Shown here: in pieces, positions 1-40,741 of the stretch | How positions within the stretch are numbered: the first letter of the stretch is position 1 | Layout of the letters: each line of letters begins with the position of its first letter | DNA from: Thermoplasmata archaeon | Lineage (GTDB): Archaea > Thermoplasmatota > Thermoplasmata > Lutacidiplasmatales > UBA184 | DNA: 40,741 nucleotides | NCBI GenBank assembly: GCA_021817245.1 | Contig: JAKAVQ010000018.1 | Location: 1 to 40,741, forward strand | Reading direction: 5' to 3' | The notes under the pieces: model-generated | Seen by the model: only the letters and a program-made list of their open reading frames with translations | Database searches by the model: none | What the model was told of the DNA's origin: nothing | Position numbers and translations under genes: made by a program

Positions 1-11
1 CTCGCCGGAGC

Positions 12-326
12 GGCCAGGTCGTGGTAGTAAGCCCCTTTCCGTTTCAGGCAGCATTCGACTGCGCGCTCTCCTCGACGGTCGGGGAAACTCCTCATCCCGT
101 CGGTCAGGGCTTGCTCCCGGGGAGACGGCCGTTTCACCATATCCCGAGGGAGCCTCCGGTGCATCACCCTCACCGTCCCCTCGGGCTGTGTCGTTTCTGC
201 TCCGGAGCTCGGACTCTCGCCCGTCGGGCTCCCACCCGTCCCCGTGTTTCCCGGAGAGGGGACTTTCCTCAGCGGCCGGCCGTTGTCGACGCGGACCACC
301 GTCAGCTGCCCTCCACCTCCTGGCGG
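12..326 (-). ncRNA. rnpB: RNase P RNA (archaeal type A)
   Basis: This is the catalytic RNA that removes 5' leaders from pre-tRNAs. On the minus strand the universal CR-I motif GAGGAAAGTCC lies near 263-273, an AGTCGAATGCTG block matching CR-IV lies near 49-60, and the 3' CR-V-like GGAAAGGGGCTTAC lies near 28-41. The P1 helix can be drawn: GCCAGG-AG-GTGG at the 5' end (about 325-314) pairs with CCACGACCTGGC at the 3' end (about 24-13). A TATA-like CTCTTACCC lies 21-29 nt before the 5' end. The length, about 315 nt, suits archaeal RNase P RNA. End positions are good to roughly 10 nt. Confidence 0.9.
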
Positions 327-345
327 CACGCCGGACGCCCTCGGA

Positions 346-354
346 GGGTAAGAG
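346..354 (-). promoter_or_regulatory. TATA-like box for RNase P RNA
   Basis: Minus-strand CTCTTACCC is centred about 25 nt upstream of the inferred 5' end of the RNase P RNA, the spacing expected for archaeal TBP/TFB promoters. It lies between that RNA and the upstream phosphoesterase gene. Confidence 0.4.
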
Positions 355-411
355 CGTGCCGACGGCCACCCGCCTCGCGGCCGCCCGGGGCCGCCCCGGG
401 GGATCGGGCGC

Positions 412-1746
412 CTAAAGGGCCGAGCGGTCCGCGGTCGGCACCGTCGCGCCCACCGTCGTCGGAGCGCCCGAGAGCGACTCGGCGGTCGCAAGGAAGAGCG
501 GGGCCCGGGCGGGGGAGGAGAAGTTGAAGAAGCAGGAGAGGTTCCCCGCCGAGGCGACCCGGGAGTTCAACGGGGACAGCCCCCAGTTCGCGTCGATGAA
601 CTTGAGGACGGCCGCCGGGTCGAGGGTCGTCGAGCAGACCGTGCCCGCCGGGGTCCACGGAGAGAGGACAAGGAACGGGATGCGGAATCCGTCCCGGCCC
701 GTCGAGGTGAGCGGCGGCGGGACCGGGTCCCAGAACCCGCCGTTCTCGTCGAAGAAGATCAGCACCGCCGACGAGTTCGCGACCGGGCTCGCGAAGATCG
801 TGTTCACGGCGGCGATCGTCCACTCTTCTCCGACCGTCACGTTCTCGGGCGGGTGCTCGCTCACCGTCAGGCTGTTCGAGGGGTCGAGGACGACGACGGA
901 CGGCGGGGCGGGGGCGGCGAGCTGGCTCGCGAGCCCGGCGGCGCCCGTGATGCGCCCCGACGAGCACGGGTTGCCGGTCAGGGAGGGGAACCAGTAGGGC
1001 GCGAGGAAGAACGGGTACCCGGCGTAATCGTAGTACCAAGAGATACCGGCGTGCGTCAGCTGGTCGAGGATCGTCGGGTGGTCGGTGACGTTCGCCGGCG
1101 GGGCCGTGTCCGAGTTCCAGCCGCCCACGTAGGCGCTCAGGTCGAAGACACGGTTCGGGTACGTCGGGCCGAGGACCCCGCTGAAGAACCGGTCGCCGAG
1201 GGCGTAATCGTGAGCGTAGGCGTAGTAGGCGGGGATCTGGGCCGCCGTGTAGTACCCGACGGCGTCCTGGGGCGACGCCGCCCCCATCGCGCTCGCCTGG
1301 GCGACGAAGAGGTTGTTGGCCCCCCCGTTGTAATCGACCAGGGCCGACGCGGCATCGTGCGGGAGATCCGGCGTCGTGTAGCCGGTCAGCGGGAACGGCT
1401 CAACGGTCGCGTTGCTCCCGAACGCGAGGGGGAACGTGCCGTTCGGGGGATTCCCGAGAACCCCCGGGAGGGCGCCGAAGTAGTTCTCGAACGCGTGGTT
1501 CTCCTTGACGATCACGAAGAGGTGACGGATCGGGGTCGATGTCGCCGGGGAGGCCTCCCACGCGGTCGAGCAGGAGCCCGAAGCCGTTCGTTCGCCCACC
1601 GGCCAACCGACGGTCGCGAAGAAGAGGAGGGCGACCACCGCGACCGCCGCCGAGACCACGGCCGCGGAGCGCAGCGGCACGGGCCGGGACGGCCCGTCGG
1701 ATGCGCGCGGTCGGGGCGGATGCGACGGCGAGGCCTCGGTTTCCAC
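412..1746 (-). CDS. membrane-anchored phosphoesterase (phospholipase C / acid phosphatase family)
   Basis: This belongs to the phosphoesterase family PF04185, which hydrolyses phosphate mono- or diesters, often outside the cell. The first hallmark, ENHAFENYFG, is at about residues 82-91. The second, FDENGGFWDPVPPP, near the C-terminal third, corresponds to the family's DExGGFxDxVxPP motif. A single hydrophobic segment at about residues 27-48 follows a Pro/Arg-rich N-terminus, so the catalytic domain is probably outside the membrane; several N-x-S/T sequons agree with this. The frame is open to a TTG at 1809, but the only good TATA box (GGTATATCC, 1786-1794) lies inside that extension, so GTG at 1746 is preferred (444 aa). 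The substrate is unknown. Confidence 0.85.
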   Translation of the reverse strand: METEASPSHPPRPRASDGPSRPVPLRSAAVVSAAVAVVALLFFATVGWPVGERTASGSCSTAWEASPATSTPIRHLFVIVKENHAFENYFGALPGVLGNPPNGTFPLAFGSNATVEPFPLTGYTTPDLPHDAASALVDYNGGANNLFVAQASAMGAASPQDAVGYYTAAQIPAYYAYAHDYALGDRFFSGVLGPTYPNRVFDLSAYVGGWNSDTAPPANVTDHPTILDQLTHAGISWYYDYAGYPFFLAPYWFPSLTGNPCSSGRITGAAGLASQLAAPAPPSVVVLDPSNSLTVSEHPPENVTVGEEWTIAAVNTIFASPVANSSAVLIFFDENGGFWDPVPPPLTSTGRDGFRIPFLVLSPWTPAGTVCSTTLDPAAVLKFIDANWGLSPLNSRVASAGNLSCFFNFSSPARAPLFLATAESLSGAPTTVGATVPTADRSAL

Positions 1747-1785
1747 GACATCCCACGGGTCGAGTTCTTGGGGTACGGGCGCCGC

Positions 1786-1794
1786 GGATATACC
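1786..1794. promoter_or_regulatory. possible bidirectional TATA element
   Basis: GGATATACC lies between two divergent genes. Read on the minus strand it would start transcription about 17-20 nt before the GTG at 1746. Read on the plus strand it would start about 27 nt before the ATG at 1842. A second plus-strand candidate, CGAAAAGGG at about 1813-1821, would make the plus gene leaderless. Confidence 0.35.
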
Positions 1795-1841
1795 CCTGCG
1801 GAGGGGCAAAGGCCGAAAAGGGCCCGTCGGTTCGCCTGCCG

Positions 1842-2633
1842 ATGACCGGCGCTCCCCGTCCGCTCGCGTCGTCCCGGCCGGAGGGCCGGGCGACCCCGGG
1901 ACCGTCGCTCGTCCCGTGCCTTCTCCTCAGGGGCGGGCAGGTACTCCTGCCCGGCGAAGAGGGACCCACGGTAGCCCGAACGGCCACCGGCACTCTGTTC
2001 GACCCGTTCGACGTGGTCGACCGCCTGGCGGAATCCTCCCCGCTCCTCTACGTGGTCGACCTCGACGGGATCGAGCGCGGAGACCCCCAGCTCGACTACC
2101 TCCAGGAGATCTCCCGCGACGTTTCGATTTGGGTCGACGCCGGCGTCCGGTCGGCGGAGCAGGCGATCGACGTGCTCGTCACCGGAGCCCGGCGCGTCGT
2201 CCTATCGAGCGCCCATCTGAACGGGCCCCGGGAGCTCCGACGGACCTGGCGCCTCTCGACCGAGGTCGTCTTCGAACTCGAGCTCGTCGGCGCGAAGCTC
2301 GCCCCCGCGCACGAAGGTTGGGGAACGGAGGACCCCGTCGCGCTCGCAGCGACCGTCCGCGACGTGGGCGTGGACCACCTGGTCGTTTCCCCCCGCGGCA
2401 GCGACCCGGACTGGCCGACCGTTCGATCGATCGCCGCCGCCGGCCCCACTTGGGTCGACGGTACGTTCTCCCCCGGCGACGCCCGCCGCCTGACCGAGGT
2501 CGGCGCCTCGGGGGGGATTTACCATCTGAACGACCTCCTCGCCCGCTGGGAGGAGAAGACGCCTACTCTTGACGATCCGCCCCGTGCGACGCGCGATGAT
2601 GAGAACCAGAACCAGCTGACGCATGATGAATGA
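1842..2633 (+). CDS. HisA/HisF-like TIM-barrel protein of unknown function
   Basis: The 263-aa protein resembles phosphoribosyl-isomerase barrels: VVDLDGIERGDPQLDYLQ, then WVDAGVRS in the place of the GGGIRS phosphate loop, then ARRVVLSSA. The strand-1 motif is PCLLLRGGQV (residues about 25-34), where HisF has PCLDV and HisA has PAIDL, so the catalytic Asp is missing. A true histidine or tryptophan isomerase is therefore unlikely. It best fits the archaeal family of HisA-related proteins without assigned function. The last 13 codons and the stop lie inside a C/D-box sRNA, so the C-terminal tail (from about RDDENQ) is shaped by RNA constraints. The start is the first ATG after a TATA-like stretch. 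Confidence 0.75.
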   Translation: MTGAPRPLASSRPEGRATPGPSLVPCLLLRGGQVLLPGEEGPTVARTATGTLFDPFDVVDRLAESSPLLYVVDLDGIERGDPQLDYLQEISRDVSIWVDAGVRSAEQAIDVLVTGARRVVLSSAHLNGPRELRRTWRLSTEVVFELELVGAKLAPAHEGWGTEDPVALAATVRDVGVDHLVVSPRGSDPDWPTVRSIAAAGPTWVDGTFSPGDARRLTEVGASGGIYHLNDLLARWEEKTPTLDDPPRATRDDENQNQLTHDE

Positions 2634-2649
2634 TGGGCGAGCTGAGCGC
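2591..2649 (+). ncRNA. C/D-box guide sRNA overlapping a CDS 3' end
   Basis: All four boxes are present in order with canonical spacing: C box ATGATGA (2596-2602), 13-nt guide, D' box CTGA (2616-2619), 3-nt gap, C' box ATGATGA (2623-2629), 12-nt guide (2630-2641), D box CTGA (2642-2645). GCGC on each side (2591-2594 and 2646-2649) closes the terminal stem. The element fits archaeal box C/D RNAs that bind L7Ae, Nop5 and fibrillarin. By the N+5 rule the D guide would direct methylation of the fifth target base in CUCGCCCAUCAU and the D' guide that in CUGGUUCUGGUUC. Targets were not identified. The RNA covers the end of the HisA-like gene, including its stop. Confidence 0.82.
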
Positions 2650-2807
2650 ACGTCACGGGGCACGGCACCCTGACCGGGAGTGGGCGCGAGCGACGAAGGA
2701 GCGCTGAGGCGGACCGGGTCTTTGCCCCGTGCGGGCAACCGACTCCCCCGGTCGGCCCCAAGCGACGGGCTTGGGTGGAGGGAACGCCGCGACCACCTCG
2801 CGGGACG

Positions 2808-3260
2808 TTACGTGCGCTCGGGCCGGTCGATCGGGGCGGCGGCGACGAACTCCGACCGGTCGACGAGGCCGAGCGCGTAGAGGCGGCTCTCGGGGGCGTC
2901 GAGGACGGTCCGCTCGCCGACGGTCGCCCGGTGGGGCCGGAATCCCCAGACCAGGATCAAAAGGAGGCCGACCGATCCGGACACGAACGAAGCCGCGCGC
3001 AGCGTGACGACGAAGGTGGTGCGGAGGAGGTCCATCGTGCCGATCACGCTCACCACGCCCGTGAAGACGTAGCCGACGAGCATGAGCGTGAAGAGGGCCG
3101 CGAACCGCGTCCGTCGCTCGTTGAGGTAGACGATGTACGCGAGCGAATCCCTCAGCTCGCCGGCCCCCCACACCTGTAGGAACCGGACGACCCCGACGGC
3201 GAGGAGGAGGGTGAAGAGCCCCATCAGCCCGATATCGACCGCGAAAAGGATCGGATTCAT
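2808..3260 (-). CDS. small membrane protein, unknown function
   Basis: This 150-aa protein has three clear hydrophobic helices at about residues 5-27, 54-75 and 88-107. An Arg/Glu-rich loop (LNERRTRF) lies between the first two, and the soluble C-terminal tail is about 40 residues long. No enzymatic motif is visible. A TATA-like GCTTAAAGAG lies 33-42 nt before the ATG, giving a leader of about 10 nt. It is convergent with the HisA-like gene and divergent from thrS. I do not recognise the family. Confidence 0.7.
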   Translation of the reverse strand: MNPILFAVDIGLMGLFTLLLAVGVVRFLQVWGAGELRDSLAYIVYLNERRTRFAALFTLMLVGYVFTGVVSVIGTMDLLRTTFVVTLRAASFVSGSVGLLLILVWGFRPHRATVGERTVLDAPESRLYALGLVDRSEFVAAAPIDRPERT

Positions 3261-3292
3261 GGCGAACCGTCCCCAGAGTTTCGACGATTCCC

Positions 3293-3302
3293 CTCTTTAA
3301 GC
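3293..3302 (-). promoter_or_regulatory. TATA box of the small membrane-protein gene
   Basis: Minus-strand GCTTAAAGAG is 33-42 nt upstream of the ATG at 3260. It is an A/T island in very GC-rich DNA. Confidence 0.5.
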
Positions 3303-3401
3303 ATTTGTCCAGATTCGACAGCCGGCCGATCTGTCGGCGGGGTTCGCTGGGCCGACCTGGGCCCGACGGCCCCCCGGCACGAGCGGTTCCTTCCGGCAAA
3401 G

Positions 3402-3410
3402 GATTTTAGG
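3402..3410 (+). promoter_or_regulatory. TATA box of thrS
   Basis: GATTTTAGG lies 32-40 nt upstream of the thrS ATG, consistent with a transcript leader of roughly 10 nt. Confidence 0.45.
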
Positions 3411-3441
3411 CGGCAGGGGGACTGAGGCGGCTCCGAGGACG

Positions 3442-5358
3442 ATGGCGGACGCATCGCGGCTCACGGTCTCGTTCCCGGACGGTCGGCATCTTACGGTCGA
3501 CCGGGGCACCTCCGTGGGGGCGGCGCTCGCCGAATGGGCCCCCGAGCGTTCGGCTTCGTTCCTCGCCGCGCTCCTGAACGGCCGGCCGGTCGACCTCACG
3601 ACCCCGCTCCAGCATGACGCCGCTCTCTCTCCGCTCTCGTTCGCCGACCGGGCCGGCCGCGAGATCCTGCAGCACTCCGCGGCGCACCTCGTCGCGAAGG
3701 GGATCGTCGAGACGATCCCGGGCGCCCGGCCGACGGTCGGTCCCCCGACCGACGAGGGGTTCTACTACGACTTCGACGTCCGCCCGCTCACCCCCGCCGA
3801 CCTCGACGCCGTGCGCGCAGCGATGGACCGTGCCGTCCGGGCGCGCGAGCCGTACGTGCGCCGCGAGGTCTCGAAGGCGGAGGCCGAACGCCTGTTCGCC
3901 GCGAATCCCTTCAAGCTGCGGTACATCTCCGAGGTACCGGCGGGCGAGCCGGTCTCGGTCTACGACACCGGTGCGTTCACCGACCTCTGCCGGGGCCCGC
4001 ACGTTCCGCACACCGGGTGGCTCGAGGGCGTCCACATCCTCGGGTTCTCCGCGATCACCCCGGAGGGCGAGGGTGCCGTTCCCCTCCAGCGGGTCCGGGG
4101 GGTCGGCTACCCGACGAGGTCCGAGCTCGACGACTACCTCAAGCTCCGCGCGGAGGCGGAGGCCCGCGACCACCGGACGATCGGCGCGAAGCAGGAACTC
4201 TTCCTCTTCGTCGACGAGGCCCCGGGGTTCCCTTTCTGGCTGCCGAAAGGGATGATCGTCGTCCGGGAGCTCGAGAAGTTCGTCCAGGAGCACCTCGCCA
4301 AGGCCGGTTACTCCGAGGTCCGGACCCCCCTTCTGTTCGCCCAGTCGGTCTACGAGACGAGCGGCCACTGGGAACATTACCGGGAGAACATGTTCCTCTC
4401 GACGGTCGAGAACCGGGTCTTCGGCTGGAAACCGATGAACTGCCCCGGTTCGATGCTCCTCTTCCGCTCCCGCGCGCGCAGCTACCGCGAGCTGCCGCTC
4501 CGCCTCGCCGAGTTCGCCCCGCTCCACCGGCTCGAGGCGAGCGGGACGCTTCACGGGCTGACCCGGGTCCGCGAGCTCGTCCAGGACGACGCCCACATCT
4601 TCGTGAGCGAGGAACAGGTCGCGGGCGAGGTCCGGACGCTGCTCGAGTGGATCCGGGAGGCGTTCTTGACGTTCCGCCTCCGCTGGTCGTACGAGCTCTC
4701 GACACGCCCGGCGAAGTTCCTCGGCGACCCCGCCGAGTGGGACCGGGCCGAGGCGACCCTCGAGGCGCTCCTGAAAGAGTCGAAGGTCGGATACCGGGTC
4801 TCTCCCGGCGAAGGCGCGTTCTACGGGCCGAAGATCGACATCCACGTCCGGGACTCGCTCGGCCGTCCCTGGCAGACCGGCACGATCCAGCTCGACTACC
4901 AGCTTCCGCTCCGCTTCGGACTCGAGTACCAGGGAGCGGACGGCCAGCTCCACACCCCGGTGGTCGTTCACCGGACGATCCTCGGCACTTGGGAGCGGTT
5001 CCTCGGCGTGCTCATCGAGCACTGCGCGGGCCGGTTTCCCCCGTGGCTCGCTCCCGTGCAGGTGCGGATCCTCCCCGTCACGGAGCAGCACGCGACCGGC
5101 GCGCGGGGGCTCGAGGAGGAGCTCCGGGCGGCCTCGGTCCGTACCGAGCTCGCGGGGACCGAGGAGTCGCTCGCGAAGCGCGTGCGCTCCGCGGAGCTCG
5201 ACCGCATCCCGTACGTCGCCGTCCTCGGCGACCGAGAGCTCGCCGACGGAACGGTCTCGGTGAGGGTCCGGGGGTCGAAGGGGAACCGATCGATGTCGCG
5301 CGGCGAGTTCCTCGGCTACGTGACGGACCGCATCCGCCGTCGCGAGTTCGATCCCTAG
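3442..5358 (+). CDS. thrS: threonyl-tRNA synthetase, bacterial-type domain layout
   Basis: The enzyme charges tRNA-Thr with threonine. Domains in order: TGS (about 1-62), second additional/editing domain (about 65-240), class II catalytic core (about 245-530) and anticodon-binding domain (about 535-638). The editing site is intact: HSAAH (H78, H82) and DLCRGPH (C182, H186). The zinc ligands are also present: C in MNCPG (about 333), H in DDAHIF (about 384) and H in VVHRT (about 510). These align with C334, H385 and H511 of the E. coli enzyme. At 638 aa it has the bacterial length. Many archaea instead use a D-aminoacyl-deacylase-like editing domain, so this is a bacterial-type synthetase. Its stop overlaps the stop of the convergent zinc-finger gene. 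Confidence 0.97.
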   Translation: MADASRLTVSFPDGRHLTVDRGTSVGAALAEWAPERSASFLAALLNGRPVDLTTPLQHDAALSPLSFADRAGREILQHSAAHLVAKGIVETIPGARPTVGPPTDEGFYYDFDVRPLTPADLDAVRAAMDRAVRAREPYVRREVSKAEAERLFAANPFKLRYISEVPAGEPVSVYDTGAFTDLCRGPHVPHTGWLEGVHILGFSAITPEGEGAVPLQRVRGVGYPTRSELDDYLKLRAEAEARDHRTIGAKQELFLFVDEAPGFPFWLPKGMIVVRELEKFVQEHLAKAGYSEVRTPLLFAQSVYETSGHWEHYRENMFLSTVENRVFGWKPMNCPGSMLLFRSRARSYRELPLRLAEFAPLHRLEASGTLHGLTRVRELVQDDAHIFVSEEQVAGEVRTLLEWIREAFLTFRLRWSYELSTRPAKFLGDPAEWDRAEATLEALLKESKVGYRVSPGEGAFYGPKIDIHVRDSLGRPWQTGTIQLDYQLPLRFGLEYQGADGQLHTPVVVHRTILGTWERFLGVLIEHCAGRFPPWLAPVQVRILPVTEQHATGARGLEEELRAASVRTELAGTEESLAKRVRSAELDRIPYVAVLGDRELADGTVSVRVRGSKGNRSMSRGEFLGYVTDRIRRREFDP

Positions 5359-5552
5359 GACCGGTGGGAGCGGCGGGCGCGTCGCGCCTCGACCCGTGCG
5401 TCGAGGTACAAACCTTCGAGCCGCGCCGAGTCGACCTGGTGGTCGGCGCGCAGGTGCTCGCGCATCCGCACGAGGTCGATCGGTCGGCCGCAGATGCGGC
5501 AGGCGACCCTCTGCCGCCGCGACGCGGCCTCCCACGACCCCGTCGGTTGCAT
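5355..5552 (-). CDS. small C2H2-type zinc-finger protein
   Basis: The 65-aa protein has one metal site, CRICGRPIDLVRMREHLRADH, written here in halves: Cys pair C-x2-C at about residues 18-21, then H-x4-H at about 34-39. The C-terminus is basic (ARRARRSHRS). Such proteins bind nucleic acid or act as small adaptors; the target is unknown. The ATG at 5552 is chosen because TATA-like CTCTATAC lies 24-31 nt upstream, implying a leaderless mRNA. The frame stays open upstream, but that part is low-complexity. The stop codon overlaps the thrS stop tail to tail. Confidence 0.7.
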   Translation of the reverse strand: MQPTGSWEAASRRQRVACRICGRPIDLVRMREHLRADHQVDSARLEGLYLDARVEARRARRSHRS

Positions 5553-5575
5553 CGCTTCCCCCTGCACGCCCGAGC

Positions 5576-5583
5576 GTATAGAG
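5576..5583 (-). promoter_or_regulatory. TATA box of the zinc-finger gene
   Basis: Minus-strand CTCTATAC is 24-31 nt upstream of the ATG at 5552, the classic leaderless spacing. Confidence 0.55.
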
Positions 5584-5635
5584 TCGACGGCGGAGTCTCC
5601 TCGGGGGGCCGGGGGGCCTCGGGGGCGACGGCAGT

Positions 5636-5644
5636 CTTTAATTA
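5636..5644 (+). promoter_or_regulatory. TATA box of the pyrophosphatase gene
   Basis: CTTTAATTA lies 42-50 nt before the ATG at 5686, giving an expected leader of about 20 nt. Confidence 0.55.
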
Positions 5645-5685
5645 CCGACCCTCTTGAGCCGCCTCGAACCCTCGAGGGACGCCCC

Positions 5686-7818
5686 ATGGGACTTTCAACC
5701 GGACAACTGGAGCTGTTGATCTTCCTGGCCGCGATCGTCGGCCTCGTCTACGCCGCCGTCCAGACGGTGCTCGTGCTGCGGGAGGACGAAGGGGACGAGC
5801 GGATGCGGGAGATCGCGAGCGCGATCCGCGAAGGAGCGATCGCCTTCCTTCGTCGGGAGTACACGTTCGTCTTCCTCGTCGCAGCGGTCCTCGCGGTGAT
5901 CATCGCCTTCGCCTTCGGGATCACCGGAGAGGGCGGACGCCTCGCCGTCGGGTTCGTCTTCGGCGTCGGCGGGAGCGCTCTCGCGGGCGCCGTCGGGATG
6001 CTCGTGAGCATCCGCGCGAACGTGCGCACCGCGGCCCGGGCCCGGCGGGGCGACCTCGGGACGACGATGAGTTACGCCTTCCGCGGCGGGAGCGTGACCG
6101 GCATGTCGGTCGCGGGTCTCGCCCTCCTCGAGCTGATCGGCTTCTACTGGGCGTTCGGCGGCAACGTCCTCGACATGGTCGGCGTGCTCTTCGGAGCGTC
6201 GCTGATGAGCCTGTTCGCGCGCGTCGGCGGCGGTATCTACACGAAAGGTGCGGACGTCGGGACCGACCTCGTCGGCAAGGTCGAGGCCGGGATCCCCGAG
6301 GACGACCCGCGCAACCCCGGCGTCATCGCGGACAACGTCGGCGACAACGTCGGAGACTGCGCCGGGATGGCCGCCGACCTCTTCGAGACCTACGTCGTCA
6401 CCGCGCTCTCCGCGATGCTCCTCGCCTACCTGATCAACACGGTCGCGGGCGCGACGCCGCTCCTGACGCTCTTCCCGAACGCGATCCTCTTCCCGCTCCT
6501 CGTCTGCGCGTGGGCGATCGTCGCGACGATCGTGGGGGCCCTCTTCGTGCGCATGCGGCCCGGCGGCTCGATCATGGGGGCCCTCTACCAGGGGCTCGCC
6601 GCCACGACGGTGGTCGGCCTCGTCGGCCTCTACGCGCTGGACGCGTCGTTCATGGGCGGCAACGTGGGGATCTTCGTCGCGACCGCGGTCGGCCTGGTCG
6701 TGATGGTCCTCATCGTCGTCGTCACGGACTACTACACGAGCACGAAGTACCGGCCGGTCCAGAAGATCGCCGAGTCGGCCCAGGCCGGCGCCGGCCCGAC
6801 CGTGATCAGCGGGCTCTCGGTCGGCCTCGAGTCCGCCTGGGTCCCGGGGCTCGTCATCATCTCGGGCACCCTCATCGCCTACGCGGCGGCCGGGTGGTAC
6901 AACGGCTTTTCCGCAGGTCACGGCCCGGACGCCTACCTCGGGCTCTACGGGATCGGGCTCGCCGCGGCGAGCATGCTCAGCGTCACGGGGATGATCATCT
7001 CGATCGACGCGTTCGGCCCGATCACCGACAACGCCGGCGGGATCGCCGAGATGGCGCACCTCCCCGAGGAGGCCCGGGCGATCACCGACCCGCTCGACGC
7101 GGTCGGCAACACGACGAAGGCGATCACGAAGGGGTACGCGATCGGCTCGGCCGTCCTCGCGGCGCTCGCGCTCTTTGCGGCGTACACGTTCGCCGCGGCG
7201 AACGCCTGGGGCCCGACCCACACCTGGGCGTCGTTCACCGGCCTGCTCACCCTCTCGACCCCGCTCGTCGTGGCGGGGCTCTTCATCGGCGCGGTCCTTC
7301 CGTTCTTCTTCACTTCGTTCCTGATGAACGCGGTGGGCGTCGCCGCCGAGAAGATGGTCTTCGAGATCCGCCGCCAGTTCCGGGAGATCCCGGGGATCCT
7401 CGCGGGGACCGCGAAACCCGACTACGGCACGTGCGTCGACATCGTGACGCTCACCGCGCTCCAGCAGCTCGCGGTACCGGCGATCATCGCGGTCGCGACC
7501 CCCCTCGCGGTCGGGTTCCTCCTCGGACCGGTCGCGCTCGCGGGCCTCCTGCTCGGGACGATCGTCTCGGGGTTCCCGCTCGCCCTCATGATGACGACCG
7601 GAGGGGCCGCGTGGGACAACGGCAAGAAGTACATCGAGAGCGGCCACTTCGGCGGCAAGCGCTCGGACGCCCACAAGGCCGCGGTCGTCGGCGACACCGT
7701 CGGCGACGCGACGAAGGACACGGCGGGCCCCGCCATCAATCCGCTCATCAAGGTCGTGAACACGATCTCGATCCTGTTCATCGTCCTGATCGTCGCCCAC
7801 TCGGTGATCGGCATCTAG
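5686..7818 (+). CDS. hppA: membrane H+-translocating pyrophosphatase, K+-independent type
   Basis: This integral membrane pump of about 16 helices (710 aa) couples PPi hydrolysis to proton export. The substrate-binding signatures are intact: DVGTDLVGKVE (about 190-200), GVIADNVGDNVGDCAGM (about 211-227) and DATKDTAGPAINPLIK near residue 680. The subtype motif reads GNTTKAITKG (about 474-483). Lys in place of Ala at that point is the known mark of K+-independent H+-pumping enzymes. The N-terminal helix starts right after MGLSTGQLE, supporting ATG 5686 over an upstream ATG at 5494 whose extension overlaps the zinc-finger gene antisense. It probably conserves energy from biosynthetic PPi. Confidence 0.97.
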   Translation: MGLSTGQLELLIFLAAIVGLVYAAVQTVLVLREDEGDERMREIASAIREGAIAFLRREYTFVFLVAAVLAVIIAFAFGITGEGGRLAVGFVFGVGGSALAGAVGMLVSIRANVRTAARARRGDLGTTMSYAFRGGSVTGMSVAGLALLELIGFYWAFGGNVLDMVGVLFGASLMSLFARVGGGIYTKGADVGTDLVGKVEAGIPEDDPRNPGVIADNVGDNVGDCAGMAADLFETYVVTALSAMLLAYLINTVAGATPLLTLFPNAILFPLLVCAWAIVATIVGALFVRMRPGGSIMGALYQGLAATTVVGLVGLYALDASFMGGNVGIFVATAVGLVVMVLIVVVTDYYTSTKYRPVQKIAESAQAGAGPTVISGLSVGLESAWVPGLVIISGTLIAYAAAGWYNGFSAGHGPDAYLGLYGIGLAAASMLSVTGMIISIDAFGPITDNAGGIAEMAHLPEEARAITDPLDAVGNTTKAITKGYAIGSAVLAALALFAAYTFAAANAWGPTHTWASFTGLLTLSTPLVVAGLFIGAVLPFFFTSFLMNAVGVAAEKMVFEIRRQFREIPGILAGTAKPDYGTCVDIVTLTALQQLAVPAIIAVATPLAVGFLLGPVALAGLLLGTIVSGFPLALMMTTGGAAWDNGKKYIESGHFGGKRSDAHKAAVVGDTVGDATKDTAGPAINPLIKVVNTISILFIVLIVAHSVIGI

Positions 7819-7956
7819 GCTGCCGAGGGGCTCCTCCTCTCCGCGGGACCATCGGGGCGCGGAAACCGCACGGGTGCGGGCGCCCGGGACCCCCTCCGGC
7901 CCGCGGCCGAGAGGTTGATAGGGGGGGAGCGTATCTCCCGGGTCGAGGTGCCCTCG

Positions 7957-7998
7957 ATGTGCGACACGTGCGGGTGCAAGTCCAAGAAGAAGCCGTAG
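7957..7998 (+). CDS. putative 13-residue Cys-rich microprotein
   Basis: A complete 14-codon frame encodes MCDTCGCKSKKKP. Three Cys in a C-x2-C-x-C pattern are followed by a Lys-rich tail. Upstream are a Shine-Dalgarno-like GAGGTG (7945-7950, 6 nt spacing) and a TATA-like TTGATAG (7914-7920), so it looks like a real translation unit and not a chance frame. The C-x2-C-x-C cluster suggests metal binding; compare the metal-binding N-terminus of HypB-type proteins (comparison only). It sits alone in the gap between hppA and the reductase pair. A frame this short can arise by chance. Confidence 0.45.
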   Translation: MCDTCGCKSKKKP

Positions 7999-8081
7999 GG
8001 GCTCGCGCCCGAAGGGGCTGCCGCGGGGCGCCCTCGGGTAACTCCTTCCCTCGACCCCGGGTCGATCGAACGGTCCCCCGA

Positions 8082-8100
8082 CGGTAGGGTTTTTCTACCG
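8082..8100 (+). repeat. hairpin with T-rich loop / possible promoter
   Basis: CGGTAG and CTACCG form a perfect 6-bp stem around GGTTTTT. It could terminate the upstream microprotein transcript. The T tract is also 24-31 nt before the GTG at 8119, where a TATA box would be expected. Confidence 0.35.
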
Positions 8101-8118
8101 GGGGCCTCACCTTCGGCC

Positions 8119-8871
8119 GTGTTCGACGTCCGTGGGTACGTCGTCCTCGTCACGGGCGGTTCGCGCGGGATCGGTCGTGCGATCGCGCTCGAGCTCGCGC
8201 GCGGCGGGGCCGACGTGGCGGTCCACTTCCGGGCCGAGTCCGCCCGCGCCGAGGAGGTCGTCCGCGCGGCGAAGGCGCTCGGCGTCGACGCACGGAGGTT
8301 CGGTGCCGATCTGACCGACCGCGAGGCGGTGGCCGGCGTCGTCGGGGCCGCGGCGCGGTGGAAAGGACGCCTCGACGGGCTCGTGACCTCCGCGGGGATC
8401 TACCGCGGGCCGTCGCTCGAGGAGGTCGACGCGCGCGGGTGGGAGGAAACGGAGCGGACCGACCTCGAAGGGACGTTCTGGTCGGTACAGGCCGCGGCGC
8501 CGTTCCTTCGCAAGAGCGACCGCGCGGCGATCGTCACGATCTCCTCCGTTTTCGGGGCGCACGCCGCGGTCGGCGGGGCGCCGTACCAGGCCACCAAGGC
8601 GGCGGTCGAGCAGCTGACGCGCGCTCTCGCCCTCGAGCTCGCCCCGTCGATCCGGGTGAACTCGGTCGCCCCCGGGTTCGTCCGCACCGACATGAACCGC
8701 GCGGGCCACGAGGATCCGGTCTTCCGCCAGAAGGTCGCCGACTCTACCCCGCTCGGGCGCTGGGGGGAGCCGGACGACATCGCGCCGGTCGTCCGGTACC
8801 TCTTGAGCCGACAGGCCTCCTGGGTCACGGGCACCGTCGTCGGGGTCGACGGGGGGATCGCGCTCCGATGA
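8119..8871 (+). CDS. short-chain dehydrogenase/reductase (FabG-like), first of a pair
   Basis: This is a classical 250-aa SDR that reduces or oxidises a carbonyl or alcohol with NAD(P)H. It shows the Rossmann motif TGGSRGIG (12-19), SAG in place of the usual NAG (near residue 93), a catalytic Ser in ISS (near 141) and YQATK (Y156, K160). The C-terminus VTGTVVGVDGGIALR is typical of 3-oxoacyl-ACP reductase-like members. The start is GTG at 8119, just before the first beta strand. The gene overlaps the next SDR by 4 nt (ATGA), so the two are translationally coupled. The substrate cannot be read from sequence. Confidence 0.92.
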   Translation: MFDVRGYVVLVTGGSRGIGRAIALELARGGADVAVHFRAESARAEEVVRAAKALGVDARRFGADLTDREAVAGVVGAAARWKGRLDGLVTSAGIYRGPSLEEVDARGWEETERTDLEGTFWSVQAAAPFLRKSDRAAIVTISSVFGAHAAVGGAPYQATKAAVEQLTRALALELAPSIRVNSVAPGFVRTDMNRAGHEDPVFRQKVADSTPLGRWGEPDDIAPVVRYLLSRQASWVTGTVVGVDGGIALR

Positions 8872-9647
8872 GCGGGTCCGCCCCCGACCCCCCGCGCGTC
8901 GCGCTCGTGACCGGCGGCGCCCGCGGGATCGGCCGGGCGATCGTCCTCGCGCTCGCGCGCGACGGGCTCGACGTCGCGTTCACATACGCCCGCGACGCGG
9001 ACGCGGCGGCTCGCACCGCTCGGGAGGTGGAGGCGCTCGGGCGCCGGGTCCTCGCTCGGCCGAGCGACGCCGCCCGGCGGGACGAGGCGGAGACGGCCGT
9101 CGCGGCGACCCGGGCCGGCCTCGGGCGGATCGACGTCGTCGTGGCGAACGCCGGGATCACGGGACCGGACGGCTGGGAGGGGGTCTCCACGGACGCCTGG
9201 CACCGCGTCCTCGACGTGAACCTCCTCGGCCCGTACTTCACGGTCGCCTCGGCGGCGGCCGAGCTTCGTCGGACGCGCGGTTCGGCGATCCTCGTCGCGT
9301 CGATCGCCGCCTCCTCGGCGTACCCGGAGGAGCTCGTCTACTCGGCGTCGAAAGCCGGCGTGGTCTCGCTCGCCCGGAGCCTCGCCTACGCGCTCGCGCC
9401 CGAGGTGCGCGTGAACGCGCTCGCGCCCGGCTGGGTCCGCACCGACATGACCCGCGCCCTCCACACCCGCCCCAAGGCGGCCGCCGCGATCGCCCGGGGT
9501 ATCCCCGCCGGCCGCTGGGGAGAGCCCGAGGACGTGGCCGAGGCGGTGGTCTTTCTCGCGAGCGACGGCGCCCGCTTCGTCACGGGGGAGACGCTGGTCG
9601 TGGACGGCGGCGACTCGCTCGTCTGGACGATCGGTGCCGAACGGTAG
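8868..9647 (+). CDS. short-chain dehydrogenase/reductase (FabG-like), second of a pair
   Basis: This 259-aa classical SDR has TGGARGIG at about residues 16-23, NAG at about 96-98, a Ser-rich active strand (VASIAASS), YSASK (Y158, K162) and a C-terminal VTGETLVVDGGDSL. It begins inside the stop of the first SDR (ATGA overlap), so it is co-transcribed and coupled with it. It resembles its neighbour, which suggests an old duplication and possibly a heteromeric or sequential pair. Fatty-acid-type reduction would be unusual in an archaeon, so a role in isoprenoid, sugar or polyol chemistry is as likely. That is inference. Confidence 0.92.
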   Translation: MSGSAPDPPRVALVTGGARGIGRAIVLALARDGLDVAFTYARDADAAARTAREVEALGRRVLARPSDAARRDEAETAVAATRAGLGRIDVVVANAGITGPDGWEGVSTDAWHRVLDVNLLGPYFTVASAAAELRRTRGSAILVASIAASSAYPEELVYSASKAGVVSLARSLAYALAPEVRVNALAPGWVRTDMTRALHTRPKAAAAIARGIPAGRWGEPEDVAEAVVFLASDGARFVTGETLVVDGGDSLVWTIGAER

Positions 9648-9656
9648 CGGGACCCG

Positions 9657-10016
9657 TCAGGCGTAGTGGCTCAGGCTCGAGCGTTCCTTCTTGGCCGCCT
9701 CGCGCATCTCGCCCCGCTCTTCGCGCTTACGTTCCTTCTCGCACTCCTCCTCCGTCACCCACTTGAAGGTGACGTCCTCGGGGTGGTCGTGGGCGATGAA
9801 CGCGCCCGCTTCGAACGCGCTCGAGAGAAGTTCCTCGAGGTTGTCGGCCTCGTTCCCCTCGAGGTGGCCGGCGGTTCGCCAGTACCAGTCCGGGGCCTTG
9901 CCCGACGCCTGGAGGTACTCGGTGATGAGGTCGTAGATCGAGCTCTGCTCGTCCGAGAGGCGCACGTGGACGTGGCGGCTCCGGTCGGCCGTTTCGGGCG
10001 CATCCGCGGGGGTCAT
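9657..10016 (-). CDS. small charged protein, unknown function
   Basis: The 119-aa protein has a folded-looking core (HVHVRLSDEQSSIYDLITEY, then helical WYWRTAGHLEGN) and an acidic/basic helical tail (EEECEKERKREERGEMREAA) that may form a coiled coil. No enzymatic motif is seen. The ATG at 10016 is fixed by a TATA box, GTTATAGG, 22-29 nt upstream (leaderless). It is divergent from the small gene that leads into mre11-rad50, and its stop is 9 nt from the stop of the second SDR. I do not recognise the family. Confidence 0.75.
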   Translation of the reverse strand: MTPADAPETADRSRHVHVRLSDEQSSIYDLITEYLQASGKAPDWYWRTAGHLEGNEADNLEELLSSAFEAGAFIAHDHPEDVTFKWVTEEECEKERKREERGEMREAAKKERSSLSHYA

Positions 10017-10037
10017 CGGGCGTTCAAGGTCCCACGG

Positions 10038-10045
10038 CCTATAAC
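10038..10045. promoter_or_regulatory. shared TATA element of a divergent gene pair
   Basis: CCTATAAC serves either strand. It is 22-29 nt before the minus-strand ATG (10016) and 35-42 nt before the plus-strand ATG (10080). It is the only A/T-rich site in the 63-nt gap. Confidence 0.55.
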
Positions 10046-10079
10046 GGCTCGGACGGCGCCCTCGGCCACGACATTTCAA

Positions 10080-10538
10080 ATGGCACGGCGGAATAGGGGC
10101 CGGGTCGTGTACGCTCCGGACTCCGCGTCCCCGCCGACCGCGCCCCCGCCGGGCGGCGACGCCCAGCGGAACGCGCGCTACGTGTTCCTCGTCACCCGCC
10201 TGCGCAATCGCCAGATGACGATGGAGGAGGCGACGGAGCTCTTCGCCCTCATGCAGGCGATGCTGCGGGCGAGCGAGTCGGCGCGCCTGGCCCTCGCCCG
10301 GTCCCCGATGGCCGCCCCGACCCTGCCGGCAGAGTCCCGGCCGGCGCCGCTGGTCGTTTCCGCACCGTCGGCCGGAGGCGCCGACGAGTTCCTCCTGATG
10401 GGACTTCTCGCCATGGGCGCGGGAGCGGGATTGATGGCCGCGATGGCGAAGCGGATGCAGGACTTCGGGCCCGTCGCCCCGCCCGGGTCCTCGGCCCCGC
10501 CCGCGCGCCGCGCCGGCTCCTCGACGCCCCCGTCGTAG
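10080..10538 (+). CDS. small protein preceding mre11-rad50, unknown function
   Basis: The 152-aa protein has a basic start (MARRNRGR), a Pro/Ala linker and a strongly helical block (RYVFLVTRLRNRQMTMEEA and on through ELFALMQAML). A second linker follows, then a hydrophobic Gly/Ala/Met segment (FLLMGLLAMGAGAGLMAAM) of membrane-helix length, and a Pro/Ser tail. Its stop is only 10 nt before the mre11 ATG, so it should share an mRNA with mre11 and rad50. A TATA box lies 35-42 nt upstream. A GTG 27 nt downstream is an alternative start. No known Mre11-Rad50 partner looks like this; NurA and HerA are absent here. Confidence 0.65.
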   Translation: MARRNRGRVVYAPDSASPPTAPPPGGDAQRNARYVFLVTRLRNRQMTMEEATELFALMQAMLRASESARLALARSPMAAPTLPAESRPAPLVVSAPSAGGADEFLLMGLLAMGAGAGLMAAMAKRMQDFGPVAPPGSSAPPARRAGSSTPPS

Positions 10539-10548
10539 GCCGCGAACG

Positions 10549-11829
10549 ATGGCCTTGGAGCGATTCGTCTTCGCCCATCTCGCCGATGCCCATGTGGGCG
10601 CTTGGCCGCGGGACCCGGCGATCCGGGCCGCCCTCCGCGAGAGCCTCCTGCGCGCTCTCGAGGTCGTCGAGGAACGGAACGCCGAGTTCCTCCTCATCTC
10701 GGGGGACCTCTTCCACACTCCTGTGCCCGACCCGGGAGAGGTCGCCCCCGTCGCGGCCGCGCTGCGCCGTCTCGTGGACCGCGGCCGGCGGATCTACGTG
10801 ATCTACGGCTCGCACGACTACGTCGCGCACCGGACGAGTTGGCTCGACGTCCTCGCGGAGACCGGCGTCTTCCTGCGCGTGGCCCCCGAAGCGGTCCGCT
10901 CCGAGGGGACCCGCTGGACGCTGCCGTTCTGCGTCGACGCGCCGACCGGAGTTCGCGTCGCGGGGATCTCGGGCCGGTCGCACGGCCTCGACCGCGAGTA
11001 CTTCCGCGCGGTCGACTCGGAGGCGTTCCGTTCCGAGCCGGGGTTCAAGGTCTTCCAGTTCCACGCCGCGGTCGAGGAGTACCTGCCCGCGACGCTGCGC
11101 GAGCACATCCACGGCATCCGCCGGGACGACCTTCCGGCCGGGTGCGATTACTACGCGGGCGGCCACATCCACTACACCTACGAGGGCGAGGGTCCCGAGG
11201 GCGGGCTCCTCGTGAACCCGGGGGCGGTCTTCGGCACGAGCCGGACCGACCTCGAGAACGGCCTCGCGGGCCGGACCCACCAGGGGGTCGTGATCGTGAC
11301 GGTCGACGCCGGTCGGCCGACGGTCGAGTTCGTCGACACCGCCCCCCGCGATGCGGTGAAGCTGGTCGACGTCGACGTCTCGGGAAAGACGGTCGAGTCG
11401 GCCCTCGCCGACCTCTCGGACCGTCTGCGCGCCGAATCGACGCCCGGGACGCTCCTCTTCCCGCGCGTTCACGGCGAGCTCGTCGACGGCACCGCGGCGA
11501 GCCTCTCGCTCTCGGAGCTGAGCCGCGCGGTCGAGCGCGGGGGCGCGAGCGTCCACTGGGACGTCCGCGACCTCGCGAGCTTGCCCGCGGGGGGCGGCGC
11601 CCCGCTCACCGAGGCGGACATCGAAGCGCACGAGATCGCCCGCCTCCTCGAGGAGACGGCCGCCTCGGCCCCGTGGCCGGCGGGTCCGGACGCCGAGCGC
11701 CGGGTCCGCGAGCTCGTCGCCGAGCTCGGACTCCCGAAGGCCGACGGCGAGTCGCGGCAGGACTACTCGAACGCGCGGGTCGAGAGCGGGCGTCGCCTGC
11801 TCCGGGTCCGCGCCGACGACGAGGCCTAG
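10549..11829 (+). CDS. mre11: DNA double-strand break repair nuclease Mre11
   Basis: This Mn-dependent phosphoesterase trims DNA ends in complex with Rad50. Phosphoesterase motifs in order: DAHVG (D13, H15), GDLFH (G51-H55), GSHD (87-90), FQFHAA (H near 172) and GGHIHYTY (H near 206 and 208). The third motif has Ser where most family members have Asn (GNHD); that Asn is a metal ligand, so this is a notable variant. The C-terminal half carries the capping region and a helical Rad50-binding tail. At 426 aa the length is normal. The rad50 GTG follows 13 nt later behind a strong Shine-Dalgarno sequence. Confidence 0.93.
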   Translation: MALERFVFAHLADAHVGAWPRDPAIRAALRESLLRALEVVEERNAEFLLISGDLFHTPVPDPGEVAPVAAALRRLVDRGRRIYVIYGSHDYVAHRTSWLDVLAETGVFLRVAPEAVRSEGTRWTLPFCVDAPTGVRVAGISGRSHGLDREYFRAVDSEAFRSEPGFKVFQFHAAVEEYLPATLREHIHGIRRDDLPAGCDYYAGGHIHYTYEGEGPEGGLLVNPGAVFGTSRTDLENGLAGRTHQGVVIVTVDAGRPTVEFVDTAPRDAVKLVDVDVSGKTVESALADLSDRLRAESTPGTLLFPRVHGELVDGTAASLSLSELSRAVERGGASVHWDVRDLASLPAGGGAPLTEADIEAHEIARLLEETAASAPWPAGPDAERRVRELVAELGLPKADGESRQDYSNARVESGRRLLRVRADDEA

Positions 11830-11834
11830 GAGGT
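11827..11834 (+). promoter_or_regulatory. strong Shine-Dalgarno site fixing the rad50 GTG start
   Basis: TAGGAGGT overlaps the mre11 stop codon and lies 8 nt before GTG 11843. It decides the rad50 start and shows that internal operon genes here use leadered initiation. Confidence 0.7.
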
Positions 11835-11842
11835 CCGGGTCG

Positions 11843-14533
11843 GTGCAGCTGCGTCGCGTGCGGGTCAAGAACATCCGCAGCTACGAGTCGGCCCAGGTCG
11901 CTTTTCCGCCCGGCACGACCCTCCTGAGCGGCGACGTCGGCGCCGGCAAGACGAGCCTCCTCTACGCGATCGAGATGGCGCTCTTCGGCGTCGCGGAGGT
12001 CGAGGCCGCCTTCCTCGTCCGCCACGGCGCGGCCCACGCCGAGGTCGAGGTGGAGTTCGACGACGGCGAGCACCGGTACGCGATCGTGCGGAAGTTCCGC
12101 CGCGTCGGGCGCAAGGGAAAGCCGGCCATCGAGCCCGAATCGATCGCGTTCAGCGCCGACGGGGCGAAGACGACGTACTCGGCGACCGAGCTTCGCCAGC
12201 GGGTCATCGAGCTCCTCGGCTTTCCCGACAACCCGAACCCCCAGGCGCACTCGGACCTCTGGAGGTGGGCGGTCTACGTCCCGCAGGAGCGGATGCGCGA
12301 CATCCTCGCCGCGAAGCCCCAGGATCGCCTCGAGACCGTCCGCAAGGCGCTCGGAGTGGAACGGTACCGGACCGCCGCCGAGAACGCCCAGGAGCTCGCC
12401 GCCGACCTCCGAAGAAGCGTGGTGCAGCGGCGCGTCCAGGCGGAACGCCTGAAGCACTACGACGCCGAGTACGCGGACTGGAGCCGGGAGGCCGACCGGT
12501 TGCACGCTGAGCGCGCGCGGCTCGCGTCGTCCCTCCGCGAGCTCGCGAGCGAGCGCGAGCGGCGGGCCGCGGAGGCCGCGACCGCCGAAGAGGCGGTCCG
12601 CCGCACCGAGTCCGACCGGCGGCTGAAGGAGAGCCTCGAGAACGAACAGGCGGCGGACGGGCGGGCCCGGACGGAACAGGCGCGCGTCCGGGCCGAGCGG
12701 CTCGAGGAGATCCGTCGTCGCGAGGCGCTCGCCGAGGCCGCCCGACCGGTCGCGAGCGCGCTCCCCGCCCACCGCGATCGCCTCGCGATCGCCGACCGCG
12801 ACCTCGTCGCCCGGCGCCAGGGGCTCGACCGGACGATCGCCGGGCTCCACGAGCTCGTCCGGGCGCGGGCGCAGCGATCGGCGGCCGAACGCCAGGCGGC
12901 GGACGCCGAAGAGGCGCTCCGCCGGGCCGGCCAGGAGGCGGAGGAGGCCGAGCGGGCCCGGGACGCGGCGCGAAAGGAAGCGCCCGTACGCGAGCCGCCG
13001 GAGCCCACGTCGCGAACGACCCGCGAGCTCGCGAGCGCGCTCGAAGCGGCGCGGGGTCGAGAGACGGAAACGCTCACCGCGCTCGCCCAGGCCCGGAGCG
13101 AACTCACCGGCCTCGACCGGCTCCTTTCCGCCGGAACGTGCCCGACCTGCGGGCAATCGGTCCGCGCCGAGGAGTTCGCCGCGCACCGCGAGGAGGCGGC
13201 CGCACACGTCGGCCGGGCCGAGGGGCGGCACCGCGACGCCGTCACGGCGCGCGAACGGCTCGAGGAGGAACGCGGATCCCGGGAGCGGTACGAGCGCTCG
13301 CACGAACGATTCGTCGAGGTCGAGAAGCGCCGGGCGCTCGCCGACGCGACGCTCGCGAGGGCCCGGGAATCCGCGGACCGGGCGCGGGCCGCGCGGCGGG
13401 AGGCCGAGGCACGGCTCGCGGAGGCCCGGGCGCGCGTCGACCAGCTCGCGCCCGGGGAGGCGGAGGAGCGCCGCCTCCGCGAGGCCCTCGCCGCGGCCGT
13501 CGCCGAACGCGAACGGCTCGCCGCCGCGGAGCACGAGGCGAGCCAGGCGGCCCGCGAGCTCGCGAGCGCGACCGCCGCCCTCGAGACGCTCCGGGCCGAG
13601 CTCGAGCGGCTGGACCGCGAGGCCGACCTGGTCCGGGCCCGGATCGACTCGCGCAGTCTCCAGCTCGACGAGCTCGCGCGCGCGCTCGCGGAGGCGCCGG
13701 ACGGGACCCGGGCGCTCGGCGAGGCCCGCGACCGGCTCGCCCGGGCGGAGGAGACGCTGCGCGCGGAGACGGACCTCGCCGTCCGCACCGAGACTCGTCT
13801 CGACGAAGCGGCGCGCCGGCTGCGCGATGCGGAGCGGGGCCGGGCCGAGCGCACGCACCTAATGTCCGAAGCCGAGGAGGTCGAGCGGAAGGCCGCGTGG
13901 GTCTCGGGACCGTTCCGACTCGCCGTGCTGAACATGGAACGGAAGCTCCTCGCCCACGCCCAGGGAGCCTTCGAGCGCAACTTCGCCCGGTACTTCGCCT
14001 CGCTCGTCGACGATCCGGGCCTCGTCGCGCGGACCGACGTCACGTTCACGCCCGGGGTCTCGATCGACGGCGAGTGGACGCCGGCCGAGGCGTTGAGCGG
14101 CGGCGAGCGCACGAGCCTCGCGCTCGCGTTCCGCCTCGCGCTCACGCAGGTCGTCCGGTCGCTCGGCGACCTGCGGCTCGAGACGATCCTGCTCGACGAG
14201 CCGACCGACGGGTTCTCGCCGGAGCAGGTCGTTCGGATGGGCGAGCTGCTCGACGAGCTCGCGCTGCCCCAGGTGATCGTCGTCTCGCACGAGAGCGAGC
14301 TCGCGGCGATCGCGGACCGGGTCGTCCGGATTGCCAAGCACGACGGCCGCTCGTCGGTGAGCGGCCCGTCCGTCCCCGGGGCCGCGCCGGCACCCGAGCC
14401 CGCGGAGGCCGCGAGCGTCCCGCCGCCGACCCGACGTTCGCGCCGGCCGGGCCCCTCGGTGCCTCGGTCGGAAGCCGCCGCCGCGCCCGAGCCCGGGGCG
14501 GACGGATCGGCGGCGGGCCGGACGCCGGTTTAG
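11843..14533 (+). CDS. rad50: DNA repair ATPase Rad50 (SMC-like, zinc hook)
   Basis: This ATPase bridges DNA ends and controls Mre11. The 896-aa chain has Walker A GDVGAGKTS (about 31-39), then two long Arg/Glu/Ala-rich coiled-coil arms separated by the zinc hook CPTC (about 433-436). It continues with the ABC signature LSGGERTS (about 751), Walker B LLDEPTDG (about 782) and the His switch VSHESEL. The coiled coil is extremely Arg/Ala/Glu-rich because of the high GC, which makes long but meaningless open frames on the other strand. The last 70 residues form a Pro/Ala/Ser-rich tail not needed by the family. The start is GTG with a strong Shine-Dalgarno site. It overlaps the convergent reductase stop by 4 nt. 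Confidence 0.96.
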   Translation: MQLRRVRVKNIRSYESAQVAFPPGTTLLSGDVGAGKTSLLYAIEMALFGVAEVEAAFLVRHGAAHAEVEVEFDDGEHRYAIVRKFRRVGRKGKPAIEPESIAFSADGAKTTYSATELRQRVIELLGFPDNPNPQAHSDLWRWAVYVPQERMRDILAAKPQDRLETVRKALGVERYRTAAENAQELAADLRRSVVQRRVQAERLKHYDAEYADWSREADRLHAERARLASSLRELASERERRAAEAATAEEAVRRTESDRRLKESLENEQAADGRARTEQARVRAERLEEIRRREALAEAARPVASALPAHRDRLAIADRDLVARRQGLDRTIAGLHELVRARAQRSAAERQAADAEEALRRAGQEAEEAERARDAARKEAPVREPPEPTSRTTRELASALEAARGRETETLTALAQARSELTGLDRLLSAGTCPTCGQSVRAEEFAAHREEAAAHVGRAEGRHRDAVTARERLEEERGSRERYERSHERFVEVEKRRALADATLARARESADRARAARREAEARLAEARARVDQLAPGEAEERRLREALAAAVAERERLAAAEHEASQAARELASATAALETLRAELERLDREADLVRARIDSRSLQLDELARALAEAPDGTRALGEARDRLARAEETLRAETDLAVRTETRLDEAARRLRDAERGRAERTHLMSEAEEVERKAAWVSGPFRLAVLNMERKLLAHAQGAFERNFARYFASLVDDPGLVARTDVTFTPGVSIDGEWTPAEALSGGERTSLALAFRLALTQVVRSLGDLRLETILLDEPTDGFSPEQVVRMGELLDELALPQVIVVSHESELAAIADRVVRIAKHDGRSSVSGPSVPGAAPAPEPAEAASVPPPTRRSRRPGPSVPRSEAAAAPEPGADGSAAGRTPV

Positions 14534-15636
14534 GCGATCAGGGCGTCGAACGCCCCGGCCGCCCACGGGCGGTGGGCCGCGACCTGCAGGTTCTCCGAAA
14601 GGTGCTCCGACGTCTTCTGACCGACCAGGGCACCGAGGTTCCCGGGCGCGGAGCGAGCGAACTGGAGCGCCGTCTGGGCGGGCGTGAACCCGTTGCGCTT
14701 CGGCCCTCCCCGGGCGAGCTGTCCCTGAAAGAGGGGGACGCTCGTGAAGCAGCCGACGCGGAGCTTCTCGGCCGCGGCGAAGAGGGTCAACTTCTCCGAG
14801 CCGACGCGCTGGGTCCGCTCGGTCGCGGCCTCGGGCATCACCAGGTTGAACGGGAACTGCACGAACCGCAGGCCGTGGTCCGCCCCCCCGACCCTGCGCG
14901 CGATGCGCACCGCCCGCTCGAGGTCGAAGTGCCTCGGGTCGTCCGGTCGGGTCCGCAGGCAGTCCCAGGTCGCGAGCCCGTAGGCGCCCAGTCGGCCCCT
15001 CGAGCGCTCGCTCTCGTAAAAGCCGAACGCCGACGACAGGCGCCGCTCGAACTCCTCGGCTCCCACGACCGCCAGCTGCGCGTCGGGGGCGTTGTGCAGG
15101 TAGAGAAGGTCGACCGACTCGACCCCCAGGTTCCGTCGCGTCCGCTCGAACTGGTCGGCGAGGTACGACGGGCTCATCGCGTGGCACCCGTCCACGATGT
15201 CCGACGGGTCGAGCACGCCGGTCCGAACGAGCTCCTCCTCGACCCACAGCTCGGGCGAGAGCTTCGACTCCGAGTCGGGGGCGAAGTACCCGTTCTTCGA
15301 CGCGAGGAAGACCTCGTCGCGCGCGACCTCCCCCCGTTTGACGAGCTGCCCGAGGGCCCGGCCGATGCTCCGCTCGGCGCGCTGGTGGCGGTAGTTGATC
15401 GCGGTGTCGAGCACGTTGACCCGACCCGAGGTGAGGCAGACCGTTACCGCCTGTTCGACCGCGAGGTCGGTCGCGGCGTCCGGAGGTCCGATGTACGTCC
15501 CGAGACCGATCGAGCTCAGGGAGAGGTCGCCCGGGGCGGTGCGAAAGTGCTCGGCGGGAAGGTGGCGGTCGCGGACCGCCCGGTCGCGGAACCGACCGGT
15601 TCCCCCCGGATTCGCCGACCCTTCGAGCTCGGACAC
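14530..15636 (-). CDS. aldo/keto reductase
   Basis: This NAD(P)H-dependent oxidoreductase has the AKR TIM-barrel fold. The catalytic tetrad is visible: Asp and Tyr in DTAINY (D77, Y82), Lys in LASKNG (K114) and His in YLHNAP (H181). The C-terminal nucleotide-binding part (LGALVGQKTSEHLSENL) matches aldo/keto reductases. GTG 15636 is preferred because a TATA-like GCTTTTGGA lies 23-31 nt upstream; the frame stays open to a GTG at 15699 (389 aa). It is convergent with rad50, and the two stop codons overlap. The substrate is unknown. Confidence 0.88.
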   Translation of the reverse strand: MSELEGSANPGGTGRFRDRAVRDRHLPAEHFRTAPGDLSLSSIGLGTYIGPPDAATDLAVEQAVTVCLTSGRVNVLDTAINYRHQRAERSIGRALGQLVKRGEVARDEVFLASKNGYFAPDSESKLSPELWVEEELVRTGVLDPSDIVDGCHAMSPSYLADQFERTRRNLGVESVDLLYLHNAPDAQLAVVGAEEFERRLSSAFGFYESERSRGRLGAYGLATWDCLRTRPDDPRHFDLERAVRIARRVGGADHGLRFVQFPFNLVMPEAATERTQRVGSEKLTLFAAAEKLRVGCFTSVPLFQGQLARGGPKRNGFTPAQTALQFARSAPGNLGALVGQKTSEHLSENLQVAAHRPWAAGAFDALIA

Positions 15637-15740
15637 GTCGGGACGCAGGCCGGGACCCTCCAAAAGCCGACCGGGTGCCGGGCGACCGGGCGCCGCCACG
15701 ACAGCCTGATGAAGGACACAGGGCTACCCGCCGCTTCCCG

Positions 15741-15860
15741 ATGCCCCGTCGCAAGTACGGTCGAATGCAGAAACCGATCCCCCCGGTGAAGCCGGAAAAG
15801 TGCCGGCTCTGCCGGCTCTCGAAGCCGTGCCCGGTCCACGGCCGCGGGTCGAGGACGTAG
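15741..15860 (+). CDS. 39-residue zinc-binding miniprotein
   Basis: This very small basic protein begins MPRRKYGRMQKP and carries CRLCRLSKPCPVHG, a C-x2-C-x6-C-x2-H set suited to one zinc ion. Its size and basic start resemble ribosome-associated or RNA-binding zinc mini-proteins, but I cannot name a family. The frame is open upstream to an ATG at 15675; that extension overlaps the aldo/keto reductase promoter region and looks non-coding. It is convergent with the ferredoxin gene 8 nt away. Confidence 0.6.
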   Translation: MPRRKYGRMQKPIPPVKPEKCRLCRLSKPCPVHGRGSRT

Positions 15861-15867
15861 GCCGGGC

Positions 15868-16068
15868 TCACTCGGTCCGACGGGCGCGACCCCGGACCGC
15901 ACGCCCCCCCGAGAGCGCTCCGACCGGGCAGTACGGGACGCACCAGCCGCAGTCCGTGCAGTTCGGCCGCACCTCGAGTCGATGCGACGTCAGCTCGAGC
16001 GCGTTCGGCGGGCAGACCCCGGTACAGAGGCCGCAGAGCACGCAGAGGTCATGATCCACGAGAATCAC
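15868..16068 (-). CDS. 2[4Fe-4S] ferredoxin
   Basis: The 66-aa electron carrier has two complete cluster motifs, CVLCGLCTGVCP and CTDCGWCVPYCPVGAL. The start is GTG directly before ILVDHDLC; no in-frame ATG is near. A TATA-like CTCTTATTAG lies 50-60 nt upstream (about 16118-16128). The C-terminus has a short Arg-rich tail after the second cluster. The partner oxidoreductase is not evident nearby; the unknown cluster on the other strand shares the upstream A/T island. Confidence 0.9.
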   Translation of the reverse strand: MILVDHDLCVLCGLCTGVCPPNALELTSHRLEVRPNCTDCGWCVPYCPVGALSGGRAVRGRARRTE

Positions 16069-16129
16069 GCGTTCCCTCTCGGCGACGATCGTCCGCCGGC
16101 CGCACCGGACGGCCGAGGCTAATAAGAGC

Positions 16130-16347
16130 TGGCGAGGGGCGGGGCCGGCCCGGACGAGGGTGACGAGCGCGGCCGGCCCGCGAAGCGGGAGCCTCCCAGG
16201 AACCGAAGACCCGGCAGCACGGAGCCGGACGCTCCCCGAGTCGGCGAACCGGCAGGCCCCCCGCGCGAAGCGGGTCCGTATCCCCGGTGACGCGACCGGG
16301 GGGAAAGCGTATGTCGCGTCGCGGCGCTTCCCCCCTCGGAGGAGGGC
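16130..16347 (+). other. GC-rich, hairpin-rich leader region
   Basis: No convincing frame is present. The stretch holds several clean inverted repeats: CCCGC-GAA-GCGGG (about 16178-16190), CCCGC-GCGAA-GCGGG (about 16258-16272) and CCCCGGT-GACGC-GACCGGGG (about 16281-16300). An A/T island, GGCTAATAAGAG (about 16117-16128), could start a plus-strand transcript here. That would give the next gene a structured leader of about 200 nt or mark a separate RNA. It ends in GGAGGAGGGC just before GTG 16348. Confidence 0.35.
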
Positions 16348-17598
16348 GTGCTACCGAAGGACGGGGTGCCGGTCCCCTCGAGCGCGACCGGTCGCCTCGG
16401 CCCCGTCCGGGCCGCCGGGCCGCCCGGCCGACTCCGGGGCTCGCCGCTCGAGCTCCTCGAGTTCCCGGCGACCTCGGTCACGAACCCCCAGTTCCTCCGC
16501 TTCGACCTCGGGCGATGGGACCGGTTCTTCCTCCCGCCGGGGATGGCGGCGCTCTGCGACGACCGCGCGCTCGGCGCCCTCGAAATGATCGAGGACGACA
16601 ATCGCACGGCGATCCTCCCCGAGCCGGTGGCGACGCTCGATGGCCTCCCGTTCTACCTGTCCGTCAAGGGGGTCGGTTCGTCGCTGGATCCGTTCTCGCA
16701 CCGGCGGCTCGACCGCCGCTTTGCCGCCGAGCTCAGCGAAGACTCGGACGTGCGCGCCCGCCTTTCGCACGCCGGGGGCACGGACTCGGGTGGGATCATC
16801 ACCGGCGAGCTCTGGTTGCGGGGCTCGCCGTACGGGGGCCAGGGGCTCGAGCACGCCGAGACCGGTCTCGCCGTCTGCGCGGCCGCCGATCTCACGAACC
16901 TCGCGGGATTCCGCATCGCGCCGATCGTGAAGGTCGCCTTCCTTCCTCCCGAGGTCGAGCGACGGGTCCGCACGATCCACTGGTACCGCCGCTTCCCCGG
17001 GCGCTTCGTCCAGGAGCTTCGGCTCGTCCCCTCGAACGTACGCATCTACTTCCACGCGCGCACCACCCTCGGCCAGAGTATCGGGCACGTCTTCGACCTC
17101 TTCGGCGTCGATTCCTCGGCCCGGGCGCACCGGTTCCAGGTGAACTTCGTGCGGAGCGCGGTGGCCCTCCTCACGCTCTTCGCGCGCACGCTCGAGCACG
17201 ACGCCGCTCCCGGACGGTTGAGCGGGCTCGACTTCGAGGACGTCTGGCTCGACAAGGACGCGGTCGTCGCGCCGGACGGGACCGTCTTCTTCGTCGACCT
17301 CGAGGGAATCCGCCGCACCTCGGTCGAGCGGGCGGACGTCCGGGAGAAGGTCGACGACCAGGTCTACCGGTCCCTGTACGAGTTCATGTTCGCCTACGAA
17401 CAGATCGCGAACGAATCCGCGCGTCGCTTCGGCGATTTCGGAAACCGTAAGCGACGGTTCGAATCGGTGCTCGTCGAGGCCCTGCGCGACGACCCGTACG
17501 CGCGGGTGCGCGAGGAGCCGGGCGGCGTGGTCCTCGAGACGAGAAACCCGCTGAACGACGAATCGTTATATCACCAGTTCTCGTTGGTCGACCGCTAG
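16348..17598 (+). CDS. uncharacterised protein with a possible kinase-like C-terminal motif
   Basis: The 416-aa soluble protein matches no family I recognise. Around residues 290-320 it reads LSGLDFEDVWLDKDAVV, then GTVFFVDLEGI. This spacing resembles the HxDxxxxN and metal-binding Asp blocks of protein-kinase-like and aminoglycoside-phosphotransferase folds, but the similarity is weak. Other features are an N-terminal Pro/Gly/Arg-rich stretch, ITGELWLRGSPYGGQG near 155-170, and many aromatic and Arg residues. GTG 16348 has GGAGGAGGG directly upstream; GTG 16366 is an alternative. It precedes the next gene by 1 nt, but that gene has its own TATA box inside this gene's end. Confidence 0.7.
   Translation: MLPKDGVPVPSSATGRLGPVRAAGPPGRLRGSPLELLEFPATSVTNPQFLRFDLGRWDRFFLPPGMAALCDDRALGALEMIEDDNRTAILPEPVATLDGLPFYLSVKGVGSSLDPFSHRRLDRRFAAELSEDSDVRARLSHAGGTDSGGIITGELWLRGSPYGGQGLEHAETGLAVCAAADLTNLAGFRIAPIVKVAFLPPEVERRVRTIHWYRRFPGRFVQELRLVPSNVRIYFHARTTLGQSIGHVFDLFGVDSSARAHRFQVNFVRSAVALLTLFARTLEHDAAPGRLSGLDFEDVWLDKDAVVAPDGTVFFVDLEGIRRTSVERADVREKVDDQVYRSLYEFMFAYEQIANESARRFGDFGNRKRRFESVLVEALRDDPYARVREEPGGVVLETRNPLNDESLYHQFSLVDR
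17565..17572 (+). promoter_or_regulatory. TATA box inside the upstream gene's 3' end
   Basis: GTTATATC lies 28-35 nt before the ATG at 17600 and within the last codons of the preceding gene. The 17600 gene can thus be made from its own leaderless transcript. Confidence 0.55.
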
Positions 17599-17599
17599 C

Positions 17600-19138
17600 A
17601 TGGCGACGTGCCAAGAGGTCCACGATTTCCTCGTAGCGGTCGGAAGCCGGTCGGCGGCGCCCACGTTCCCGGCGGCCGACCTCCAACGCCTCGCGGAGCT
17701 TGGGCTCGTTCGCGCGGTCGACGCGGCGGGGTACCGCCAGCTCCAATCCGACGTCCAGTCCCTCGCCGCCGTCCAGAACGCGGTCGGCCAGGGACAGCTC
17801 GCGCGCACCCAGCTTGCCGAACGGCTGACGCACGACGACGAACACACCCACTCCATCCTCTTCCACCTCCACGGGAAGGACAAGCAGAGCCAGGAGATCG
17901 ACGCGGAAGGGCGCGACCGGGCGTCGCTCCAGTCGCTCGACGGCGACCTCGCGCAGCGGGTCAAGCTCCTCAACGACCTCGTCGCGAAGCGCTCGCTGCT
18001 CGACACCCTCGGCCCGTACGGGGATTCGTACCTCGCGCTCACCACCCTCGGCCAGGTCGAATCGAGGAACCTCGCGGTCCGCCTGTACCGGCTCGCGTCC
18101 TCGAGCTTCGACGCGTACTGGTCGCAGAGCCAGAAGATCGCCCTCGACTTTGCGCAGCTCGCCGACCGCGGGGCGGCCTACAACGCCCACCTGATCCCGA
18201 ACGTCGGCGAGGCCGACCGTTCCTACCTCTGGGCGGTATCGATCGGGCTCGCGCGGGACCAGCCGGACCCGGCGATCGGAGTGCCCCGTTTCGGCGAGGC
18301 GTTCGTGGGCCTGGGACCGCTCGCCGCGAACGTCGAGAACCGCCTGATGGCCGCCGAGATACTGTTCGCGCTCTCCCAGCCGATCCCGGACGAGGTGGCG
18401 GCCCTGCGCCCGCTCGTCGAGGACGTGAAGCGCCTCGGCGTGCCCGGCGAGTCGGCCCTCGGGATCGGGGCGATCCTCCTGTTCGGGCGTCGGGGCGACG
18501 GCACCTTCGCCACCGCCAACCTGCCGGCGTTCCTCCAGTGGACCCCCTCGTACGAGACCGCGGCCCTCCTCGCGATCATGAACGCCCCCCGGGACGCGCT
18601 CGGCGCGAAGTTCCAGTCGCTGCGCGGGATGTTCGGCGGTTGGGGGTACGAGCCGTCGGAGGACGTCGAGCTCGCCTCCGCGTACCTCGCCGTCTCGGAG
18701 GTACCAATCGATGGGGTCGCCGCGAAGCTCGGCATCCTCGCGAAGGGGCTCTCGACGTACCTGCAGTACCCGCTCGTCGCGGCCTCGATCCTCGCGTCGG
18801 TGGCGACCCTCGAGGCGAACGAGACGTTGAATCTCCTCGAGCAGGCGTACATGGTGGTTGGGCGCCGGACCGCCGGTGCGCTCTCTCAGGCCGAGCTCAT
18901 CACCCTCGCCGTCCGGATGGTCCACAGCCTGCGGGACGAGCTCGTCGGCGCGCTCGACACGACGGCGACGGTCCCCGGCGTCGGCGCCCCCACGCCGATG
19001 ATCCGGCCCGTGTTCCTGCCGCTGATCGTCGCGCACAACTTCTACTTCTCGACCTACAGCGGGTTCTCGGGAGCCCACCCCGGCCACGTCCATGGGTTCG
19101 CCGGCGGCGGCGTGGGCGGCGGCGGGGGCATGGGATGA
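17600..19138 (+). CDS. uncharacterised 512-residue helical protein
   Basis: This mostly alpha-helical soluble protein has no transmembrane segment. Recognisable stretches are an amphipathic helical N-terminus, MFGGWGYEPSEDVELASAY near residue 345, and a C-terminal tail that is Gly/His-rich (HPGHVHGFAGGGVGGGGGMG). The GWGY-x3-EDVELAS pattern recalls bacterial DUF4003-like proteins, but I cannot confirm it. The His/Gly tail could bind metal or be disordered. It has its own TATA box and overlaps the next gene by 4 nt (ATGA), so it is coupled to the membrane glycoprotein. Confidence 0.75.
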   Translation: MATCQEVHDFLVAVGSRSAAPTFPAADLQRLAELGLVRAVDAAGYRQLQSDVQSLAAVQNAVGQGQLARTQLAERLTHDDEHTHSILFHLHGKDKQSQEIDAEGRDRASLQSLDGDLAQRVKLLNDLVAKRSLLDTLGPYGDSYLALTTLGQVESRNLAVRLYRLASSSFDAYWSQSQKIALDFAQLADRGAAYNAHLIPNVGEADRSYLWAVSIGLARDQPDPAIGVPRFGEAFVGLGPLAANVENRLMAAEILFALSQPIPDEVAALRPLVEDVKRLGVPGESALGIGAILLFGRRGDGTFATANLPAFLQWTPSYETAALLAIMNAPRDALGAKFQSLRGMFGGWGYEPSEDVELASAYLAVSEVPIDGVAAKLGILAKGLSTYLQYPLVAASILASVATLEANETLNLLEQAYMVVGRRTAGALSQAELITLAVRMVHSLRDELVGALDTTATVPGVGAPTPMIRPVFLPLIVAHNFYFSTYSGFSGAHPGHVHGFAGGGVGGGGGMG

Positions 19139-20190
19139 TCGGGGCCCGGGCGCTCCTCCTCGCGTCGGTCGTCGTCCTCGGCGTCACCGCGGGGGCGGTC
19201 GCCGGCCACTACGTCCCGAAGGTCGGGGACTCGTTCGCCTACACCGAGGCGGTTGTCCTCTCGAACGGGGTCGGCAACTACACGGGCTATTCCGAGGGAA
19301 CCTACGTGAACGGGACCGTCGCGGTGACCGCGGTCGCCGCCAACGGGACCGAGTCGGCGACCTACTCGAACTCGAACCATTACGCGAACAACACCGGGGC
19401 GAGCGAGCGCTGGACCTCGAGCGGCTCGTTCACGTTCTCGGCGGTGACGTTCCACTACGTCCAGGGCACCGACAACCAGACGGGGTACACGAACCCGTAC
19501 GTCTGGTTCTACATGAACAACTCCCTCGCCGTGGGGTCGACGTTCTACCTGCTCAACACCGGCATGAAGGTGGTCGCGACCGCGGCCGACTACGACCTCT
19601 CGGGCTCGTACGTGAAGGCGATCTTTGCGGAAGGGAATGGCTCGTTCCCGCGCAACGACGTCTACGGCGCCTTCACGGCGACGTACACCTGGCGCGAGTG
19701 GTTCGACCCGTCGACCGGGTACGTCATCGCCTACCTTTACACCGAGCACGATTCGAACCCGGCGGGGGACGGATTCGACCTCACCGACTCGCTCGCCGTG
19801 ACCCAGACGTCGTACGCGCTGACGCCCGGCACCGCTCCCCCGCCCCCTCCGTCGGGCGGGGGCTCGGGGGTTTCGGTCCCGCTCCTCCTCGGGGTGGTCG
19901 CGGGCGTCGTGCTGATCGCGATCGTCGTCGCCGCCGTCGCGACCCGGCACCGGCGCCGCGGGGCGCTCCCCCGGCACTCGGCCCACGGCGAGGTCGGGTT
20001 CACCGTCCCGCCGGTCGCGCTCCCGCCGAGCGGGACGGCCCCCCCTCCGATCCACCTGACGCCGTCCGGGCAGCCCGCGGTCCAGCAGATCGTGATCCAG
20101 GAGACCGTCAAGGTGAACTGCCGCTACTGCGGGGCGCTCATCGACTCGACGGTCGCGAAGTGCCCGTTCTGTGGGGCGGCCCGAACGTAG
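19135..20190 (+). CDS. secreted/membrane-anchored glycoprotein with C-terminal zinc ribbon
   Basis: The 351-aa protein has a signal peptide (about 1-23) and an extracellular domain (about 24-235) rich in Asn, Ser, Thr and Tyr, with at least six N-x-S/T sequons. A Pro/Gly linker and one membrane helix (about 245-268) follow, then a basic stop-transfer stretch (RHRRRG). The cytoplasmic tail ends in a zinc ribbon, CRYCGALIDS and CPFCGA. The layout suggests a surface sensor or anchor with an internal zinc module. The start overlaps the stop of the 512-residue protein. The 3' end overlaps the convergent GNAT gene by 53 bp. Confidence 0.82.
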   Translation: MIGARALLLASVVVLGVTAGAVAGHYVPKVGDSFAYTEAVVLSNGVGNYTGYSEGTYVNGTVAVTAVAANGTESATYSNSNHYANNTGASERWTSSGSFTFSAVTFHYVQGTDNQTGYTNPYVWFYMNNSLAVGSTFYLLNTGMKVVATAADYDLSGSYVKAIFAEGNGSFPRNDVYGAFTATYTWREWFDPSTGYVIAYLYTEHDSNPAGDGFDLTDSLAVTQTSYALTPGTAPPPPPSGGGSGVSVPLLLGVVAGVVLIAIVVAAVATRHRRRGALPRHSAHGEVGFTVPPVALPPSGTAPPPIHLTPSGQPAVQQIVIQETVKVNCRYCGALIDSTVAKCPFCGAART

Positions 20191-20983
20191 CCCACCCGTC
20201 GCGCACCGTAGGGGGCGCGGCTCGGGAGTACAGGGAGATCTCCCCCACGCGGAGCAGGCCCGCGCTCTCGGCGAGGTAGCGCGACACGGGGTTCCGCTCG
20301 GAGATCTCGGAGAACACCTCGTCGAGCCCGGCTTCGTGGGCCCAGAGGAGCCGGGCGAAGAGGAGGTCCAGGCCCACGCCGAGCCGGCGGTACCCGGGGC
20401 GGACGGTGAGCGAGTGGAGCCGGGCCCGCCGGCCGGCCACCGAGACCCACGCGGCGCCGGCGATGCGGTCGCCGACCTCGACGACGAAGCACGGCTCGGC
20501 CTCGAGCGACGCGTGGCGGAGCCACCGGTCGCTCACGGTACCGTAGACCTCGCGGAGGAGTTCCCGAACGCTCTCGGCGTCGGGGGGCGCCGCCGACCGC
20601 ACCGCGTGGCGGAACGCGTGCACCGGCGGGGGAGAGTCGAGCCCGGCCCCGAAGATCCCGAAGACTTCCCGGGGCGCCGGGAGGGGTTGCTCCGAGTAGA
20701 CCGCCGCCTCGGGGAGCTCGGCGAAGAGCCGCGCGGCGAGCCCGGGCGAGCGGGTGAACACCGACGCGACCTGCTCCTCGGCGTCGCCGAGGACGACCGC
20801 GGCGATGCCCCCGGGCGAGCGAACGGCCCGGACCCGCCCTCCCGAATCGAGCGCCTCGCGGGCGAACTTCGGCAGGAACGGGTCGAACCGGTCGGAGAGG
20901 CCGAACGAGCCGAGGCGCGAGAGCTCCTCCGGCGCGATGGGTTCGGTCTCGACCGGCCGATCGGACGGAACGGGGGAGAGCAT
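20138..20983 (-). CDS. GNAT-family N-acetyltransferase with extra N-terminal domain
   Basis: The C-terminal half has the GNAT core: VVEVGDRIAGAAWVSV, then LHSLTVRPGYRRLGVGLDLL with the acetyl-CoA loop RPGYRRLGVG, then SERNPVSRYLAESAGL. The N-terminal 130 residues form a second region (FDPFLPKFAREALDSGGRVR) that resembles a partial GNAT fold. ATG 20983 is chosen because TATA-like CTTATC lies 28-33 nt upstream; a longer reading to 21070 would put the TATA box inside the gene. It would give 281 aa. The last 53 bp lie antisense to the end of the zinc-ribbon glycoprotein gene. The acetyl acceptor is unknown. Confidence 0.85.
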   Translation of the reverse strand: MLSPVPSDRPVETEPIAPEELSRLGSFGLSDRFDPFLPKFAREALDSGGRVRAVRSPGGIAAVVLGDAEEQVASVFTRSPGLAARLFAELPEAAVYSEQPLPAPREVFGIFGAGLDSPPPVHAFRHAVRSAAPPDAESVRELLREVYGTVSDRWLRHASLEAEPCFVVEVGDRIAGAAWVSVAGRRARLHSLTVRPGYRRLGVGLDLLFARLLWAHEAGLDEVFSEISERNPVSRYLAESAGLLRVGEISLYSRAAPPTVRDGWATFGPPHRTGTSRPSSR

Positions 20984-21107
20984 CGGTGCGACGAGGACTA
21001 GCGTCGCGAAGATAAGGGCCCGACGCGTCGCCCGTCGGGGGAGTACGGGTAGGGACCGGACGCCGCGCATCCCGTTCGGCGCGCGTTCGTCCCCCGAGGG
21101 CGCGGGT

Positions 21108-21497
21108 TCACGCGGAAGGGGGGACGGCCTTCGGGTGGAGCGCGCGGCCGAGGGCCGAGAAGCCCGTCAGCGCGCACTTGATCCGCACGGGGGAGAGCGG
21201 AATGCCGAGGAGCGCGATCACCTCGTCGCCCGTGAGGTGGCCGGCCTCGTCCAGCGTGAGGCCCTTGACCTTCTCGGTCAGCATTGACGTGCTCGCCATG
21301 CTGATCGCGCACCCGTCGCCCTGGAAGCGGACCTCGTCGATCCGCTGCGTGGAGGGGTCCACCTTCAGCCGGAGCGTGATGTGGTCCCCACAGAGAGGGT
21401 TCGACTCTTCGCCGACCCGGTCGGCGCCGTCGAGGGGACCGAAGTTCCTCGGTGCCCGGTAGTGCTGGAGGATGACCTCCTGGTACATGTCGTACAT
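21108..21497 (-). CDS. sufU: Fe-S cluster assembly scaffold, SufU/IscU type
   Basis: The 129-aa scaffold builds [2Fe-2S] or [4Fe-4S] clusters for transfer to apoproteins. The three ligand cysteines are in NPLCGD, GDGCAIS and RIKCALTGF, and the conserved start YQEVILQHYRAPRNFG is present. The TSMLTEKVKG block matches SufU/IscU. A cysteine desulfurase is not in view. The start is taken at MYDMYQEV (21497). A TATA-like GTTTAGTAC lies 48-56 nt upstream, giving a leader of about 25 nt. The frame stays open to 21950, but that part is Arg/Pro-rich and looks non-coding. Confidence 0.93.
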   Translation of the reverse strand: MYDMYQEVILQHYRAPRNFGPLDGADRVGEESNPLCGDHITLRLKVDPSTQRIDEVRFQGDGCAISMASTSMLTEKVKGLTLDEAGHLTGDEVIALLGIPLSPVRIKCALTGFSALGRALHPKAVPPSA

Positions 21498-21544
21498 ACG
21501 GAGCGTCCGAACGGAGTCGCCGACATCTTCGCACCGTCGCGGAC

Positions 21545-21553
21545 GTACTAAAC
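21545..21553 (-). promoter_or_regulatory. TATA box of the sufU-like gene
   Basis: Minus-strand GTTTAGTAC is 48-56 nt before the ATG at 21497. It supports the short start and argues against a long N-terminal extension. Confidence 0.45.
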
Positions 21554-21922
21554 GCCTTCCGCGAGAGTGGCGGGGTCCCATGATTCGTCGCGGCCTCTCG
21601 AGCGCCCGGCCCGCGCCCACCGATCGAGGTTCCTCGTGACCGTTCCCCCGGCGGCCTCGCGACGCTGCGTCACCGCGCTCTGAGCGCGGAGGAACGCCGC
21701 CGGGCCGCGGTCGATCGCCGAGAACGCTCCCTCGACGCTCGCGCGGAAACGATCCGTCGTGCGGACGAGGTCCGGGAGGTGGCGGTACGGGAGGATCATC
21801 CGCCGCCCCAACGGATGCCCCTTTGGTCGAGCGTCTGCCCGCCCCTCGGGGCCGAGACGGGGCGACTCGCCGGTGTCGGGCCCGTTGGTCGAGCTCGGTT
21901 CGGTCGCGGCGGGCGTCTTCAC
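21548..21922 (-). CDS. doubtful small protein, unknown function
   Basis: A 124-codon frame starts at GTG 21922; a shorter form starts at ATG 21799 (ILPYRHLPDLVRTTDRFRAS). The middle part has plausible helical periodicity (VEGAFSAIDRGPAAFLRA), but both ends are Pro/Arg-rich. No family is recognised. A weak TATA-like CGATAGC lies about 40 nt upstream of the GTG. It would be upstream of the sufU-like gene on the same strand. It may be non-coding GC-rich DNA at the edge between the two halves of the window. Confidence 0.3.
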   Translation of the reverse strand: MKTPAATEPSSTNGPDTGESPRLGPEGRADARPKGHPLGRRMILPYRHLPDLVRTTDRFRASVEGAFSAIDRGPAAFLRAQSAVTQRREAAGGTVTRNLDRWARAGRSRGRDESWDPATLAEGV

Positions 21923-22105
21923 GAGGCGCCCGCGGTTTCCGGCCTGGCATTGCCCGCGCTATCGAATCGAGGAGTTCGCGTACGGCGAGGGAGCAACTCG
22001 GCCGTAGGAGACCACGTTCGTCCTAAGGCCGTTCGACAGCATGCCACCGGTGGGGGGAGACCCCGAGCTCAGCGAGGAGCAGGACCCGCGCCACGAGGGG
22101 CGGGG
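21923..22105. other. intergenic stretch at a composition boundary
   Basis: No gene or clear structured element was found here. GC content drops visibly from here rightward, so this is about where the dense core-like half meets the accessory half. Confidence 0.3.
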
Positions 22106-22114
22106 TAGATATTC
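22106..22114 (+). promoter_or_regulatory. TATA-like box for a small membrane-protein gene
   Basis: TAGATATTC lies 54-62 nt before ATG 22168, or 36-44 nt before the alternative GTG 22150. Confidence 0.35.
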
Positions 22115-22167
22115 GGAGCGAGCCTTCGCCTCCGTCGGGACTCTGGCAAGTGGGGCGCGATCCAACC

Positions 22168-22440
22168 ATGGGGCCACGAGCACGCACCGCAGCATCCTAC
22201 GCACCGGGACTGGTCTTGTTCGTGGTGGGCCTGATCGCTCTGGTCGCTTTTCCGTTGGGAGGCCCCCCACCCTGCACGTGCTCCACCGGACCGAACGGGA
22301 CCGTCTGTCCGCCGTGCGCGTCGTATGCATACCCTCTCGCCCCGCTCGGGCTCTTGCTCTTGGTTGCCTCTGGCTTCTACACACTGGCTGCGTTCCTCGT
22401 TCGGCTCACGCTTCGGCTCAATCCACTCACCGGCAGGTAA
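22168..22440 (+). CDS. two-helix membrane protein with Cys-rich loop
   Basis: The 90-aa protein has a membrane helix at about residues 9-32, a loop with four cysteines (CTCSTGPNGTVCPPC), a second helix at about 52-75, and a basic C-terminus. The loop Cys pattern could bind metal or form disulfides outside the cell. GTG 22150, six codons upstream in frame, is an alternative start. No family is recognised. It is convergent with the secreted-protein gene, with a perfect hairpin between them. Confidence 0.6.
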   Translation: MGPRARTAASYAPGLVLFVVGLIALVAFPLGGPPPCTCSTGPNGTVCPPCASYAYPLAPLGLLLLVASGFYTLAAFLVRLTLRLNPLTGR

Positions 22441-22560
22441 CCCCGCCTCGTCCGCGCTCCGGCCGCGGCTAGCGGGACCCCGACGGCCCGCACCACGAAG
22501 CACGACCCCACGTTAGGCTCGGGCGCATCCGGAGGCGCGCCGGGGCTGCCAGGCACGCGT

Positions 22561-22581
22561 CGGAGGCCGCGAAGGCCTCCG
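22561..22581. terminator. perfect hairpin between convergent genes
   Basis: CGGAGGCC and GGCCTCCG form an 8-bp perfect stem around GCGAA. It lies midway between two convergent genes and could end transcripts from both sides. No strong U tract follows directly. Confidence 0.35.
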
Positions 22582-22649
22582 CGCCCGACCCCACCCCTTC
22601 GCTCCGCCCGACTAGGTGGCGCCAGTTATTCCTCCGACCCCCGCTCGGC

Positions 22650-23276
22650 TCAGCCTCCCAGGGGCTGGACCCCGAAAATCAGCACGACTCCAGTGTCAAT
22701 CTCATAGGGGTTCGACGCGCCCGGATTGATCGTCTGAAAGTCCCCCGCCCCTTCCCCGGCCGCGATCGCCGCTGTGCTCTCGAAAGGCAAGAAGTTCGGT
22801 TGGTGGCTGTAGCTCGCGGTGTAGGCGACGACGAAGAGGAGCCACGGACCCTTCATTTCGCCGGCCGTGCCATTGGTGCCGAAGCCGGGGGCACCTGCCA
22901 TCACGTGATCGTGGTAGGGAAAGTTGTTCAGCGCCCCGCCGTGAAAGCATGGGTCGCACAGCGGAACGTATCCGCTGGGCAGTTGCTCCGCATGGCAGGT
23001 CGATGGAGTCGCCACATTGCACCCCGTGGGGAGCGGGAAGTAGGCGGCGATGTAAATGGGCTCGGCGGTCGCTTTCAGTGCCGGGCTCGGGTTCGTTACG
23101 ATCTTCGCGATGAATATGCAGTACTCGTGGCCGTTCGCATAGGCCAGCTCCGCGCAGGGGCCTGCGGCTCGGGCGGGCGCCGAGACGCCCCCGAGCACCG
23201 CAGCCACCAAGGCCAAGCCGAGGCCAACTACCAGCATCGAGCTCATTCGCTTCTTGGCGATACCCCTTCGTTTCAT
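22650..23276 (-). CDS. secreted Cys-rich protein, unknown function
   Basis: The 208-aa protein has a basic N-terminus (MKRRGIAKKR), a hydrophobic signal helix (about 14-31) and a likely cleavage site after APARA. The mature part has six or more cysteines, probably in disulfides, and a PYHDHV motif followed by GFGTNGTAGEMKGPW. Similar PYHDHV-type secreted proteins occur in soil archaea and bacteria as far as I recall, without known function. A TATA box (CCTCTATACC) lies 49-58 nt upstream, and a hairpin (CCGAAG-ACGAAA-CTTCGG, 23302-23319) sits at the expected transcript start. It is divergent from the regulator at 23400. Confidence 0.75.
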   Translation of the reverse strand: MKRRGIAKKRMSSMLVVGLGLALVAAVLGGVSAPARAAGPCAELAYANGHEYCIFIAKIVTNPSPALKATAEPIYIAAYFPLPTGCNVATPSTCHAEQLPSGYVPLCDPCFHGGALNNFPYHDHVMAGAPGFGTNGTAGEMKGPWLLFVVAYTASYSHQPNFLPFESTAAIAAGEGAGDFQTINPGASNPYEIDTGVVLIFGVQPLGG

Positions 23277-23324
23277 TCGGTTCTGCGGATCTCTCCGCCC
23301 TCCGAAGACGAAACTTCGGGCGGA

Positions 23325-23334
23325 GGTATAGAGG
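23325..23334 (-). promoter_or_regulatory. TATA box of the secreted-protein gene
   Basis: Minus-strand CCTCTATACC is 49-58 nt before the ATG at 23276. A 6-bp inverted repeat lies just downstream of it, at 23302-23319. Confidence 0.5.
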
Positions 23335-23350
23335 CAATGAATTCAGCGAG

Positions 23351-23367
23351 GTACGTTGTCGTACGAC
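23351..23367. promoter_or_regulatory. palindromic candidate operator in a divergent promoter
   Basis: Two palindromes overlap: GTACG-TTGT-CGTAC (23351-23364) and GTCGTACGAC (23358-23367). They lie between the TATA box of the secreted-protein gene and the start of the ribbon-helix-helix-like gene, the natural place for an autoregulatory site. A weak TATA, AGTATCGC, follows at 23371-23378. Confidence 0.35.
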
Positions 23368-23399
23368 TGAAGTATCGCTAGTACGTATCGAGAGGGCGT

Positions 23400-23972
23400 A
23401 TGGTCGACGCTCCGAGAAAGACCGTCCTGAGGTCCGTGCGATTCAGCCCCACGGAGGAAGAGATCCTCAGCCAAGAGGCGAAGGCGAATGGGGTCACGTT
23501 CAACGCGCTGATTTCGAAGCTGGTCGCCCGGTATGTCGAGTGGGACCGATTCGCCGATAAGTACGGCTACGTCGCGCTCCCACGGCAGTCGTTCCGATAC
23601 CTGACGTCGCTCCTCAGCGAAGCGCAACTCGAGGACTTTGGAAAGGAGACCGGGCATCGCAACGCGGGGGCCATCACTCAGTTCTGGTTCCAACGCCTCA
23701 ACCTCGAGACGTTCCTGAGCTTTCTCTCGCTCTCCGCGAAGTACTGTCGGATCTGGCAGTACGAAATCGGTCGTCAAGGAACGAATCTGGTCCTGACCGT
23801 GCACAGCGACATAGGACCCGCGTACGCGGCGGTGCACCGGCAGTACTTCGATCAGGCGATTCGTGGCATCCTCGGAGTCGTCCCGAAGGTCGAGCAGAAA
23901 GGCGACTCCGTGGTCTTCGTCTTTCCGGAGCCCTCTCTTCGATTCGGACCCCCGGGTACGAGGGAGCGGTAA
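23400..23972 (+). CDS. ribbon-helix-helix-like protein with ligand-binding-like C-terminal domain
   Basis: The 190-aa protein has an N-terminal part, VLRSVRFSPTEEEILSQEA then GVTFNALISKLVARYVEWD, that fits a ribbon-helix-helix fold (one strand, two helices). The C-terminal half (LVLTVHSDIGPAYAAVHRQY, then VVFVFPEP) recalls sensor domains in a family with many paralogues in soil Thaumarchaeota and related archaea. This is from memory and unverified. A role as a DNA-binding sensor is inferred. It is divergent from the secreted-protein gene with palindromes between them. The ATG is 22-29 nt after a weak TATA, so probably leaderless. Confidence 0.7.
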   Translation: MVDAPRKTVLRSVRFSPTEEEILSQEAKANGVTFNALISKLVARYVEWDRFADKYGYVALPRQSFRYLTSLLSEAQLEDFGKETGHRNAGAITQFWFQRLNLETFLSFLSLSAKYCRIWQYEIGRQGTNLVLTVHSDIGPAYAAVHRQYFDQAIRGILGVVPKVEQKGDSVVFVFPEPSLRFGPPGTRER

Positions 23973-24013
23973 AAGCCTAGGCTACGAGGGGCTGGTCACG
24001 AGGAGGGAATCTA

Positions 24014-24082
24014 GGACTTCCAACGCGCGTCCCCGATTCGGTTTCTGACGGTAAACGTACCCGGGGGCCGCGTCGTACGTGC
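24014..24082 (+). repeat. dispersed repeat, copy 1
   Basis: This 69-bp unit matches the copy at 33719-33785 at about 90% identity. Both begin GGACTTCCAACGCGCGTCCC, share TTTCTGACGG and end near GCGTCGTA. It lies 41 bp downstream of the stop of a plus-strand gene, in the gap between convergent genes. No terminal inverted repeats or target-site duplication were seen. Confidence 0.8.
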
Positions 24083-24115
24083 TCGTTTCTCGCTCGGATG
24101 GTCTCCGAATGAAGT

Positions 24116-24709
24116 TCACATCCGTGGGCCGATCTTCGCTCGACCCCGAATTGGACGTTTCGACGCGAGCCGAAGAACGTCGCGGTGACCTCTACCGAGC
24201 TTCAGCCGTCGCAGTCCCTCCTTGTCGACGAATCGAAGTTCAGACCACCAGGGCGGATCCAGTTTCGGGAGCGCGGCCCGGACCTCGTACACGAAGCAGA
24301 GGTCCCAGTGGTTGCGACCGGCTCGATAGATCGATTCACGCTTCCAGCGGGACGATGGCCGGAGGTGGGATTGAACCATGAGGAACCGTGGCGCCGCTCG
24401 GCGTAAACCGACCCATCTTCGGGCGATGCGCCGCGCGGCCCGTTCGGGCGGTTCTTCCATCAGGAGATGGGTGGCCGGTAGGAGCCATACGCCATCCTCT
24501 TCGAGGACCCGCGCGTGGCGAACCGGCAGACCGCCTTCCAATGCCCAAGCCGCATGAGCGTGGGGCCGGCCCACAAGGATCCGCCCGAAACGATCCCTGG
24601 CGATGACAAAGGCGGAGAGGCAGAGACCCGCCTTGGGCGTGTGGATTAGCCAAGACCGATTGGGCGGCCCGATACGAGCCCATCGCTGTGCGGGCGGATT
24701 CCGGACCAA
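24116..24709 (-). CDS. Nudix-fold protein with degenerate Nudix box
   Basis: The fold is recognisable: AGLCLSAFVIARDRFGRILVG, where the last residue is omitted here for length, is written as AGLCLSAFVIARDRFGRI, then ALEGGLPV, and the terminal WWSELRFVDKEGL block. The catalytic Nudix box (G-x5-E-x7-R-E-x2-E-E) is replaced by LLMEEPPERAARRIARRW, where Arg sits in place of the metal-binding Glu pair, so hydrolysis is unlikely. Start TTG 24709 is chosen from a GGAGG at 24720-24724 that follows the upstream stop. It forms an operon with the SnoaL-like gene. It may act as a binding or regulatory protein. Confidence 0.7.
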   Translation of the reverse strand: MVRNPPAQRWARIGPPNRSWLIHTPKAGLCLSAFVIARDRFGRILVGRPHAHAAWALEGGLPVRHARVLEEDGVWLLPATHLLMEEPPERAARRIARRWVGLRRAAPRFLMVQSHLRPSSRWKRESIYRAGRNHWDLCFVYEVRAALPKLDPPWWSELRFVDKEGLRRLKLGRGHRDVLRLASKRPIRGRAKIGPRM

Positions 24710-24728
24710 GGCCGTAAGGAGCCTCCAC

Positions 24729-25169
24729 TCAGCCGAACAGGCCTGAGACCCGCGTCCTAAAGACGGGTCCAACCGAGGTAGACCAGCTCTCGGCTGATCT
24801 TGCCTCCCCTGTTTCAGGGACGCGCAGCAGGTTGAACCGCACCCTCTGCCCGATGAGAACGGAGACCGATCCGTCTCGGGCAATGGTACACGTACGAACG
24901 CTTTCGTCAACCACTTTGTCGGCGGTGGCGAATCTCGAAAGGTTCTCGAACTCCGCGTTCTTCGTGCGCGCCCACATGCGCCGATAACTCTCCGCGACGG
25001 GGTCCTTCCCTCGGTGGGTCCCGAGCTTCGGGTCGCCGTGCGACTCCCAGAGGATATCGTCCGTGTAGAGTTCGAGCGCTCGTTCCACGTCCTCGGCTCC
25101 TTCACTGTGGAAGTGCGCTTCGACCGCCCTGAGATTCTCCTCGATCGCTTTCTCCAGGTTCCCGGGCAT
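24729..25169 (-). CDS. SnoaL-like (NTF2-fold) protein
   Basis: The 146-aa protein has the SnoaL/NTF2-like pattern: an N-terminal helix (EENLRAVEAHFHSEGAED), YTDDILWESHG, then a helix (VAESYRRMWARTK) and a terminal beta sheet. This fold covers small cyclases, isomerases and ligand binders, so function is open. ATG 25169 begins MPGNLEKAI. The first gene of a two-gene unit, it is followed 19 nt later by the Nudix-like gene. An A/T-poor upstream region gives no clear TATA box. Confidence 0.8.
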   Translation of the reverse strand: MPGNLEKAIEENLRAVEAHFHSEGAEDVERALELYTDDILWESHGDPKLGTHRGKDPVAESYRRMWARTKNAEFENLSRFATADKVVDESVRTCTIARDGSVSVLIGQRVRFNLLRVPETGEARSAESWSTSVGPVFRTRVSGLFG

Positions 25170-25348
25170 GGCTCGAGCCTCCCCGAACTCCGGTGCTATT
25201 CCGTTCAAAGCATTGAACCGGTGCGCCCGCAGGAATCCGGGTCGGTGGAGGGTCGACGGGGAGGGGAGACGCCTTAAAGGGCGGGGAGCCGGAGCGTGTG
25301 CGAATCGAGAACGTCCCCGATCTGCCTTTGGCCTGGCAGGTAACGAGT

Positions 25349-25375
25349 TCGGGAGCGCGTAGCGCCCGCTCCCGA
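25349..25375. terminator. strong hairpin downstream of the double-GNAT gene
   Basis: TCGGGAGCG and CGCTCCCGA form a perfect 9-bp stem with a 9-nt loop, about 30 nt past the stop at 25406. It is the best terminator candidate in the window. The gap 25170-25405 holds nothing else except an A/T island, CCTTAAAGG, near 25272-25280. Confidence 0.5.
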
Positions 25376-25405
25376 CTGCGTGGTTGAGACCCCATGGGCG
25401 CTTCG

Positions 25406-26287
25406 TCAATAGAAGACCGATGCGACGTACGCGCCTTGAGGGTCCGCATAGGCTCCCGTCGACATCAGGGTCATCGTCTGAGTCATCCGCAGTCCCGAGG
25501 AAAGCGCCCAACGGAGGAGCTCGGCGTTCCGAATCGGTACGAGCATACCCGGTCCCTCGATACTGGGCGCCGCCGTGATGAGGGCCTGAATGTCCAAATT
25601 CGACTCTCCGACTTGATGGCCGAAGAACGCGACCGCGGTGGCGTAGCCGGAGATCCTCCCGTCGGTTTCCACGACGGTCGCGGACCCCTGTCGAATCGCA
25701 TCTTTCAGCTCGCCAGCTCGGTCGAAGCCCAGTACCTGTGTGCATAGTTTCCGACACTCTTCGAGATCGGACTCCATCGCTGCTCTCACGGACCGCCCCG
25801 GGATCGGCGATCGAGGAATCGTCCCTTGGAGACACGCGAGGGACTCGCGCGGGTCGTAACCGAGCTTTGTGTAGAGGGCAAGCGACCGGAGGTGATATCC
25901 CGCCTGCACGAGTCGGGTTCCGAGCGCGTTCCGGTCTCGGGACCGCTTCAGCACGGCCTCCATCAACCGGCGACCGACCTGTCGGTTCTGGGCTTCGGGA
26001 GTGACCGTGATCGGCCCGACGCCCAAGATCGGATTCCGCTCGTCGAGAAAGTTGCTGCCGAGGATGATGCCGTTCCGTTCCGCGACGACGGAGTAGAACC
26101 CGGGATGGGAAATGAAGCTCCCCAGCAGCCCCGCAGCGATCTCGGGTGATGGAAAGTCCGGTGGATAGTTGTGGCCTTCGGCGATCGTACGGAAGGCCTC
26201 GTAACAGATTCTTCCCAAGACAGGGGCGTCCTTGAGTTCCGCCGCCCGGAGAAGAAGAGCCTCGGGGTGGGCGGCCGATGCACTCAT
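25406..26287 (-). CDS. double-domain GNAT acetyltransferase
   Basis: The 293-aa protein is built from two GNAT-like halves. The first (about 10-140) has ILGSNFLDERN, then VTPEAQNRQVGRRLMEAVL with the acetyl-CoA loop QNRQVGRR, then SLALYTKLGYD. The second (about 150-293) has VRAAMESDLEECRKL and GRISGYATAVAFFGH and seems to lack a clear acetyl-CoA loop. The second half may therefore be structural. Its ATG overlaps the stop of the flavoprotein oxidase by 4 nt (ATGA), so the two are translationally coupled. The acceptor may be the product of that oxidase (inference). Confidence 0.87.
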   Translation of the reverse strand: MSASAAHPEALLLRAAELKDAPVLGRICYEAFRTIAEGHNYPPDFPSPEIAAGLLGSFISHPGFYSVVAERNGIILGSNFLDERNPILGVGPITVTPEAQNRQVGRRLMEAVLKRSRDRNALGTRLVQAGYHLRSLALYTKLGYDPRESLACLQGTIPRSPIPGRSVRAAMESDLEECRKLCTQVLGFDRAGELKDAIRQGSATVVETDGRISGYATAVAFFGHQVGESNLDIQALITAAPSIEGPGMLVPIRNAELLRWALSSGLRMTQTMTLMSTGAYADPQGAYVASVFY

Positions 26288-27663
26288 GGCTCACCGTAGA
26301 ACCCAGAAAAACGTCGCGAGGGGTCGTACCGTTTCCGCAGCTCGTCCAGTCGCTTCCAGGCGGCCGGAGAGAACGACCGGCGGGCCCGTTCGGGGTGCAA
26401 CTCAATGTCGGCCTCCCCGATGTAGTGACCGATCGACCCGGTCTCGAGGGTGTGCGTGGATCGGGCGTACCACTCCTTCGCCGCGCCGTCGGACTTCGGG
26501 TCCTTCCAGACCGCGTAACACGCAACGAACGTCGGACCGATCATGGAGAACGCGGTGTCCGGCGGCGGTACGGCGGGGTCGGGTGGCGGAACCGGTAAGC
26601 ACAGGAAAAACGAGCGTTCAGGGGCCTCCGTCGCCGGTCCGGCCAGGCGAGGCAGGACGGTCCCCAAGGACTCGTTGTGCCAGAAGTTGTCGGAGCGGTA
26701 CCGGAAGTTCTCGGGCCACAGCTCCGCCCCCAGCCCCGACAACGCCTCATACGGCGTGGCATCGTTCAGAATCTTTCGTTGGCATCCGGTATCTACCGGC
26801 GGCTCGGTCAGGGAGGCGAGGGTCGCCCGCGCCTCTTCCTCGCCGTCACTGAACGAGGTGGCCGTGACGACCACCGCGCGTGAGAGGCGAGCGTCCCCCC
26901 CTGTAAGGATTCCCGGAACGTTGCCGAGAATCACTGTGAGTTCGACATGCTTGGGAAGACCGCCTCGTAGTGCGGCGGCCCAGTCCGAGACCTCCCGAAT
27001 GCGGCTAAGCGGGAAAACGCAGGTGCTTGTCGTGATCGCCTTCGGAAGCGGGAAGAGGCCGATGCGGTACCGAACGACCACTCCAAAGAAGCCATGGCCA
27101 CCGCCGCGGGCCGCCCAGTACCAATCGGAGTTCTCTTCCGGGGACGCGGTGATCACGTCCCCGTTGGGTGTTACGATGTCGAGCGATCGGACGCTGAAGC
27201 AGGCCGGACCCCAGGCCAACGAGTTCCAGCCGAACCCACCGTTCAGGAGATATCCGCTCAAAGGAACGGTGGCGCAATGGCCGACGGGGAACGCAAGACC
27301 ATGGGGTTCGAGCTTCCGCGCGAGGTCCCGACCGGTCAGGGCGGGCTCGATCACTGCCTCCCGAAGGTCGGTGTCGATCGACACGAGTTCGCGCATCTCT
27401 CCGAGGTCAAGGAGCAGTCCGCCGTCGCGCAGTGACGTCCCGAACCAGTTGTGGCCCCCACCACGGACCGTGACGCGCCAGCCTCGCTCGCGGGCGAGAT
27501 TGAGCCCGTCGACCACGTCACGCACGCTCCGGACCCGCAGGATGAACTCTGGGTAACGAACCGGGACGTCACGATTCCAGATTCCTGCACGGTACTGTTC
27601 GTACTCGACGTCGCCCTTCGCTATGAGTCTCGATTCCACGGTGGGCTCTGTCACGCTGGTCAT
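26284..27663 (-). CDS. FAD-linked oxidase of the berberine-bridge type
   Basis: The 459-aa oxidase has a PCMH-type FAD domain (about 35-215) and a C-terminal BBE motif near FSGFYGEP. Both covalent FAD attachment sites appear: H71 in RGGGHNW and C130 in VGHCATV, 59 residues apart, like the His/Cys pair of bicovalent berberine-bridge-type enzymes. They oxidise sugars or alcohols and pass electrons to O2, so aerobic life is implied. ATG 27663 starts MTSVTEPTVESR. A TATA-like GGTTTATTC lies 60-68 nt upstream. It is coupled to the downstream double-GNAT gene. The GC pattern suits a transferred gene. Confidence 0.9.
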   Translation of the reverse strand: MTSVTEPTVESRLIAKGDVEYEQYRAGIWNRDVPVRYPEFILRVRSVRDVVDGLNLARERGWRVTVRGGGHNWFGTSLRDGGLLLDLGEMRELVSIDTDLREAVIEPALTGRDLARKLEPHGLAFPVGHCATVPLSGYLLNGGFGWNSLAWGPACFSVRSLDIVTPNGDVITASPEENSDWYWAARGGGHGFFGVVVRYRIGLFPLPKAITTSTCVFPLSRIREVSDWAAALRGGLPKHVELTVILGNVPGILTGGDARLSRAVVVTATSFSDGEEEARATLASLTEPPVDTGCQRKILNDATPYEALSGLGAELWPENFRYRSDNFWHNESLGTVLPRLAGPATEAPERSFFLCLPVPPPDPAVPPPDTAFSMIGPTFVACYAVWKDPKSDGAAKEWYARSTHTLETGSIGHYIGEADIELHPERARRSFSPAAWKRLDELRKRYDPSRRFSGFYGEP

Positions 27664-28001
27664 CCACGACCAACCCCACACGGCTCTCCCGGCGAGCCTC
27701 GAGTCGGCCATAGGGCCAAGCCGAATAAACCTGCCGAACCACTGTGGTCCCGAAGCGCGCCCTTTTCGCAAGTCCCGCTACCGCCGTCTGTCCCGTCTAT
27801 CGCATGGCAGGTAGACCCGAGCCGTGCGACCAGAATGCCAAAAGTGTGAGATAGGCGTCTTCTCAGTGCGAGATCTGCGACTCGAACCCACCTCGTCGAG
27901 TAGTTCCTCGTCAGAAAATCGACCGTCACCGTGCGTCGAAACTGCTGAGATTGGGTCCGGATTCCCCTAAATCATATAGGAGGGGGAGATCGCGGTGAAG
28001 G
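27664..28001. other. divergent intergenic region
   Basis: The region holds the oxidase TATA (GGTTTATTC on minus, 27723-27731) and, at the far end, CATATAGG (27973-27980) for the gene at 28002. The 230 bp between them show no convincing frame or repeat. Confidence 0.45.
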
Positions 28002-28985
28002 ATGCGCATCGCGCCCCGAATTCGACATTGGCTGACAGAACCGAAGTCCGACCCGAGCGTCCGCGTCCGATACTGGTTGGACGTTGAGGGGCGTTCCCGC
28101 AACGACTCTCGGGTCCGAAATGCTTCCCGTTTGGTCGGCCGAACCGGTTGGGCGGCTTCCCTCTTGAAGAACCAGCTCGCGGACGGGCACTGGTACACCG
28201 CGGGGACAACGGGCCCCGAACTCTATCGCCCGAAGTACGTTGCCACATTCTGGCATGCCCTAGTCCTGAGCGATCTCGGCATGACCCGCACGGATACCCG
28301 GATTCGGAGGCTGGCGGAGCTGATTTTCCGGCGGTTCGACCAGCGGGCTGCAGGAGAGGAACAGTTGGACTATCGACCGCGCGGCCGCTACCGGGAGATT
28401 TGCGTGACCGGATTGGTCACCCGCGCCCTGATCCGATTCGGATACCTGGATCATCCTGCGGTCCAGCGGTCCCTCAGTTGGTTAGTCGACTCCCAGCGGT
28501 CCGACGGTGGATGGAACGACTCCCCGGCAAACCGGGGGTCGCTCGACGCCTGGGAGCCTCTCGCCGCTCTGGCCGAGGTCCCGGTCGACAAGCGGGACCA
28601 AGCGGTGCTGCGGAGCATCGAGCGAGGAGCGGAGTTCTACCTCAAACGTCGCTTGATGAGAGAAGGACGGCGCAGATACGCACCCTGGTTCCGGATCCAC
28701 TACCCAAACCACTACTATTACGACATTCTGGTGGGACTGAGGACTCTGACAACACTTGGCTATGCATCGGACCCGCGCCTGGCACCCGCGTTACGCTGGC
28801 TTCATGGCAAGCGAACCTCGGATGGAAGGTGGGCCCTCGATCTCGCGCACCCGGATCTGGACCCGCGAGGGTCTGGTTACCAACTGAACGAGCTTGTGTT
28901 CCCGATGTTGCTGGAACCGCCCGGCGAACCGAGTCGGTGGGCGACCGTGGACGCCTTGAGCGTCTTGGCCCGGGCTCAGCGATGA
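28002..28985 (+). CDS. terpene-cyclase/prenyltransferase-like alpha-toroid protein
   Basis: The 327-aa protein shows repeated helical units like the alpha/alpha toroid of squalene-hopene cyclases and prenyltransferases. The QW-type motif is in VDSQRSDGGWND, and a second copy is LHGKRTSDGRWALD; an earlier related unit is KNQLADGHWYT. The catalytic DxDD motif of cyclases is not seen, so a non-enzymatic or divergent role is likely. ATG 28002 is 22-29 nt after a TATA box (CATATAGG), so the mRNA is leaderless or nearly so. Confidence 0.75.
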   Translation: MRIAPRIRHWLTEPKSDPSVRVRYWLDVEGRSRNDSRVRNASRLVGRTGWAASLLKNQLADGHWYTAGTTGPELYRPKYVATFWHALVLSDLGMTRTDTRIRRLAELIFRRFDQRAAGEEQLDYRPRGRYREICVTGLVTRALIRFGYLDHPAVQRSLSWLVDSQRSDGGWNDSPANRGSLDAWEPLAALAEVPVDKRDQAVLRSIERGAEFYLKRRLMREGRRRYAPWFRIHYPNHYYYDILVGLRTLTTLGYASDPRLAPALRWLHGKRTSDGRWALDLAHPDLDPRGSGYQLNELVFPMLLEPPGEPSRWATVDALSVLARAQR

Positions 28986-29108
28986 GAGAGGACCAAAACC
29001 AGGAGTTTAGACGCGCTCCCGGGGTCCGCCTACCGTCAGAGATTGCGCCGTGCGGTCGCGTCGTAACTACTTCGTTAGGAAGCGACCGTGCCGAACTATG
29101 GAGCTGCT

Positions 29109-29864
29109 TCACCTGCCCGGCCTCGATCTCTCCGCATGCGCCAGAATCAGGTAAGCGAACCCCAACACGCCTCGGTACCCATTGTAGTACTCTTCCCGGC
29201 GTTGCCTCGCGATCCGATCTGCCTGCTGCCCGCGCACCGTCGAAGGTTCCCTGCGTGAGATGTCCTCCAGATCTCGGTTCCAGGCCGTCTCAAAATCGTC
29301 CCATTCGCGTAGGTCCGCGATGTCGTGATAATCGACTTTCCAGCCAGCGGACACCGACGCCGCAAGGAGCGCCTCCAGGGTTGCCGGAAGGTCCCCGAAC
29401 ATTTCGACGAGCTCCGGCGAGGGAGACCGACTCCAGAAACCTCCCCCGAAGAGGAGCCGCCCGCTTGGTTCTACGCGCGCCTGCAAGCTCGACAGAGCAG
29501 GAACGGGCCCTCCCCACACGTGGTCGGCCCCGATACATATCACCCGGCCCGCGGTTCGGCGGTAGTTCCGCAAGTCTTGTTCGGTGAACGTGACCCGGTC
29601 CGCCAGACCGCGCGCGACCGCGGCCGACCTTGCCCGTTCGACGTTCGAGTAATCGAGTTCGACTCCTTCCCCGATGAGTCCCGGCACGTCGGCGACCGCC
29701 CGAAGGAGGAGTTCCCCCCGCCCACACCCCAAATCGACAACCCTATCGGCTTCGGTGAGCCGCAAGTTTTCGAGCAATCGATCGGCATGGGACGCGGAAA
29801 GCGGAGTGTTCCATGCGAGCTGCGGATGACGTAGATTCCTCAGGAACTGCGTGTCCGAAGCCAC
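29109..29864 (-). CDS. class I SAM-dependent methyltransferase
   Basis: The 251-aa protein carries the SAM-binding motif VVDLGCGRGELLL (about 41-53), an acidic residue ending strand 2 (GVELDYSNVERAR) and VTFTEQDLRNY. Target residues are unknown. The C-terminal part is Arg/Tyr-rich and helical. The start is set at GTG 29864 because TATA-like TACTTTAATTG lies 20-30 nt upstream. A longer frame reaches 30005, but it would contain that TATA box. It is convergent with the toroid-protein gene. Confidence 0.85.
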   Translation of the reverse strand: MASDTQFLRNLRHPQLAWNTPLSASHADRLLENLRLTEADRVVDLGCGRGELLLRAVADVPGLIGEGVELDYSNVERARSAAVARGLADRVTFTEQDLRNYRRTAGRVICIGADHVWGGPVPALSSLQARVEPSGRLLFGGGFWSRSPSPELVEMFGDLPATLEALLAASVSAGWKVDYHDIADLREWDDFETAWNRDLEDISRREPSTVRGQQADRIARQRREEYYNGYRGVLGFAYLILAHAERSRPGR

Positions 29865-29883
29865 GGCGGGGGAATGTTGCGAA

Positions 29884-29894
29884 CAATTAAAGTA
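29884..29894 (-). promoter_or_regulatory. TATA box of the methyltransferase gene
   Basis: Minus-strand TACTTTAATTG is 20-30 nt before GTG 29864 and fixes the short start. Confidence 0.55.
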
Positions 29895-30258
29895 ACGGGA
29901 CCGACGCTGAGCCGGAGTTGAGTGGTTCGAGCCGGGCCCAGCCGCCGATCCGCTGAGCCGAATCCACCCCAGGGGGCGAGACCAGAATCCTCGGTTGGTT
30001 TCCATTGGATCTGGAACGGATGGCGCGCTTCCCCGGGAGCATGTGTTCTGGTCCGAAGGGAGGTGATTCTACTCAAGGGCCTCCAACGGCCCGGCAGGTT
30101 GGGTGCGCCACGGGCAATGGAGTTCGCGGCGGTCGCGTTCGAGCACTCCGTCGACCTTCCGCCCCGTCTCCAATCGCAACCTGGCTCTGGGCCGACCCTA
30201 GGCGAAATCGGTTAAAGTGGTCACTGCTCCCGCGGCGACTCGCTGGTGAACTCTCGGG
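29895..30258. other. intergenic region between divergent genes
   Basis: No convincing coding frame is present. A TATA-like GGTTAAAG (30210-30217) lies about 45 nt before the start of the broken monooxygenase gene. The rest shows nothing I can name. Confidence 0.4.
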
Positions 30259-31391
30259 ATGGCCGATGTCGGCCGAATCTTAATCGGGGGGGTGGTATCG
30301 CCGGCCTCTCTCTGGCTACGGCCTTAGATCGGCAAGGTTACCGCGCGGAGCTCGTCGAGCGTAGCCGAGAGTGGCCGGCCGTTGGGGGAGGAATAATAAC
30401 CCAGGCAAATGGTGTCCGAGTGCTTCGCGCGCTCGGCGTGGGGGACGCCATCGACCGGAGCTCAGCCGTCCTTCGCAGTTGGAGCTTTGTTGACCAACAG
30501 GGAGATCCGCTCTGCGAAACGGACCTCGTCGACATGTGGGGCGAAGTGGGTCCTTGTCTTGGCATTTCTCGCGTTCGGCTGCAGGAAGCGCTACGATCCG
30601 GAGCCTCGGGGGTACCGCATCGGTAGGGTACCTCGCTCACCAACCTGACACCGCATCCTGCCCATGTCCTCGCGGGCTTCAGTGACGGCACATCAAGAGA
30701 TTACGATCTGGTGGTGGGCGCGGACGGCATTCATTCGACGGTGCGAAAGTTAGCGGTCAGCGCATCCTCGTCACCGCACTATGCAGGAACGATGGTTCGG
30801 CGGAGCATCGTCGACACGCGCCCCCCCGGCATAGTCGACAACATCGTTATCGTAATGGGCGATGGCGCGTTCTTCGGAGTCGCCCCCATCGGGGGCGGTT
30901 CTACCTATGGTTTCGGAGCGGTGGGAGGGGACCAGTTTGAGGATCCCCTCGTCGGACGTCTCGAACGCTTCCGTCGTCGATTTGCCGGATTCGGAGGGCC
31001 GATTCCAGCCTACCGCGCCGGCCTGCGGTCAGATGAACCGCCCCACATGGGACCGATCGAATGGGTCGAACTCGACGAGTGGTACCCCGGCCGAGTGGTC
31101 TTGATCGGAGATGCGGCCCACGCCGGCCCACCGCACATGACGGAAGGTGGGTGTGTGGCGATGGAGGACGGTCTGGTGCTGGCTGAGGTCCTCCGAGCCG
31201 AGGAGAGCGTCGAGCGAGCACTCGAGGCGTACGTCCGCCGGCGCCGGCCTCGGACCGAGTGGGTTCAGGAGCAGAGCCGCGTCGCCGCCCAGGCCTGGGT
31301 CCCGCCATCTAAAGTGCGCGACGCCTTGTTTCGCGAGGCGGGAGACCGCATGTTTCGTGAACGCGTCCAAGCTCTCGTCTCGCCCCCGTAG
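30259..31391 (+). pseudogene. FAD-dependent monooxygenase, broken by a frameshift and a stop
   Basis: The remains match PHBH-type flavin monooxygenases: GGGIAGLSLATAL, the second motif DLVVGADGIHS and VLIGDAAHAGPPHMTEGG. There are two lesions. First, after the start ADVGRILI the frame shifts at a run of seven G (30286-30292); eight G would restore ILI-GGGG-IAG. Second, codon TAG at 30624-30626 interrupts the frame between GVPHR and GTSLTNLTPHP, where Leu (TTG) is a plausible original. Downstream of that stop the same frame runs intact to 31391. A TATA box is still present. Two independent defects make an assembly error less likely. Confidence 0.82.
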
Positions 31392-31675
31392 GTGCCCGCT
31401 TTCGAGGACTGCCGGAAATCTCCCGCAACGACGGAAGTTCGGGCAGGTCTAGCGTCGCAGACGAGGACTTACGCCTCGGGGCGACGGCCGATTCTAATAC
31501 GAGAAACGACCCCTCGGGGAACGCTCGAACCGCTGATTCGGAACCGGCAGGAGCTCGAGTCGTGGACCCGCTCCGCCAAGTAGCGCCTCCCGCTCCCGGG
31601 TCGGCTGAAGCGGGACCGGGAGCAATCGACTTCATAGGTCACGCGATGGCATGATTCGCCGCGGGGGATGGCTCG
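31392..31675. other. intergenic stretch with hairpin and A/T island
   Basis: It contains TTCTAATACG (31492-31501), a possible promoter. A perfect 8-bp inverted repeat, GCTCCCGG (31592-31599) and CCGGGAGC (31616-31623), may end the upstream transcript or fold in the leader of the gene at 31676. No gene was found. Confidence 0.4.
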
Positions 31676-33004
31676 ATGCAGCGACCCGAAACCTTGTACG
31701 CCAGAAGCGGGTCAATCAACATAGCCTACCAAGTCTCCGGAAACGGCCCTTACGATCTGGTCTGGACTCCCGGAATCGTCTCGCACCTCGACCTCGATTG
31801 GGAGTGGCCTCCCCGGGCGCGCTTCCTCGACCAACTAGGATCATTCTGCCGAGTGATTCGGTTCGACAAGCGTGGCACGGGCCTCTCAGACCGTCCGACG
31901 AGCGCCGCGACATTGGAAGAGCGGGTCGACGACATCCGTGCCGTCATGGACGCTGCCGACAGCGAGACCGCCTCCCTCTTCGGATTCTCGGACGGAGGCT
32001 CGATGGCGTGCATGTTCGCCGCGTTGTATCCCCTCCGCACGAAAGCCCTCCTGCTCTGGGGCGTGCAAGCGCGCTGGACGCAAGCTCCGGGCTACCCATG
32101 GGGACTTCGGCCGGAGGAGATGCGATCTGTCATCGAGAGCGTTGACCGCACCGGGGTAACACTCCCGTACCTCACCGGCACCGGTCTGGGAGTAGGCAGC
32201 GACGCCGATCCTGCCTTCTTGGATTGGTATCTGCGTTACGCCCGAGCGGCCGCGAGTCCTGCCGCTTTGGCCGCGCTCGAGACAATGTGCAGCGAGATTG
32301 ACATTCGTGGCATTCTATCCAGTGTTCACGCCCCGACCCTTGTCATGAACCGGAGCGGCGATCCCATGGCCAGCGTGGACGCGGCTCGCTACCTCGCCTC
32401 CCAGATTCCCGGAGCCGTGTTCCGGGAGTGGCCCGGCAAGACGCACCTGATGTATGACATCGGCGATAGTGTGGTGCAAGTTATCGCGGAATTCGTTACA
32501 GGTTCTAGGCAAACGCCGTCGGTCGATCGGGTGTTCGCGGCTATCCTCTTCGTGGACATCGTTGACTCCACGAGCCAGCTCGAAGCGCTCGGAGATCCGG
32601 GCTGGAAGATTCGTCTCCAGCAGATCGACGAGATCAGTCGGCGCATACTCGGCACGTTTCGAGGGCAGCTGGTGAAGTACACCGGCGATGGCATCCTCGC
32701 CACTTTCGATGGACCGACCCGGGCCGTACAGTGTGCGAGGGAAATCCGAAGGAGCCTTCGGTCGCTCGGACTTGAAACTCGGACCGGTCTTCACGCCGGG
32801 GAGTGCGAGATGATTGGCAAGGATATCACGGGTTTCGCAGTTCACCTAGCGGCCCGCATTCAGCAAGCCGCCGATCCTGGAGAGATACTCGTCTCGGGCA
32901 CGATGCGTGACCTCGTCACCGGCGCCGGAGTCAAGTTCGAGGAGAAGGGGGCCCGGACCTTCAAGGGGTTCACCAAACCCGTACGAGTCTTCGTGGCGGA
33001 ATAG
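31676..33004 (+). CDS. alpha/beta-hydrolase fused to a class III adenylate/guanylate cyclase
   Basis: The N-terminal part (about 1-275) is an alpha/beta-hydrolase with nucleophile S105 in GFSDGGS, an acid in NRSGDPM and His in GKTHLMYD. The C-terminal part (about 285-442) is a class III nucleotide cyclase with metal Asp in FVDIVDST (D294) and GDG (D338). K334 (VKYTGDG) and Asp in GKDITG fit ATP as substrate. The transition-state Asn is replaced by His in AVHLAARI, a variant common in this fusion family. Such fusions are frequent in Actinobacteria and rare in archaea, so transfer is likely. The expected output is cAMP controlled by a ligand bound in the hydrolase part (inference). Confidence 0.9.
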   Translation: MQRPETLYARSGSINIAYQVSGNGPYDLVWTPGIVSHLDLDWEWPPRARFLDQLGSFCRVIRFDKRGTGLSDRPTSAATLEERVDDIRAVMDAADSETASLFGFSDGGSMACMFAALYPLRTKALLLWGVQARWTQAPGYPWGLRPEEMRSVIESVDRTGVTLPYLTGTGLGVGSDADPAFLDWYLRYARAAASPAALAALETMCSEIDIRGILSSVHAPTLVMNRSGDPMASVDAARYLASQIPGAVFREWPGKTHLMYDIGDSVVQVIAEFVTGSRQTPSVDRVFAAILFVDIVDSTSQLEALGDPGWKIRLQQIDEISRRILGTFRGQLVKYTGDGILATFDGPTRAVQCAREIRRSLRSLGLETRTGLHAGECEMIGKDITGFAVHLAARIQQAADPGEILVSGTMRDLVTGAGVKFEEKGARTFKGFTKPVRVFVAE

Positions 33005-33106
33005 GGTGGCGTCGCTGGCCTAGAGTGCTCATCATCAGAACCGCATGCGGTCGGAAGTTCGGTAGATATTGGCCCACGACGGTATGGCAACGGCTATGAG
33101 CCGGTT

Positions 33107-33115
33107 ACTTTATCG
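33107..33115 (+). promoter_or_regulatory. TATA box of the SRPBCC gene
   Basis: ACTTTATCG is 32-40 nt before the ATG at 33147. It supports this start over upstream in-frame ATGs at 33069 and 33084. Confidence 0.45.
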
Positions 33116-33146
33116 CCCGCTCCAAGGCTCCGGGGAGGGCAGAACT

Positions 33147-33599
33147 ATGGTCTACATCAAGGATGAAGGGAGCACTTTTGATGCTCCCATCGACTTTGTC
33201 TGGAAGTATTTGAACGACGGCGATGTCCACGATGCTGTTCACAAGACGGCAAGGAATCCGAAGTTCGAAAAGGTCTCCGATATCACGTTCATCTACTCCT
33301 CGGAGCGGCTCCTCCGAGGAGAGTGGGCCCCGGACAAGATGCGCCTGACAATGCTCCCTCCGGTGGGAATCGCCCTCGAGTTCCTCGAGGGCGTTCTGGC
33401 CGGTTCCAAGTTTGTATACATTTACTCCCCCAACGGAGAGAAGACGGGAATCGACGTTTATGGCGAGTTCACCTCGAAGCAGGTTCCTCCCGGCAAAGTC
33501 GAGTCCGTTGCCAGAGAGTTTCTCGAAAGTGAGTATCGCGACGATGCGCCAGCCATTCGCGCGGCGTACCTCGCCCATAAGGATCGGGCCAAGAAGTAG
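33147..33599 (+). CDS. START/SRPBCC-like ligand-binding protein
   Basis: The 150-aa protein follows the SRPBCC pattern: a first strand STFDAPIDFVWKYLND, a central sheet (LRGEWAPDKMRLTMLPPV and KFVYIYSPNGEKTGIDVY) and a long C-terminal helix (ESVAREFLESEYRDD). The fold binds hydrophobic ligands; some members are cyclases or hydrolases. No catalytic residue is obvious. The TATA spacing sets the start at MVYIKDEGS. A dispersed repeat copy follows 120 bp after the stop. Confidence 0.75.
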   Translation: MVYIKDEGSTFDAPIDFVWKYLNDGDVHDAVHKTARNPKFEKVSDITFIYSSERLLRGEWAPDKMRLTMLPPVGIALEFLEGVLAGSKFVYIYSPNGEKTGIDVYGEFTSKQVPPGKVESVAREFLESEYRDDAPAIRAAYLAHKDRAKK

Positions 33600-33718
33600 G
33601 GGTAGACCCGCCCGGGCTCGGTCGGCAGAACTGTTTGGACGGGCGCCGCTCGGGGGTGCTCCGGCGCTGATTGGCGCCGCAAGCCAGCACCTGCCCGTTG
33701 ACATCGAGAACGAAGCCG

Positions 33719-33785
33719 GGACTTCCAACGCGCGTCCCCGGTTCAGTTTCTGACGGTGAACGTACCCGGGGTCGCGTCGTAAGTG
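33719..33785 (+). repeat. dispersed repeat, copy 2
   Basis: The 67-bp unit is about 90% identical to 24014-24082 in the same orientation, again downstream of a plus-strand gene. Differences are scattered single bases plus a 1-2 bp length change near the CCGGGG run. Confidence 0.8.
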
Positions 33786-33917
33786 CAGAACATGGGAACG
33801 GGTGTCCCTTTCGAGCAGGAGCACGTGGGTCTGGACTAGGTAGAATCCTCGGCTCGACCGCCCGGGGGCGGCCCAAGGGAGATGATTGAGGGGCCTCTAC
33901 CTTCTCCCGGAGGGATC

Positions 33918-34844
33918 ATGGCTGTGGACCCGCCAACCAGCGGAAGGGCGAAGGCGCCGAGAGCGCCATCCCTGACATGGGCCAGAAAGCTACGCGGAAA
34001 GGTTGCACTCGTCACCGGTTCGAGTCGGGGGATAGGCCGTGGGATCGCTCTGGTGCTGGGAGAGGCGGGGGCAACCGTCTACGTTACCGGCCGCACGACC
34101 CGGGGCCACAACAGCAGATGGGGGATCGCGGGAACGATCCACGATACTGCGGACGAGGTCAGCGCTCGGGGGGGCGTCGGGATTCCCGTGCGATGCGATC
34201 ACTCCAAGGACGAAGACACCCGTAAACTCGTGAACCGCATTCGCCGGGAAAGTGGCCGCGTGGATATCCTCGTGAACAACGCGTTTGGCGGTGCGGATGG
34301 ACAACACGACATCATCTCCTACGATGCGTTTCCGTTTTGGAAACATGATTTCGACGAATGGTGGTACCGGATGTTCACGGCCTACCTACGGTCGACCCTC
34401 GCCACGACGTTCTACACGCTTCCTTTGATGCTCCGACGGCGTGACGGGCTGATCGTCAACACGTTGTGGTGGAATCGGGGACGCTACCTGTGGGAGATGT
34501 TCTTCGATCTCTCCTCGAACGGAGTCGGGCGGATGGTCTACGGGCTCGACCTCGAACTTCGGACTCGAGGGATCACGGCCGTGGGATTGAGCCCGGGGTG
34601 GACACGCACGGAGGCGATGGCCCACTATTCCGAGGAGAAGAAGCGGAAGCTCGCCAGCCCCGAGTACGCTGGGCGAGCGGTGGTGTACCTTGCGACGGAC
34701 CCACATCGCCATCGATGGTCAGGGAAGATCTGTGAGATCGGCGAGCTGGCGAGAGCGTACGGCTTCCGCGATGTCGACGGTCGATTGATCGACTATCACG
34801 CAGAGGTGGCGAAGAAACCGCCGATGGGTGCCCCTCCAGACTGA
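33918..34844 (+). CDS. SDR-family protein lacking the catalytic Tyr-Lys
   Basis: The 308-aa Rossmann protein resembles the DHRS1 branch of short-chain reductases: TGSSRGIG (33-40), VNNAFGG (about 119-125) and ITAVGLSPGWTRTEAM. The active-site helix reads MFFDLSSNGVGR; Phe (F196) and Ser (S200) sit where Tyr and Lys are needed, and the catalytic Ser strand reads IVNTLWW. It is probably not a normal oxidoreductase. ATG 33918 has GGAGGG directly upstream. ATG 33882, 12 codons earlier, is an alternative. A Pro/Ala/Lys-rich N-terminal extension precedes the fold. Confidence 0.82.
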   Translation: MAVDPPTSGRAKAPRAPSLTWARKLRGKVALVTGSSRGIGRGIALVLGEAGATVYVTGRTTRGHNSRWGIAGTIHDTADEVSARGGVGIPVRCDHSKDEDTRKLVNRIRRESGRVDILVNNAFGGADGQHDIISYDAFPFWKHDFDEWWYRMFTAYLRSTLATTFYTLPLMLRRRDGLIVNTLWWNRGRYLWEMFFDLSSNGVGRMVYGLDLELRTRGITAVGLSPGWTRTEAMAHYSEEKKRKLASPEYAGRAVVYLATDPHRHRWSGKICEIGELARAYGFRDVDGRLIDYHAEVAKKPPMGAPPD

Positions 34845-35204
34845 CGAGTTCGGTAGCGCTCGACCTCGGACCTTAGGAGGCGTTTCCGAGCGGCGCTCCC
34901 CCCGCCAGGACCTCCGTGCCACCCGGATCACCGGCCGCTGTCAGGAGGGGGAAACGGCGCGTGTACCGGGCCACCCAATGCGTTCTCGCGCGTACCGCCG
35001 GGCTCTGTCTTTCGGATTCGGAGAGCGGGTGCTTGGACTCGGCCCCGCTCCTTGTTAGAGCGGCAGGCACCGCCCGCGAGTGTGCGCCAGCGCGATCCGC
35101 GCTTAATGTCCGCAAGGCGACCCCATCCAGAAGAGGGGAGAGTCTCGCGACCAAGGGAGGCATTCCGACTCCCATCGGTCAAGGGAGACCGGCGTCGTGG
35201 CGTC
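34845..35204. other. convergent intergenic region, no feature found
   Basis: The 360-bp gap lies between convergent genes. Open frames on both strands are short and lack family features. Short inverted repeats exist, as expected in GC-rich DNA, but none stands out. No tRNA fold could be drawn. Confidence 0.4.
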
Positions 35205-35924
35205 TCACCGAAGCGCCTGAGAAGAGGGTCTCAACCTCACGCCTCGCGTGCCCAGCCTCGCGCGGAGAAGAGGGTAGCTGTTCTCGAGCAACTTGCGCTG
35301 CCCCTTTCTCAGGTGTTCCCCGAAGGTGGATCGGGAAAGCCCTTGAGCCCGTGCGACCGACGCCCAGTTCGACCGTGCCGGGACTTCGAGCAGGCCGGCG
35401 TCGCGTGCCGCCACCAGTGAGCGAACTTGCGAATCGGTCAGTCCCTCAAGCAAATGGACCGTCGAGGCGGGCACGGTCCGGACCGAGTCGAGTCCGGCCG
35501 TGTCGGTGATCGAGAGGACCTCAACGGCGCCCAGGCGGCGTAGCTTCCGGAACAGACGGTTCAAGCCAGCCCGCGAAGGGGCGAGGAGCCTGTAGGTTTC
35601 CTCTCCTCCAAAATAGAGAACGGGATGAAGTACCCAAACCCGTCCCGCCCGAGCCATCCTGGCCACAGAGGGCGGGTCGCGCCACTCGAAGTCGGGAACG
35701 ATGAGCAGCGCGTCGTTCCCCTCCCGAAGAAGTACCCGGGCGTGGAACCCGCGCTTCCACGCGGCCAGCACATCGCGGAGCTCCTCACGATTCTGGCTTG
35801 AGACGAGGACCGTGTCACGGCGGTTGTCGCACCAGAGAAGGAAGAGTGAGTCCGGGAAGCGTGTCGAGAGGTCGCAGTACGGACAGGGGTGGTGAACCCG
35901 CACCCGCGCGTCGACAATCGCCAT
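35205..35924 (-). CDS. Bat-type (HTH_10) transcription regulator
   Basis: The 239-aa archaeal regulator ends in the bacterio-opsin-activator helix-turn-helix (about 162-215): LTDSQVRSLVAARDAGLLEV, then VARAQGLSRSTFGEHLRKGQ. The N-terminal domain carries HPCPYCDLS (C14, C17) and LWCDN (C32), Cys positions typical of small metal- or redox-sensing members. A TATA box (GGTTAAATACC) 23-33 nt upstream implies a leaderless mRNA. This regulator class is characteristic of Halobacteria, Thermoplasmatota and Thaumarchaeota and supports archaeal identity of the accessory half. Targets are unknown. Confidence 0.9.
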   Translation of the reverse strand: MAIVDARVRVHHPCPYCDLSTRFPDSLFLLWCDNRRDTVLVSSQNREELRDVLAAWKRGFHARVLLREGNDALLIVPDFEWRDPPSVARMARAGRVWVLHPVLYFGGEETYRLLAPSRAGLNRLFRKLRRLGAVEVLSITDTAGLDSVRTVPASTVHLLEGLTDSQVRSLVAARDAGLLEVPARSNWASVARAQGLSRSTFGEHLRKGQRKLLENSYPLLRARLGTRGVRLRPSSQALR

Positions 35925-35946
35925 TCCTCGAGACGAGCGCCGTGGC

Positions 35947-35957
35947 GGTATTTAACC
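35947..35957 (-). promoter_or_regulatory. TATA box of the Bat-type regulator gene
   Basis: Minus-strand GGTTAAATACC is 23-33 nt before the ATG at 35924. It is the best-formed TATA element in the right half. Confidence 0.6.
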
Positions 35958-36022
35958 GAGGCCGCCCGGGGGCGGGCCTACCCAGAAGGAGGGGATGGGA
36001 CTAAGGTCGTGCGAGGGCGACA

Positions 36023-36466
36023 ATGCAGAGTAAGGGGACCAAGAATGCTCCCCGAACCAAGCGCGCCAGAAGAGCCCCGTCCGAGATAGCCCCCAGCGTC
36101 TTTGTCGGGAACTGGGCAGACGCCGTCAGGTTCGAGGGGGAACGCTTTTGCGTCTTGGACGAGGCCCCACCGAATCTGCCTCTCGCCACGCACGTCCCGA
36201 TCTACGATGAGCAGGCGGACCGAGCGGACCGAAGGAACCTCGATCGCCTGGCGAACGCGATGCATGCCGCGCGCGCCAAGGGCAACCCGGTTCTCGTCTT
36301 CTGCGGCCATGGGAGATTCCGCTCCCCCCTCGGGGCGGCGTGGTACCTTCACCGAGTGGACGGTGTCCCACTGGACGATGCGTACTCCCGAGTGCGTGCC
36401 GCCCGTCCCCAGGCCTCCCGCACCCTCGACTGGATTGGGAACCTGGAGGAGCTCCGCGCTCCCTGA
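36023..36466 (+). CDS. dual-specificity phosphatase-like protein
   Basis: The 147-aa protein has the cysteine-phosphatase P-loop FCGHGRFRS (C94 to R100, C-x5-R-S) preceded by VLV and followed by a helix (PLGAAWYLHRVDG). A candidate general acid is Asp62 in IYDEQAD. It would dephosphorylate protein, nucleotide or lipid substrates. The N-terminus is basic and probably disordered. The next gene starts 13 nt after its stop, so the pair is probably one operon. Confidence 0.85.
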   Translation: MQSKGTKNAPRTKRARRAPSEIAPSVFVGNWADAVRFEGERFCVLDEAPPNLPLATHVPIYDEQADRADRRNLDRLANAMHAARAKGNPVLVFCGHGRFRSPLGAAWYLHRVDGVPLDDAYSRVRAARPQASRTLDWIGNLEELRAP

Positions 36467-36479
36467 TCGGGGTGCTAGC

Positions 36480-37202
36480 TTGAACGAAGAAAAGGATCCG
36501 GACGTGGACTGGGTCGCCGAGCTCGCGGGAGTTCCACCGGCAGCGGCCAGTACGGCGATTAACGATGCCGCGGACGAACGCTCCCTCTTCCGGCATCTCG
36601 CCCGGGAGCACCGAGCGGAAGGGCGGAGCTCCTACGTTGAGATCGATGCTCCGCTCGAGCTCCACGCCCTGGTCCGGCTCCTTCAACCGCGCCACGTTAT
36701 CGAAGTAGGCGTCTCCTCGGGAGTCTCCTCGGCCTACATTCTCGCGGCGCTCGAGCGGAACGGGGCGGGGACCCTCCACTCGGTGGACCGCCCAGCCCGG
36801 CCCCGCTCGCCGGCCCGGCCCCGGGGTGGGGCGTCTTGGAGCCTACCGCCTGGCCGAACGTCGGGGTGGGCGGTCCCCTCCAAGCTGAGAGGACGATGGG
36901 ACCTTCGAATAGGCGACAAGGCGCGGATCATCCCAATCCTCGTGAAGGAACTCCCGGCGACCGAGCTCTTCGTCTACGACGTGCCTCACGATTGCCTCGA
37001 GAGCGCGCGCGAGTTCCGCTCGCTCGACCCTCTGCTCCCGAGGGGGGCCGTGGCGGTTGTCGATCACGGCCCGGGAGGAGGGCTCTGCACCGCCCTTCGA
37101 GGCTGGGCCGCACGTCGCGGGGGCCGACCGGTCCGGCGCACCGGCCTCGGACTTTTCGGAATGCGATGCAGGACCACGACGAGCGCGGACGCCGTGGCCT
37201 GA
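36480..37202 (+). CDS. class I SAM-dependent methyltransferase (Methyltransf_24-like)
   Basis: The 240-aa protein has SAM motif I, VIEVGVSSGVSSAYIL, then LHSVD as the acidic end of strand 2, and ELFVYDVPHD as strand 4; VAVVDHG fits strand 5. This is the layout of Methyltransf_24/O-methyltransferase-like enzymes. A Pro/Arg-rich insertion (RPARPRSPARPRGG) after strand 2 is unusual and may be disordered. Start TTG 36480 (LNEEKDPD) follows the phosphatase by 13 nt; GTG 36504 is an alternative. The substrate is unknown. Confidence 0.8.
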   Translation: MNEEKDPDVDWVAELAGVPPAAASTAINDAADERSLFRHLAREHRAEGRSSYVEIDAPLELHALVRLLQPRHVIEVGVSSGVSSAYILAALERNGAGTLHSVDRPARPRSPARPRGGASWSLPPGRTSGWAVPSKLRGRWDLRIGDKARIIPILVKELPATELFVYDVPHDCLESAREFRSLDPLLPRGAVAVVDHGPGGGLCTALRGWAARRGGRPVRRTGLGLFGMRCRTTTSADAVA

Positions 37203-37214
37203 ACGCGGCCGCGG

Positions 37215-37227
37215 TGCAGTGAAACTG
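37215..37227 (+). terminator. short hairpin after the methyltransferase gene
   Basis: GCAGT-GAA-ACTGC lies 12 nt past the stop and is followed by TTCCCC. It is a weak terminator candidate. Confidence 0.3.
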
Positions 37228-37427
37228 CTTCCCCTGTTCCGACATCGTTCCTCGATGGGCGCGGGGAGAGGGTGCGTGAGCCGAGAACGCTCCGCGATCC
37301 GGGCGGGGGGATTCGTTGGAGAGTTAGGCGGCTCGCGGCCGACCCCGCATCCGGTACTTTGTCGTATCTCGAGGGGCCGGTTCTCTGACGGAAAACGGGC
37401 CCGCTGGGGTACGCTCGAAGTGCTCAG

Positions 37428-38039
37428 TTACCGCCCGGTCGGGTCAGCTAGGAGCACCGAGACCGCAGGACCCAGGTGCTCCGCCAATGCGCTCGGGGTC
37501 GCTTTCGCGATCGGCTCGATTCTGAGGATGTAACGCGCGATAGCCAGGCCAAGAAGCTGCGATCCGACCAGCGAGAGTCGAAGACGGTCCGCGCGGCCGC
37601 CCCTGCGACCAGCTCCGGGCCCTACGATCTCATCAACGATGACCTCGCGCAGCAAGCGGGCAGCAGTCGGCTGAGTCGTGGCCGAGCGAAGCATGATGAC
37701 CAATACGCTTTCCGGCCCCGCGTTATCCCACACCGTCGCGAATCCCCTCACGATCACATGCCCTGCGTCTTCGCGGGCATGCTCGGTCAATAGGGAGTGG
37801 ATTCGGGCGGGATTCACCTGCGACCCGATGAGGGCGGTGAACAGGTCGTCCTTGCTCTCGAAATAGTGGTAGACCAGCGCCGGATTCACACGAGCGCGGC
37901 GAGCGACCGCGCGAATGGACGCCCGGTCGAACCCTCGGTCTCCGAACTCCTTCTGGGCCGCACGAAGAATGTCGTCACGGGGATTCCCCTGGCCCTTCGG
38001 CCTCCTACCGCGTCTAGGCGTCGGCGCTGGTTCCGTCAT
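37428..38039 (-). CDS. TetR/AcrR-family repressor
   Basis: The 203-aa protein has an N-terminal TetR helix-turn-helix: DDILRAAQKEFGDRGFDRAS, then VARRARVNPALVYHYFESKD, ending in the usual YHYFxSK sequence. The C-terminal ligand domain is helical. Its start lies 26 nt inside the end of the four-helix membrane-protein gene, so both are expressed from the promoter near 38580. A palindrome on that promoter suggests autorepression and control of the divergent gene. The ligand is unknown, probably a hydrophobic small molecule as in much of this family. Confidence 0.93.
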   Translation of the reverse strand: MTEPAPTPRRGRRPKGQGNPRDDILRAAQKEFGDRGFDRASIRAVARRARVNPALVYHYFESKDDLFTALIGSQVNPARIHSLLTEHAREDAGHVIVRGFATVWDNAGPESVLVIMLRSATTQPTAARLLREVIVDEIVGPGAGRRGGRADRLRLSLVGSQLLGLAIARYILRIEPIAKATPSALAEHLGPAVSVLLADPTGR

Positions 38040-38556
38040 CCTTCGAGGTCAGGGCCAAGGGTTCAGAGTCCATCAACTCTGCGAACCGTGGCGACGACAA
38101 GTGCGCCATTAGGAAGTAGATCGCGAATGCCGCGAGGAATCCGAGGGCCATCGAAAACGAGTAGAGATTGTTACTGAATCCGGAAACAACGAATCCAATC
38201 CCAGACTCGAACGCCCAGAAGACGGCGAGAAAGCCACCGACTGCCCACCCTGCAAACCGTCGAAGGAGGGGTTTACGGAACGCGAGGCACGCAACGAGTA
38301 TTGAGAGACTTAGGAGGACGAACGCGACGCTCATGTGAGCCATCAAAGCCGGATCGCTAGTCGACTGTAGCGCCTGGAGAACGACCGAAGTCGCTGGGAA
38401 GGTCCCGAAGAGGTTTGTCGCCATCCCGAGGATGAACTGGACCCCGAGAGTGACGAGGGTAATCCAGACGCTTGTGCGGAGCGTCTTCATCCTCGACGCC
38501 CGAAGCGTCACTAGGGTCGAGCGATCCCGTCCAGAAGCCTCCGTCCGTTGCGACAT
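38014..38556 (-). CDS. four-helix membrane protein co-transcribed with tetR
   Basis: The 180-aa protein has four hydrophobic helices (about 30-51, 72-93, 100-125, 130-152) and a soluble C-terminus. It has no transporter motif I can name. Its ATG (38556) lies 25-34 nt after the TATA region TTATTTAAA on the minus strand, so the transcript is leaderless. The end overlaps the tetR start by 26 nt. It is divergent from another small membrane protein. Both may be targets of the repressor, for example in export, detoxification or membrane stress (inference). Confidence 0.8.
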   Translation of the reverse strand: MSQRTEASGRDRSTLVTLRASRMKTLRTSVWITLVTLGVQFILGMATNLFGTFPATSVVLQALQSTSDPALMAHMSVAFVLLSLSILVACLAFRKPLLRRFAGWAVGGFLAVFWAFESGIGFVVSGFSNNLYSFSMALGFLAAFAIYFLMAHLSSPRFAELMDSEPLALTSKDDGTSADA

Positions 38557-38567
38557 GCCGGTTGCAA

Positions 38568-38590
38568 TTAAACGACTGTTTAAATAATCT
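38568..38590. promoter_or_regulatory. divergent promoter with TetR-type operator
   Basis: TTAAAC-GACT-GTTTAA (38568-38583) is a perfect inverted repeat. It overlaps the TATA sequence TTTAAATAAT (38579-38588), which serves the minus gene (ATG 38556) and the plus gene (ATG 38616) at 25-35 nt spacing. A repressor bound here would block TBP in both directions. Confidence 0.65.
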
Positions 38591-38615
38591 CCGGCTCTAC
38601 ACTGTCCCGACAGTC

Positions 38616-39098
38616 ATGGGTGAAGTCTCAGATCTGGGTCTGGCCTTGCTGCTCGCTGCCGCAGTGATGAACGGTTTGCTCGCCGGGGTCAGACTGAACA
38701 AGTCCGTGGTTGAGCTGCCCGCGGGCAGGCGGATCGGGTCAGTAGCTTTCGCATCGTTCAGCCGCGCCGCCGACCTTGGAAACGGACTTCCCTTCTACGC
38801 GGCCCTTGGCCTGATGACTCCAGCGGTCTCCGTCGCGGCGGCGGTTGACACTGTCGTGGGAGCCGCTCCGTCGATGCTCTTGTTGATCCTCGCAATCGCC
38901 ATCGCTTGCCTCAGCGCCGCTCATGCCCGGGCCACGGCGGGGGCAGCCCCGAACATGCACCGGATCGGGAGTCTTGGAAACGACGCAGAGGCATTGGACG
39001 ATACGTACAGACGTTTCCGGGTATGGCACGATGCGAGAGCGATCCTCCAAGTGCTGGCGTTCGGACTGGTGGTGACGCTGATCGGCGTTCTTGCCTGA
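38616..39098 (+). CDS. four-helix membrane protein (DUF1772-like)
   Basis: The 160-aa protein has hydrophobic helices at about 8-27, 57-80, 85-105 and 140-158. The block ASFSRAADLGNGLPFYAALG after the first helix recalls the DUF1772/anthrone-oxygenase-like membrane family; this is a weak assignment. ATG 38616 is 28-37 nt after the shared TATA region, so the transcript is leaderless or nearly so. It is divergent from the membrane protein-tetR pair and shares its operator. Upstream in-frame ATGs would lie beyond the TATA box. Confidence 0.75.
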   Translation: MGEVSDLGLALLLAAAVMNGLLAGVRLNKSVVELPAGRRIGSVAFASFSRAADLGNGLPFYAALGLMTPAVSVAAAVDTVVGAAPSMLLLILAIAIACLSAAHARATAGAAPNMHRIGSLGNDAEALDDTYRRFRVWHDARAILQVLAFGLVVTLIGVLA

Positions 39099-39189
39099 GC
39101 GCATCTGGGCGTCTCAGGTTCCTTCTTGCGAAGGTCCGTGAGCCGATGCGGGCGGGTCGTTCGGAGTCGTGGCCGATGGGCCCCAAGTG

Positions 39190-39260
39190 AGGACTTCGGT
39201 CCCACCCCGAGGGCATGACTCTCGTCCGAGAGGTACCCGTAGCTTCGAGCACGAAGTCCT
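39190..39260 (+). other. 71-nt cloverleaf-like element between convergent genes
   Basis: A perfect 9-bp outer stem, AGGACTTCG (39190-39198) with CGAAGTCCT (39252-39260), encloses three hairpins: CCC-CGA-GGG (39205-39213), CTCTCG-TC-CGAGAG (39219-39232) and GCT-TCG-AGC (39242-39250). It lacks tRNA consensus bases. It may be a bidirectional terminator or a small structured RNA. Short stems arise easily in GC-rich DNA, but the outer stem is not trivial. Confidence 0.4.
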
Positions 39261-39312
39261 AGGATGGGTCCGAGGGTCCGCACCGCCGGCATCCGGATCC
39301 GGTACCCGCGCC

Positions 39313-39840
39313 TCAATCGGCCAGCGCGCTGCCGAACCAGGCGCGCGTCGGGGCGTCCACGTCCTGCTGCCAGAACAGCGCGTTGAGCTCTCCTCGATGC
39401 TGGAGCTCTTCCTCGACCATGTGCCACACGATCGTGCGAAGGTTCATCCGCGTCTCGAACGGCTGCCCATCGCCACGGGTACCGCGGAGGACGAACCGTC
39501 GATTCAATCGGGTCGGGGTGAGCCACTTCGCGAGCCGACGGCTCGACCGGGCGATCCGGCGAGCTTGCCGTCGTATCTCGGCGTCGCTCAGGGACCCCTT
39601 GATCTCGTGCTGCGACTCCTGGCGTTCGTGGACCACGCTGTCGAGCCACCATGCGTTGTTGCCGAGGATGTGGAGGAAGATCTCCCGCATCGACGGAAAC
39701 GACGCGCCCCGGTCGCGAAGGCGCTCCTTCCGGGGCAGCCGGAGCAGAGCGCCAAAGTAGCCGCTCCGGGGGTCGACCCTCCAATCGATACCCGCCCGGG
39801 CGAGATCGGCCTCGTCCACCCTCGTGATCTTCGGGGCCAT
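39313..39840 (-). CDS. DinB-like metal-binding protein
   Basis: The 175-aa four-helix protein has DinB/YfiT-type metal ligands: His in LHILGNNAWWLD (first helix) and the pair in WHMVEEELQHRGEL (H-x3-EE-x2-H). DinB-like proteins are often thiol transferases or unknown stress proteins. Its ATG is 4 nt after the stop of the VOC gene, so the two form an operon. It is convergent with the small membrane protein at 38616. Confidence 0.85.
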   Translation of the reverse strand: MAPKITRVDEADLARAGIDWRVDPRSGYFGALLRLPRKERLRDRGASFPSMREIFLHILGNNAWWLDSVVHERQESQHEIKGSLSDAEIRRQARRIARSSRRLAKWLTPTRLNRRFVLRGTRGDGQPFETRMNLRTIVWHMVEEELQHRGELNALFWQQDVDAPTRAWFGSALAD

Positions 39841-39844
39841 GGGT

Positions 39845-40243
39845 TCACTCCTTCGGGAAGTGCGAGATCTCCCAGAGGGTCCCTTCCGGGTCCTCGAATA
39901 ACGTGAATCGCTGACCGTTCGGACGGGTGGCGGGAGGCTGCAGGAACTTGACTCCCTTCGCCCGCAGCGTTTCGTACTCCCGGTCCGCGTCCTCCAGAAA
40001 CACCGCGACGGAATCGCGCACCAGCGGACTTTCCGCTGCCCGGATCCGCTCGGGCGGGAGTTCCTTTGCCAACCCGTTGGCCCCGATGATCGCCAACACC
40101 GGCGACCCCTTCTGAGGGAACGTCAGGTACGCCTCCTCGTCGCTCATCATCCGGACCTCGAGGCCGATCTCGTCCCGGTAGAACGCGGCGCACTTCTTGA
40201 CATCGCGCACGGTGAGAGCGATGGCGTTCACGTGGTCGATCAT
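39845..40243 (-). CDS. VOC/glyoxalase-family protein
   Basis: The 132-aa protein has the paired beta-alpha-beta-beta-beta modules of the vicinal-oxygen-chelate family. Candidate metal ligands are His in MIDHVNAIAL and Glu in EGTLWEISHF, with FEDPEG before the last strand. Members include glyoxalases, fosfomycin- and bleomycin-resistance proteins and dioxygenases; the substrate is not evident. ATG 40243 is preferred to an upstream frame extension at 40267. It is followed by the DinB-like gene after 4 nt; together they may detoxify thiol-reactive compounds (inference). Confidence 0.87.
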   Translation of the reverse strand: MIDHVNAIALTVRDVKKCAAFYRDEIGLEVRMMSDEEAYLTFPQKGSPVLAIIGANGLAKELPPERIRAAESPLVRDSVAVFLEDADREYETLRAKGVKFLQPPATRPNGQRFTLFEDPEGTLWEISHFPKE

Positions 40244-40274
40244 CCGGCACGGCGATACGAACCTCACTGCTTAC

Positions 40275-40290
40275 TCTTGTGTGCAAGAGA
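40275..40290. repeat. perfect palindrome upstream of the VOC-DinB operon
   Basis: CTCTTG-TGTG-CAAGAG is a perfect 6-bp inverted repeat, 32-47 nt before ATG 40243. It lies where an operator would act. No separate TATA box is clear. Confidence 0.4.
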
Positions 40291-40536
40291 GCGGGAGTAT
40301 GCGCCAAACACGAGGACGACCGAAGTACGTCGAGGGTTGGATTTCCGACGGAAGACACACCCCGGGGTTCGAGTCGAAGGGGCTCGAGATCGTGCGAAAA
40401 GTCAGCCGACGCGGGGATGAGCCGCCCAGACCGCGCATGTTCTCCCGGAGCCGATGCCAAACTTGCGTACGGGACGGCTCTTTCGGCAGATCATCGGGGC
40501 CCGCGGCGACTTTTCAGACAGTTTCGATCGCATCGG
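40291..40536. other. intergenic stretch, no gene found
   Basis: Open frames here lack family features. A stretch at about 40348-40380 (TTTCCGACGG, then CCCCGGGGTTCG) has weak likeness to the middle of the dispersed repeat, too low to call a copy. Confidence 0.35.
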
Positions 40537-40741
40537 TTACGGTGAACTCGAGATCCCTCGGGCCATGACAACAAACGGCGGACCTCCCGCGGAAAAAGCA
40601 AGTCCGTCGTGAATGATCTGGAACCCCTCTCGAAGGTAAAGGCGTACGGCCGGGTTCGCCTCCCGGTGGGTGGAAAGCACCGCCGTGCGGTGGGGGACGA
40701 CTGCTAGGCATTCGCGAAGCAGCGAAGTTCCCCAGCCCCGC
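40537..40741 (-). CDS. GNAT acetyltransferase, partial (cut by window edge)
   Basis: The minus strand encodes the C-terminal 67 residues of a GNAT protein, ending at TAA (40537-40539). It shows RGWGTSLLRECL as the acetyl-CoA loop region and LSTHREANPAVRLYLREGF as the conserved alpha4-beta7 stretch. The final strand is PPFVVMARG. The 5' part lies beyond the window. Other frames here are shorter and lack these motifs. Confidence 0.8.
   Translation of the reverse strand, partial: RGWGTSLLRECLAVVPHRTAVLSTHREANPAVRLYLREGFQIIHDGLAFSAGGPPFVVMARGISSSP

Follow-up and report, generated by a model that had tools for sequence, protein, structure and literature searches.

The window, by which we mean the whole stretch of 40,741 nt that was analyzed (contig JAKAVQ010000018.1 of the Thermoplasmata archaeon assembly GCA_021817245.1), carries near its start a HisA-like gene on the plus strand, and the end of this gene runs into a sequence of about 59 nt (2591-2649, plus strand) with the anatomy of a canonical box C/D sRNA, its boxes arranged in the order C, D', C', D. 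The open reading frame of the host gene spans 1539-2633, and its start was taken near 1842. The encoded protein matches PF00977 with an E-value of 5.7e-13, but its score against the HisA equivalog (42 bits) falls far below the cut-off of 229. Two other features lie close by on the minus strand: an archaeal RNase P RNA gene near the contig end (16-321; full model, 187 bits), which is the only Rfam match at gathering level in the window, and, upstream of it on the same strand, the gene of a phosphoesterase-family protein (412-1809; PF04185, E 1.2e-55). The host gene and the parts of the sRNA are the following:

1842-2633, plus strand: HisA-like gene, host of the sRNA (PF00977; the ATG at 1842 is the chosen start)
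2591-2594, plus strand: 5' arm of the terminal stem, GCGC (sequence, alignment, stem test)
2595, plus strand: unpaired G between the 5' stem arm and box C (sequence)
2596-2602, plus strand: box C, ATGATGA (AUGAUGA), invariant in 31/31 aligned sequences
2603-2615, plus strand: D' guide, 13 nt, GAACCAGAACCAG, with the conserved core AGAACC(A/G)G
2616-2619, plus strand: box D', CTGA (CUGA), invariant in 31/31
2623-2629, plus strand: box C', ATGATGA (AUGAUGA), with one-base variation in a few relatives
2630-2641, plus strand: D guide, 12 nt, ATGATGGGCGAG / AUGAUGGGCGAG, complementary to the 23S A-loop sequence UUCGCCCAUUA
2631-2633, plus strand: TGA, the stop of the HisA-like frame, which falls within the D guide
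2642-2645, plus strand: box D, CTGA (CUGA), invariant in 31/31
2646-2649, plus strand: 3' arm of the terminal stem, GCGC (sequence, alignment, stem test)

The D' and C' boxes are separated by a spacer of 3 nt. Terminal C and D boxes, internal C' and D' boxes, two guides, and a terminal stem are thus all present, as expected of a box C/D sRNA, and the box order, the guides of 13 and 12 nt, and the GCGC stem described in an earlier, sequence-only reading of this DNA are all borne out by the letters at 2591-2649. In the HisA-like frame the same stretch reads CGC GAT GAT GAG AAC CAG AAC CAG CTG ACG CAT GAT GAA TGA, which agrees with the claim of that reading that the sRNA spans the gene's final 13 codons together with its stop.

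The strict C-D'-C'-D pattern has a single occurrence in the window, and it did not arise in any of 180 shuffled versions (three Markov orders, 60 shuffles for each). When the whole assembly was searched with the half pattern RTGATGA-N9-15-CTGA we obtained 10 matches, compared with one for the backwards control; four of the 10 belong to two copies of the sRNA, and the other six have, as judged by eye, no C'/D partner. No Rfam family matched the sRNA site at gathering level. In a relaxed search the best matches were the archaeal C/D families snoPyro_CD, sR2, sR3, and sR1, with E-values from 1e-5 to 7e-7, all of them below gathering. The top rows of this search, snoPyro_CD (RF00095) and sR2 (RF01139), have the C/D architecture in common with the sRNA, but the guides differ and the scores stay below the gathering thresholds (32.9 bits against 45 for snoPyro_CD and 32.1 against 42 for sR2), so that by Rfam's own rule the sRNA is a member of neither family.

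The locus was then compared across 61 genomes, 37 of them from the genus, counting the window's own, and 24 from outside it. The HisA-like protein was matched in 52 of them. Within the genus, 31 of 35 loci carry the sRNA downstream of the HisA-like gene and in the same orientation; 29 genomes, counting the window's own, contribute these loci. The four left out are L018 and L020, which lie at contig ends, L026, where there is no sRNA at the end of the gene and one copy lies about 3 kb downstream, and L027 (also L144, genome G023), where a degenerate copy lies behind the HisA-like gene on the opposite strand. This degenerate copy has an apparent hairpin in place of the D' and C' boxes and keeps both guide cores. 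No sRNA accompanies two weak second HisA-family matches (L036 and L037, in G023 and G027), and none of the 10 loci examined among 21 HisA-family loci from outside the family had a C/D pattern alongside. The boxes are conserved in the relatives that keep the HisA-like gene, a point on which the sequence-only reading had let its claim depend. In the alignment of 31 sequences the guide cores are near-invariant, with AGAACC and ATGGGCG invariant. In every one of the 30 distinct sequences standard pairs occupy the four inner positions of the stem, and three of these positions show four double, compensatory changes each. Moreover, the covariation score of the nine-pair stem was 0.316, against a mean of 0.121 for shuffled alignments, none of 500 shuffles reaching it, and sliding the stem gave at most 0.117. 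The outer five positions, however, fail to pair in 12 to 18 of the 30 sequences and are mostly not conserved, and two of five whole-stem measures, the cruder ones, were reached by 21 and 56 of the 500 shuffles. Constraint is also visible at the codon level: a comparison of the window with L191, whose protein is 92% identical, shows 60 altered codons among the 250 upstream of the sRNA (38 synonymous and 22 amino-acid changes) and none among the 14 that lie within it.

At G000:C7:337000-340000 (L031) the window's assembly has another HisA-like gene (69% identical), which is likewise accompanied by a copy of the sRNA. Fibrillarin is encoded in the window's genome, with two matches above the cut-off; given these two matches and the additional HisA-like gene, the bin of 2.31 Mb may be a mix of two related species.

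A covariance model built from the genus sRNAs, the E-values of which are rough, gave a strong match in 30 of the 37 genus genomes, a weak one only in 2, and none in 5. It could be argued from the shortness of the motifs, the overlapped reading frame, and the Rfam scores below gathering that no RNA exists here and that C/D-like motifs merely ran together by chance in coding sequence. We rejected this reading, whose probability we regard as close to nil, because the shuffles, the conservation in the alignment, the stem covariation, and the strong matches across the genus contradict it.

Neither 16S nor 23S rRNA was matched in the window's assembly, which confined the tests of the guide targets to relatives. 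Genomes G000-G050 were searched for 23S, and the matches in G030 and G036 were set aside as bacterial-looking by eye. In G001 and G019, the only two genus members in which the A-loop stretch was seen, positions 1-11 of the D guide pair with the A-loop sequence UUCGCCCAUUA, two of the pairs being G-U, and the A-loop is the best D-guide site within the full 23S of both. The sequence-only reading had given full-length target strings to be sought in rRNA; these are absent from the rRNAs searched, but the D target is present once the two G-U pairs are admitted. In box C/D guidance the methylated nucleotide is the one opposite guide position 5 (the N+5 rule). On alignment with E. coli 23S the D-guide pairing begins at 2554, which places C2558 opposite guide position 5; the D guide is predicted to direct 2'-O-methylation at this nucleotide of 23S (E. 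coli numbering). Eight genomes with both the sRNA and a 23S locus were scanned, flanking DNA being taken in. The A-loop ranked first in G001, G040, G037, and G046, second in G019, where the first site lies outside rRNA (27 at locus position 762 against 25 at the A-loop), and third in G047; it was not among the best three sites in G049 and G041, the partial locus of G041 being without the A-loop stretch. In G046 the D guide and its target change together at position 8, and G047 and G049 have an altered D guide and an unaltered target, with a C-A mismatch at that same guide position.

The D' target is ambiguous, and we hold U810 and U2510 to be uncertain, if leading, candidates. The first forms seven pairs in both G001 and G019 and tolerates A or G at guide position 2; the second forms nine pairs, two of them G-U, in G001 and has a mismatch in G019. 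Other 23S sites in G001 also reach seven pairs with this guide. Targets in tRNA were rejected (29 own tRNAs, 30 loci), the longest run being 6 pairs for the D' guide and 9, three of them G-U, for the D guide. Targets in 16S were likewise rejected, the best 16S score in G019 being 20 against 25 at the 23S A-loop; from G018 a 16S alone was available.

The A-loop is a familiar place for such guides. Methylation hotspots have been described at helices 35/35a and 90-93, and, in the part of that paper available to us, A-loop guides of other archaea are assigned to U2552 (five species) and C2556 (two species), so that the hotspot is the same but C2558 is not among the nucleotides named there (Dennis et al., 2015; PMC4644070). 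The matching passages of a review found on Thermoplasmata and box sRNA contain no description of such an sRNA. That the window's sRNA is a C/D guide, as proposed by the sequence-only reading, is strongly supported: its boxes and the cores of its guides hardly vary, changes in its stem are compensatory, a target exists in 23S, and fibrillarin is encoded in the genome. On comparative sequence evidence we conclude that 2591-2649 is a genuine guide RNA in an already known arrangement.

The D guide extends far beyond the genus. At E-values up to 0.1 the covariance model matched 52 of the 61 genomes, among them 20 of the 24 beyond the genus, and at E-values up to 0.001 it matched 91 of 145 genomes sampled from the phylum (Thermoplasmatota), 57 of them outside the class. 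We examined 40 further phylum matches, three from the window's family and 37 from outside it. The D guide pattern was present in all 20 class-level loci and in 31 of the 37 further loci outside the family, counts that were preselected by a model that itself contains the D guide; of the six loci without the pattern, four are off by one or two bases, and L250 and L253 are other sRNAs by eye. A separate pattern consisting of the D guide and box D was found in 108 of the 145 genomes, against 21 for the backwards control, and some of these matches may not be sRNAs. The D' guide, for its part, differs between families, and so do the neighbors. In nine of the 20 class loci the sRNA adjoins a divergent gene with a Tsr3-type motif, one such protein being a PF04034 match, and in two it lies behind a gene for RNA 3'-terminal phosphate cyclase (identity checked in one). 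The case for homology over convergence depends on the neighborhood that those nine loci share and on upstream features that lie outside the model. With a similar D guide found across the phylum beside differing neighbors, the guide looks old and conserved, and it is the D' guide and the genomic site that differ between lineages. By comparison, the available part of a review of archaeal C/D sRNAs holds that their guides evolve at an accelerated rate and that no rRNA position is common to all seven species compared (Breuer et al., 2021; PMC7994747).

The upstream region differs between the genus and its relatives. Averaged over the 20 class loci, AT content has a maximum of 0.82, which lies 31-36 nt before box C; over 55 loci outside the family, those 20 included, the maximum is 0.80 and lies at 31-35 nt. 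The 31 genus loci show no local peak: their AT content is 0.33 at 31-36 nt, stays at 0.28-0.33 from 54 to 19 nt upstream, and reaches 0.38-0.46 at 61-84 nt. Consistent with this, 28 of the 31 genus loci have no 8-mer in the upstream region with more than 5 A/T, compared with 6 to 8 in all 20 class loci. Twenty-nine tRNAs of the same genome as the window served as a control: upstream of them the AT content rises to 0.51 at 29-34 nt, with 0.39 and 0.37 in the bins on either side and 0.20-0.30 elsewhere. The lack of a TATA-like AT peak in the genus suggests that the sRNA rides on the HisA-like transcript, and it is probably transcribed there by read-through from the host gene and then trimmed. 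A different reading would give the sRNA a promoter of its own, unrecognized within the HisA-like gene, and make its position there accidental. The TATA-like peak of homologs elsewhere, at the expected distance, speaks for it, as do a copy about 3 kb downstream in G024 and the degenerate copy of G023, of which the HisA-like mRNA cannot be the source since it lies on the opposite strand. Nevertheless, we consider an independent promoter rather unlikely, given that the 31 genus loci lack the AT-rich element that the genome's own tRNAs show and that 28 of them lack the AT-rich 8-mers seen throughout the class loci.

In the window and 14 other same-strand genus loci (15 of 31) the stop codon of the HisA-like gene falls inside the sRNA, and in the other 16 it lies 24-153 nt upstream of box C. 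A further 13 same-strand loci, from 23 loci in named assemblies, divide in the same way, with the stop inside in six and upstream in seven. That one DNA stretch serves both protein and RNA, as the sequence-only reading proposed, therefore holds for the window's genome but not as a conserved feature; we rejected dual coding as a conserved device, and the overlap reads as incidental. The same reading went on to link the two products, supposing that processing of the sRNA would destroy the end of the mRNA. In its strongest form this would be a regulatory switch, in which the HisA-like mRNA loses its stop and is destroyed once the sRNA is excised, each transcript yielding either protein or sRNA, with the two coupled by selection. 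Such an effect is possible wherever the two overlap, as they do in nearly half of the same-strand loci, and both loci of the sister genus g24 have, behind the HisA-like gene, a further gene with its stop in box C, one of these genes being DUF2240. But where the stop lies upstream, trimming leaves the HisA-like frame intact, and 3' overlaps gave neutral or slightly negative reporter effects according to the accessible text of the review (Breuer et al., 2021). As the overlap is not conserved, a switch between mRNA and sRNA is left without support, and we regard it as highly improbable, more so than an independent promoter.

C/D sRNAs that carry the stop codon of the upstream gene are a described class, to which 25% of the genes belonged in one survey, and a TATA-like motif preceded only 20% of C/D sRNA genes (Tripp et al., 2017, as cited in the available part of Breuer et al., 2021). 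The general statement of the sequence-only reading, that archaeal C/D RNAs sometimes overlap genes, is in line with this (PMC7994747). As far as can be judged from sequence, with the tRNAs as control, the window's sRNA belongs to this 3'-overlapping class, for it has the stop inside and no independent promoter. The box anatomy, the stop inside the sRNA, and the lack of a recognizable promoter are common to both, but here the guide can be traced through a phylum and the overlap can be watched appearing and disappearing; the model species that the accessible portion of the review names include no member of the window's phylum.

Taken together, we think it very probable that the window's sRNA is a C/D guide for C2558 and for an uncertain D' site, promoterless in the genus and trimmed from the HisA-like mRNA, with an old D guide and with a stop-codon overlap that is a by-product. 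The HisA-like mRNA would be transcribed with the sRNA as its 3' end, without a recognizable sRNA promoter; C/D proteins would bind the box motifs within this transcript, and the sRNA would be trimmed out and direct fibrillarin to 2'-O-methylate 23S at C2558 through the D guide and at a second, uncertain site through the D' guide. The overlap with the stop codon would be a by-product of close packing. This account draws on RNA-level conservation, guide-target complementarity in relatives, and the absent TATA-like peak, from which we infer read-through, trimming, and methylation. It is also possible, though on balance we lean slightly against it, that one A-loop guide sRNA goes back to the phylum's ancestor and has kept its D guide through swaps of its D' guide, and that it lost its promoter in the window's lineage, where it would now need HisA-like transcription.

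If this were true, a modification at the ribosomal A site would be tied to the expression of a HisA-like gene, and the change of a guide RNA from transcription by its own promoter to a place in an mRNA tail could be traced in this lineage. Most worth following are the presence of the guide across the phylum and the apparent loss of its promoter. A D' guide, neighbors, and promoter that change around one guide permit moves between own promoters and mRNA tails to be tested; the specific A-loop methylation is a measurable prediction.

Finally, a second C/D sRNA, whose D guide contains CCCTATGAG, was observed in several families (L132, L133, L135, L142, and L253). At two of these loci, L132 and L133, an upstream open reading frame ends inside this second sRNA.
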